A stretch of DNA of 39,893 nucleotides from Bacteroidales bacterium (GTDB lineage: Bacteria; Bacteroidota; Bacteroidia; Bacteroidales; UBA932): the NCBI GenBank assembly GCA_029010575.1, contig JAQXKS010000061.1, positions 84,580 to 124,472 of the forward strand, written 5' to 3'. The notes under the pieces were generated by a model. That model ran no database searches, was not told the origin of the DNA, and saw only the letters and a program-made list of their open reading frames with translations. Positions within the stretch are counted from its first letter, which is position 1. Each line of letters begins with the position of its first letter. Positions 1 to 39,893 of this stretch are shown here, in pieces. Position numbers and translations under genes: made by a program.

Positions 1-13
1 AGACTTCAACAGG

Positions 14-487
14 ATGAAGACTGATGACGATGATTACTTCCAGATTAGTTACGACCGTTTTCACGACATTACCGCCAAGGACACGGAGGAATCCGGGAAA
101 CCTGAAGGAATGCGTGAATCGGAATATAATAAAAGGTATCTCCAGGAAATCGTAAAGACGGAGGATGATGAAGATCGTTTCAGCCAGCTTACCGATATGG
201 AATACTTTGTCTATGTCTTTATCGGCCAGTATTTCAAGATAGATGACACCACCAAGGAAATTATTGATGTACTGGACGAATATCAGAATAGAAAGTATGT
301 TACGGGCCGGGAACTTGCCAGATACTTTATGGATCATACGGAGGTTAGTAAAGATGATTTCCTCGGCATTCTGAAAACACCTCTTAACGAGGGTGCGTTG
401 GACTTGAAACCGGTGGGATTGTTCTCAGCCGATAAAATCAGGAAATGGAATCGCTTGCATAAGCAGAAATCAATAATCGAGATATGA
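14..487 (+). CDS. hypothetical protein, possibly 5'-truncated by window edge
   Basis: Encodes 157 residues with an acidic N-terminal half and a basic C-terminal tail. The frame stays open upstream to the edge of the window, so the ATG used here may be internal to a longer gene. The stop overlaps the ATG of the next gene by four bases (ATGA), suggesting translational coupling. I do not recognise a family and see no membrane segment or metal site. Confidence 0.6.
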   Translation: MKTDDDDYFQISYDRFHDITAKDTEESGKPEGMRESEYNKRYLQEIVKTEDDEDRFSQLTDMEYFVYVFIGQYFKIDDTTKEIIDVLDEYQNRKYVTGRELARYFMDHTEVSKDDFLGILKTPLNEGALDLKPVGLFSADKIRKWNRLHKQKSIIEI

Positions 488-684
488 CGCACGACATAGA
501 CCATTGCCAAGGGGCGGGGCTGGAGATGTGTGAAAGTTGTAAGCGGTATCTCGCCTACAGGGAGGTGCGGGAAGGTAAATATAAGTACCCAGTCTATTCT
601 TTGGAACCGAATCCAGACATCAAGAACAACAAATGTTGGTATTATTATGAGCAGATTACAGAAGAACAGACAGAAAAGGCGTGA
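484..684 (+). CDS. small Cys-containing hypothetical protein
   Basis: A 66-residue protein with Cys at residues 8, 15, 18 and 50. The C-x2-C pair in MCESCKRYL could form part of a metal knuckle, but a complete four-ligand site is not obvious. It starts in an ATGA overlap with the preceding gene, and its 3' end overlaps the start of the next gene at 647. Function unknown. Confidence 0.65.
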   Translation: MTHDIDHCQGAGLEMCESCKRYLAYREVREGKYKYPVYSLEPNPDIKNNKCWYYYEQITEEQTEKA

Positions 685-1129
685 AGAGGCTATCCTGAGG
701 GAGCGTAGAGGTCAGGAACTATCAGATCATCTCCAGCATATCTCTGAACATCCGGAAGAGGAAATTAAGAGCTGGTGGAAGAATGTCTATCAATTGCCGC
801 TTCGTGTGGATGAATATTGCCCGCATTACGCATATTCGGCCAACGGAACAATGGCGTTGACCTTCCAAACAGATGACCGGGAATTCATCAAGAAATTTAT
901 CGATACCGTTAACGGAGAGCGTGAGTCCCTGGCTAAGCCGGGGACATGGCGCAATGAGGGTGTGGACATCATAGCCGGTGACAGATTGGTATGCTTTGTC
1001 CGTGGGTGGGGACATCTTACAGGATGCGGGGCGTTGGCACTTCCTCCGGAGGTAGCGGCACTCATCCAAGACGGATTCATTGAATATATCATGGAACGGA
1101 TAAGCGGCCCTCACGATGGAAATCAATAA
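647..1129 (+). CDS. hypothetical protein with basic N-terminal helix
   Basis: From ATG 647 it encodes 160 residues. A longer frame begins at 530, but that part runs entirely over the preceding gene. The first 20 residues are Lys/Arg-rich and probably helical; the rest looks alpha/beta with an aromatic cluster (WWKNVYQLP). No family recognised. It is embedded in a run of overlapping genes (484-1695) that is probably one transcript. Confidence 0.6.
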   Translation: MSRLQKNRQKRREEAILRERRGQELSDHLQHISEHPEEEIKSWWKNVYQLPLRVDEYCPHYAYSANGTMALTFQTDDREFIKKFIDTVNGERESLAKPGTWRNEGVDIIAGDRLVCFVRGWGHLTGCGALALPPEVAALIQDGFIEYIMERISGPHDGNQ

Positions 1130-1298
1130 AAACAATCTTCCCCAGGCAATAAATGCCTTGCGCCAATGCGCCAGGGAAAACCGGAATCAGCCATACGGTA
1201 CTGGAATGGTGATTATCTCCAGTCTTTGCAACGATGTGGCAGATTATCTGACGAAAGAAATATTTGAACAATTAAAATCAGAGAAAAATGAAATGTGA
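1116..1298 (+). CDS. short hypothetical protein
   Basis: A 60-residue protein starting with MEINKNNLPQAINAL, overlapping the previous gene by 14 bases and the next by 11. It is predicted mostly helical, with no Cys cluster or membrane segment. Existence rests on the overlap pattern and on the plausible start; function unknown. Confidence 0.55.
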   Translation: MEINKNNLPQAINALRQCARENRNQPYGTGMVIISSLCNDVADYLTKEIFEQLKSEKNEM

Positions 1299-1695
1299 AT
1301 CTTACAAACAGAGGCTGGAATGCCTCGGTGATCGTGGGGCTGCATTAGATTATATTCTACGCCTCAACGGACTTTATGCTCCAACCCCAATAATTATGAG
1401 CATTCAGGCATCGTTGGATGAATATGAAAGGGTTGGGGGCGAGATGGGCATTGAAGAGATCATGATCATCCAGGAAAAAGAATTTGAGCGTTACCACAAG
1501 ATTGTGGGTGATGATATTCGTTCAGCATATTCCCTGAATGAGTATGACCAAACGCTGCACCTTGCAAATGATGTTTTTGACCGTATGGAATCTCCAGCGT
1601 GTGAATTATGCGACCTGAGAGACAAGAAGGGCGAATGCAGGTATCCGGGCGGTCAATGCGAGGGATTTTATTATTTCAAGAAAAGGATAGGGTAA
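1288..1695 (+). CDS. hypothetical protein with C-terminal Cys cluster
   Basis: Encodes 135 residues. The N-terminal two thirds are helical and acidic; the last 30 residues hold C-x2-C followed by two more Cys (PACELCDLRDKKGECRYP then GGQCEG), a likely zinc or iron-sulphur site. Start ATG 1288 overlaps the stop of the preceding gene. Catalytic motifs are absent, so a small adaptor or nucleic-acid-binding role is only a guess. Confidence 0.65.
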   Translation: MKCESYKQRLECLGDRGAALDYILRLNGLYAPTPIIMSIQASLDEYERVGGEMGIEEIMIIQEKEFERYHKIVGDDIRSAYSLNEYDQTLHLANDVFDRMESPACELCDLRDKKGECRYPGGQCEGFYYFKKRIG

Positions 1696-1710
1696 TATAA
1701 AGCATTAATT

Positions 1711-1953
1711 ATGAGCCGTACTTTTATTAGAAGAGAAGAAGAACAGGAATATCAGTGGCATGTACCATTCCGTTCCAAATGTTGTGGAGATCCGGATGGA
1801 GAGATTCCGCCTACAAGCGAGCGAGTGTATTTTGAATTGAAGGATCATCGCATCGTAGAAGGACAAATTGTAGTGGAGCCATCTGGATTCTACACTCTAT
1901 ATGACGATGACTGGCAGGGATGGAGCCAAATATTGAGATGGAAATTTAGATAA
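1711..1953 (+). CDS. short hypothetical protein, WGWSQ-type C-terminus
   Basis: An 80-residue protein with adjacent Cys-Cys at about residue 24 and a Trp-rich end (DDWQGWSQILRW). Fold probably all-beta. It is the last gene of the left cluster, followed by about 150 bases without a gene that carry a promoter-like word. Function unknown. Confidence 0.6.
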   Translation: MSRTFIRREEEQEYQWHVPFRSKCCGDPDGEIPPTSERVYFELKDHRIVEGQIVVEPSGFYTLYDDDWQGWSQILRWKFR

Positions 1954-2038
1954 TTGGTAGGCGGACATATCTCTAAAGGTAGATGATATTTATTTACCCG
2001 ATATATTCATTTTTTCAATCTAATCGTTATCCATTCTT

Positions 2039-2047
2039 CTATTCTTA
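2039..2047 (+). promoter_or_regulatory. CTATTCTTA promoter-like word
   Basis: CTATTCTTA, 56 bases upstream of a 20-codon gene. TATTCTTA recurs in gene-free DNA at 9109-9117, 19490-19498, 32999-33007 and 33819-33826. It resembles a weak form of the Bacteroides -7 element TAnnTTTG and may be a promoter word specific to this element. No transcript data; inference from recurrence and position. Confidence 0.45.
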
Positions 2048-2102
2048 TGTGAGAATGGTTCAATACATCTCTTTAGTGTTTAACTCTTAAAATTTTAGGT
2101 TT

Positions 2103-2165
2103 ATGGCATGTAGTAAAGGCAGCGGCAAGGGTAAAGGAAAAGGCCCTGGAAAGAAAGGATGTTAA
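2103..2165 (+). CDS. 20-residue Gly/Lys-rich micropeptide
   Basis: ATG to TAA encodes MACSKGSGKGKGKGPGKKGC: flanking Cys residues around alternating Gly and Lys, strongly basic. It lies between a promoter-like word and a clean terminator with no other frame on this strand, so a dedicated short transcript is plausible. A nucleic-acid-binding peptide or an RNA whose coding content is incidental are both possible. No family recognised. Confidence 0.5.
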   Translation: MACSKGSGKGKGKGPGKKGC

Positions 2166-2184
2166 AGTCCGCCGCACTCAAACA

Positions 2185-2221
2185 CCCTCGCATTTCTTCG
2201 GATTTGCGAGGGCTTTATTTT
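2185..2221. terminator. intrinsic terminator between convergent genes
   Basis: An 8-bp stem (CCCTCGCA with TGCGAGGG) around a 12-nt loop, followed by CTTTATTTTG on the plus strand. It ends the micropeptide transcript and overlaps the stop region of the convergent minus-strand gene, so it may work in both directions. Confidence 0.75.
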
Positions 2222-3105
2222 GTCAGTCGGTCACGCAAAAGTTCCACCATCTTTTCAAGATATTTTAACGCTTCACTGTGTTTGCTGAAATAGTTACCGG
2301 CAATATAACGGAAATGCGATGTGGGCGTTCCTTTTTCGGTTTCCTGGATAATTTTCATTTTGTCATTGATATACCAATAGTGCTGGCCAACCTCAACCTT
2401 CACTTCCAGCGGCTCGATCCTATGAAGCTTGTCATACCACACCTTACCATATTTATTAAGCTCAGTATTCAATCTTCTCTGGGCAATTATGGACATCGGT
2501 TCAAAATGATATTCGTGGAAGGTTACGGCATCTTTTTCGTGCATTGAGTAGGCACATTTCTTGGTCTTGTAATCAAACCAGCAGTACAGCTCAACTTCGT
2601 TGGTATTTGGGGAAATAGAACGGATAACACCCAGTTTCGTATCATTTTGGTTCCAAATTAGCACGCGATCATTGATTTTTGGAACGAATTTGGGCATAAC
2701 CGTAAAATTTTTACGGCAATACTCCAGATTTTGATGGGAAAGTTGGATGTGAACTTGAAGCTGGTCTTCAGGGTTCATTTCCTCCAAGCCGGAAACAGGC
2801 ACGGTAAGGCTTGCTTCGCAAAAACCCTCTGTGGAAATTTTTCCGCATATCTTGGCAATTTTCGTGTCACAATCGGAAATTATTACGGACTCATTGGAAA
2901 ATTTAGCTACATCTCCGCAACCAAAGCCTTTATGATACCATTCAATAAATTGAGAGCCGGTAATCCCCTGACTATTGTATGAGGGAGTAAATTTTCCTAA
3001 GCGAAAATGGTGTTTTTGACAGAAGAGCTGTACGATTTCCCAATCAGCTTCGCCCTGGAAGGATTGGATAGAGAGAAGGTGTAAGACCTGACTTTCGGTT
3101 TTCAT
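2215..3105 (-). CDS. hypothetical protein with SH3/Tudor-like and phage-type C-terminal segments
   Basis: A 296-residue protein and the only minus-strand gene left of the mobilizable element. The middle (PKINDRVLIWNQNDTKLG onward) looks like a small beta-barrel of SH3/Tudor type. The end has the pattern YWYIN...FRYIAGNYF....EAL, which I recall from C-termini of many phage proteins; this is memory, not a search. A Bacteroides-type promoter lies just upstream (3134-3166, minus). The opposite orientation suggests separate regulation. Biochemical function unknown. Confidence 0.65.
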   Translation of the reverse strand: MKTESQVLHLLSIQSFQGEADWEIVQLFCQKHHFRLGKFTPSYNSQGITGSQFIEWYHKGFGCGDVAKFSNESVIISDCDTKIAKICGKISTEGFCEASLTVPVSGLEEMNPEDQLQVHIQLSHQNLEYCRKNFTVMPKFVPKINDRVLIWNQNDTKLGVIRSISPNTNEVELYCWFDYKTKKCAYSMHEKDAVTFHEYHFEPMSIIAQRRLNTELNKYGKVWYDKLHRIEPLEVKVEVGQHYWYINDKMKIIQETEKGTPTSHFRYIAGNYFSKHSEALKYLEKMVELLRDRLTK

Positions 3106-3133
3106 TTGAAGTTGTGCGAATCAATTAATGGAG

Positions 3134-3166
3134 CAAATATAATCACATTTCGATAATCTATACAAA
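3134..3166 (-). promoter_or_regulatory. Bacteroides-type promoter for minus-strand gene
   Basis: Read on the minus strand: TTTG (3163-3166), 21 bases, then TATATTTG (3134-3141), matching the TTTG / TAnnTTTG consensus of the Bacteroidetes primary sigma factor. It ends about 30 bases before the start codon at 3105. Confidence 0.65.
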
Positions 3167-3533
3167 TGAATATAAAATTTCTTGCCCAAAAATCAGATCT
3201 AATTTTGGGGCCTCCGGAAAAAATTGGGATTGCAATATTAAGCGTTTTTATAGGGCCATAATGGAATTTTTGAGTGAATGGTAAGCTGGAGGGCGAAAAA
3301 TGCGATATTTGCCTTATATTATAGAGGTATGTTAATGTAGGCTTCCCAGAAAATTCAATTTAATAATAAAGGCCGGGAAAAATTTTGGGAATCGAATATA
3401 TCAAAATTAATGGGTGGCTGGAAGGGATTTTGTGGCTTGGTTCACTTTTGAGAAAACGAGATTGAAAATTTCGGCCCGACTATATTTATGGTATTCGCAC
3501 CAGACTGACCACCCACCTCGCCATTTTTGCAAC
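3167..3533. other. AT-rich gene-free stretch
   Basis: About 370 bases without a credible gene. Short imperfect direct similarities occur, for example GGAAAAAATTGGGATTG near 3216 and GGGAAAAATTTTGGGAATCG near 3376. Beyond that I see no strong hairpin, tRNA or promoter on the plus strand. Confidence 0.5.
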
Positions 3534-4068
3534 TTAACTACCTGTTACACAGGTAGTTAATCAGGTTCACTTTCCGCAAAAGTGAACCAGCCTCGCCTCG
3601 TGGACACGCGAAACGCCTCCACACGCCCACTTGCAGAACTCCCGCCCTAAAAAGCCAATTTATTGGCTTTTTTCACGCGAATAAGTTCCCCACCTGCCAC
3701 CCAACTTGCGTAGGTGCAAAAACTCGCCCGCGACATTCGTGTGTGGGCTTTGCCTTGTGCGTGATGTTGTGCGTGAGTTTCGCGTGGACAAGGCTGGGCT
3801 TGCACACCCAAGGCCACGGACAGGCGAACTTCGTGCGGACGCTCAGGACAGTGCGTGTGATTTTCCTGGGCGCGGGGGTGTTTTTGGCTACGCCAAAAAG
3901 GTGCGTGACGCTCGCCCTAAACAGGCGTGACTGACGGGCCGTAGCGTTGCGAAGTTGCCCCCAACTTTGCATCGGCAATCAGCCAACGACCGACCTCGGC
4001 GGTTGTAACGAAGTTACAAGCAAGCAAGTTCCGAGGGCTTGTTTGCAAAGCAAACAAAATCTCGCATT
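3534..4068. repeat. gene-free leader with perfect inverted repeats
   Basis: Upstream of the gene at 4069. It contains a 12-bp perfect inverted repeat with 3-nt spacer (3534-3560), a 10-bp repeat with 5-nt spacer (3564-3588), an 11-bp A/T-flanked hairpin (3649-3672), an 8-bp repeat with spacer TAC (3881-3899), a 6-bp repeat with spacer CCCC (3952-3967), a 7-bp repeat with spacer GAA (4003-4019) and an 8-bp repeat with spacer AAA (4039-4057). Arm sequences are unrelated; the compact geometry is shared and continues into the gene. Confidence 0.75.
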
Positions 4069-4611
4069 ATGGCACACAAGAACAACGCCGCTGTTGCTAA
4101 CGAAGTTAGCAAAACCAACAAGTCAAACGCAAACCGCAAAGCCGTCAAGAACGAAGTTCTTGAAGCAAAGGCTCCCGTTGCTAACGAAGTTAGCAAGCAA
4201 GCCGAAAACAAACCCGTCAAAACCCAAAGGGTTTTGGAAACGAGGGCCGATTGGGAGCGCATCTTCGCTCACACAGTCACACTCGTGGCAACGCTTGCCA
4301 AGGGCAAAGCCCTTGCCGACAACTGCAACGAGGGCTTTCACTTCGTGAAAGTTGCCGACTCTCCCCACAGCAGGGCATACGCAAAGGCACTGCTTGCTGC
4401 TTTCAGCAGCAACAAAGCCGACAAGTTCCTCGGCAACTGCAAAGTGACTTGCATAGCAAGTCAGCCGAAACGCTACGAACTCGCAAGCCAAGTTTTGCTG
4501 AAAGCAAAACTCGTGAAAGGCGATGACAAGGCAGTCGCAAAGGTTCTCACCGAAGGTGAGAAAAAGCAATGCAAGGCTTTCTGCGAAGCACTGATGACGG
4601 CTCTTGCATAG
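4069..4611 (+). CDS. Lys/Ala-rich basic protein whose gene is packed with short palindromes
   Basis: From ATG 4069 (MAHKNNAAVANEVSK) it encodes 180 residues: a basic, low-complexity Lys/Ala/Val/Asn tail of about 50 residues, then a helical Ala-rich domain. An upstream in-frame ATG at 4039 lies in a palindrome and is less likely. Inside the coding sequence are at least ten perfect inverted repeats with 6-8-bp arms and exactly three spacer bases (GAA, AAA, TTC or ATA), and the last one spans the stop codon. The protein repeats VANEVSK through one such palindrome. The basic tail suggests DNA binding, perhaps to the phased repeat downstream. No family recognised. Confidence 0.65.
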   Translation: MAHKNNAAVANEVSKTNKSNANRKAVKNEVLEAKAPVANEVSKQAENKPVKTQRVLETRADWERIFAHTVTLVATLAKGKALADNCNEGFHFVKVADSPHSRAYAKALLAAFSSNKADKFLGNCKVTCIASQPKRYELASQVLLKAKLVKGDDKAVAKVLTEGEKKQCKAFCEALMTALA

Positions 4612-4637
4612 CAAGACACCGAGCAAACCTCACTCGT

Positions 4638-4669
4638 AACCCACTCTTTCAGAGTGGGTTAAATTTTTT
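4638..4669 (+). terminator. intrinsic terminator after 4069-4611 gene
   Basis: Perfect 10-bp stem AACCCACTCT / AGAGTGGGTT with a 3-nt TTC loop, then AAATTTTTT. It shares the 3-nt-spacer geometry of the palindromes inside the preceding gene but has the U-run expected of a terminator. Confidence 0.85.
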
Positions 4670-4676
4670 CTCTCTA

Positions 4677-5851
4677 CGCGTGGACACACATAACACGCGC
4701 AATTATCGTGCGCACACATTTTGCGCCCAAGCACCCACACTTGCCCATATCGCCTCCACGCATATCGTGTGGCCTCGTGTATCGTGGCCACGAGTTCGTG
4801 ATGCGCTCCCACTCCAGCACCCACAACGCCCTGTCGTGGCCAAATTTGCCACCGCAACGCAACACTTGTGGCCAATTCGTGAGTGGCCAGTAAAGCGCGT
4901 GGAAGTCAAAAAACGCTGGTGTGGTAGTCCACGAGATAGGCGTTGCTTTGAGCCTCCACGCCTTATTGTGGCCAATAGTGGGCAAGTTGGCTAAGCGCGT
5001 GGAATGGCACATACATCCCCAGACCAGTGTGATGGGCATCCAATGCAACGCCATGGACAGGCGTGGTAGTGTTGTGGGTGCATTATGGGCAAGCGTGGAG
5101 ATGTGGTGGGTGTATGTTGAGAGCGTGTGGGCATAGTTGGGCGTGTTATGGATATGCGCGGACTTATGCTGGACGGATATGGATGCGTATTGGACGAGCG
5201 TGGACGAATGTTGGATATGTGTGGAGGTATGTCGTGGACAAGTGTGGACATATTCTGGAGGCGTGTTGGTATCCAAAAGCCTCGTGTGGACACCTTGTGG
5301 GCGTATGTGGTAGCCAAATTTGCATCGTGTGGAGGGCCACGATATGCACTATGGGCCTCCAGATCCGGCCATAGCCCAAACGCGTGGAGTTCCACGCATA
5401 TTTGTGGGTGTCCACGATACGCAAGTTGTGGCCGGATGTCGTGGAGGCGTTGGAGTTGCGTGGCGTGAAGATGTGGCCAGGCATTATGGACGAGCGTGGT
5501 CGAGAGTTGCCTTGCTTGTGGCCAGGTCTGGATGCGTGTGATGGATAGCCGTGAGCACCCATTATGGGCGTGCTTGGACATCCACGAGGCTTTTCGTGGC
5601 CAAGCGTGGATGAGCGTGGGGCTGTGCCATGGCCATGTGTGGATACATGATGGGCCTGTGTCGTGGACAGATGTGGGCAGATGATGGATGCGTGTGGACA
5701 TATAGTGGGCATTCGTGTGGCTCCACGCCTGATCGCGTGGCCGTGTATCATAACGCCTCCACATCACAGGAGCGTGACATGGCCAAGTGGGAGCGTCCAG
5801 ACATCAGGGCTATGCCCTATCGTGGAGGCTTGTATGTGGGCGTTCTTAAAA
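4677..5851. repeat. 1.2-kb helically spaced TGG/CCA word array
   Basis: Degenerate words such as CGTGGA, TGTGGACA, TGGGCG and GTGGCC fill the region. From about 5053 to 5290 TGG recurs mostly every 10 or 11 bases; elsewhere steps are 9-13 or about 20-22. The left part (to about 4900) is rich in CCA/CAC and the right part in TGG/GTG, so the strand bias flips near 4900-4990. Long minus-strand frames exist only because the repeat lacks stops. A centromere-like, origin-like or protein-wrapping site is possible; nothing in the sequence decides. Confidence 0.7.
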
Positions 5852-5976
5852 ATTTCCGAAGGAAATTTCAACATCCCGTCAGTCGTGAAAAAAGTTTGGA
5901 AGTATCAAAAAGTCGCCTTGCCTTTGTGACAGATTTCAATTCGATTTCGACCGCAAAGATTTTGGATTGGAATTGA

Positions 5977-6399
5977 GGAAATGGAATTGTGGTTTGATTG
6001 TATGCTTGCTTGCATACATACGAGGGAGCGAGAGAAGAATTGTCCATAGTCACTGAGTTCTTTGACATACGGAGTTGTTCCACAAGTGAGTGTGTACCTG
6101 CATCTGATGCGTTACATAGGCGAACACACGACACGAGCAACACGAGTTATGCGAGTATCGCAAGTCTGACTTGCTGAAAGCACAATTCAAACGAACAACA
6201 AAGGTTTGATGCCTAATGCGCCATACACGCTCCTGTGTATGCTCGTGACAAGCCGAGAAAAGGACTGCCTTGCATAAGCCAAAGGTATGCTCCAAAGTCA
6301 GAGTCAGGCAAAACAAAAATTTTTCTCAACCCACTTGCAACGGAAGGCGGTTGTAGGTGTACACAAGTACCCGACAAAGGCGGGAAAGCCGAGCCAATT
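5977..6399 (+). other. gene-free leader upstream of second basic-tail protein
   Basis: No credible gene. It contains short palindromes similar to those further left: GTATGC/GCATAC with a 6-nt spacer near 6000, GCAT-CTG-ATGC near 6100, TGCGA-GTA-TCGCA near 6150 and GCAAGT-CTG-ACTTGC near 6165. An in-frame ATG at 6235 would extend the next gene, but the ATG at 6400 fits the style of gene starts here better. Confidence 0.45.
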
Positions 6400-7038
6400 A
6401 TGGCACAGATTTCTAACACTACCAGCATCAAGTTCAATGTAACTTTCGGCATTCTCTCACACGACAATGTGCCTGCAAATGCAGCCGTATTGCTCAACGA
6501 GTGCAAGAAACGCATCAACGGCGAACTTCAGTCAGTCACTGAATTTCTCGCTATCGAGGGCGTGAAATCCACCAAGGAAACCGACCTCATCGTACCTGTG
6601 CTTGCCGTAATGCTTGCAGACACAAGGGAGCGTGCAGGATTTGCCTCCGAGTACAAGGTGTGCATACTTGACGGGGCTGAAACAGACTCCAAAATCAGGG
6701 CAAAGTCCCTCTTCAGCAAGTACCTCAGGAGCAATGTTGTGTACAAGAGCAACAGTGAGGGCGCACTCAACAAGGCACTCGTACTCGATGACGGCTTGCG
6801 CCTTTCGGGAACTTCGCTGAAAGTGACTGAGAAACAGCCTATTTTCTCAGCAAAGGGCAACGAACTCCGAGTGATTATGCACCAGACTGCACAGGCCGTA
6901 TGCAGACAGGCAACAATGCGCAAGGACATCATCGGCAAGGCCAAAGCAATCTACACAACGGCCTACGAAGAGGCCACTCCAAAGGCCGAGGTAAAGGCTA
7001 CGAAAAAGGAGTCAAAACCTGCAAGAGCAACCGCATAG
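6400..7038 (+). CDS. hypothetical protein with histone-H1-like basic C-terminal tail
   Basis: Encodes 212 residues from ATG 6400 (MAQISNTTSIKFNVTF). A folded alpha/beta domain of about 180 residues is followed by a Lys/Ala/Thr/Pro tail (PKAEVKATKKESKPARATA). The gene at 4069, on the other side of the phased repeat, has a comparable basic tail at its N-terminus. The arrangement suggests two DNA-coating or partition proteins flanking their target, but this is inference only. A hairpin terminator follows. No family recognised. Confidence 0.65.
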   Translation: MAQISNTTSIKFNVTFGILSHDNVPANAAVLLNECKKRINGELQSVTEFLAIEGVKSTKETDLIVPVLAVMLADTRERAGFASEYKVCILDGAETDSKIRAKSLFSKYLRSNVVYKSNSEGALNKALVLDDGLRLSGTSLKVTEKQPIFSAKGNELRVIMHQTAQAVCRQATMRKDIIGKAKAIYTTAYEEATPKAEVKATKKESKPARATA

Positions 7039-7061
7039 CGACACCCACATACAGACACGAT

Positions 7062-7094
7062 GCACCCAGCCCGAAAGGGTTGGGTGCTTGTGTT
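7062..7094 (+). terminator. hairpin terminator
   Basis: Stem GCACCCAGCCC / GGGTTGGGTGC closed by GAAA, followed by TTGTGTTT. The stem is strong and the U-run imperfect; it sits 24 bases after the stop of the preceding gene. Confidence 0.7.
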
Positions 7095-7206
7095 TATACG
7101 CATACGCGCCCATATACGCACACGCTCACACATTATGCGTTGTGTCGTGTTAAGCGCGAAAAATCGAAAAACACCCCAGAGTTGAACCCATCAAAATAGG
7201 CACAAA

Positions 7207-7806
7207 ATGGAACTTTCAGCATTATTATCAGAGGCACAAATTCGCTCAATTCAGAGCAATACCCGTGAGGAAACCGTAGAGGACTGCATCGGTGGAATAT
7301 GTTATCAGTACGGAATTGCATTTGACTCCCAGGCACAGGAAAGGGTGCGCTACATCAAGCGTTTCAATCAGTCCACAATCGTGTGCATAAACGAAGAGGG
7401 CATAAACTTTTTGCCCGTAATTCGTGACAAGAATTTTGCTAAATGCGTGGGAGAGCGTCTGAAGCGTGGCGGTGTAGTATGGATGCACGACAATACCTTC
7501 AGGGAAGTGACTTGGAACAACTGGAAGCATACATACGCAATGTTGTGTCCGAAAGTGCCTGTGTACACAAGTGGGGAACTTGACAAACCAAGCAAGAAGG
7601 AGTGTGCCGAAATCAAGGAAACCCGTAGGCTCGATAGGTTCTTCAACGAGATGAAATCCGTGGATAGATACAAAAAGATGGGTAAACGAGGATTTAATGC
7701 TAACTTTGACGAACTGAAGCGTAAGTGGCAAATTGCCGAGTTTGACAAGCAGTTCTATGCGACAAAGCGTAGGGCAAAAGAAATAATGCAGCAGGTGGAA
7801 CTTTAG
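7207..7806 (+). CDS. hypothetical protein, 199 residues
   Basis: The protein starts MELSALLSEAQIRSIQS and ends in a Lys/Arg-rich helical segment (residues 135-199) that could bind nucleic acid. Cys27 and Cys32 (DCIGGICYQ) do not form a recognisable zinc site with other residues. It has its own terminator directly downstream, so it appears to be the end of the 6.4-7.8 kb unit. No family recognised. Confidence 0.65.
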   Translation: MELSALLSEAQIRSIQSNTREETVEDCIGGICYQYGIAFDSQAQERVRYIKRFNQSTIVCINEEGINFLPVIRDKNFAKCVGERLKRGGVVWMHDNTFREVTWNNWKHTYAMLCPKVPVYTSGELDKPSKKECAEIKETRRLDRFFNEMKSVDRYKKMGKRGFNANFDELKRKWQIAEFDKQFYATKRRAKEIMQQVEL

Positions 7807-7829
7807 CGAGATTTTGTTCCCCGGCAGCG

Positions 7830-7862
7830 GCCCCATAGGAGCAATCCTGTGGGGCTTTTTTA
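7830..7862 (+). terminator. intrinsic terminator
   Basis: Eleven-base arms GCCCCATAGGA / TCCTGTGGGGC with a GCAA loop and a run of six T. It overlaps the 5' part of an upstream extension of the next frame, which supports starting that gene at 7921. Confidence 0.9.
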
Positions 7863-7920
7863 TGCCCCTATGCGAACAAATCAAAATGCAAACGACTATT
7901 CATTAAAAAGACAGAAAGCG

Positions 7921-8154
7921 ATGAAAGTACTCAAAATTTCAGCAACCCTTATTCTTAAATGCGTTGAGTTAGCCATTTTGCTGGTGGCTGTGTTCTTACT
8001 CTTCGGGGAACCCGCAGATAATGGCTTGATGACCTTGAAATTTATGTTATTGAAGTTTACCAGTATCCCAATGTTTTGGGCTGTGTACAAACTCGATTGT
8101 TTGGTAAATAAATGGTGGGGTATTAAGGAAAACCCTGAGGACAATATGGTATAA
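7921..8154 (+). CDS. small membrane protein, two transmembrane segments
   Basis: From ATG 7921 it encodes 77 residues with hydrophobic segments at about 4-28 and 36-56, and a charged C-terminal tail (KENPEDNMV). Upstream in-frame ATGs at 7849 and 7870 would place the start in or right beside the terminator. Function unknown; small inner-membrane proteins of this kind are common in phage accessory regions. Confidence 0.6.
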   Translation: MKVLKISATLILKCVELAILLVAVFLLFGEPADNGLMTLKFMLLKFTSIPMFWAVYKLDCLVNKWWGIKENPEDNMV

Positions 8155-8167
8155 AAATCAAAGAAAT

Positions 8168-8506
8168 ATGGAAATAACTAATCCACAATACTTCGTGGAG
8201 CAGGTGAAGTATGCCCACGAGATAGGTGACAATACTCTTTTGGAATGCCTGGGAAGACTTGCGTACTACGAGTCCGGCAAATGCGAGGAACATCCAGATG
8301 GTTGGCCGTATGATGACTATCGTTATTGTAGTCAAATACGCCTCCATAAAGATTTTGATGAACATAGTTTCGTATGGTCGTGGACGGATCGTAACGGCAA
8401 ACTCATAATGAATGGTGGCCTGATATTTCACGGAACTCCGGGTTTCCCAGATACAAGCCATAGTGTGACATTAGACCGTGCATACGGTTGGCAAATTCAT
8501 ACATAG
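8168..8506 (+). CDS. DUF4120-like protein
   Basis: A 112-residue protein. The order EQVKYAHEIGDNTLLECLGRL, then GGLIFHGTP, then SVTLDRAYGWQIHT matches my memory of DUF4120, a family frequent on Bacteroides mobile elements and of unknown function. A central Cys/His-containing, Asp-rich stretch (GKCEEHPDGWPYDDYRYC) is present. It is followed after 12 bases by the next gene, with AGGAG upstream of that start. Confidence 0.65.
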   Translation: MEITNPQYFVEQVKYAHEIGDNTLLECLGRLAYYESGKCEEHPDGWPYDDYRYCSQIRLHKDFDEHSFVWSWTDRNGKLIMNGGLIFHGTPGFPDTSHSVTLDRAYGWQIHT

Positions 8507-8518
8507 GAGATAAACGCA

Positions 8519-8764
8519 ATGATACTTGCATTTTACGCGGTTGATAACTCACAAGGTTACAACCGCGATTCTTTTATGGGCATTAATGCGAACACCATTC
8601 TTGACCGGCTGGAGTTATTGCCGCCGGAGGAAGTGAGGTGCTATGATATGAGCAGATTTCAGGCAACGGAAGATTATCCAGCACTCAACGCCTTTGTTGA
8701 AGACTACAACAATGAGGAATTAGATAATAGCGGCTGGTGGTGTGTAGCAATAAAAACTGAATAA
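8519..8764 (+). CDS. small acidic hypothetical protein
   Basis: An 81-residue acidic protein (MILAFYAVDNSQ start) ending WWCVAIKTE. It has a good ribosome site (TAGGAGATAAACGCA) before its ATG, unusual here, and sits one base from the next gene. No family recognised. Confidence 0.6.
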   Translation: MILAFYAVDNSQGYNRDSFMGINANTILDRLELLPPEEVRCYDMSRFQATEDYPALNAFVEDYNNEELDNSGWWCVAIKTE

Positions 8765-8765
8765 T

Positions 8766-9059
8766 ATGACAAATCTTGAAATGCTCAAATGGGGCATCCA
8801 ACATATAGCCGAGAACCACGGCTTCCACGCAAGCGTGGATTGCTTGGAACAAGAAGGTGAGGTATGTATATGGGGTGGATGTAATGTGCCAACCCTTTCG
8901 GATGTTCAACTCTTATGCGAGGATCTGGGGATCGACAGAGAGTGCATCTACGCAGATGATGATTGCGGAATTGATGTGTTCATCACCCAGAGCTGGTACG
9001 ACAATAAAGCGCATCTCCCTTATAAAAAGGGTATGGAATTCTGGAGGCGCAACAACTAA
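8766..9059 (+). CDS. hypothetical protein, 97 residues
   Basis: The protein starts MTNLEMLKWGIQHIAEN and is acidic, with four to five Cys spread through it but no C-x2-C pair. It closes the 7.9-9.06 kb gene group. A repeated promoter-like block follows directly. Function unknown. Confidence 0.6.
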   Translation: MTNLEMLKWGIQHIAENHGFHASVDCLEQEGEVCIWGGCNVPTLSDVQLLCEDLGIDRECIYADDDCGIDVFITQSWYDNKAHLPYKKGMEFWRRNN

Positions 9060-9079
9060 AATGTTAAAAATTTTTCACG

Positions 9080-9117
9080 AAGTGGACAACTTTTCACTCC
9101 GTGGTTTTCTATTCTTA
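9080..9117 (+). promoter_or_regulatory. duplicated promoter-like block, copy 1
   Basis: AAGTGGACAACTTTTCACTCC (split here as AAGTGGACAAC and TTTTCACTCC, 9080-9100) recurs at 19452-19472. Each copy is followed by CTATTCTTA (here 9109-9117) and then a gene. The gap between the two parts is 8 bases here and 17 in the other copy, so the first part is more likely an operator or upstream element than a -35 box. Confidence 0.5.
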
Positions 9118-9137
9118 TTCAAAAGCAAGTAACCAAA

Positions 9138-10031
9138 ATGGAAACAAAATCATTCTTCGGCGAGCAGGGACTCAGCAGTACCCGCGCCAATCAAATCGCA
9201 GAACTCGCAGATCGTTATGCTGATAAGGCAAAATCCGAGATCGCAAATGTCAAATTCTACACAGAGGGTATCCGCATTCCGGGCGAGGAACCAATTACGG
9301 TTTCAGTAGGTGTGGATAGCGATAAATTTGCACACGCAGTCAATTGTCTGGAAGAAATCATCCAGTGCAACTCCCTCATCGCTTTCTTCAGGGAAGCCAT
9401 CAAGGAGAAGGAAGCACTCACAAAAGAAGCAAAGGCGTGGACTGATACGGAACACCGCAACGAACTGGCTGCAAAGCGTGCGGCCCTCGTTAAGCCGGTG
9501 TGTGTAGCCGCTATTACCGAAGACGATGTAAAGCGTGGCTGGAGTGTAGGAGAACAGGAGAAATTCCTGTCCCTCCAGACCGAGTGTTCCGTGTACGGCA
9601 AGTTCATACACAAGGACGGAGCATTGGACTTTGCCCGCAAAGACTTGCTGGATAAGATGCGTAACCCTCGCATCGTAAAGGGTGAGGGCCGGGACATAAC
9701 GGTGACGGAGTTCGCCCCATCGGTAGATTTCGAACTTGTTGATGAGGTCTTCCAGAAACTTCAGGCAACTTGGAGAGAAAAGCAGGGAGAACTCAACGGA
9801 ATGAAGAAGAAGATTGAGGATGCCATCTTGAAGGACTCGCTGGATAAGATAGACACTTACAATATGGAACTCACCCAGTACAACAACGCAAAGAAGGCCC
9901 TTGACCGCGAGGAAGAGGAAATCGTGTGTGCAGAGGTCAAGAAACGCGCCGAGTTGCTGGAGAATGTCCAGAACCTCAAAATCGTTGTGCCGAAGAGATT
10001 GCAGGGAATATTCGATAAGTTGACGAAATAA
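9138..10031 (+). CDS. coiled-coil hypothetical protein, 297 residues
   Basis: The protein starts METKSFFGEQGLSSTRANQIAEL. Residues 80-125 and 205-275 are highly charged and likely coiled coil. Codon choice is more biased toward C/G-ending codons than in neighbouring small genes, consistent with higher expression, and it has its own promoter-like block. It could be a structural or single-strand-handling phage protein; I cannot assign a family. Confidence 0.65.
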   Translation: METKSFFGEQGLSSTRANQIAELADRYADKAKSEIANVKFYTEGIRIPGEEPITVSVGVDSDKFAHAVNCLEEIIQCNSLIAFFREAIKEKEALTKEAKAWTDTEHRNELAAKRAALVKPVCVAAITEDDVKRGWSVGEQEKFLSLQTECSVYGKFIHKDGALDFARKDLLDKMRNPRIVKGEGRDITVTEFAPSVDFELVDEVFQKLQATWREKQGELNGMKKKIEDAILKDSLDKIDTYNMELTQYNNAKKALDREEEEIVCAEVKKRAELLENVQNLKIVVPKRLQGIFDKLTK

Positions 10032-10313
10032 TTTGTTTTGCCAAATCAGCTAAGCGTGGTACAGAGGGATAAGCCCGAATCTACGCTGAATGTCTGGGAG
10101 AATTATGCCAATAGTGCTAATTGCACAGCTAAAGACAATATTAATTTAATTCAACAATTGCTTCAGCCTCAAAATAAACGACTCTAAGATGGTGGAATAA
10201 TCCGGAGAGTTTTGTTCTTGTTCTTGCCTGAGGGTGGAGGTTCTTGCTCTTGATATTGTTTTTGCTTTGTCGCGTAATTCTTCCAGACAAGTTGATTTTT
10301 AATATTCTCAGAT
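10032..10313 (+). other. gene-free stretch with weak secondary structure
   Basis: About 280 bases with no credible gene. A small nested stem is visible at 10053-10087 (AGCGT...ACGCT enclosing GGG-ATAAG-CCC). The second half is T-rich (TTTTGTTCTTGTTCTTGCC). It could be a 3' UTR plus leader or a small RNA; there is not enough to call either. Confidence 0.35.
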
Positions 10314-10466
10314 ATGGGCAGCGTAATTGTTTACTATCACTACAGTAACGGTATCAGGTATGCCGGTACTCATTGCAAGATATTGCCTTCCAGGGAGAGA
10401 GCGAGGGCGTGGATAAGGTGGATGGAGGCAAATATGACTGGGTTTGTATTTGATGAAATGCAGTAG
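10314..10466 (+). CDS. 50-residue hypothetical protein
   Basis: ATG 10314 to TAG encodes MGSVIVYYHYSNGIRYAG and onward, ending FVFDEMQ: an aromatic beta-type start and a basic Arg/Trp helix (RERARAWIRWMEAN). The next gene begins five bases after the stop. Function unknown. Confidence 0.5.
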   Translation: MGSVIVYYHYSNGIRYAGTHCKILPSRERARAWIRWMEANMTGFVFDEMQ

Positions 10467-10470
10467 AATT

Positions 10471-10671
10471 ATGGAAATCACACTTGAAATAAAGGATAGA
10501 AAAGAATTGTCCGAACTGACTTGGCTCCTTTTCGCAGGTGTATGCTACACCGAACAGTCCGCGATAAAAGGTGGGTTCTCTAAGGCACAAAAACTTAGAA
10601 GTGCCCGACTGCAAAGAAAACTAATGAAGCAACTTAAAAAACAGATACGGCCATGGATCCAAAAGAGTTAA
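10471..10671 (+). CDS. small basic helical protein
   Basis: From ATG 10471 it encodes 66 residues (MEITLEIKDRKELSELTWLLFAG). The second half is Lys/Arg-rich (KLRSARLQRKLMKQLKKQ). The earlier in-frame ATG at 10444 overlaps the previous gene. It could be a DNA- or RNA-binding peptide; function unknown. Confidence 0.5.
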   Translation: MEITLEIKDRKELSELTWLLFAGVCYTEQSAIKGGFSKAQKLRSARLQRKLMKQLKKQIRPWIQKS

Positions 10672-11042
10672 GAATTCCCCTCGATATAGAGAATATATGC
10701 GAGGCCGAAGACGCTGCTTGGGTACTCAATTATGAGCAGATAGTAAAATGCGAAGAATTTATGCGCCAACTCATACGCAACTGGTTCTCACACTTTACAG
10801 AGGGCCACGATGAGAGCTGCCCAATAGATGTCGAAATATGCCCAGATCAGAATGGTCACGATGGGGTTTGCGGACTGAGTTCGCTTGAAATGCCTTGGTG
10901 CATAGGTCTATTTCAGATTCCTGGTGAGGGTACGATATGGTTTATGTGGGAAGGTGGCAGGTGTCAGGAACTTGACGATATGCCTACCTGGGAGCAGATG
11001 GAAATAATGCGTGATCTTGAACGATTTTATGAGAGAGGTTAG
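10653..11042 (+). CDS. acidic Trp/Cys-containing hypothetical protein
   Basis: A 129-residue protein of strongly acidic character with several Trp and Cys (DESCPIDVEICPDQNGHDG; MPWCIGLFQIPGEGTIWFMW). It overlaps the preceding gene by 19 bases. The composition is typical of the acidic protein train to its right. No family recognised. Confidence 0.6.
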   Translation: MDPKELRIPLDIENICEAEDAAWVLNYEQIVKCEEFMRQLIRNWFSHFTEGHDESCPIDVEICPDQNGHDGVCGLSSLEMPWCIGLFQIPGEGTIWFMWEGGRCQELDDMPTWEQMEIMRDLERFYERG

Positions 11043-11045
11043 ATT

Positions 11046-11234
11046 ATGGGACTTATTACGATTTACTTCAAGCCATACACATTTCAGGAAGCGGGCGATA
11101 ATTATAAAGGTACAGAATATTTCAAGGATATGAAATGTAAAATCCCTATGTGTCGTGATCCTTGGGTGTGCCACCGTAAAAATCATATTGCCATTATCAA
11201 TGGATGGCGTTTTAATGCAATAAAAGTCAACTAA
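11046..11234 (+). CDS. short hypothetical protein
   Basis: A 62-residue basic protein, MGLITIYFKPYTFQEAG start, with two Cys near residues 37 and 45. It lies three bases after the previous stop and one base before the next ATG, which supports co-translation. Function unknown. Confidence 0.5.
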   Translation: MGLITIYFKPYTFQEAGDNYKGTEYFKDMKCKIPMCRDPWVCHRKNHIAIINGWRFNAIKVN

Positions 11235-11235
11235 A

Positions 11236-11574
11236 ATGAAAACATATCAAGAAATGAAAGCGGCATTCGACCAGATTCGTGATGACGCTATGGCTTTCAT
11301 TCAAGAATATATGGAAGCACACGCTGGTAAGGATGCCGACTTTGTTGAACATTCTTACACATGGATACCAGTTGTATTTGACTGTGCCACTTGCGATGGT
11401 GAAATCGCCACCTGTGACTGTATCTATATGAGAAATGGAGATGTCTATATAGACTATTCCAATTCATATATGAACGGAACTTGCAAATTAAAAAATGTGC
11501 CTACAGAAGCATTGCTGGACATTATAGATAGTTTGGATGAATGCTTATTTGAAAATGTAGAAGATGAAGATTAG
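11236..11574 (+). CDS. acidic hypothetical protein, 112 residues
   Basis: The protein starts MKTYQEMKAAFDQIRDDAM and contains a Cys cluster (DCATCDGEIATCDC), a possible metal or disulphide site. Both ends are acidic (DIIDSLDECLFENVEDED). It is in the tightly spaced gene train. Function unknown. Confidence 0.6.
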   Translation: MKTYQEMKAAFDQIRDDAMAFIQEYMEAHAGKDADFVEHSYTWIPVVFDCATCDGEIATCDCIYMRNGDVYIDYSNSYMNGTCKLKNVPTEALLDIIDSLDECLFENVEDED

Positions 11575-11591
11575 GATTAAGAGGGACTGAT

Positions 11592-11954
11592 ATGGCACTT
11601 ACATACAACGGAACCACAATAGGTACAATCGTCATTAAGCAAGGCTATGACGATATTGAGCGCAAGTTTACCATCCAGATACGCCAGGGCAACTGCCTTG
11701 CCGTTCTCATTCATGTCAGGAAATCTACTCCGGAAGAACTTGAAAAACATCCAAATGGTAGATATTTTCACATTCTCTACACTTTCTTTGGTGATGAACA
11801 GCACCTGAAGAATATGCTCAAAAATGAAGGAACCGTACTGTTTGACAAGGTGGTTAGCATCAAGCTAAATATGTTCTACAAAGAGAATTACACCCTTCTC
11901 AAATACTTCGTCCTTTCAGGATTCAAAGTTACCTGTTTTTATAAAAAAGTATAA
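11592..11954 (+). CDS. hypothetical protein, 120 residues
   Basis: The protein starts MALTYNGTTIGTIVIKQGYDD; it is predicted largely beta in the first half, with a basic, aromatic C-terminus. A ribosome-site-like GAGGGA precedes the ATG. No recognisable family or motif. Confidence 0.55.
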   Translation: MALTYNGTTIGTIVIKQGYDDIERKFTIQIRQGNCLAVLIHVRKSTPEELEKHPNGRYFHILYTFFGDEQHLKNMLKNEGTVLFDKVVSIKLNMFYKENYTLLKYFVLSGFKVTCFYKKV

Positions 11955-11960
11955 ACTCTT

Positions 11961-12278
11961 ATGAAAAAGATAAAGCAAGCAATTCACCGCTGGATTCTTC
12001 GGCGTGTGGCAAAGAAATACGGGTATGAAATCGTAAATGCCTGGATATTCTTCACATTCAATTATTCCTTCCCAGGAGGTAATCCAAAAGTATGGATGGA
12101 GAATGAGTATGGCAAGTGTATGGGAGATCACTTCTACGGAAAGTTTGATTACCTCTATGAGAAATATGGGAGTCATGCGGTTATGGGGATGTTTTGGTGT
12201 GAACTGGGCATACCGTACAGAAAGCAACTCTTTGAATTTTTCCGCACTTATTACGCAAACCCTCAATACTTCAAATAG
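11961..12278 (+). CDS. hypothetical protein, 105 residues
   Basis: It starts with a basic helix (MKKIKQAIHRWILRRVAKKYG) followed by aromatic-rich sequence. The amphipathic basic start could contact membrane or nucleic acid. It ends one base before the next gene. Function unknown. Confidence 0.55.
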   Translation: MKKIKQAIHRWILRRVAKKYGYEIVNAWIFFTFNYSFPGGNPKVWMENEYGKCMGDHFYGKFDYLYEKYGSHAVMGMFWCELGIPYRKQLFEFFRTYYANPQYFK

Positions 12279-12279
12279 T

Positions 12280-12510
12280 ATGGACACAAATATTGAAATC
12301 AAGTCTATCACAGCTGATGTTGTTGTGTTAGATTACGCCTCTGGAAGCGTTGATTTTATCGAACTTCCAATTGGAGTAAAAGAAAGCGAGGATATTGAAG
12401 ATTATCTGACCGAAACGCTTGGGTATCGTATGTCTGACATTTACTGGATGGGTGCTTCCAATTCCGGGGAATTCCCAGTGCATTTTGAAAGGAGTTGCGA
12501 CTATGATTGA
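12280..12510 (+). CDS. small acidic hypothetical protein
   Basis: From ATG 12280 it encodes 76 residues (MDTNIEIKSITADVVVLDY). A longer frame from 12037 lies over the preceding gene and is rejected. The 3' end overlaps the next start by eight bases, and the short beta-rich acidic pattern resembles the following protein. Both contain a stretch of the type E-D/E-E/D-L/I-x-x-F/Y-L, so they may be distant relatives. Confidence 0.55.
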   Translation: MDTNIEIKSITADVVVLDYASGSVDFIELPIGVKESEDIEDYLTETLGYRMSDIYWMGASNSGEFPVHFERSCDYD

Positions 12511-12712
12511 AGTAAGAATTTTTAATATTGATTGGGATACCGACAACGAGGTCATTCCAGAACTTCCAACAGAAATTAATGTTGAGTTATCTGAACCGTT
12601 AGGATTCAGCATAAAAGACGAGGAAGAATTAGCTAATTTTCTTTCCGACTATATATCTGACACTTACGGCTTTTGTCACTTTGGATTTGATTATAAAATT
12701 ATCTCAAAATGA
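12503..12712 (+). CDS. small acidic hypothetical protein
   Basis: A 69-residue protein (MIEVRIFNIDWDTDNEVIP) whose start overlaps the previous stop; its own stop overlaps the next ATG (ATGA). Sequence around KDEEELANFLSDYISDTYGF resembles ESEDIEDYLTETLGYRM in the preceding protein, suggesting a tandem duplication that has diverged. Confidence 0.55.
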   Translation: MIEVRIFNIDWDTDNEVIPELPTEINVELSEPLGFSIKDEEELANFLSDYISDTYGFCHFGFDYKIISK

Positions 12713-13836
12713 AAACAGTTTACAGCATTTATAAAGACGGCCAGCTCTTCACAAAACAAGTATTCAATAATATCGGAGATGCTAAGCAATATATAGATGA
12801 GATGATTCATTCCCTTTTCCCCGTCTTGGGACTGGATGCAGTCGAAGAACAGGTTGAAGAATGTGACTGGAGGAATTATGTGAGTGATTCATACGACTTG
12901 TACTTTGTCGATTATCGAGATAATCTGGATGCGAGTTTCAAAGAACTGAACGCTTGCATTCAAAAGAATGAGTTATATCCGTTGAGTGAACATCTGGATG
13001 AATGGTGGGAGTGCCCAGAGAGTTATGAACTTGGGCAAATCCGTGCCAGGATGACTGAGGACGGATTTGAGGAAGAGTTTGAGGCTCACGAAGATGAAAT
13101 CCGTGAATGGCTCTGGGAACACGATAAAAGCGAACCTATCAAGGATTTGATAAGGAATACTACAACTCTGGCCCTCTATTATGACCTTGGGTATAATGCT
13201 GACGGATGGCACGAGGCTTTCATGTGCACCCCTTGGCGTAACACATCAGAAAAACAGGAAGTGGCTAATATCCGCAGAATTCTTGGCATCAAGAAAGGTA
13301 GCCCTGAAGATAAGGTGCTGGCTGGAATCGTGGCAAATGCAAGCTATGGTGGAAATCTTCGTATCTATTTTCCGATGGATGACTTCTTTTCAATGCTCAC
13401 CTACGATAACGATAAAGATTTTCAGACAATCCGTTTTGATGGCATATTCCCGATTGGCATTATTGATACCGTTCAAGGCTCAGGTTGGTATGAAGAAATC
13501 GAAATCCATAAGGAATTTCCATTCAAGCGTGAGAACTTAATATTCTCAAAATGTGACCATTACAGTCTGGAAAGTATTTATGGACATTTTGATGATTGGG
13601 CAAAAAATTTCCCGATGCCGACCTTTCTGAAGCGTAAGCCTACCAGCAAGCGTGTATTGAAAGAGTCTGAAAGCTCAAAGGAATTGAAGCTTCAGGCCGA
13701 GTATGATGCTACTTTCAAGGCTGGGAGCTGTACTTTTGGCGATACCGATATGAGCCGACATAGAGATGTTTACTATGACAATAATATCCCATGTGGATGG
13801 CATTGCCCTCATTGTGGACAGTTTTGGATTGATTAA
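12709..13836 (+). CDS. large acidic protein with C-terminal zinc-ribbon-like end
   Basis: A 375-residue protein, the largest of the acidic train. The first 150 residues are very acidic. Residues 195-300 look alpha/beta. The C-terminus ends GWHCPHCGQFWID, half of a zinc ribbon; a further Cys lies upstream (GSCTFGDTDMSRH), so C, H, C and H/C ligands could form a site. ATGA coupling with the previous gene. No enzymatic motif recognised. Confidence 0.6.
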   Translation: MKTVYSIYKDGQLFTKQVFNNIGDAKQYIDEMIHSLFPVLGLDAVEEQVEECDWRNYVSDSYDLYFVDYRDNLDASFKELNACIQKNELYPLSEHLDEWWECPESYELGQIRARMTEDGFEEEFEAHEDEIREWLWEHDKSEPIKDLIRNTTTLALYYDLGYNADGWHEAFMCTPWRNTSEKQEVANIRRILGIKKGSPEDKVLAGIVANASYGGNLRIYFPMDDFFSMLTYDNDKDFQTIRFDGIFPIGIIDTVQGSGWYEEIEIHKEFPFKRENLIFSKCDHYSLESIYGHFDDWAKNFPMPTFLKRKPTSKRVLKESESSKELKLQAEYDATFKAGSCTFGDTDMSRHRDVYYDNNIPCGWHCPHCGQFWID

Positions 13837-13848
13837 TAATTTACTGAT

Positions 13849-14496
13849 ATGAAAATACCGACAATCAAAGAGGTGGCCGATTTTCTGAAAGAGGCTACAG
13901 AAGGCATGTTGGCAAGGGAGCAAGAGGAAGTAACTTATCACCTGGCCCTTACCGATAAGGTTGCAATCGTTGTAGCGTGGGAGCCTGGCTATGATCCGGA
14001 AGATGCCAAAACTAATAAGTATATCGCTGAAGATGGGTGGGGCATCAACTGGAGCCTCCGTTTGAGAGATTCCAGTTATTTCACGAATGACTGGGATTAT
14101 CTCAACGAAATGGCGGGCATAACCATTTACGAAGGTGAAGAGGAAGACGGTTTTATCGGTTTGGCTGAAGAAATTATGGAAATGGCTGATGATTTCCATT
14201 ATCTGTATCCATCTATCTGGATTAAACTTCCAGACGGTCGTGAGGTAGATTTATTGGATGATGCCTACTATGTCAGCAAGGATGATGAACTTCGTAATGA
14301 AAAGCGTGACCTCACCGAATTATGGTGGTATTATCATGGCTGGAACTACGATGGCGGTGAAACCAAGGAAACCCTTCGCACTTGGGCCTCTCATCTTGCT
14401 CATTACTACGGAGATTATGATGAGGACTTTCAGCAATTCGTAAGCGTGGATGCCCTTACCGAAATAATTTTCAATGCCTTAATCAAGGAGGACTGA
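13849..14496 (+). CDS. acidic hypothetical protein, 215 residues
   Basis: It starts MKIPTIKEVADFLKEATEG. It is strongly acidic, with many Trp and Tyr (TELWWYYHGWNYDGGETKE), a composition also seen in DNA-mimic antirestriction proteins, though composition alone proves nothing. It follows 12 bases after the previous stop and is two bases before the next ATG. Confidence 0.6.
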   Translation: MKIPTIKEVADFLKEATEGMLAREQEEVTYHLALTDKVAIVVAWEPGYDPEDAKTNKYIAEDGWGINWSLRLRDSSYFTNDWDYLNEMAGITIYEGEEEDGFIGLAEEIMEMADDFHYLYPSIWIKLPDGREVDLLDDAYYVSKDDELRNEKRDLTELWWYYHGWNYDGGETKETLRTWASHLAHYYGDYDEDFQQFVSVDALTEIIFNALIKED

Positions 14497-14498
14497 GT

Positions 14499-15074
14499 AT
14501 GAAAGAATCTCGTAAACAAATCTTTGATGATAAAGAATACAAGGTTCATGTTTTCTGGGGAACTGAACTCGCAAGTGCCGTGGAAGAAGGTGACTTTGAG
14601 GAAGCGATACGAGCCTTGAACAATGAAGTTGTGGAACATACTGAAAGGGTATTTTACACAAAAGAAGAGCGAGACGCTTACCTTCAGGGTATCAAAGATG
14701 CAGATGGTTGGGAGAAACATTATGTTTATCCAGTGAGTTATGGTGAACCTTTATGGATTCCCAAAGAAGGAAGCAGGGTGCGTTTCATTATGCTTGCTCA
14801 AATGCCCAGTTATATAATTCCCGTAGTTTGTGGTGTAATTACTCCAGAAGAGTATGTAGATTATTACGGCCCTGAAGGGCAGGAAGACATCGATAACTAT
14901 GCGAAATGGGCAAGAGAAGAGTTGGAGCCTTTGCTGCATTCTAATGAACACGAAATTTCCTTTACATACCTGGAGAATGGTGCAGAAAACCCAGACAGTT
15001 ATTTCACTCATTTCCCAATTTTCGGCAAAGCGTGTGATGTTATTCCTATGCTAATTTTTGCGTTCCATGACTGA
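14499..15074 (+). CDS. acidic hypothetical protein, 191 residues
   Basis: It starts MKESRKQIFDDKEYKVHVFWG. Residues 45-75 are a charged helix; the remainder is mixed alpha/beta and acidic. Its stop overlaps the next start by eight bases, implying translational coupling. No family recognised. Confidence 0.6.
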   Translation: MKESRKQIFDDKEYKVHVFWGTELASAVEEGDFEEAIRALNNEVVEHTERVFYTKEERDAYLQGIKDADGWEKHYVYPVSYGEPLWIPKEGSRVRFIMLAQMPSYIIPVVCGVITPEEYVDYYGPEGQEDIDNYAKWAREELEPLLHSNEHEISFTYLENGAENPDSYFTHFPIFGKACDVIPMLIFAFHD

Positions 15075-15423
15075 CAACCTTTTCCCCGCCCTAATAGACA
15101 ACAAAAATGTCTGTATGGCTGATCTGGGTGGCTGGCTGGGAGATGGATTTGACATCACTGCTTACTACTACGGAGAACACAAGTGCGCCTTCTATCGCAA
15201 CGGATTGCTTTGGGAGGGCACTTGGAATTCTGCTTCCAACATTCTGAGACTGACGCTGAAGGAATTCGGCAAAGACGAAGCCTTCCAGGAAATGTATCAG
15301 AATGTACTCCACGAAGTCGGCCTTTTGACCGATGGTTTGGTTGCTACCGCAAGTGAGAATATTCTTGCAAACGGTATCCAGCAACTCGTTATTGAATTCT
15401 ACTGGGATGAAAATGAAATGTAA
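15067..15423 (+). CDS. hypothetical protein, 118 residues
   Basis: Start chosen at ATG 15067 (MTDNLFPALIDNKNVCMADLGG); an ATG at 15058 is three codons upstream. The protein is acidic with a compact alpha/beta pattern and no metal site. It is one base from the next gene. Function unknown. Confidence 0.55.
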   Translation: MTDNLFPALIDNKNVCMADLGGWLGDGFDITAYYYGEHKCAFYRNGLLWEGTWNSASNILRLTLKEFGKDEAFQEMYQNVLHEVGLLTDGLVATASENILANGIQQLVIEFYWDENEM

Positions 15424-15424
15424 T

Positions 15425-16012
15425 ATGAAGTACACAGTCGATGAAAACCTGAGCAATTTCAAGTTTTGGTCAGGGGCAAAAGACCGAGCCGAGTTATTGA
15501 CCGGCTCCCAACTTGACGAGATCGGCGAGGCTTTGGAGAGGGAGTATGCAGACGGGGAGAAACTGCCTACCGATACTGAAATCAATGACCTTTTCTGGTT
15601 TGACTTTGAGTATGTATGCGGACTTATTGGCCTTATGTATAAGGAAGACGGGGATGTGTACGACTCAGACAGCTGGAAAGAACACGCTGAAGAGGTTATC
15701 CAAAAGGCATACGAAAACACAGAGGGTGTCGCATTTCTCCACGATGTATTTTGGGATGGATTTGCTGATGAGACCGATTTGGATGAGTTGAATTCAGATG
15801 GCGAAATCCGCGAAGAATTCCAGGATTATGTGCAAGATAATTATGCTGACCGAGCAGCTGATGTGTTGGAAGAAAAGATACCGTTCATTCCAGAAGAAGC
15901 GCGTGAGGATTTCATTGCCGGTGACTGGGATATGAATGCTTCTGATGACTTCAACGAGGCTCTTTTCTTTCACTGGTGGGATAAACATCAAGACGAATAC
16001 AAGGAGGACTAA
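15425..16012 (+). CDS. very acidic protein, phage-recurrent N-terminal domain
   Basis: From ATG 15425 it encodes 195 residues. The start, MKYTVDENLSNFKFWSGAKD followed by LTGSQLDEIGEALE and DTEINDLFWFDFEYV, resembles a short domain I recall in many hypothetical proteins of gut phages and conjugative elements; I know no function for it. The rest is extraordinarily rich in Asp and Glu. The frame from 15332 upstream lies over the preceding gene and is not used. Confidence 0.6.
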   Translation: MKYTVDENLSNFKFWSGAKDRAELLTGSQLDEIGEALEREYADGEKLPTDTEINDLFWFDFEYVCGLIGLMYKEDGDVYDSDSWKEHAEEVIQKAYENTEGVAFLHDVFWDGFADETDLDELNSDGEIREEFQDYVQDNYADRAADVLEEKIPFIPEEAREDFIAGDWDMNASDDFNEALFFHWWDKHQDEYKED

Positions 16013-16014
16013 TT

Positions 16015-16446
16015 ATGGAACAAGAAAAAATTATAGGTTTCAATGAGTATTGTCAGCAATATATCGCTGAACATATTCACGAATACACCGACCAGACGCA
16101 TTACATGTGCGATCTCGGCAATACACTCACTGAAGGCCCTAATTACGATGGGACTTTGACATACTGGACTAAAAAGGCTATAGAATACTTGGGAGAGTGG
16201 TTCTATGAGGCCGGTCAGTATTGGCAGTATGAGAAGGATAACTTCGGTGAGGTTTACCACAACCCCTTTGAAAATCCGGAAGCCTATATGGTTTGTATGG
16301 TCATCGAGGGCGTAAACGATATTATTTCTCAGTGCAGTTTCATTTGGGAAAACTGGAATGAGGAAGTAGAACTGACCGATGAAATTGCGGATCAGATATG
16401 TAAAGAGATTTTTGAAAATAACTATCAAGTTCGTTGGGCAGAATGA
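16015..16446 (+). CDS. acidic hypothetical protein, 143 residues
   Basis: MEQEKIIGFNEYCQQYIAEH start; Trp/Tyr-rich acidic middle (YLGEWFYEAGQYWQYEKD). The stop overlaps the next ATG in an ATGA. Part of the coupled acidic train; no family recognised. Confidence 0.6.
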   Translation: MEQEKIIGFNEYCQQYIAEHIHEYTDQTHYMCDLGNTLTEGPNYDGTLTYWTKKAIEYLGEWFYEAGQYWQYEKDNFGEVYHNPFENPEAYMVCMVIEGVNDIISQCSFIWENWNEEVELTDEIADQICKEIFENNYQVRWAE

Positions 16447-16859
16447 AACAGAAAATAACTGAACTGTCACACAATGACCTGGTAAATATCTTATCCACCG
16501 CGTTATATGGTTGCGATTATTTGAGCGCATCTTATGACCACGATTTCTATAACAATCTCAATGATTCTCAGAAGCAAGGCAATTGCTTTGAGGATGCGCT
16601 GGCCGATGTTCTTCTGAATGGAGGTGCTATTACAATTATCGACTATTATGCTGAGGGCGATGTGAATGGTAAGAAGGGTAAGCTGATAGATGATGACAAT
16701 GCCGAATACACGCTAACCCTCCAGGATTTTCTGGATGGATGTAGTACGAGAGAGGGCCATCGTTATGCGGTGGAACTCTTGGTCGAAGAGGATGGTGACT
16801 ACTACACCGCCAATAACCTATTACAAATCATAATGTTTGGAGAAGTAATCTATGGCTAA
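16443..16859 (+). CDS. acidic hypothetical protein, 138 residues
   Basis: From ATG 16443 (MKQKITELSHNDLVNILSTA). Helical first half, then a segment (GKLIDDDNAEYTLTLQDFLDG) of beta type. Overlaps both neighbours by a few bases. Function unknown. Confidence 0.6.
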   Translation: MKQKITELSHNDLVNILSTALYGCDYLSASYDHDFYNNLNDSQKQGNCFEDALADVLLNGGAITIIDYYAEGDVNGKKGKLIDDDNAEYTLTLQDFLDGCSTREGHRYAVELLVEEDGDYYTANNLLQIIMFGEVIYG

Positions 16860-17112
16860 TTACACAAAAGTGACCAGCGTTGAGCATCTTGGGCAGCTGG
16901 TAGATGAAGGTAAGACCGATTTCTTCATTTGCCTCAACTTCGGCATAAGGTCTTCCAAGTTTATTAACAGAGGTGATAACAACAAGTTTTTCATCTGCAA
17001 CCTCAGCGATGATTCCGAACAGGAACTGACTGCTGAGGAACTGATGGACAAGAAGTTCACCAACATCGGCGAAGCCATCACCAAAGGTGCTTTCTACTGT
17101 GAGGAAGATTAG
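16852..17112 (+). CDS. hypothetical protein, 86 residues
   Basis: MANYTKVTSVEHLGQLVDEG start; predicted mixed beta-alpha with an acidic tail ending CEED. It overlaps the preceding gene by eight bases. The pattern of a short loop FGIRSSKFINRGDNNKF followed by helices could be a small ligand- or RNA-binding domain, but I recognise nothing. Confidence 0.55.
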   Translation: MANYTKVTSVEHLGQLVDEGKTDFFICLNFGIRSSKFINRGDNNKFFICNLSDDSEQELTAEELMDKKFTNIGEAITKGAFYCEED

Positions 17113-17123
17113 GAGGGCTGGAT

Positions 17124-17303
17124 ATGACAGACGGATATATTAATATGTTCATTGACATAGTGCGGACAAACGAAGAGATTGAAGCCGTCTATAAGCGCAG
17201 CTATGAAACAAATTACCGTGGAATGACCTATGAACAGGGCGTGCGTGCAATGTATGAATGGCTGACTGGAGAAAGAGAGGATCCGCCGTTTGATATGGAC
17301 TAA
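17124..17303 (+). CDS. 59-residue acidic hypothetical protein
   Basis: ATG 17124 to TAA 17303 encodes MTDGYINMFIDIVRTNEEIE and ends EDPPFDMD. It is preceded by GGAGGG about 6-12 bases upstream, a better ribosome site than most genes here, and fills the only gap in the train. Helical and acidic; function unknown. Confidence 0.55.
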   Translation: MTDGYINMFIDIVRTNEEIEAVYKRSYETNYRGMTYEQGVRAMYEWLTGEREDPPFDMD

Positions 17304-17308
17304 TACCT

Positions 17309-17923
17309 ATGCGTATGAAACAGAAATTCAACATCGAAGTACCGTTATTTCCAGGTTATTATGAATCCTGGCTGTATTCTTCAGATGATGACTACTATGA
17401 AGTCGAAGAAGAAATCAGGTATTACCAGGAAGAGTACGGCAAGAAACTCACTCAGGATGATTTTGAGCTTGACTTTAAGCGTTATTGTGAGGATATGAAC
17501 GAGGCATTTGTGAAAGCATTTATGGATGTTGCTCCAGACTTTGTGCTTTCAGCAAAATACACCAATATGGTCTCGCCGTCATACTACAATTATAGTACGG
17601 ACAGAATATACGCTGATGTCAAGTTCGCCCCTAATTGGCAGCGTGAAATGAAAAAATTCATTGCCGAGAATGAAGAATGGTTGGCAAAGAAGATTCACGA
17701 TGACTGGACATCTCGTAGTGGTTTCATTTCATTTATTGCGAACTATGCCGAAGATTTCTATGAAAAGTTGTTCACAGAGATGGACGAAACCTACATTCAC
17801 ATTATGCTCTCCTATATGTTGGTGCGCAGTAACCCTGACATTGAAGCACACCTTGCTCTGGATTGCAGAGATAAGGTTCCTATGTATGAATACATTCACC
17901 TTAAAGAATCAGTGCAATTATGA
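17309..17923 (+). CDS. acidic aromatic-rich hypothetical protein, 204 residues
   Basis: Starts MRMKQKFNIEVPLFPGYYES; a second Met two codons later could be the real start. Acidic, Tyr-rich, with SPSYYNYSTDRIYADVKF in the middle, a phrase I associate with phage-borne hypothetical proteins without known function. Its stop overlaps the start of the DGR-type variable protein (ATGA), so the two are probably co-translated. Confidence 0.6.
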   Translation: MRMKQKFNIEVPLFPGYYESWLYSSDDDYYEVEEEIRYYQEEYGKKLTQDDFELDFKRYCEDMNEAFVKAFMDVAPDFVLSAKYTNMVSPSYYNYSTDRIYADVKFAPNWQREMKKFIAENEEWLAKKIHDDWTSRSGFISFIANYAEDFYEKLFTEMDETYIHIMLSYMLVRSNPDIEAHLALDCRDKVPMYEYIHLKESVQL

Positions 17924-18420
17924 CACAAGCAGAACTCACATTTTTTGAGATGGTTCCCAGAGCATTGAGAGACATTGCTTCGGAACTCCACAAACTCAAC
18001 GAAAACAAACCCGCCCAGGTTGAAAAAGAACCTGAGACAAAAGAAACCCCGGCTACGAAAGACTACGGAAAACTTTATTGGGATGAAAACCGTAAAGCCG
18101 TGTTCGTTCCTATTATCAATAAGTTCCTCGATGCCAAGAATTTATGCGAGGAAGAGAAGAGCTGGTATGATGCGATGGAACTTGCCAAGAAGAACGGCAA
18201 AGAACTCCCTTCCAGAAAGGAAATGCTTATTCTCGCCTACTTCGAAGATGAAATTAATTCTATCCTTGAAGCAAACGGTGGTGACAAACTGGATGGATGG
18301 TATTGGGCCTCCTCGGAGTCCAACTCCAACATCGCGTGGACCATGAACTTCAGCAATGGTTACTTGTACACCTACTTCAAGTACCTCGACATCTATGTGA
18401 GGGCAGTCGCGGCCATTTAG
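17920..18420 (+). CDS. DGR-type variable protein with C-type-lectin/FGE-like C-terminus
   Basis: 166 residues. Residues 1-27 form an amphipathic helix, 30-48 a Pro/Glu/Lys linker, and 50-166 a domain whose end (YWASSESNSNIAW, then NFSNGY, then YVRAVAAI) matches the C-terminal pattern of DGR target proteins and related FGE/DUF1566-type folds. In DGRs the target is diversified through adenine-specific copying of a template repeat by an RT. Of codons 134-158, 18 of 25 have the form NNC, as expected from AAC template codons. The likely ligand-binding face is therefore this segment. It may instead be a non-diversified relative. Confidence 0.75.
   Translation: MTQAELTFFEMVPRALRDIASELHKLNENKPAQVEKEPETKETPATKDYGKLYWDENRKAVFVPIINKFLDAKNLCEEEKSWYDAMELAKKNGKELPSRKEMLILAYFEDEINSILEANGGDKLDGWYWASSESNSNIAWTMNFSNGYLYTYFKYLDIYVRAVAAI
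18298..18417 (+). other. candidate DGR variable region (VR)
   Basis: The last 40 codons of the preceding protein. Conserved-looking codons (TGG, GCG, ATG, AAG, GTG AGG GCA) alternate with runs of NNC codons, the footprint of adenine mutagenesis from AAC codons. No template repeat with the matching sequence was found by eye in this window, so diversification from a template here is unproven. Confidence 0.55.
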
Positions 18421-18445
18421 TTGGGTGTTAACACTTTGTATGTAC

Positions 18446-18471
18446 GCACCGCCGCTTTGACGCGGCGGTGC
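18446..18471 (+). other. GC hairpin just downstream of variable region
   Basis: Perfect 10-bp stem GCACCGCCGC / GCGGCGGTGC with a 6-nt loop, 26 bases past the stop codon. No T-run follows, so it is not a standard terminator. DGR targets such as that of phage BPP-1 carry a hairpin/cruciform shortly after the VR that aids retrohoming; this could be the counterpart. Confidence 0.55.
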
Positions 18472-18490
18472 AAATTTCGCAAAATACTTC

Positions 18491-18559
18491 GGTTCCGGCT
18501 TTTCTTTTCTTGCTTGCTTTTATCGTTCCCACTCTGGGAACAAAGGCCGGAACCTTTTT
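18491..18559 (+). terminator. two-tier hairpin terminator
   Basis: Outer stem GGTTCCGGC / GCCGGAACC encloses a pyrimidine-rich strand and a small stem TTCCCA-CTC-TGGGAA, and is followed by TTTTT. It separates the variable protein from the next gene. The long pyrimidine stretch inside (TTTTCTTTTCTTGCTTGC) is unusual for a simple terminator. Confidence 0.7.
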
Positions 18560-18582
18560 AATAACACTTACAATATCTGAAA

Positions 18583-18909
18583 ATGAAAAAAACAATGATA
18601 AAGGGCGATCTGAGAACATTCAGGTCGGCTGAAGTCAGCCTTAGGATGGCAGTCCTGGAAGTGTTAAATCATTTCGGCGAGTACGGTTTGGAAGTGGTTG
18701 AGACCAAACTGTTCGGAACCCGTGATGGCCGCAGCTTCCAGGTTGCCGCCCTTCGGCTTCATTCCAATGGACTTCAAATAAAAGACAAAGAACGCTCAAC
18801 TGAAGGGTGGATATTCGCTTCTATGAATGGAGGTGGCGAGGTTAGAGTGTGTGCTGAGGATATTGCAGAGGCGTTGTTGGCTGAAGAAATATGGGAGGGC
18901 CGAGTATGA
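18583..18909 (+). CDS. hypothetical protein, 108 residues
   Basis: Starts MKKTMIKGDLRTFRSAEVSL. First half helical and basic, second half with beta strands and an acidic helix. It is in the position where some DGRs carry the accessory protein Avd, but its predicted mixed fold and lack of a four-helix pattern argue against that. ATGA overlap with the next gene. Confidence 0.55.
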   Translation: MKKTMIKGDLRTFRSAEVSLRMAVLEVLNHFGEYGLEVVETKLFGTRDGRSFQVAALRLHSNGLQIKDKERSTEGWIFASMNGGGEVRVCAEDIAEALLAEEIWEGRV

Positions 18910-19430
18910 GCAAGAGGATTATGAAAGAAGAACTCATCGAAATCATCAATGAGCATATCGGATTGTGGTTGAGTGATGAGGGTGAGTTTCCATTCTACTA
19001 CCGACTTGATCGTGACCATATTCTATGTATTGAAGAAGATGACTGGGATGAGACCGAGCTACAAATCTTCCTGAAGGAAGAGACGGGCGATGATAGATGG
19101 CCGGAAGACACTATCTATACAGAGTCTATTACAAAGGATTATAATGAAGATGGTAATGGAAATGAGTTGGTGGAAGCAATTGTCGCATCTATCCTTCAGT
19201 CACTTGGCTATCCCTCCTATACTGACGAAGATTTCTTATATGTCTTACAGGAAACAACGCTGTTGTGTTATAATCTTTGCGCTGGTGATATGCCAGTTGA
19301 AGCGCAGATGGGCTTGTTCGAAGCGATTCAAGATTTGGCCAGGGAATTCTGTGAGTCCGAAGATATGTCCGAACCAAGTGAACAACGAAGAAATAAGTTA
19401 GCATCATTCATTAACAAAATGCTGGGTTAA
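18906..19430 (+). CDS. acidic hypothetical protein, 174 residues
   Basis: From ATG 18906 (MSKRIMKEELIEIINEHIGL), in an ATGA overlap with the previous gene. Acidic throughout, mainly helical in the last 90 residues. It ends immediately at a terminator whose stem begins before its stop codon. No family recognised. Confidence 0.6.
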   Translation: MSKRIMKEELIEIINEHIGLWLSDEGEFPFYYRLDRDHILCIEEDDWDETELQIFLKEETGDDRWPEDTIYTESITKDYNEDGNGNELVEAIVASILQSLGYPSYTDEDFLYVLQETTLLCYNLCAGDMPVEAQMGLFEAIQDLAREFCESEDMSEPSEQRRNKLASFINKMLG

Positions 19431-19445
19431 ACGCCCAGCTTTTTT
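19421..19445 (+). terminator. intrinsic terminator
   Basis: GCTGGG-TTAAACG-CCCAGC stem followed by six T. It marks the end of the gene group 18583-19430; a new promoter-like block begins right after it. Confidence 0.85.
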
Positions 19446-19451
19446 GTTAAA

Positions 19452-19498
19452 AAGTGGACAACTTTTCACTCCTATAAGTCCCCCGAATACTATTCTTA
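19452..19498 (+). promoter_or_regulatory. duplicated promoter-like block, copy 2
   Basis: AAGTGGACAAC then TTTTCACTCC (19452-19472), identical to 9080-9100, then CTATTCTTA (19490-19498). It precedes the group 19511-21693 that ends with the RT, so it is the best candidate promoter for RT expression. The first part contains the inverted pair AAAGT / ACTTT, possibly an operator half-site arrangement. Confidence 0.5.
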
Positions 19499-19510
19499 AA
19501 TGCAAGCAAT

Positions 19511-19756
19511 ATGAGGACAAGGAAATTCAAAACAAAGGAAGGTGAAAACATCTCTGTGACCTTTGCTAATACAGGCTGTGTTATCGTCAAGGATAAGAAC
19601 GGCGAGCATGAGTTTGGCGAGTGGCAATTCCATTCTGAATCTGGGTATTTATGGAAACAGTTTGGTAAAAGCCCCCACCATAATATATGGTTCAGAGATG
19701 CGGCTTCTTATGTTGCACAATACTATTTACAATACAGATATTATGAAAACAATTGA
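19511..19756 (+). CDS. 81-residue hypothetical protein
   Basis: Starts MRTRKFKTKEGENISVTFAN; beta-rich, Trp/Tyr-rich, near neutral charge. It is the first gene after the promoter-like block and overlaps the next gene by 14 bases. Function unknown. Confidence 0.55.
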   Translation: MRTRKFKTKEGENISVTFANTGCVIVKDKNGEHEFGEWQFHSESGYLWKQFGKSPHHNIWFRDAASYVAQYYLQYRYYENN

Positions 19757-20426
19757 ATTGGGGGAAATAATACTTCCCAACAGAATCAAAATAACGGATC
19801 CCGGCTATTTCCCAGAAGAATGGTGCTGCAATGAAGCAAATATTCTTCCTGGCATTTATAAATGTGAAGCCATTCAAAAACACTGTGGTAATTGGGGCAA
19901 TCGCATTTCCGAGTTGCGTATTCAGCATATCGATTATCCAGATGTTATATGTATGGAAAGTTTTCCTTGGTCTGTGGGAGTTGATTCCGGGCAGGCGGGG
20001 TTCTTCGATGCTGAAGATTACGAAAATAATAGCAAAAGCGAAGAGTGGTATTCGAAAGTCTGCGAAATCACCTTGCATGAGCCTGATTGTGGTAGCGTCA
20101 ATGGTATTGGCGTAGTAGCATCAAGCGGTTATGGTGACGGTGCTTACGAATGTATATATGGGACAGATTGCAGCGGTAATGTTGTTGCCCTTCAGTTGAT
20201 TTTTATTAATGAATCAGTGGAGGTTGGTGACATTGTTAAGTGGTACGATCCAGCCCTCAATGACTATCCCGAAGAGGAACGCGAGTTGGCTAAGAATCGC
20301 CGTTTCAAAGTGGTTGGTGTTAATGGAGAGGTTGTTCTCATCCAGGAAATTGATGAGAATGGTGAAATTGATCTTCAGGGCACCGAGGCAGAAGTCTTTG
20401 ATAGTGAACTTGAAATAATTGAATAA
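19743..20426 (+). CDS. DUF4241-like protein
   Basis: From ATG 19743 it encodes 227 residues. The features ITDPGYF near the start, VDSGQAGFFD in the middle and ASSGYGDGAYECIYGTD followed by GNVVALQLIFI match my memory of the DUF4241 family, whose biochemical role is unknown. About 60 extra residues at the C-terminus (VGDIVKWYDP onward) look like an added small beta domain. It ends one base before the RT start codon, so the two are probably co-expressed. Confidence 0.7.
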   Translation: MKTIELGEIILPNRIKITDPGYFPEEWCCNEANILPGIYKCEAIQKHCGNWGNRISELRIQHIDYPDVICMESFPWSVGVDSGQAGFFDAEDYENNSKSEEWYSKVCEITLHEPDCGSVNGIGVVASSGYGDGAYECIYGTDCSGNVVALQLIFINESVEVGDIVKWYDPALNDYPEEERELAKNRRFKVVGVNGEVVLIQEIDENGEIDLQGTEAEVFDSELEIIE

Positions 20427-20427
20427 T

Positions 20428-21693
20428 ATGGAAGACAAAATTCTTCAAATGTTCTTCGAACCTGAGCGATGGAAGTATGCCATTAGTAAGGGTATTGTTA
20501 AGGACATACGCAAAGACCAGCTGTATCAGTTGGCAAAACCGGAAGTGCGTATTAATATCTATCAGGCAATGATGGAGGGCCGTTATCGCATTTCACCTCC
20601 GCATACGGCCAAGATTCCGAAAGACACTCCTGGTGAATTCAGGACGGTATATGTGAATGAACCTATTGACAGGGTTGTTCTCAGTATTGCAAACGACCTT
20701 CTATTTGAACTTATGCCTGAGATGATTCATCCTCGCTGTAAATCCTATCAAAAGGGTATTGGTTGTGGCAAGGTTGTTCAGGAAGTCAGCACCAAGATAT
20801 GTCAGACGAAAGGTAAATGTATTGGCTGGAAGTCCGACCTCAGCAAATACTTCGACTCAGTGCCTCTTCGCTACATTGATGAGGTATTTGATAAGGTTGA
20901 AGCAAAGTATGGCAAATCTGTATTGATAGATGTTATTCGTGACTATTATCACACAGACATCTACTTTGGCGAACACGATCAGCTACAAGAAAGTTATCAG
21001 TCATTGAAACAAGGTTGTGCAGTTGCAGCCTTCCTTGCTGACGCAGTTCTTTACCAACTGGATGAAAAGATGTCGCAGTTTAAGGGGGAATATATCAGGT
21101 ATTCTGATGACTGCCTATATATCGGAGAAGATTATGAGGCGGCAATGAACTGTATGTCTGAAGAACTGGGAAGGATGGAAATGAAACTTAATCCGAAGAA
21201 AGTTGAATATCTGTCAAAGGACAGGTGGTTCAAGTTTCTTGGCTATTCTATCAAGGGTTCTGACATTTCCCTTTCAGTCACTCGCATCAAGAAATTTCAG
21301 AAGGAGATTGAGATGCGTACAATAAAACAGCGAGGAATATCCCTCGATAGGGCCATTCATTTGGTCAATAACTTCTTGTATAAAGGCAATGGCGAGTTCA
21401 GTTGGGCAACGCAGATTCTCCCAATATGTAATGTTCGTAAGGACATCGATACCTTGAACACATTCGTTATGGATTGTTTCAGGGCGGTTGCCACTGGGAA
21501 ACGCAAGATTGGCGGTCTCGGCTATATGGTGAATAAACAGGACGGTTGCATAGCGAGAGGTATTGGAAGAAATGTGAAGGCCAATCGCGCTAAGACAGAA
21601 AAGCTCTTTTCTGGCTATTTAACGCTGGGGTGTATGCAGAATGCAATAAGGACACGCCGGGCCGTTTACAATACTCTTGTATCATCGCTATAA
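20428..21693 (+). CDS. reverse transcriptase of uncertain class
   Basis: 421 residues from ATG 20428; a TTG three codons upstream is possible. RT motifs are clear: R72-x-VYVNEPIDR (motif 1), SDLSKYFDSV with D137 (motif 3/A), LKQGCAVAAF with Q195-G196 (motif 4/B), RYSDDCLYI with Y225-S-D-D228 (motif 5/C) and FKFLGYS at 268-273 (motif 7/D). A helical C-terminal region of about 140 residues follows. It lacks the typical DGR motif-4 sequence (IGNxxSQ), an endonuclease or maturase domain, and a clear retron VTG motif; SVTRIKKF sits near that position. The first structured element starts 20 bases after the stop, so the RT probably acts on that array. Confidence 0.9.
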   Translation: MEDKILQMFFEPERWKYAISKGIVKDIRKDQLYQLAKPEVRINIYQAMMEGRYRISPPHTAKIPKDTPGEFRTVYVNEPIDRVVLSIANDLLFELMPEMIHPRCKSYQKGIGCGKVVQEVSTKICQTKGKCIGWKSDLSKYFDSVPLRYIDEVFDKVEAKYGKSVLIDVIRDYYHTDIYFGEHDQLQESYQSLKQGCAVAAFLADAVLYQLDEKMSQFKGEYIRYSDDCLYIGEDYEAAMNCMSEELGRMEMKLNPKKVEYLSKDRWFKFLGYSIKGSDISLSVTRIKKFQKEIEMRTIKQRGISLDRAIHLVNNFLYKGNGEFSWATQILPICNVRKDIDTLNTFVMDCFRAVATGKRKIGGLGYMVNKQDGCIARGIGRNVKANRAKTEKLFSGYLTLGCMQNAIRTRRAVYNTLVSSL

Positions 21694-21713
21694 TCCATAA
21701 GTCAGCACAGATT

Positions 21714-21915
21714 GATGAATGAAGAATGATGTATTTCAGTGTAACAGCTTTGAACCAGAATCTTGGAGCTGTATCCGGATTTTGTTGAGAGTGTGTTCAC
21801 CCGATGAGTATCGGGTTCCTTACACTTCAAGTCATCCGGATACAGCTCTTGAATTCTGGCAAGCTGTTATTACATCAAGAAGTTAGAGTAATGTGCCAGT
21901 TCATTGACATTCATC
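21714..21915 (+). ncRNA. RT-linked structured element E1
   Basis: Outer stem 21714-21729 with 21901-21915 (GATGAATG, AATGA; internal loop AAG opposite GA). Then TATTTCAG. Inner hairpin 21743-21868: arms of about 37 nt with a second stem ACCCGAT-GAGT-ATCGGGT at the tip. Conserved block 21874-21897: ATCAA, eight bases, AGTAATGTGCC. Immediately downstream of the RT gene. Whether it is transcribed or reverse-transcribed is unknown. Confidence 0.75.
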
Positions 21916-21933
21916 TGGAGCGCACCAACATGT

Positions 21934-22110
21934 CCCAAGGAATTATCTATTTAATTACCCGCGTTAAAGCCAGGCCGTTTAGCACGAGTCATGATTCGCC
22001 TCAGCCCGTGTTAACCCACACAGCTGAAGGCTATCATGACTCGTGCATGCACCGCCTTCTTACGCGGGTATTATCAAAGAAATATAGCAATGCGCCGATA
22101 ATTATGAGGG
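21934..22110 (+). ncRNA. RT-linked structured element E2
   Basis: Outer stem 21934-21947 with 22097-22110 (CCC and AATTATC paired, interrupted by AAGG opposite ATGA). Inner hairpin 21956-22070: ACCCGCGT / ACGCGGGT base, GCACGAGTCATGAT / ATCATGACTCGTGC in the middle and a GCC...AGC tip stem. Block 22073-22096: ATCAA, eight bases, AGCAATGCGCC. Confidence 0.75.
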
Positions 22111-22130
22111 AAGACTTAGCACAGGGAAAT

Positions 22131-22281
22131 GGTCAAGGTTGGGAAATTTTATTAAACAGTGTCTTATGACGACAGATTCAGACTTTGGCTGGTTTATCTA
22201 CCAGCCCCCTTCTGAATCTTTCGTCAAAGAACCACTGTTTTACATCAATCAGATAGAGGAATGTGCCAACCCAACGAGACC
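22131..22281 (+). ncRNA. RT-linked structured element E3
   Basis: Outer stem 22131-22143 with 22270-22281 (GGTC, GTTGGG; loop AAG opposite GA). Inner hairpin 22153-22241: AAACAGTG / CACTGTTT base, AGATTCAGA / TCTGAATCT middle, GGCTGGT / ACCAGCC tip. Block 22244-22267: ATCAA, eight bases, AGGAATGTGCC. Confidence 0.75.
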
Positions 22282-22302
22282 AAGGGAAATGCGGCCCTTA
22301 GC

Positions 22303-22432
22303 TGCATAAGTAAGCCTCCGTTCAATTTGCCGGATTCCATTTGCCGCGTCCCAGCTCCTATCCGAGCTACACGCGGCAATTCATCCGGCAACTATCGAAT
22401 CCATATAGACACGCATCAAGGCTTTGAGTGCA
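22303..22432 (+). ncRNA. RT-linked structured element E4
   Basis: Outer stem 22303-22317 with 22418-22432 (TGCA and AAGCCT paired, interrupted by about four bases). Inner hairpin 22327-22391: TTGCCGGAT / ATCCGGCAA, TTGCCGCGT / ACGCGGCAA and GCTC / GAGC at the tip. Block 22394-22417: ATCGA, eight bases, AGACACGCATC. Last element of the first array; the next gene starts 15 bases later. Confidence 0.75.
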
Positions 22433-22446
22433 TAAATGAAAAGACA

Positions 22447-22902
22447 ATGAAAAATATATTCAATGAATCAATCGCAATGGTCGAAGACGGAGCCAGATTC
22501 AAAATTGGCTTCGTTGACCGTACCCTGAAAATTAACGGGAAACTCGTCATAAACAATGGTGAGTTTGAGGGCGAATCGGGCCTTCCCGCTGAATTAACCG
22601 AGAATGTTCTGGAATCAATAGAAAACATGTACTTCCAGTACAAACACTCGATCCCATCTGAAAGAAGCGAATCCAAACGCTTCCGGTATTTTAAGGCTCT
22701 TCCAGAACACGAACTGGAAGATGAGGATATGCTTTATGGCGAGAGTAGAGATGTGGCCCAGATCAGACTGGAGCTGTTCGTTCTTCTGTGTGCTATTGAG
22801 AACAAACTGGTGTGGGATGAGCAGAGAATGGGAAAATGGTTCTGGCAATCCACCACCGACAAAGACCTGGTAATACTTCGTAACTGGGTAGAGAAAAATT
22901 AA
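22447..22902 (+). CDS. hypothetical protein between the two arrays
   Basis: From ATG 22447 it encodes 151 residues (MKNIFNESIAMVEDGARFKIG). An upstream in-frame ATG at 22261 would read through elements E3-E4 and is rejected. The second half (SERSESKRFRYFKALPEHEL, DEDMLYGESRDVAQIRLE, GKWFWQSTTDKDLVILRNW) reads like a hypothetical protein I recall on many Bacteroidetes mobile elements, function unknown. Its position inside the array makes it a candidate partner of the RT system, or simply a gene inserted between the two blocks. Confidence 0.65.
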   Translation: MKNIFNESIAMVEDGARFKIGFVDRTLKINGKLVINNGEFEGESGLPAELTENVLESIENMYFQYKHSIPSERSESKRFRYFKALPEHELEDEDMLYGESRDVAQIRLELFVLLCAIENKLVWDEQRMGKWFWQSTTDKDLVILRNWVEKN

Positions 22903-22939
22903 CAACAATAAATAATCAACAATTCAAAATTTTTCAATT

Positions 22940-24052
22940 ATGAAAGAGACAAAAGTTATTTGCCCCGTATGCGGCACTGAAATCGCAATCGCAGAACACA
23001 CTCACACCGTCAAGAACGCTGTGGTAATCGGTAAGGATAGCAACTTGGGAACCGTTGTGCTTCCAGCTGCAAAGGCAGGTCAGGCTCCTGTAACCACCCC
23101 TGTATCTGGCAAGGTAGCAGGTCTTCCCAATAAGGCCGAAGACCGTTTGGAGGCTCTGAAGAAGGCTGGCATCGATACCGCCAATCTCTTCGCAATGCGT
23201 GGAGCAAGCGGTGAGGGTATGCTCGTGCGCCTCGTCAATGGTGTTCCTCAGATGGTGAATGACAACGATCCTATCTTCCGTGACATTATCGCAGCCGGTA
23301 CTATTCCTGATCGCCGACTGTTCAGACGCTGGGTAATGTCTCAGATGTTTCACATGCTGACCTACAAGGGTTATCGCGGGGCTGATGGATACACCGCCGC
23401 CCTTCACGCCAAGGGGTACGAGTATCAGTGGAGTATGACGCTGGAAGAACTTCGTGTTCAGGCCAAGCTCGCTAAGAACGATGCAGAGAACTTCAACGAG
23501 CGTAATCGTTGGTTCGACAAGAGGGTTTGCATCGCCCTCATCGATGACTACTACCAGAAGCTCCAGAAGCATGTAGCATCCCTCAAAGTCAAGCGTTGCA
23601 AGGGCGTGCCGTATGTTTCAATCCACCATCGCAACATCTTCGTGGCAGATCTGGAAGCCAAGCTGTATCGCCCTCTGATCTGTGCAAAGCAGGGCGTAAT
23701 TGGGGCAAAGACTCCTGACCAGCTATTCCGTGCGATGTCCAAATATAATGCTCTTCGGGATACATTGAGCTGGGATACTCCTCAGTGCAGGGAGTGGGTG
23801 GATGCCTTCAAGGGTTCCGGTGCGTTCTTTACCTTGAAGAACCTCATACTCTTCCACAATTGCGTCCTCCGTGATGCGTATGGAAGGAAGATGAGTAAGA
23901 ACAAATCCTTAGAATTTCTCACCCGTGCGTCAATTGAGTATAAGAACGAGGGCTGGAGGCTCCTCGCAATGCTGAAGAAGGCTATCAATGACAATGGCAT
24001 CAACATTGAAGCTAAGATGGAGGAATGGTCTAACGCCAAGCGTAACCGATAG
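22940..24052 (+). CDS. 370-residue protein with N-terminal Cys/His motif, between the arrays
   Basis: Begins MKETKVICPVCGTEIAIAEH: C-x2-C followed by H-x-H, a likely zinc knuckle. A Ala/Pro/Val linker (residues 35-65) leads to a basic, mostly helical region to the end. The AT-rich leader (AACAACAATAAATAATCAAC) and strongly biased codons suggest high expression. It may bind the structured RNAs or their DNA copies, judging only from its basic character and location. No family recognised, and no catalytic motif seen. Confidence 0.7.
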   Translation: MKETKVICPVCGTEIAIAEHTHTVKNAVVIGKDSNLGTVVLPAAKAGQAPVTTPVSGKVAGLPNKAEDRLEALKKAGIDTANLFAMRGASGEGMLVRLVNGVPQMVNDNDPIFRDIIAAGTIPDRRLFRRWVMSQMFHMLTYKGYRGADGYTAALHAKGYEYQWSMTLEELRVQAKLAKNDAENFNERNRWFDKRVCIALIDDYYQKLQKHVASLKVKRCKGVPYVSIHHRNIFVADLEAKLYRPLICAKQGVIGAKTPDQLFRAMSKYNALRDTLSWDTPQCREWVDAFKGSGAFFTLKNLILFHNCVLRDAYGRKMSKNKSLEFLTRASIEYKNEGWRLLAMLKKAINDNGINIEAKMEEWSNAKRNR

Positions 24053-24076
24053 GTCTGTAATCCGTATGCGGAACAT

Positions 24077-24212
24077 ACGCAATGGGCTGGAATACTTTTA
24101 GTAAGCTGCAAGAATGAAGGCGGCCCGTACATTGACCAGATGTAGGGCCAGCCTTCGGATGTTGCAGCTTATCATCGAACAACTAAAGTAACGCACCATC
24201 CAGTAATTGCGT
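24077..24212 (+). ncRNA. RT-linked structured element E5
   Basis: Outer stem 24077-24091 with 24199-24212 (ACGCAAT, CTGGA; loop GGG opposite TA). Then ACTTTTAG. Inner hairpin 24102-24171: TAAGCTGCAA / TTGCAGCTTA base, GAAGGC / GCCTTC and CCCGTACAT / ATGTAGGG inside. Block 24174-24197: ATCGA, eight bases, AGTAACGCACC. First element of the second array, 25 bases after the preceding stop. Confidence 0.75.
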
Positions 24213-24220
24213 AGCGAAAC

Positions 24221-24359
24221 CGATATGATGGACTGGAAAGAATTTAGAAGATCACCCTCTATGCAGGTGCTGCCCGTCTTATCTTACGGGCTACACCTGC
24301 AAAACGGTGATTCTCTGCATCATGCCGTTACAGATACGCACCCTCCAGTAATTATATCG
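24221..24359 (+). ncRNA. RT-linked structured element E6
   Basis: Outer stem 24221-24237 with 24344-24359 (CGATAT, ACTGGA; loop GATGG opposite AATT). Then AATTTAG. Inner hairpin about 24248-24313: TCACC / GGTGA base, GCAGGTG / CACCTGC, CCCGT / ACGGG tip. Block 24319-24342: ATCAT, eight bases, AGATACGCACC. Confidence 0.75.
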
Positions 24360-24368
24360 AATGCAGAT

Positions 24369-24505
24369 GAATATAGTGGATTGGAAACTGTTTACGCTGA
24401 TGGCCTCATCACGCCGGTTCCACTGTGATTACAGCATGGCACCGGCGTGCAAGGCCATCTTCTGATCAAGCCCTTAGAGTTATGCGCCCTCCAATATCTA
24501 TATTC
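24369..24505 (+). ncRNA. RT-linked structured element E7
   Basis: Outer stem 24369-24385 with 24490-24505 (GAATATAG and ATTGGA paired around a tiny loop). Inner hairpin 24399-24459: GATGGCCT / AGGCCATC, ACGCCGGT / ACCGGCGT, CTGT-GATT-ACAG tip. Block 24465-24488: ATCAA, eight bases, AGTTATGCGCC. Confidence 0.75.
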
Positions 24506-24524
24506 ACGGCAATGCAGCCATCCA

Positions 24525-24679
24525 GCTTTCAAGAGATTAATATTTCAGTGCCGGACGCTGTAACTCCAGGGAGGTAAGGAACCTGACCAGTTTATCCACT
24601 GGTAAGGAACGCTTTCCTCCCTGGAGAAGCGTCCAGAACATCGGAGCATTAAAGATACGCATCATAATCATGAGAAAGC
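24525..24679 (+). ncRNA. RT-linked structured element E8
   Basis: Outer stem 24525-24540 with 24664-24679 (GCTTTC and ATTA paired; AAGAG opposite CATGA). Then TATTTCAG. Inner hairpin 24553-24634: GGACGC / GCGTCC, CTCCAGGGAGG / CCTCCCTGGAG and ACCAGT / ACTGGT at the tip. Block 24640-24663: ATCGG, eight bases, AGATACGCATC. Confidence 0.75.
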
Positions 24680-24702
24680 AAAAACTGGGAGCGCACCCAT
24701 TT

Positions 24703-24854
24703 CGTTTCAAAAAGATTGCCCTTCAGTGAGCGATCTACAGACTCCTGTAAGACAGAAGCGCATCGATGTATCTATCGATTTCTCTTCTGTCTTACAGGTT
24801 CCAGATCACTCTTCATCGGTCAAATATAGTAACGCGCTAAATCTTTGAGAAACG
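24703..24854 (+). ncRNA. RT-linked structured element E9
   Basis: Outer stem 24703-24717 with 24840-24854 (CGTTTC, AAAGATT; loop AA opposite GA). Then CCTTCAG. Inner hairpin 24725-24810: CCTGTAAGACAGAAG / CTTCTGTCTTACAGG as a 15-bp core with ATCGAT-GTATCT-ATCGAT at the tip. Block 24815-24838: ATCGG, eight bases, AGTAACGCGCT. Confidence 0.75.
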
Positions 24855-24875
24855 CCACGGTAACACAAACCAAGC

Positions 24876-25008
24876 TCTTTGAGTGGAGGAATCTTTAGGT
24901 CAACATCTCTTGTAACTCAGGATCCTCATCCTCTATCGTTGGATGAGGATCCTGACCAGAGATGCTAACATCGAAGGAATATAGCAATGTGTCGGCCTCC
25001 AGAAAAGA
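24876..25008 (+). ncRNA. RT-linked structured element E10
   Basis: Outer stem 24876-24889 with 24996-25008 (TCTTT, TGGAGG; loop GAG opposite GA). Then TCTTTAGG. Inner hairpin 24904-24964: CATCTCT / AGAGATG base and CAGGATCCTCATCC / GGATGAGGATCCTG core. Block 24970-24993: ATCGA, eight bases, AGCAATGTGTC. Last element; the next gene follows 35 bases later. Confidence 0.75.
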
Positions 25009-25043
25009 CTTTTATTAATAAAAATATCATTGAAAATGGACTA

Positions 25044-25364
25044 ATGCCTTATAAGAGTGAACGAGTTCGTATCGCTGGCACTCAGTACGACCTCAGAAGG
25101 AAACTGACTGACGATCAAATCCGGGCGGTTTCCATATTAAGTGCCCAAGGTTACAGTCAGCGTGATTTAGCAAAGATGTTCGGATGCTCCAAGGGAACTA
25201 TCCAAAACATCCTCAATCCCTGTCCCAGAGGCCCGCAGATAAAGCGAGACAAAGAATACTGGACGGAGGCCAAGAGACGCTATCGTACAAGGAAGCAATC
25301 ATTATACAAATCCGGTGTGCTGGAACCGAAGCGTATCACAAAACGCAAATCGAAAGTCTTATGA
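25044..25364 (+). CDS. helix-turn-helix DNA-binding protein
   Basis: From ATG 25044 it encodes 106 residues. Residues 25-52 (RAVSILSAQGYSQRDLAKMF then GCSKGTIQNIL) are a resolvase/Hin-type helix-turn-helix. The C-terminus is very basic (KRRYRTRKQ; KRITKRKSK). An earlier ATG at 24987 lies inside the conserved block and outer stem of element E10, so the downstream start is preferred, though an overlap could be regulatory. It could regulate the RT array or bind its DNA. It overlaps the next gene in an ATGA. Confidence 0.7.
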   Translation: MPYKSERVRIAGTQYDLRRKLTDDQIRAVSILSAQGYSQRDLAKMFGCSKGTIQNILNPCPRGPQIKRDKEYWTEAKRRYRTRKQSLYKSGVLEPKRITKRKSKVL

Positions 25365-25513
25365 AAAAGTTTAGAGTCACCCTTTACTATCATACCAACT
25401 GCACTGTGGAAGTCGAAGCGGAAAATGAAAGTGATGCAGTAAAAAAGCGTATCAGGTATATGTGGAAAACCAACTCATCGAAGGTCTCCAGGAAGATGAC
25501 AGTCCCGATGTAA
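25361..25513 (+). CDS. 50-residue hypothetical protein
   Basis: ATG 25361 overlaps the previous stop (ATGA) and encodes MKKFRVTLYYHTNCTVEVEA onward. Its start (YxxYxxCxVEVEAENESDA) resembles the small protein at 26760 (LVRCYFSTYVDIEVDANNENEA), so the two may be diverged copies of a short beta-alpha module. Function unknown. Confidence 0.55.
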   Translation: MKKFRVTLYYHTNCTVEVEAENESDAVKKRIRYMWKTNSSKVSRKMTVPM

Positions 25514-25532
25514 TAGAAGTGGAGGAATAGAT

Positions 25533-25673
25533 ATGGCACAATTGAAAATGTATAGCAAAAAGGACAGGCGATTTGTTAATTTCCCGATTACCTGCACTCC
25601 GAGTGATGATGAGTGCAAGAAATGCCAGCTCAAGTTTAATTGCAACAAAGCCAAAATCAAAACGGAGAAATAG
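25533..25673 (+). CDS. 46-residue Cys-containing protein
   Basis: Encodes MAQLKMYSKKDRRFVNFPIT followed by CTPSDDECKKCQLKFNC: four Cys spaced C-x6-C-x2-C-x5-C, a compact zinc site candidate. Preceded by GGAGGAATAG. Too short for the usual gene callers but well placed between neighbours. Function unknown. Confidence 0.55.
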   Translation: MAQLKMYSKKDRRFVNFPITCTPSDDECKKCQLKFNCNKAKIKTEK

Positions 25674-25675
25674 TT

Positions 25676-26125
25676 ATGAATTTCAAATCTCAAATCTGTA
25701 CAACAAAAGAGCAGTCAGAACGCCTCTTGGCATTAGGTCTCAAGAAGGAGACTGCGGATATGACAATACACATCAAGAACGATGATGGTTGGTATATGAC
25801 AGCAGAACCTTTCTATGAATGGGAGGATGATATGAATACTATTCCGAGCTTGGAAGAGACAGAACCGATACTCCCCGCTTGGTCGCTTGGAAGATTAATA
25901 GAAATGTTGCCAGGCCCTATCCCTATTAGCGAATATTTACCGACCTTTCATCACTATGCTTACCTTAATTTGTCAAAGGTGTCGGTAGATTATTCCTGGG
26001 AAGATTATGACGGAGAAGAAAGAGCACTTGTGGGTTTCTGCGGCAAAGGCTTCTTCTCAGCCGTAGTGGATGCAACCGAATGGCTAATCAAGGAAGGGTA
26101 TTTTAACAAGGAGTATTTGATATGA
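25676..26125 (+). CDS. acidic hypothetical protein, 149 residues
   Basis: From ATG 25676 (MNFKSQICTTKEQSERLLAL), two bases after the previous stop. Acidic with a Trp/Tyr-rich middle; residues 8-35 contain LLALGLKKETADM, a phrase reminiscent of short phage proteins that begin with a helix of this type. Ends in an ATGA overlap. Confidence 0.6.
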   Translation: MNFKSQICTTKEQSERLLALGLKKETADMTIHIKNDDGWYMTAEPFYEWEDDMNTIPSLEETEPILPAWSLGRLIEMLPGPIPISEYLPTFHHYAYLNLSKVSVDYSWEDYDGEERALVGFCGKGFFSAVVDATEWLIKEGYFNKEYLI

Positions 26126-26292
26126 ATGTAAATATAGAAATAAACGATGGTCTGGCGGGTTATCAGTTTAAGTCGGATCAGAACGAGACTATCCACTTTG
26201 AAGATATGCCAAGGCGAGAGCAGATACAGGTCTTGAACGCCTTTGTTAATGGATATAAACTATTTTTAATGGCATTAAAAGAGGAGGAATAG
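26122..26292 (+). CDS. 56-residue hypothetical protein
   Basis: ATG 26122 in an ATGA overlap encodes MNVNIEINDGLAGYQFKSDQ and ends ALKEEE. Short beta pair then helix, slightly acidic. It fills the gap before the next gene exactly. Function unknown. Confidence 0.55.
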   Translation: MNVNIEINDGLAGYQFKSDQNETIHFEDMPRREQIQVLNAFVNGYKLFLMALKEEE

Positions 26293-26294
26293 TT

Positions 26295-26756
26295 ATGGAA
26301 CAGACCATTTTTACCAGGGCGCACAATTACCTGAATCGTATGAATCTGGAGTATGAAGTCATTCCAGCCGTCTGTAATACCCAAGCTGAGACATATAAAT
26401 TCCCAGATTCTGACGCTGCATTAAGTGGACTCTCAGAATTAATGGAAATGATAAATGACTATAATCCACAATATATCAGGGTGTCTTTAGAAATCACCCC
26501 TGCTCATTTCCTCGTCACATTGGAAGAAGGAGATGAAGAGTGGGATTACGGAGATGAGGAAGTTATTGATGCTTGGTTTTCAGAGCTTGATTCTTGTGAT
26601 TTGCAGAAAATCTTCCCAGATGTTTTTGAAAAAATAATGTCCTCTGTCGATCCAGAGTGTTGTACCATCAATGATTTTATCGATGAGGTTGATGAAATGT
26701 GGAAGGGCTACGATTATGCTCAAAAATATGAAATCTATCAACATTTTAATATATAG
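26295..26756 (+). CDS. acidic hypothetical protein, 153 residues
   Basis: MEQTIFTRAHNYLNRMNLEY start, preceded by GAGGAGGAATAG. Acidic helices dominate (EEGDEEWDYGDEEVIDAW). Typical member of the acidic train; no family recognised. Confidence 0.6.
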   Translation: MEQTIFTRAHNYLNRMNLEYEVIPAVCNTQAETYKFPDSDAALSGLSELMEMINDYNPQYIRVSLEITPAHFLVTLEEGDEEWDYGDEEVIDAWFSELDSCDLQKIFPDVFEKIMSSVDPECCTINDFIDEVDEMWKGYDYAQKYEIYQHFNI

Positions 26757-26759
26757 ACT

Positions 26760-26942
26760 ATGGCAAAATATTTAGTAAGATGCTACTTCTCCACCTATGT
26801 GGATATTGAAGTAGATGCCAATAACGAAAATGAGGCCGAAGAAGTAGCGTGGGGTGAGGCTGGAAAGCCCATTTATGATTCCGAAATTGCTGGTAATTGT
26901 GTCCACGATTTCGTTGATATAAAAGAGTTGGATAAAGACTAA
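26760..26942 (+). CDS. 60-residue acidic hypothetical protein
   Basis: MAKYLVRCYFSTYVDIEVDA start with a beta-alpha-beta pattern; the Asn/Glu-rich helix (NNENEAEEVAWGEA) resembles the first half of the 25361 product. It is followed by a strong hairpin. Function unknown. Confidence 0.55.
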   Translation: MAKYLVRCYFSTYVDIEVDANNENEAEEVAWGEAGKPIYDSEIAGNCVHDFVDIKELDKD

Positions 26943-26949
26943 CTATAAT

Positions 26950-26999
26950 AGAATGCTTACTAATAGCATCTATGAAATACCTTTAGTTAAGCATTCTAT
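26950..26999 (+). other. isolated 15-bp hairpin
   Basis: TAGAATGCTTA...CTAA pairs with TTAG...TAAGCATTCTA around a loop of about 18 bases. No T-run follows, and it lies between two same-strand genes. It lacks the conserved block of the E1-E10 elements despite a following ATCAATATCACTATGC, so it is kept separate. Possible RNA processing or regulatory site. Confidence 0.5.
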
Positions 27000-27016
27000 T
27001 CCAAATCAATATCACT

Positions 27017-27214
27017 ATGCAACCAATTGAAGAATATCAAGTATCGTTTACTATCAGGCTTAGGCGTGATCCAATAATGCGAATTATGTTCCCGCGAGAA
27101 ATGCGGGCGAACATCAAATACTGGCTGGAATCCGAATTCAAGGATTATTTTGAGCTATTTCATATTAAGAATCTCACATGCAAACGCATAAAAAACAAAG
27201 CAAATGGAAAATAA
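27017..27214 (+). CDS. 65-residue basic hypothetical protein
   Basis: MQPIEEYQVSFTIRLRRDPI start; basic, with a short Lys-rich end. It overlaps the start of the membrane channel gene by 11 bases. Function unknown. Confidence 0.5.
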   Translation: MQPIEEYQVSFTIRLRRDPIMRIMFPREMRANIKYWLESEFKDYFELFHIKNLTCKRIKNKANGK

Positions 27215-27809
27215 AAGTTCATTGGAATTGATGAAGCTCTCTGTATTGGCTGGGGCTATGATTGGCTTGGCCGGTTTTGCTTATCTTGCCGTAGGTGGTG
27301 TGGTGGGAAGTATCTTGTTCAGCTTTGGTCTCATATCAGTGTACTGTTATGGCCTGTTCCTTTTTACCGGGCTGGCTGGAAGAACACCAATAGACACCGA
27401 TGGCTTTAACGGTCTCTTCCAGGTTCTTATTGGAAACATTTTTGGAGCCATTCTCATAGCCTTACTTGCAAGACTATCTCCGTTGCCGCTACAGGAGGAG
27501 GCTCAAAAAGTATTTTTGTCGCACATCAGTCTCGGATGGTGGAAAGCGGGCTTATTGTCTATTGCATGCGGATGGATTGTGGAGGAAGCCGTGATAAGTG
27601 CTAAGGCGGGTATTATTATCCCTACATTCTTAGGGGTATCTATATTCGTATTATGCGGATTTCCACATTGTATCGCTGACGCATTTTATTATGCTCTCAC
27701 TCCAGTCGATATACTTCGTGAAAATGCAGTACAGATGATAATAATATATGTGATGATTGTGTTGGGCAATTATCTTGGGTGTAATCTTAGAAGAATCTGT
27801 AAAATATGA
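27204..27809 (+). CDS. FNT-like (formate/nitrite transporter family) membrane protein
   Basis: 201 residues with about six hydrophobic segments (roughly 12-35, 38-58, 70-90, 108-128, 133-160, 172-192). GAMIGLAGFAYLAVGG near the start and CGFPHCIADAFYYALTP late match the layout of FNT channels, where a conserved His lines the pore; His155 would fill that role. It is shorter than the roughly 250-280 residues usual for the family. FNT proteins form pentameric channels for formate, nitrite or hydrosulphide. An alternative is an unrelated six-helix phage membrane protein. Confidence 0.55.
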   Translation: MENKSSLELMKLSVLAGAMIGLAGFAYLAVGGVVGSILFSFGLISVYCYGLFLFTGLAGRTPIDTDGFNGLFQVLIGNIFGAILIALLARLSPLPLQEEAQKVFLSHISLGWWKAGLLSIACGWIVEEAVISAKAGIIIPTFLGVSIFVLCGFPHCIADAFYYALTPVDILRENAVQMIIIYVMIVLGNYLGCNLRRICKI

Positions 27810-28162
27810 AAGAAAATCATGTTTACCGAATGGCAATATCCTATCTGGAAGATAATAATCTCGATATGCAGGAGGAATTCACCAATGACCAGATTGCCAC
27901 TTGTGTGCGGAACATTGTATCACGCCTGAATCGTCAGGGAGGTGTGCGACAGCAGACTGTTCGTGCCGATTTGGGGAATTTACAGGTCAAGGTGAAGAAT
28001 TGCAGTAGTGGCAGTTATATAAGCGTTTCCACCGCTACAAGCACTGGGGTATCAAGGAATATGGTGGAAATCTTCAGGGTGGATAAGGTTGCCAATTCTG
28101 ATGAGGTGGGCGTATGTATAGATATGCTTAATGAGGCTTGGTATGCCGCAGAGAATGAATAA
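27806..28162 (+). CDS. hypothetical protein, 118 residues
   Basis: MKENHVYRMAISYLEDNNLD start in an ATGA overlap with the channel gene. Central segment is Ser/Thr/Gly-rich beta (SSGSYISVSTATSTG). Fold mixed. No family recognised. Confidence 0.55.
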   Translation: MKENHVYRMAISYLEDNNLDMQEEFTNDQIATCVRNIVSRLNRQGGVRQQTVRADLGNLQVKVKNCSSGSYISVSTATSTGVSRNMVEIFRVDKVANSDEVGVCIDMLNEAWYAAENE

Positions 28163-28163
28163 T

Positions 28164-28529
28164 ATGGCAGACAAAATAACTATTCAAGTACACGATTGGG
28201 ACAGTGCGGGCCGATACCGCATTGTCCGTGAGGAACAGGTTTCTAAAGAGGAACTTGTAGCTCTAAAGAAACAAGCAAGGAATTCTGCAAGAGAGAATCT
28301 GGACTGGGATGTGATAGATGAACAGAACAAGGAATGGTGTAGTCTTAATGGCACTCGTTTCTGCCATTTGTTGTATTATGCTGAGCTTTTGAATGAGCAT
28401 GGCGATATTTGGTTCGCAGGTATTTATATGCACGGCCAGGCTTATATTGAGAGTGATTTTGAAAGAATAACCAATCGCCAGGACATCGGGTATGTTGGGG
28501 CATTTCATCGATATGGCCTATGTTTTTAG
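28164..28529 (+). CDS. hypothetical protein, 121 residues
   Basis: From ATG 28164 (MADKITIQVHDWDSAGRYRI). A start 33 bases upstream would overlap the preceding gene. Beta-rich beginning, helical middle with KKQARNSARENLDWDVI, aromatic end. It overlaps the next gene by ten bases. Function unknown. Confidence 0.55.
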   Translation: MADKITIQVHDWDSAGRYRIVREEQVSKEELVALKKQARNSARENLDWDVIDEQNKEWCSLNGTRFCHLLYYAELLNEHGDIWFAGIYMHGQAYIESDFERITNRQDIGYVGAFHRYGLCF

Positions 28530-29140
28530 ATGACGAACTGAAGAAAATCTATGAAGACTACTTGGCCTTTGTAGAGTCAAATCATTTTCACGATATGGCA
28601 AATTTGTGGAATGAAACAAAGAGAGCTGTGATGGCCCGATTTGAAATTCCAACGCACGAGCATCAAATTCCAAAAGAAGATTATGATACTTATCCAGTGC
28701 GTCTAAAGCAGATTGATAACATCTGGAAGCTTTTCCGCAAGCAAACGGACAAGTATGACTTATTTGAGGATGATACTTTTCGCAAAATGCTGGCTGAAGA
28801 ATACAAGAATCCTTGGAGCAGAATGCGCTTGTTCAAAAAACTTGGCTGGGAGTTCATCCCTATGGTGCTGGATAGCCTCATTCTCGATGTGTGCTATTGT
28901 GGGAAATCTTATAGGCTCCACAACATCGCTCTCGGACAGCACATTCCAGACACACAGTTATGGAGTGAAGAAGGAGTGAATTTGCGGCTTTTTATAGGGG
29001 GAGACGAGATTGATGTCAATATTTCCTCTCCAGAGCACAAAAAACTTCAAGTAAAAGCCGCTCTGATGAACGATTCTGAAATATCGTTTCCTAAAATCGA
29101 AGTATTATATGTTAAACCTTATAAATATCTACAAAAATGA
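28520..29140 (+). CDS. hypothetical protein, 206 residues
   Basis: MFLDDELKKIYEDYLAFVES start. Helical N-terminal 110 residues with many charged and aromatic positions, then a beta-rich C-terminal half (SYRLHNIALGQHIPDTQLW). Its stop overlaps the start of the Tad2-like gene (ATGA), so they are probably co-translated. Confidence 0.6.
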   Translation: MFLDDELKKIYEDYLAFVESNHFHDMANLWNETKRAVMARFEIPTHEHQIPKEDYDTYPVRLKQIDNIWKLFRKQTDKYDLFEDDTFRKMLAEEYKNPWSRMRLFKKLGWEFIPMVLDSLILDVCYCGKSYRLHNIALGQHIPDTQLWSEEGVNLRLFIGGDEIDVNISSPEHKKLQVKAALMNDSEISFPKIEVLYVKPYKYLQK

Positions 29141-29433
29141 AAGAAAATCTTAATTTCGGGCAAGCCATTGAAGCCCTGAAGAATGGCAAGAAAGTGGCTC
29201 GTAAGGGCTGGAACGGTAAAGGTATGTATCTCTGGCTTCTACCTCCGTCTGAGGTGAAGAAGGAATGGGTGAAGGATCCGATGCTTCTGGAGGCTTTTGG
29301 TGACAGGGATGTGCTTCCTTGTCTTGGCTCAATTCGTATGCTTACAGCCACCAAGGAGGTTCTTACCGGCTGGCTTGCATCGCAGACTGATATGCTCTCT
29401 GAAGACTGGGTAATTCTTGACGGGGATGAATAA
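29137..29433 (+). CDS. DUF2829 / Tad2-like anti-Thoeris protein
   Basis: 98 residues. FGQAIEALKNGKKVARKGWN then GKGMYLWL, and near the end GWLASQTDMLSEDWVIL, match the DUF2829 family, which includes Tad2, a phage protein that sequesters the nucleotide signal of the Thoeris defence system. The size (about 90 residues) and the RKGWNGKGM and ASQTDM...DW signatures fit well. Which signal molecule this homologue binds cannot be told from sequence. It strengthens the phage-like reading of the region. Confidence 0.85.
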   Translation: MKENLNFGQAIEALKNGKKVARKGWNGKGMYLWLLPPSEVKKEWVKDPMLLEAFGDRDVLPCLGSIRMLTATKEVLTGWLASQTDMLSEDWVILDGDE

Positions 29434-29677
29434 AGAGCGCAAAGAAGAACTCTACGAAGTGGTAGAGTATCTGGAGGATGCAAGTATAGCCCTTCAGGAA
29501 GTACGCAATGAGGAACAGGATGCCTATGACGATTTGTCAGAAGGTTTACAGTATTCACGGACTGGAGAATCAATGCAAAATGCAATTGATGAAATGGATT
29601 CTATAGATACTGATATTCAGAAAGTTATCATCCGCGTAAACAATATGATTAAGCCCCCGAAGAAGAATAAGAAGTAG
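29426..29677 (+). CDS. 83-residue coiled-coil protein
   Basis: From ATG 29426 (MNKERKEELYEVVEYLEDAS), overlapping the Tad2-like gene by eight bases. Nearly all helical with regular charged heptads and a Lys-rich end (KPPKKNKK). The DLSEGLQYSRTGESMQNAID-type helix is something I recall from small phage proteins encoded near DUF2829. Function unknown. Confidence 0.6.
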   Translation: MNKERKEELYEVVEYLEDASIALQEVRNEEQDAYDDLSEGLQYSRTGESMQNAIDEMDSIDTDIQKVIIRVNNMIKPPKKNKK

Positions 29678-29681
29678 AATT

Positions 29682-29713
29682 TTTGCATATCTCATTTATT
29701 CTACATATTTTTG
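29682..29713 (+). promoter_or_regulatory. Bacteroides-type promoter
   Basis: TTTG (29682-29685), 20 bases, TATTTTTG (29706-29713): a near-exact match to the Bacteroidetes consensus, 16 bases before the start of the two-domain HTH gene. It implies recognition by the host's primary sigma factor and separate control of the 29.7-31.6 kb group. Confidence 0.7.
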
Positions 29714-29729
29714 TAAAAACCAATCTAAT

Positions 29730-30152
29730 ATGGAAAGACAAAAATTTTGTAAAATGCTTGAAATAGCAAGGGGGTATTCTCAAAAGACCACCAGTAATTT
29801 GTCGTATGATATGAGGATGCCTCCCCAGAACATACGCCGAATCGAGCGTGGTCTTTTAAATTTTCGAATGGATAGATGTCTGAACTATTTGGAGCATATT
29901 GGTTATACCATCTTCCTTGAAAAAGATGGTGAAGAGGTGGTGATTGTGCGATATGAGGATATTCTGGCTTGGTTCAGTGATAATCGTGGCAAATCATCCA
30001 GGCCCTCCATCGCCTCTGACATGGGAGTTGATCGTAGCTATATACGCCTCATTGAAAGCGGGCAGCATAAAATATCCGTTGACCTCTTCTTGAAGTTAGT
30101 GGAAATGTTTGGTTATAACTTAACTTTAGTTCCAGGCGAAGATGATGAATAG
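29730..30152 (+). CDS. two-domain HTH (XRE-like) regulator
   Basis: 140 residues with two similar helix-turn-helix units: residues 14-44 (SQKTTSNLSYDMRMPPQNIR then RIERG) and 90-125 (SRPSIASDMGVDRSYIRLIE then SGQHKISVDLFLKLVEMFGY). Each is followed by a beta strand pair ending in IFLEKDGEE or LTLVPGEDDE. It sits directly behind a host-type promoter and may autoregulate it. The next gene overlaps its stop. Confidence 0.75.
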   Translation: MERQKFCKMLEIARGYSQKTTSNLSYDMRMPPQNIRRIERGLLNFRMDRCLNYLEHIGYTIFLEKDGEEVVIVRYEDILAWFSDNRGKSSRPSIASDMGVDRSYIRLIESGQHKISVDLFLKLVEMFGYNLTLVPGEDDE

Positions 30153-30909
30153 AAAATATATGTTATTGCAGAATGGGCCATGCAAGGTTCCATTAAAGGC
30201 TGGTAAAAAGGATTATATTCTGACTATACCACAACTTCAATTTCATATTGCACCATCATCTGAAAGGTTGATGATATATTGGCTTTATCAAACGCATGAC
30301 AAAGGTAAGTTCGCCGAATATTTACGCAGTTATTGTAGGTCAGAGTTGACCTCCAAGATGATTGATGATGCGGTACGACAATTTCAAGCCGACCATGAGC
30401 CTACCCAAGCATCTTATTATCTGTATGAAGAGGTTCCGCTTATGGCAGATCCTGAAAGGGGGTTAGATTTGCCTATTCCTGGATATGTATGTTCCATCTC
30501 TATGGAACATGAATCCGAGTTGCTTCAGATGATTATTGCCGAACCATACAGCATAACGCTTAACAGAATAAGACATTGGTTTTGGAAATATTGCTCGGAC
30601 TATGGATTGGACTATAACAAAAAGTGTAAGGGGAAACAGTACGACTATCTCGCTGAATCTTTTTTGGAACAACACGGAATATCCTATCTTCCGGAGAAGC
30701 CACGAGTACCAGCGAAAAAAACTTCAAAGGGTATGATATATTATTTGATCGGGCCGTTGATTGTAATGGGCTGGATTTGCGTGGTTGGATTGCTTGTCTA
30801 TCATAGCAATAATATGATGTCTGGTGAACACCCGTTGCTTGGGGCCTTACTTGCCATAATCGCGTTTACTCTTCTTGGAGCACCATTTATATCTATCAAA
30901 AACAAATGA
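30142..30909 (+). CDS. membrane-anchored hypothetical protein
   Basis: 255 residues (MMNRKYMLLQNGPCKVPLKA). About 195 soluble residues with several Trp and Tyr, a basic linker (KPRVPAKKTSKG), then two C-terminal transmembrane segments at about 197-218 and 231-249. Tail-anchored topology with the large domain probably cytoplasmic. Paired with the HTH regulator upstream by an 11-base overlap. Function unknown. Confidence 0.6.
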   Translation: MMNRKYMLLQNGPCKVPLKAGKKDYILTIPQLQFHIAPSSERLMIYWLYQTHDKGKFAEYLRSYCRSELTSKMIDDAVRQFQADHEPTQASYYLYEEVPLMADPERGLDLPIPGYVCSISMEHESELLQMIIAEPYSITLNRIRHWFWKYCSDYGLDYNKKCKGKQYDYLAESFLEQHGISYLPEKPRVPAKKTSKGMIYYLIGPLIVMGWICVVGLLVYHSNNMMSGEHPLLGALLAIIAFTLLGAPFISIKNK

Positions 30910-31265
30910 AAAAGTTAACCGACAGGCATTTGCAGAAGCTCGTAGTTGTCACAGAATTGCCTTTAGAAAAAGTGGTAGAGCTAAATGATATGGGCATACT
31001 CAATTCTGATCGAGTGATTGAATTGTTGATTAAGTTTGATTGGAAGTTGCTAATAAAAAGGAATAACAATTTGTTGGCCCGGCAACGAATCAAAGCTATC
31101 GCAAAAGAATACAATGTTTCAGATTACTATGTGAAGAAATGCGTCTATACTCACCAGCAATTAAATCACTTTTGTCAGCATTGTGGTAATGAAATTACCA
31201 AATTGGAATATTCTCGCAATGGCGGGCTTTGTGAAAAATGCGCTGTTGAGTCTATAAAAATCTAA
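30906..31265 (+). CDS. protein with C-terminal zinc ribbon
   Basis: 119 residues. Residues 1-80 are basic and helical and include AKEYNVSDYYVKKCVYTHQQ, possibly a weak HTH. Residues 87-115 (FCQHCGNEITKLEYSRNGG then LCEKC) form a C-x2-C...C-x2-C zinc ribbon. ATGA overlap with the membrane protein gene. Likely nucleic-acid binding; no specific role assigned. Confidence 0.6.
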   Translation: MKKLTDRHLQKLVVVTELPLEKVVELNDMGILNSDRVIELLIKFDWKLLIKRNNNLLARQRIKAIAKEYNVSDYYVKKCVYTHQQLNHFCQHCGNEITKLEYSRNGGLCEKCAVESIKI

Positions 31266-31269
31266 TAGT

Positions 31270-31575
31270 ATGAACAACAATGCAACTGAGGCGTATGAAT
31301 ATTATAAGGAGTTATATGCGCCATTTATTATCTTCTTCCATATCAATAATACCTATCAAGCATTTTTTGAAGACGCAGAAATCATATCTACTACTCTAAA
31401 AATACCGACTGTAGAGGGGCGTATCACCATCCCCTCCCAGAATATTCTGGATTTGGTCGGGGAACTATCCACCTTTGGTAAACAAGCGAAAATGATTTCC
31501 TATCGGGATGATTCTGGACGCTATTGTTTACCAGATGTAGCCATTTTGAAAGCAGATAAGGAAGCTGACATATAA
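31270..31575 (+). CDS. hypothetical protein, 101 residues
   Basis: MNNNATEAYEYYKELYAPFI start; aromatic-rich helical beginning, then beta segments. It is the last gene of the group under the 29.7 kb promoter. No family recognised. Confidence 0.55.
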   Translation: MNNNATEAYEYYKELYAPFIIFFHINNTYQAFFEDAEIISTTLKIPTVEGRITIPSQNILDLVGELSTFGKQAKMISYRDDSGRYCLPDVAILKADKEADI

Positions 31576-31724
31576 AATTTTTCATTTTAATATAAATTAT
31601 AAATATGTTATTGAGCATAACTTATTGTATTTCAAAATAATATGTTGATTTTCTATTGATTTTCATTTTAATTTGTAAGCCATTGAAAATCAACGGATTA
31701 AGAAAATTTTTATGCCGAAAATAC

Positions 31725-31783
31725 TTGGCAGGAAAATATCATAACACTATATTTGCATCGTCCCATATTGGGGCGATGTTTTT
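31725..31783 (+). promoter_or_regulatory. promoter with hairpin at expected transcript start
   Basis: TATATTTG (31748-31755) matches the Bacteroides -7 element, with TTGG about 20 bases upstream as a weak -33. Directly after it is a 9-bp stem CATCGTCCC / GGGGCGATG (31756-31778) and TTTTT. The RNA would begin with or within this hairpin, which could stabilise the 5' end or attenuate transcription of the gene at 31814. The stretch 31576-31724 is AT-rich and otherwise featureless. Confidence 0.55.
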
Positions 31784-31813
31784 AGTTGAAAAAAGTTCAA
31801 AATCAATAACGAC

Positions 31814-32347
31814 ATGGAAAATGTTACAAACAAACCTCAGGTTAAAAAGATTTACACGAAGTTAAAATTCACCAAATCTAAACAAACCGGAGCCACAATT
31901 AGCTTCGTTTCCCAGAACCCCAAAACTGGGGAGATTCGTGGAGTGCGTCAGGATTCTCCATATCCTAAGAAAATATGTCTTCTTGACAAAACCCTTGTAC
32001 CCGAAATCTTGTTGAATACCCTTTATGACGCAACGCTTATTCCAATGGCTTCAAAGGACGGGTATGTAGTCATTGAGGTTAATCCAGTACAGTTCAAAGC
32101 AACGATTGAAACTACCTATGTCCCAAAGGCAATTTATCAGGTGGCTGTTAAATTTGGAAACAAAACCGTTCAGTTCGATCCGAAAGATGGTCGCAAGATT
32201 TCCGTTAGAAGACTGGATGAATGCCGAAAAATTCTGGAAACTCGTGTAGATCTAAAGAATATTTTCGATGTGCTGGATGATTTTGACGAGGCTGCACACA
32301 ATCTTTTGAATAAATATAAACAAGATGGATTCATATATAGGTATTAA
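31814..32347 (+). CDS. hypothetical protein, 177 residues
   Basis: MENVTNKPQVKKIYTKLKFT start; basic beginning, beta-rich middle (PMASKDGYVVIEVNPVQFKA), helical end. It has its own promoter and begins a group with a small basic protein and RNase H, so a nucleic-acid role is plausible. No family recognised. Confidence 0.6.
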   Translation: MENVTNKPQVKKIYTKLKFTKSKQTGATISFVSQNPKTGEIRGVRQDSPYPKKICLLDKTLVPEILLNTLYDATLIPMASKDGYVVIEVNPVQFKATIETTYVPKAIYQVAVKFGNKTVQFDPKDGRKISVRRLDECRKILETRVDLKNIFDVLDDFDEAAHNLLNKYKQDGFIYRY

Positions 32348-32561
32348 AAGAGCCAAGCTCCCTCGTAAGCGCAAGAAGGCTGCTATTAAAGCACAGGGCC
32401 GCAAGTGGTACTATGATACCATTAGGCTTCATAATATCCTCGCCAAGAAAGGACAAGCTGAAAAGATATGTAAGTTTTGGCGAAATGACTCTATTAGGCC
32501 GCGCACCTTTATGGTACAGGGTACACCCAGACTGATACCTATTGCCACAAGATTCTGGTAA
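32325..32561 (+). CDS. small basic protein
   Basis: 78 residues, very basic (RAKLPRKRKKAAIKAQGRKW), overlapping the preceding gene by 23 bases and ending one base before the RNase H start codon. Probably binds nucleic acid. Not a ribosomal protein I recognise. Confidence 0.55.
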   Translation: MDSYIGIKRAKLPRKRKKAAIKAQGRKWYYDTIRLHNILAKKGQAEKICKFWRNDSIRPRTFMVQGTPRLIPIATRFW

Positions 32562-32562
32562 T

Positions 32563-32958
32563 ATGGAACGCCCTCATCGCGGTATAGCTACCGATGCTGC
32601 TCACTCTACCAAAAACAATATCACGGAATATCAGGGCATTAACCTGGAAACTGGTGAGCGCATTTTTTATAGAAACCTTGGAAATCAAACTGTAAACATA
32701 GGTGAATTCCTGGGCGTAGTTGAGGCAGCGAAGTACATTATAGAGAATGACTTCCAGCCACGAACCATATACACTGACAGTATGACTGCAATTGCTTGGT
32801 GGAATGCTAAACACACGGCTTCAAATAAGAAAAATCGTGAGTTACAGAAAGCTGAGATATTTTTGAAAGCATTGTCAGCGGATGTGGACAGCATTAAAGT
32901 TATTCACTGGGACAATCGAACCTGGGGTGAAACTCCGGCAGATTTTGGCAATAAGTAA
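32563..32958 (+). CDS. rnhA: RNase H family protein
   Basis: 131 residues from ATG 32563; ATG 32542 overlaps the preceding gene. RNase H acidic residues are in order: TDAAHS (Asp near the start), GEFLGVVEAAKYI (Glu), IYTDSMTAIAWW (Asp) and PADFGNK (last Asp). Family members cut the RNA strand of RNA-DNA hybrids. The fold order fits RNase HI, and the short length suggests a minimal phage form. With an RT on the same element, it could remove RNA templates from cDNA, though routine primer removal is the simpler role. Confidence 0.8.
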   Translation: MERPHRGIATDAAHSTKNNITEYQGINLETGERIFYRNLGNQTVNIGEFLGVVEAAKYIIENDFQPRTIYTDSMTAIAWWNAKHTASNKKNRELQKAEIFLKALSADVDSIKVIHWDNRTWGETPADFGNK

Positions 32959-32998
32959 CATTTTTTAATGTTCGCTAACCCATTCCAATATCTTTCCT

Positions 32999-33007
32999 CT
33001 ATTCTTA
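32999..33007 (+). promoter_or_regulatory. CTATTCTTA promoter-like word before tRNA
   Basis: CTATTCTTA ends nine bases before the first base of tRNA-Met, the spacing expected between a -10-type element and a transcript start at or just before the tRNA. This is the best positional support that the word is a promoter. Confidence 0.5.
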
Positions 33008-33015
33008 TATGAAAT

Positions 33016-33087
33016 AGCGGGGTGGAGTAGCGGTAACTTGCCAGGCTCATTACCTGGAGATCGTAGGTTCGATTCCTACCCCCGCAA
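33016..33087 (+). tRNA. tRNA-Met (CAT), initiator-like
   Basis: Anticodon CAT in loop CTCATTA, anticodon stem CCAGG/CCTGG, T arm GTAGG-TTCGATT-CCTAC. The acceptor pairs GCGGGG with CCCCGC, leaving A1 opposite A72 unpaired; a 1-72 mismatch is a hallmark of bacterial initiator tRNA. The anticodon stem has two rather than three consecutive G-C pairs next to the loop. CCA is not encoded. Confidence 0.85.
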
Positions 33088-33102
33088 CTAAAAACAAAAA
33101 TT

Positions 33103-33333
33103 ATGTCAGTATTCGCAACAATCGTAATCATTTTGCTTGTTATCCTCGTTATCTTCCTCTCTTTTACTGTGGGCTATCAGGCCGGTATGTCTGAGGGCCA
33201 ATCCAGATGTCTCGCTTCCGTACAGGGCATCCTGGCAAAAATCGGCGAAATCCTCCCCACCATTCTGCTCCCCGAACCTGGGGAGGATGTAACCGATGAT
33301 GGGAAAAAGAAAGAAAACGAGCAAGCAAAATAG
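33103..33333 (+). CDS. small single-pass membrane protein
   Basis: 76 residues: transmembrane helix at about 4-27 (ATIVIILLVILVIFLSFTVG), then a soluble part and an acidic-to-Lys-rich tail (EDVTDDGKKKENEQAK). Encoded between the two tRNA genes. Function unknown; the layout recalls small phage membrane proteins. Confidence 0.6.
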   Translation: MSVFATIVIILLVILVIFLSFTVGYQAGMSEGQSRCLASVQGILAKIGEILPTILLPEPGEDVTDDGKKKENEQAK

Positions 33334-33345
33334 GTGCTCTGGTAT

Positions 33346-33419
33346 TGAAGTGTAGCGCAATTGGGTAGAGCATCAGATTTTGGTTCTGACGGTTGGTGGT
33401 TCGAACCCACCCACTTCAA
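33346..33419 (+). tRNA. tRNA-Gln (TTG)
   Basis: Acceptor TGAAGTG / CACTTCA, anticodon stem TCAGA / TCTGA with loop TTTTGGT giving anticodon TTG, T arm with GGTTCGAACCC. CCA is not encoded. Co-located with tRNA-Met and two small membrane proteins. Confidence 0.9.
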
Positions 33420-33435
33420 CAAAAACATTATAACA

Positions 33436-33750
33436 ATGAAAGAGTTATTTACAAAAATCGGAGCCTGGTTCAAAAAGGTATTTCGTTGGCTTGGTGAAAG
33501 TAATCGTCCCAAGCATCTTTTGGTTGGTTTTCTCGTAAGCCTTCTTCTTGGCTTTAATGCTGGCTTTGCAGCTGGATGTGCGGCTGAATATAAAGATTGG
33601 GCGCATCAGGGAAAACAACACGGAATTCACATTTTTAAGACTGGAAGTGGATGGGATTGGCTTGATCTCGCTGCAACCGCAATAGGCTCAATTCTTGGCG
33701 GTCTCATTTGGAGCATTACCCTTCGCCAGTTTGTTACGGTCATTTTTTAA
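33436..33750 (+). CDS. membrane protein, putative two-helix
   Basis: From ATG 33436 (MKELFTKIGAWFKKVFRWLG); the upstream extension would run over tRNA-Gln. 104 residues, basic amphipathic start, hydrophobic segments at about 29-52 (LLVGFLVSLLLGFNAGFAAG) and 78-102. The pattern KHLLVGFLVSL...G..AG..AEYKD...G resembles small phage/plasmid proteins of the YfjU/putative lipoprotein type, but I am not certain. Confidence 0.6.
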   Translation: MKELFTKIGAWFKKVFRWLGESNRPKHLLVGFLVSLLLGFNAGFAAGCAAEYKDWAHQGKQHGIHIFKTGSGWDWLDLAATAIGSILGGLIWSITLRQFVTVIF

Positions 33751-33770
33751 TATTATACATTAGATGTTTG

Positions 33771-33808
33771 GAATCCCGCGTTGTGAAATGCGGGATTCTT
33801 TATTTTTG
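33771..33808 (+). terminator. intrinsic terminator at end of phage-like region
   Basis: GAATCCCGC / GCGGGATTC stem with a 10-nt loop followed by TTTATTTTTG. It ends the tRNA and membrane protein unit, and is the last feature that clearly belongs to the left-hand element. Confidence 0.85.
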
Positions 33809-34140
33809 TACACTCTATTATTCTTATAGTGTTCTGATATTTTATATTAAAGTGAATTTTTTATAACTCAAACTTAAAATGCAAAATATTATGTCATTAT
33901 AATAGTTTGCAAATTTGTTTTTTCGTTATATCTTTGCTGACGATAAACTGAGGTTGAGACTGAAAAGTGTATCCAAAGTGTTCTCATCAGGTTTTTCAAT
34001 TTTGACAACTTATTGATATATATGTAAATAGAGGGCTAAAAAGTGGTTTCCCGTCCGCACCGCAATAGACATTGGAAATCAATGTTTTACAAATTAAGCA
34101 CCCGATTTTACACCCAAGAATGTAAAGTTGGGTGTTTTCG
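33809..34140 (+). other. junction to NBU2-like element, with promoter and terminator
   Basis: Gene-free. A promoter-like word TTATTCTTA (33818-33826) is followed by a strong Bacteroides promoter: TTTG (33906-33909), 19 bases, TATCTTTG (33929-33936). ACACCCAA / TTGGGTGT (34110-34135) then TTTTCG forms a terminator or attenuator before the mef remnant. CCCGTCCGCACCGCA near 34050 looks like a tRNA 3' end and might be an attachment core, but no second copy is visible. Confidence 0.5.
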
Positions 34141-34171
34141 TATTATTTATGATTATAAAGGGAGAGTATAA

Positions 34172-34474
34172 AAGTTTTTTGTCGATGCGTTCATAGGATT
34201 TATGTGCCTGATGTTTGCCGGGGGTATTGCTTATGCCATTTATCACGCCTTGTTCATTGCTGTTGTCCAGCAGAATATCGCTTCGGAAATTCTCGGGCGC
34301 ACGTTTTCTTTGATATTTAGTCTGAGCACGCTCTCTTCCTTGTTGGGGATATTGGTATCGGGATATTTGGCTGAAAACATGAGTATTGCAACCTTGTTTG
34401 TAATCTGTGGGACGCTCATTGGAGCGGTCGGAGTAGCCGCGTGTTTCATCTCTTCGATAAAATCTCTGCAATAA
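34172..34474 (+). pseudogene. 3' remnant of macrolide efflux gene, mef(En2)-like
   Basis: About 100 codons in an open frame that begins right after a stop, encoding three to four transmembrane segments (FAGGIAYAIYHALFIAVVQQ, then LSTLSSLLGILVSGYLAENM, then VICGTLIGAVGVAACFISS). This matches the C-terminal quarter of a major-facilitator macrolide exporter of the Mef type. NBU2 carries mefEn2 next to linAn2, and here the order is the same with mef truncated. The remaining piece cannot form a transporter. Confidence 0.7.
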
Positions 34475-34502
34475 CATATTTATCACAAAGACATCGTTTA
34501 TT

Positions 34503-34997
34503 ATGACAAAAAAAGAACACATTACGATTTCAGACTTATTCCAAATATTGGATTTATTGGAAAGTACAGGCGTGAAGTATTGGCTCGATGGAGGATGGGG
34601 CGTAGATGCCCTGCATGGAGGGCAAACCAGAATCCATAGAGATGTGGATATTGATTTTGACAGCCGTTATACCGACAAATTGATTGCCTTTCTTCAGGAA
34701 AATGGTTTCGTCATAGAAACGGACTGGCTTCCTGCGAGGATGGAATTATACAGCGTCGAATTAGGGTATATAGACATACACCCGTTTATATTGAATGAGG
34801 ATGGTACATCCAGACAAGCGGATTTGCAAGGTGGTTGGTATGAATTTCAGTCGGACTATTTTGGTGAAACTACTTTGGATGGCAGGGTTATTCCATGTAT
34901 TTCATTGAAAGGGCAAAAGATATTCCATTCGGGATATGAATTGCGGGATAAGGATATTCATGACTTATCTATTCTTGATGCTATTTCAAAATCATAA
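34503..34997 (+). CDS. lnu(AN2): lincosamide nucleotidyltransferase, Lnu(AN2)-like
   Basis: 164 residues. YWLDGGWGVDALHGGQTRIH then RDVDIDFD is the nucleotidyltransferase active site (GG-x-G-x-D, then R-x-H-x-D-x-D). Such enzymes adenylylate lincomycin and clindamycin using ATP, inactivating them in the cytoplasm. Length and neighbours (mef remnant, MobV relaxase) fit linAn2 of NBU2. The gene appears intact. Allele assignment is from memory, so the symbol is provisional. Confidence 0.8.
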   Translation: MTKKEHITISDLFQILDLLESTGVKYWLDGGWGVDALHGGQTRIHRDVDIDFDSRYTDKLIAFLQENGFVIETDWLPARMELYSVELGYIDIHPFILNEDGTSRQADLQGGWYEFQSDYFGETTLDGRVIPCISLKGQKIFHSGYELRDKDIHDLSILDAISKS

Positions 34998-35000
34998 TTA

Positions 35001-35031
35001 AAAGCTGGAGGATCAATTCCCCCAGCTTTTT
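35001..35031. terminator. terminator between lnu and relaxase genes
   Basis: AAAGCTGG / CCAGCTTT stem with inner GG/CC pairs and a following TTTTT on the plus strand. It separates convergent genes and probably ends the lnu transcript. Confidence 0.75.
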
Positions 35032-35045
35032 CAGCCCTCGTTACA

Positions 35046-36446
35046 TCATAACTTGAATCCTCTACTTTTTCTTGGCTCTTCTGTTTTTCGTAAACCTTGC
35101 CGAAGTTTCTCCCATTGTTCTTTGAACCATTCGCCAATCGGTTGCCTGTTTATGTTCAGTACCAGTTTACTGTCATTGGTCGGATTCTTTTCCACTTTGA
35201 AAATATCATTCCTGATGTCAAACTTCCGTCTGTGCTCTTCGGAATAAATCCTGCCATTGCACCTGATAGCCTCTTTCTTCGTCAGAAGGCTCTCTATCAT
35301 TTCTTTGGTGAAGCCGATGGCTGCGCACAGTTTCTCCATTCTCAGCATCTCCCTGAGCATCGGGAACCATTTGAAAGCCTTTTCAAGAATAGCATTCAGC
35401 CGTGATATTTCCTTGTCTTTGGCTTCAAGTTCTTGATGGTGCATCCCTTGCAGATTGCGTATCTGTTTGCCGTGCTGTTCCTGCATGTGCCGCATTTGGG
35501 CTTTCAAGTCATCAATTCCCTTATCCCGTTTGGCAATTTCCTGACGCAGTTCATCATTGGACTGCTCCAGCTTCTTCATTTTCCCGCTGCCGAAAAGAGA
35601 ACCCACTCCGCTTACTATGACCGTAGCAGCATCGGTGGCTGCACCTTTGAGCTTGTCCGTGCGTATCTCCGATTTCACCTGACGAAGTTCCTGTTCGGCA
35701 AGATTTATCTGTTCTTCTTTGTGCCGTTTTGCAGCATCCATGCGTTGCAATTCGGCTTTCTGCTTCTCAATGATGAAGTCGTTCCTCTCCAGATGCTCCT
35801 TGCCTGTTACAGCCTTTGACTGTCCACGTTCCATCAGCAGGATGTCGGATGCCAAGTTTTGCATTTCGGTCATATCCTCATCATTGAGTTTGCGGCTCTT
35901 GCCTGTATCGTGGTTCATCCAGTCGAATACGATATGGGCATGGTAATTCGGCTTGAACCATCTTTCGCCTACTTGAAAACTCTCCCTGTCCTCCGGTGCA
36001 GGCTGACCGTTCAGCCAATGCCCCTCGTCTTTGTGCAAGAAGATTTGAAGCGGAGTGATACCCCATCGTTTTTGGCACTCCTCGCCAAACCTACGCACAT
36101 CCTCCAGTGTCGTGTCCGGTCTGATAAGCAATACTCCCTCACGGATGGGTGAGCATCCCGCCACCTTGATAATCTTGCCGTTCTTCCCTTTGCGTTCACG
36201 CTCCTTTTCCTGCATGGCACGTCCTGTCTTTTCCTTGACCATGCGTTTGATGTTCTCATAATGCGTCTGCAATTCGGGACTTCCGAAATCCGGATTTATC
36301 CACTGCTCGTTGCTTGCAGAGAGTTCCGATACCACATATACTTTGGACTTGCCGATGTTGCGCATATACTCGGCTGTTCTCCGGTTATGAGCCTCGCTTG
36401 ATGCCACGTTGCAAGGTTTGATATGTATGCTTGACTTTGTTGCCAT
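35046..36446 (-). CDS. MobV-family relaxase
   Basis: 466 residues. N-terminal relaxase domain: EAHNRRTAEYMRN near the start, then FLHKDEGHWLNG and WFKPNYHAHIVFDW with the conserved H-x-D-E and H-x-H of the MobV (Pre/Mob) type. Residues 215-380 form a long coiled coil. It nicks and covalently binds the oriT strand for transfer by a helper conjugation system; the element itself shows no transfer apparatus. A probable oriT lies upstream at 36447-36671. Relatives are the Mob proteins of Tn4555 and NBU elements. Confidence 0.9.
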   Translation of the reverse strand: MATKSSIHIKPCNVASSEAHNRRTAEYMRNIGKSKVYVVSELSASNEQWINPDFGSPELQTHYENIKRMVKEKTGRAMQEKERERKGKNGKIIKVAGCSPIREGVLLIRPDTTLEDVRRFGEECQKRWGITPLQIFLHKDEGHWLNGQPAPEDRESFQVGERWFKPNYHAHIVFDWMNHDTGKSRKLNDEDMTEMQNLASDILLMERGQSKAVTGKEHLERNDFIIEKQKAELQRMDAAKRHKEEQINLAEQELRQVKSEIRTDKLKGAATDAATVIVSGVGSLFGSGKMKKLEQSNDELRQEIAKRDKGIDDLKAQMRHMQEQHGKQIRNLQGMHHQELEAKDKEISRLNAILEKAFKWFPMLREMLRMEKLCAAIGFTKEMIESLLTKKEAIRCNGRIYSEEHRRKFDIRNDIFKVEKNPTNDSKLVLNINRQPIGEWFKEQWEKLRQGLRKTEEPRKSRGFKL

Positions 36447-36671
36447 CTTTTCGATTTTTGATTCGGTTTTTGACTAATTTTGTTTGTTGCTTTCCGCTCA
36501 TAACGCAGGGGGTTCTTAGGGGTGAAACCCATAAGCGGAGTTTCCAAAGAGAGGGTCACTCTTTGGTCGGGTTGCATAGGGCTGAAAGCCCTTGCCGGGT
36601 TCTTAGGGCAGCGTCCTAAGCCCCTCGGGAGAGCCCACAACTACGAAAGCGAAGCGTGTAGTTATAGTGGG
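36447..36671 (-). other. probable oriT region
   Basis: Gene-free and packed with inverted repeats: CCGCTCATAACGC...ATAAGCGG (about 36496-36537), AGGGCTGAAAGCCCT near 36578, CTTAGGGCAGCGTCCTAAG near 36602, and AGCCCAC...AACTAC paired with GTAGTTATAGTGGGCT (about 36630-36671). It lies directly upstream of the relaxase gene on its strand, where oriT of MobV elements is usually found. The nick site cannot be identified by eye. Confidence 0.6.
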
Positions 36672-37631
36672 CTATAACCGGAAGCCTTTCGGTTTCTTGG
36701 GTAACGCATCATTCCTCTTTTTGACGAATTGCATTTGCTCTTTTCTATCCGCCATGCGTTTCTGCAAATACTCGTTCAGGTCTTTGCATCCGCTGTAGAT
36801 TTGTGAAGCGTCCCGTATATGCCGGGTGCTGTCGTATTCCTTGCGGATTTGCTGAAGGGCTTCCATTCCTGCACGGTCATTGTCAAAAAAGCAGTGGATG
36901 CGCTCATAACTTCCCAACGGGTAGAGTGCTTTGGAAACATTGGCAACAGAGTTCAGAACCATGTAATCCTGCCTGTCGAATTCAGGGTATTGCGGACAAC
37001 TTTCGAGCCGTAGGGTCAGAAATGAGAGGTAGTCCATAAATCCCTCGAAAACGAAACACGTGCCCTTTGGCTCTCCCGACTGTCTGATGTGGGATATTTC
37101 CTTCGGTGCGATACAGCCCTTGAAATATCGGTTGCGGATTTCATAGCCGCCCGACATGTTGGGAAACGCAATGGCGAAGTACCGTTTGCCGTTGTGCGTA
37201 AACCGCGCTTCCTTACATTCTTTTTTCGCCAGTGCCGGATTTATTCCCCTTTCCTGCAAGTAAGCGAGCAAGGCAGGAGAAGAAAGCGGCACGATTTCCA
37301 ACTGTTGGAAACTCGGCTCTGTAAATGACTGCTTGCGAAAAGAGAAAGAAACGGGGCGCACGTGCGCTGCCTGTTCCTCTATGCGTTTCAAAAGGCACGG
37401 CACGCTGTCCGTTGCATAGAGGTGCGAAGCCAGAGCGATGATGTTGCCGCCCTTGCCGAGCGCAAAATCATACCATTGGTTCCGCTCGGTGTTCACCTTG
37501 AACGAGGCTTCGGTTTCTTCCCTGAACGGTGACTTGTACCACAGGTTGATGCCCTGTCGCTTCACCGGGCTATATCCCAAGCTGTGCAGGTATTCTTCCA
37601 GTCTGATTTGTTTTGCTGTCTGTATGTCCAT
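36672..37631 (-). CDS. Toprim-domain primase (NBU PrmN1-like)
   Basis: 319 residues. The N-terminus (EEYLHSLGYSPVKRQGINLW then YKSPFREETEASFKVN) is CHC2-like but lacks the zinc-binding Cys residues. The Toprim core follows: FEGFMDYLSFL with Glu, and HCFFDNDRAG with D-x-D. Makes primers for replication or complementary-strand synthesis after transfer. Order mob, primase, ATPase on one strand is typical of NBU/Tn4555-type elements. Confidence 0.85.
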   Translation of the reverse strand: MDIQTAKQIRLEEYLHSLGYSPVKRQGINLWYKSPFREETEASFKVNTERNQWYDFALGKGGNIIALASHLYATDSVPCLLKRIEEQAAHVRPVSFSFRKQSFTEPSFQQLEIVPLSSPALLAYLQERGINPALAKKECKEARFTHNGKRYFAIAFPNMSGGYEIRNRYFKGCIAPKEISHIRQSGEPKGTCFVFEGFMDYLSFLTLRLESCPQYPEFDRQDYMVLNSVANVSKALYPLGSYERIHCFFDNDRAGMEALQQIRKEYDSTRHIRDASQIYSGCKDLNEYLQKRMADRKEQMQFVKKRNDALPKKPKGFRL

Positions 37632-37703
37632 AAATGATTGTCTTTATCGGTTATTGTTTGTTTTTCTTTTCGCCAGTATCTGTTTATAGGTTACTGGCTG
37701 TAT

Positions 37704-37830
37704 AACCACTTCACTTTATTGTCGTATATATAGGATACGGCTTAAAGTGAAGCGGTTTGATGCGCTCCTGCAACCACTTCGCTTTATCCTAATATATAGA
37801 CCCGGAGAATAAAGTGAAGTGATTGCAGGA
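37704..37830. repeat. two related inverted repeats (iteron-like)
   Basis: Repeat 1: AACCACTTCACTTTA (37704-37718) with TAAAGTGAAGCGGTT (37743-37757). Repeat 2: TCCTGCAACCACTTCGCTTTAT (37766-37787, given in two parts as TCCTGCA and ACCACTTCGCTTTAT) with its complement at 37809-37830. All four arms share ACCACTTCRCTTTA, and both loops contain ATATATAG. Lying between ATPase and primase genes, they may be protein-binding sites for replication or excision control, or RNA hairpins. Confidence 0.65.
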
Positions 37831-37836
37831 AGCGTG

Positions 37837-38913
37837 TCAATAGTGGAAATCCGGTTCGTATCTGTACTTCCTGCCATTTTCCTGCACTATCATCCGCTTG
37901 TTCTTCAACACTGTGATGAGCTTAACCAGCTTGTTGTCGCTTAACGGAACACCTACCAATGCATACGATTCTTTCAGCGCTTTGCCCAGTTCCTTATACC
38001 CGTACTCGTCCTGCAACGAGAATGCGGCTTCCAGTGCTATCCGGTGCTGTTGCTCGGAAATGTCCTTGCAGGCATCAAACCTTTCACCTTGGGGTCTGCC
38101 GGGTGCTTTGGTTTCTGTCTGGTAGTCCTCCATCAGTTCAGGCAATGCCCTGTCATTGATGCGGAAGGCAAACGGCTCGAAGTCCATCGCACGGATGTGC
38201 ATGGCGGAAACCTTGCTGATGTCCCCGTTGCTCTTGTCCTTTTCAACGAGCAGCACGGTTTCAGCCTTGTTGTTCAGTTCCGTGCCGATATGTCCCCTTG
38301 CGTTCTCATCCCCCTTGTTCTGGTGGAGTATCGTATGGATATGTATCTGCCTGTCGTCCGTCCACTGCATCAGTTTCGATATGATGCGTGTCGATTCGCT
38401 GGGGCTGTTGATGTCATACACCATGTCACGGATGCCGTCTATCACCACCATACCGAGGTTCGGTGTATGGTAGATTGCCTGTTCGACAATCCTTATGCGT
38501 TGCTCCGGCGTATATTTCCGCAGGGCAAGGAACTCAAGGTTCTCGTTGTCCCTGTCATCGGGCAGCCCTGCCATGCGCATGATGCGTTCCATCACATTCA
38601 GGCAGTGGTGGGGGCTTTGCTCCGTATCGACATACAGCACTTTCCGCTTGGCTTCGGGAAGTTCAGCCGCATACCTGAGCACCGTGCCGTTCTTCAAAGC
38701 CGCAGCCACGATAGCCGACACATTGAATGTTTTCTTGCTTTTGGCTTTGCCGATGGATGCACTGAAATTTCCCAACGTGCCGATTACAGAACCTTTCACG
38801 CTGAGGATTTCTGGCGCTTTCTCGTATTTTCCCGACAGGCTAAGCCGTGAGGCTTGCCAGAGGATTACCGCCTGTTCGTCCGATATTTCCCGGATGTCTT
38901 TCATATAGTCCAT
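37837..38913 (-). CDS. RepA/AAA_25-like ATPase
   Basis: 358 residues with a RecA-like core. IGKAKSKKTFNVSAIVAAAL is a variant Walker A (G-K-x-K-S-K-K-T), VVIDGIRDMVYDI is Walker B, and TILHQNKGDENARGHIGTEL is a switch-like segment typical of RepA-type hexameric helicases. The C-terminal 70 residues look like a winged helix. Probably loads or unwinds DNA at the element's replication origin or during excision. The primase gene follows on the same strand. Confidence 0.8.
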   Translation of the reverse strand: MDYMKDIREISDEQAVILWQASRLSLSGKYEKAPEILSVKGSVIGTLGNFSASIGKAKSKKTFNVSAIVAAALKNGTVLRYAAELPEAKRKVLYVDTEQSPHHCLNVMERIMRMAGLPDDRDNENLEFLALRKYTPEQRIRIVEQAIYHTPNLGMVVIDGIRDMVYDINSPSESTRIISKLMQWTDDRQIHIHTILHQNKGDENARGHIGTELNNKAETVLLVEKDKSNGDISKVSAMHIRAMDFEPFAFRINDRALPELMEDYQTETKAPGRPQGERFDACKDISEQQHRIALEAAFSLQDEYGYKELGKALKESYALVGVPLSDNKLVKLITVLKNKRMIVQENGRKYRYEPDFHY

Positions 38914-38927
38914 AGCAATTCCTCCCG

Positions 38928-39236
38928 TTACTTGCGTCCGCCTGTTTTCTTCCCTGCCAGTTCAAGGGCAAGTTCCGCATCCACGATAATCTTGCGCCCT
39001 ATCTGTGTGATAGCCTTGTCTATTTTTCCGCTTTTCTTTATGCGATTGGCGGTGGGCAGGCTGCATCCGAACAGTCTGGCTATGCCGGGTATTCCGTACA
39101 CATACTTTCTGTTTGTGTCCGTTACGGGCTGTGGCTGCGCTTCCGTCTGAACGGAAGCGTGTCTGCTTAACATTATGAACTCTTCACCCGTCATCTGCCA
39201 GACGGGTTTGGATAATAATTCTTGTAGATTTTGCAT
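38928..39236 (-). CDS. DUF3853-family DNA-binding (excisionase-like) protein
   Basis: 102 residues from ATG 39236 (MQNLQELLSKPVWQMTGEEF); an ATG at 39260 is eight codons upstream. KPVWQMTGEEF, VYGIPGIARLFGCSLPTANR and IKKSGKIDKAITQIGRKIIVD match DUF3853, small MerR/excisionase-like helix-turn-helix proteins encoded before the RepA-like ATPase on NBU-type elements. Probably controls excision or element gene expression. Confidence 0.8.
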   Translation of the reverse strand: MQNLQELLSKPVWQMTGEEFIMLSRHASVQTEAQPQPVTDTNRKYVYGIPGIARLFGCSLPTANRIKKSGKIDKAITQIGRKIIVDAELALELAGKKTGGRK

Positions 39237-39389
39237 AGTTCTACTTTTTTGATTCAACAATCAGCCCTGCGCACTGGCTGTTATTTCTGTTCTCGAACGG
39301 TGCAAAATTAGGTAGGGTTATGGGTGGTAAGGATGGGGACGGTATAATCCGAATATTGGTATATCTTATTGAATATCAGTAAATAAAAA

Positions 39390-39417
39390 TACCACTCAAA
39401 AATTAATTTGAGTGGTA
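39390..39417 (-). terminator. terminator for the right-edge gene
   Basis: Perfect 11-bp stem TACCACTCAAA / TTTGAGTGGTA with loop AATTAA; on the minus strand it is followed by TTTTTATTT. It lies 40 bases downstream of the last gene. The rest of 39261-39456 holds no gene. Confidence 0.8.
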
Positions 39418-39456
39418 AAAGTGGAACTTTCGTAAAATATCAGGATATGTCACCGA

Positions 39457-39893
39457 TTATCTGAATATATGCTCCATTTCTTTGGCGAATTTCTGGTTGC
39501 TGTCACTCGGAAAATCGGAAACAGGCTCCTTGTACTTTGACTTGTAATAGCTGTCGTCAATATCCAGCAGTTCCAGTATTCCGGCTTTCCATTTTTCCCT
39601 ATCCTGTTTGGAGAGTTTTTCGCTCATGAGGAATATCAGATAACATACACGTATCTTCTCTCTCGGTTTGATTTTCAGCTTGCAGTTACAGGGGTGCAGG
39701 TTCATATTGGCATAGAAATCTGGTGCGGAAATTTCTTCGAACTGTTCTCCTTCGCACACCTCATGAATGAGCGAAAGTAATTTCATGCTGAAATATTCCT
39801 GTTGTTCTTCTGTCGTTTCCTGCTGACTGATTGGCTCGCTTGATTTATTCTCTTGCTTTCCGTCAGGAATGTATTTCTTCAATATATCCAGAA
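39457..39893 (-). CDS. hypothetical protein of NBU-like element, 5' end outside window
   Basis: The frame is open to the right edge; residues LDILKKYIPDGKQENK precede the segment usually started at a TTG, so the gene probably continues beyond the window. About 145 visible residues: Gln/Glu-rich linker, helical region, Cys-containing stretch NLHPCNCKLKIKPREKIR and an acidic end. No family I can name. Position suggests it lies between the regulator and the integrase, which is not in the window. Confidence 0.6.
   Translation of the reverse strand, partial: LDILKKYIPDGKQENKSSEPISQQETTEEQQEYFSMKLLSLIHEVCEGEQFEEISAPDFYANMNLHPCNCKLKIKPREKIRVCYLIFLMSEKLSKQDREKWKAGILELLDIDDSYYKSKYKEPVSDFPSDSNQKFAKEMEHIFR

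Follow-up and report, generated by a model that had tools for sequence, protein, structure and literature searches.

A tandem array of pseudoknotted RNA units at a phage-borne UG27 reverse transcriptase locus

Genes and features of the locus

We analyzed a window of 39,893 nucleotides from a Bacteroidales bacterium (the whole stretch of DNA under study), whose contig is related to Bacteroides phage BS-TP1. Genes and structured elements follow one another in the order UG27 reverse transcriptase (RT), E1–E4, RTas346, RTas337 and E5–E10, ten units thus flanking the UG27 RT genes, which are as follows:

20419..21693, + strand: UG27-type RT, 424 aa, with a YSDD motif (PADLOC RT_UG27, E 2.2e-223)
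22447..22902, + strand: RTas346 accessory protein (RTas346, E 1.4e-62, residues 64–213 of a longer ORF)
22940..24052, + strand: RTas337 accessory protein (RTas337 profile, E 4.1e-131)

The RT_UG27 match spanned profile positions 1–420 and stood far above those to the other RT groups among the PADLOC profiles, the runners-up being UG26 (E 1.1e-34), UG17 (1.5e-25) and Drt9 (4.9e-25); Drt2 (4.9e-10) and a retron RT_Ec107-like profile (9.3e-9) were more distant. UG27 is listed in PADLOC as a candidate DRT group. The RTas346 ORF was listed from position 22261, and orthologues favour a start at 22447. RTas337 was confidently predicted (AlphaFold2 mean pLDDT 85.1) to combine a CPVCG zinc-ribbon-like N-terminal part with a mostly helical body, and a fold comparison with 987 chains gave nothing informative among the matches listed. 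Both accessory genes are regular companions of UG27 (RTas346 at 71/71 loci, RTas337 at 69/71). The array locus is described here as a phage-borne UG27 RT system composed of the RT, RTas346, RTas337 and an RNA array.

Because the gene at 17920–18420 ends in a variable region, the UG27 RT was first suspected to be a diversifier. However, a second copy of the variable region was found near the UG27 RT in none of the 19 fetched loci tested, and the template repeat of the diversity-generating retroelement (DGR) adjoins another RT of this contig, at a distance of about 54 kb, 13 of its 15 differences falling at template A. The UG27 RT was therefore rejected as the DGR RT.

Structure of the array units

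The units share one pseudoknotted plan, which reads from 5΄ to 3΄: P1, P2, P3, TTYA, P4, ATCR-N6-TANAG-NNA, P1΄, P3΄, P2΄. P1 is a 5-bp pseudoknot helix that crosses the outer stem, the outer stem consists of two helices (P2 and P3) around a small internal loop (AAG or AAGG on the 5΄ side, TGA on the 3΄ side), and P4 is a long hairpin that is unique to each unit. The initial annotation had described an outer stem and a 24-nt block; both are present, the former resolving into P2 and P3 with their internal loop, and the latter comprising ATCR-N6-TANAG-NNA together with half of the pseudoknot helix, which had been missed. A covariance model was built from 44 sequences, without encoding P1 as pairs. 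The units in the window are listed below with the model scores and the z values of P4 folding against dinucleotide shuffles:

21704..21916, + strand: E1, P4 at 21741–21870, block from 21874; model 51.4 bits, E 1.8e-8; z –11.1
21919..22115, + strand: E2, P4 at 21956–22070, block from 22073; model 63.8 bits; z –10.2
22118..22286, + strand: E3, P4 at 22154–22240, block from 22244; model 73.1 bits (E3 is among the 44 model sequences); z –11.0
22288..22436, + strand: E4, P4 at 22327–22391, block from 22394; model 43.7 bits; z –7.9
24063..24216, + strand: E5, P4 at 24101–24172, block from 24174; model 33.3 bits; z –7.5
about 24208..24359 (by eye), + strand: E6, P4 at 24245–24317, block from 24319; recognized by block and hairpin, missed by the model; z –8.7
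about 24360..24505 (by eye), + strand: E7, P4 at 24399–24459, block from 24465; recognized by block and hairpin, missed by the model; z –6.9
24511..24682, + strand: E8, P4 at 24553–24634, block from 24640; model 48.3 bits; z –8.0
24690..24857, + strand: E9, P4 at 24728–24811, block from 24815; model 32.2 bits; z –8.0
24862..25012, + strand: E10, P4 at 24904–24964, block from 24970; model 36.2 bits; z –8.1

All ten elements that had been annotated on one plan were thus present: the model recovered eight at E below 1e-4 (E3 of these was in the model set), and inspection revealed the block, P2, P3 and P4 in E6 and E7 despite the lack of a model match; P1 of E7 is imperfect, and the 5΄ end of E6 overlaps the 3΄ stem of E5. 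The limits of the elements were revised by the model (for example, to 21704–21916 for E1 and 24862–25012 for E10), and with these limits the units lie almost end to end. The inner hairpins lie where they had been placed, and in 10/10 elements none of 200 dinucleotide shuffles folded as well as P4 (z –6.9 to –11.1). In an Rfam search of the window, only two tRNAs, both outside the array, reached the gathering score, the best match within the array region having E 0.29 and 23.3 bits against a gathering score of 70, and the initial annotation likewise knew of no described RNA or DNA element family built this way. No published element family with this plan was found among the matches listed, a scope outside the classification of Mestre et al. 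2022, and an earlier description is possible.

Since the units lie on the coding strand, between the genes of the operon or following them, they might be cis-acting elements of the operon mRNA, such as processing or attenuation sites. We consider this very improbable, because no U-run lies directly 3΄ of P4 in the window, and because up to ten nearly end-to-end copies occur in which the pseudoknot and the block are conserved beyond the hairpin; simple attenuation requires none of these features.

The covariation score of 150 model matches (146 distinct) was 0.753, whereas shuffles scored 0.210 (sd 0.007) and slid structures no more than 0.16. P1, although absent from the model pairs, also covaried: all 5/5 pairs were formed in 107 of 114 units outside the model set, versus 47% with shuffled partners, and an exact P1 complement lay at most 62 nt upstream in 193/233 cognate versus 20/233 mismatched pairings. 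These P1 figures come from the 114-unit test and the 233-unit pairing test (hairpin filters reduced 248 de-duplicated units to 233), and the P1 counts on alignment A2 were set aside, being biased because the 44 model units were picked for exact P1. Similarly, the P4 duplex reached –31.9 kcal/mol in cognate pairings and –18.3 kcal/mol with other elements (248 units), and the corresponding values for P2/P3 were –17.2 and –10.0 kcal/mol (233 units). The proposals that structure is under selection and that recent duplication alone is insufficient to explain the similarity are borne out, because pairing survives changes on both sides. The stem sequences, which had been called unrelated, are so between the copies in the window, whereas orthologous copies at related loci share stem sequence. 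Among 108 isolated stem mismatches, 27 were G.T and 9 A.C; this excess is specific to one strand, the one present in the RT transcript, and selection thus acts on the coding-strand RNA.

In retrons, too, a long hairpin of free sequence lies between paired ends beside an RT, and each unit could by this likeness yield a branched RNA–DNA hairpin molecule as one of many msd; the array has the outer inverted repeat, the enclosed hairpin and the adjacent RT, and retron-type names occur among the weaker RT matches. However, the RT belongs to UG27 (E 2.2e-223, against 9.3e-9 for RT_Ec107-like), the outer stem is crossed by the 5-bp pseudoknot, and the copies are in tandem, unlike msr-msd. This origin of the units is therefore improbable.

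Linkage to UG27 and variation of the P4 hairpins

The covariance model found 272 units in 58 of 68 UG27 loci; all 272 were on the coding strand. The 68 loci had been hand-picked to omit repeats from the fetched loci, a set that contains near-duplicates (for example, L007 and L017). Among the 48 loci with a match within the best 150, the first such match started 2–24 nt past the RT stop in 22. Because this locus set was collected via the RT, the sole independent test of linkage is a scan of 393 Bacteroidales genomes, in which at most seven candidates per genome were scored. Four genomes had a match at E ≤ 0.01, and three of them were exactly those with a UG27 RT at E < 1e-200; the match in the fourth was weak (32 bits, P2 unpaired). 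The units are thus linked to UG27, as the initial annotation's expectation of RT linkage implied. The isolated phage BS-TP1 carries seven units at E ≤ 0.01, and a smaller search gave an eighth (E 0.0076). A further 30 RT loci, with short flanking sequence, yielded no match. At the UG26-like locus L029, strong hairpins were seen 3΄ of the RT in a scan that is unspecific and also gives signals in coding DNA.

A conserved structure with variable sequence would also be found in DNA-level hairpin recombination sites resembling integron attC. This is extremely improbable, since the G.T over A.C bias picks out the strand of the RT transcript, all 272 matches lie on the coding strand, and no cassette ORFs separate the units in the window.

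Orthologous units keep their positions across related loci, and in some comparisons (the last element of L083 versus that of L125, and L068 versus L069) the P4 tip is substituted on both arms with the flanks almost unchanged. When P4 tips were compared with RT fourfold sites in seven locus pairs, the tips were the more divergent in three pairs, though barely so in one of these, and the fourfold sites in the other four; for example, in L004/L006 the tips differed by 12.5% and the fourfold sites by 49%. This comparison does not uphold wholesale element replacement or hypervariability of P4, and the P4 sequence is under constraint in some pairs. Recombination between phages may contribute to the tip differences. 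P4 often contains stacked sub-helices, and the tip word TAYC was present in 76/233 units versus 25 expected. Palindromic 6-mers were fewer in P4 than in shuffles (156 versus 242), which permits no inference because the shuffle destroys the hairpin.

The differences of stems among copies and the replacement of tips on both arms between close relatives could also indicate a sequence memory, with P4 stems acquired from targets in the manner of spacers. This possibility is highly improbable: the array had no match in plasmids, its best match in phages had E 0.3 and the best outside the array in its own genome (an 87% complete assembly) had E 0.06, and orthologous units recur by position at related loci. 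No P4 target was found in phages, plasmids or the own genome, and targeting of self or host by P4 was rejected on these searches. CRISPR and other guide arrays consist of tandem units with a constant scaffold and a variable part; here, in contrast, the variable part is a self-paired hairpin, the scaffold stems covary and no targets were found. P4 12-mers shared with the own locus numbered 33, versus 21.6 expected from other loci (66 loci), and 10 of the 33 came from one locus. A wider query matched two phage records via coding genes, as judged by coordinates and protein searches, and two 16-mer P4 arms recurred in viral contigs, in 3 and 28 stretches respectively, with 2 for an exact tip pattern.

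Several models for the conserved single strand were also examined. An A-B-A΄ repeat as in the DRT10 template loop was looked for within the ATCR-N6-TANAG region, where 4-nt repeats occurred in 47/188 cases versus 41.4 expected. Telomerase-like repeat addition from N6 is unsupported. The same holds for base pairing between N6 and either the upstream part or the tip of P4: one of ten comparisons gave 10 versus 1 of 199, and with 200 draws it gave 10 versus a mean of 7.5, the effect being gone. No support was found for template jumping via flanking repeats.

Proposed role of the RNA array

Unusual DNAs have proved to be the products of UG-group RTs, which make them from single ncRNAs. We regard the array units as almost certainly a structured RNA family belonging to UG27, and they are probably RNA cofactors or templates, as yet putative, of its RT. 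By analogy with DRT2, DRT9 and DRT10, the array may be a set of tandem small noncoding RNA genes with an RNA-template function for the UG27 RT (probability roughly 0.6), and a role in defence, suggested by the same analogy, has about even odds.

After UG26, DRT10 (UG17) and DRT9 (UG28) are the RT groups closest to UG27 by profile, and their cDNA synthesis is reported to be templated by an ncRNA (PMC12632851, PMC12483538). Each is described with a single ncRNA and a SLATT partner (PMC12632851, PMC12483538), whereas the present locus has a tandem set together with RTas346 and RTas337; in the conserved single strand here we saw neither an A-B-A΄ pattern nor a conserved poly-U. DRT2 (UG2) resembles the UG27 locus in that an RT lies beside a pseudoknotted RNA, whose template is reported to be the region between a stem on its 5΄ side and the pseudoknot on its 3΄ side (PMC12039810). 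Its RT is only weakly similar (Drt2 E 4.9e-10), and it is described with a single RNA (PMC12039810); the UG27 locus has up to ten, each with its own hairpin, and two extra genes.

We propose that the units would be transcribed within the RT operon and then cut apart, and that the RT would hold each RNA via the pseudoknot together with two conserved single-stranded segments, TTYA and ATCR-N6-TANAG. P4 would sit downstream of a stem and upstream of the pseudoknot, where the template lies in DRT2 and in telomerase RNA, and because of this position we propose that the RT may copy P4 into different self-complementary hairpin cDNAs; P4 itself is thus a tentative candidate for the template. RTas346 and RTas337 might act together with the cDNA products. 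The likeliest use would be to defend the lysogen from rival phages, in line with related Class 2 RTs. More speculatively, one phage RT with multiplexed RNA templates might generate a library of different self-complementary hairpin DNAs, each with its own task, the tips being swapped while the RT-binding scaffold stays fixed.

The units might instead be RNA cofactors only, the RT needing the pseudoknot and P4 acting, uncopied, as an RNA (a decoy, a guide or a protein-binding stem). The strong structure of P4, its frequent stacked sub-helices, the enriched TAYC word and the conservation of orthologous P4 beyond neutral in some pairs are consistent with such a role, which we nevertheless consider unlikely, since among related Class 2 RTs the RNA is reported to be copied in part (PMC12632851, PMC12483538, PMC12039810). 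A guide role in particular is disfavoured by the target search, which found none.

To our knowledge, a system that combines one RT with a tandem series of knotted RNAs, every one carrying a separate hairpin, would be the first of a multiplexed kind. The array offers a way into the function of UG27, and the covariance model and phage BS-TP1 make the system directly testable.

Position and plan of the structured units

The window lies in a contig (C61:84580-124472) of an assembly that is 87% complete (G000). We read this contig as a prophage or phage contig from sequence resemblance, because its terminase is 63% identical to the counterpart in Bacteroides phage BS-TP1 and its tape-measure protein is 46% identical to that of BS-TP1 over the first 563 residues. 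The genes beside the ten structured RNA units (E1-E10) are as follows:

20419-21693, UG27 reverse transcriptase (RT); PADLOC profile, E 2.2e-223
Downstream of the RT, RTas346; PADLOC profile, E 1.4e-62
Downstream of the RT, RTas337; PADLOC profile, E 4.1e-131

RTas346 and RTas337 are families already entered in PADLOC as RT-associated. The units occupy the gaps around these genes, with E1-E4 between the RT and RTas346 and E5-E10 after RTas337. The starts of two mechanically called ORFs (22261-22902 and 24987-25364) fall within E3 and E10, respectively; the true start of RTas346 is probably 22447, and the HTH protein encoded by the second ORF probably starts at a later ATG.

We derived the plan of the unit by folding the window and six related loci, and then refined it. 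From 5΄ to 3΄, the unit comprises P1 (5 nt), a spacer, P2, AAG/AAGG, P3, TTYA, P4, ATCR-N6-TANAG-NNA, P1΄, ~2 nt, P3΄, TGA and P2΄. The partner of P1 is the end of the block, the conserved stretch 3΄ of P4; this pairing crosses the two-part outer stem (P2/P3), and P1 therefore forms a pseudoknot. The long hairpin P4, which is unique to each unit, frequently consists of three stacked sub-helices separated by internal loops, and all ten P4 hairpins of the window folded better than every shuffle. TAYC was enriched at the P4 tips of UG27 units (76/233 vs 25 in shuffles) and is a possible contact motif.

Several other features were observed in the assembly. Minus-strand genes at window positions 35046-38913 resemble a mobilisation protein, a Toprim primase and a RepA-like ATPase (support for Relaxase is weak), and may form a mobilisable element adjacent to the phage portion. 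Two more RT genes are located at C33:45878-46696 and C13:2012-2587. The C-terminus of a DUF1566/Lcl_C protein (window 17920-18420) is targeted remotely by a diversity-generating retroelement that the contig also carries (C61:48194-49954). The template repeat of this element (C61:49106-49220) lies ~54 kb from the target, and of the 15 positions at which the two differ, 13 are A in the template. Homologues of this protein are present at 18 of 71 UG27 loci; those in L004 and L017 differ by 15 nt, all within the last 110 nt.

Pairing within units and covariation

We compared the duplex energies of arms from the same unit (cognate) with those of arms from different units (non-cognate), using 248 units from 55 loci after de-duplication and 233 units from 52 loci after hairpin filters. 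Cognate P4 arms (248 units) gave –31.9 vs –18.3 kcal/mol for non-cognate arms, and P2/P3 arms (233 units) –17.2 vs –10.0 kcal/mol. Per-unit separation was good for P4 and moderate for P2/P3, with 81% and 45% of cognate values, respectively, below the best 5% of non-cognate values. An exact P1 complement was found ≤62 nt upstream for 193/233 units with their own block, compared with 20/233 with the block of another unit. Isolated mismatches in P4 stems (n = 108) comprised 27 G.T and 9 A.C, a bias expected if the folded strand is that of the RT transcript.

Covariation was evaluated in an alignment of the best 150 matches (146 distinct) to a covariance model built from 44 sequences. Paired cells amounted to 82.1% vs 50.9% in shuffles, and the covariation score was 0.753 vs 0.210 in shuffles and ≤0.16 for slid structures. 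The count of pairs with changes on both sides was not above that of shuffles (460/500 shuffles as high), and further pair types differed little from shuffles (12/500 as high); both counts separate poorly because nearly every pair varies. By helix, 99% of cells were paired in P1, 91% in P2, 65% in P3, where the last two pairs are mostly open, and 78% at the P4 base; the alignment was fitted to P2, P3 and P4, which are thus favoured, and not to P1. For the 114 rows that did not come from the model set, P1 was fully paired (5/5) in 107, had 4/5 pairs in 6 and was unpaired in a single gap row; with shuffled partners, 5/5 was reached in 46.6% and 4/5 in 32.8%. The 5΄ strand of P1 (alignment columns 2-6; partner 264-268) read purine-pyrimidine-purine-pyrimidine-purine in 146/150 rows, though its bases change.

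Linkage to UG27 reverse transcriptases

At E ≤ 0.01, the model detected 272 units in 58 of 68 UG27 loci, every one on the coding strand. The loci lacking a match at this threshold were L008, L093, L109, L111, L112, L115, L116, L124, L128 and L130; weaker matches (E 0.006-0.09) were obtained in L008, L093, L109, L124 and L128 in a smaller search. Searching 69 UG27 loci with a strict block pattern yielded 4 reverse and 232 forward matches; of the forward ones, 226 lie ≤4 kb 3΄ of the RT.

As the RT itself was used to find these loci, the fair test of linkage is a scan of 393 Bacteroidales genomes, with ≤7 candidates scored per genome. Matches occurred in G000, G025 and G356, the three genomes with a UG27 RT at E < 1e-200 (the next best RT in that search had E 1.5e-40); the fourth match, in G002, was single and weak (32 bits, with P2 unpaired in the alignment). 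No matches were found at 30 loci of other RTs, where the flanks are short. One UG26-like RT locus, L029, has strong downstream hairpins at 2751-2931 and 3531-3691 that the UG27 model does not match, and these are perhaps an RNA of that locus's own.

BS-TP1 (PQ571274.1) encodes a UG27 RT (gp79), RTas346 (gp80) and RTas337 (gp82), and carries seven units at E ≤ 0.01 plus an eighth at E 0.0076 in a smaller search. Its gp79 is annotated as a tail protein, with the RT label solely in the note. UG27 is also carried by one faecal phage scaffold; plasmid RTs were only remote (<24% identical in the best 15 of 626), most being labelled as group II intron type. UG groups were reportedly defined in Mestre et al. 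2022, which is also cited as the source in later work. Among the matches listed (the best 12 of 92 in one listing), none described the function of UG27 or an RNA array of this kind, the UG classification paper lying outside the search, and the term UG27 returned only papers unrelated by title in the literature searched.

Divergence of P4 between related loci

In the close locus pairs listed, most units have a positional orthologue. Tips replaced on both arms within a near-unchanged unit were found when L083 was compared with L125 (last element, the adjoining unit being identical) and L068 with L069 (elements 2 and 3); in the latter pair, tips differ by 24.6% vs 12% at RT fourfold sites. Of seven pairs, three have tips that differ more than the fourfold sites (one barely) and four have tips that differ less. 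Between L004 and L006, P4 tips differ by 12.5%, P4 bases by 7.5% and RT fourfold sites by 49%; because P4 differs far less than the fourfold sites, either its sequence is constrained in this pair or the array was exchanged recently.
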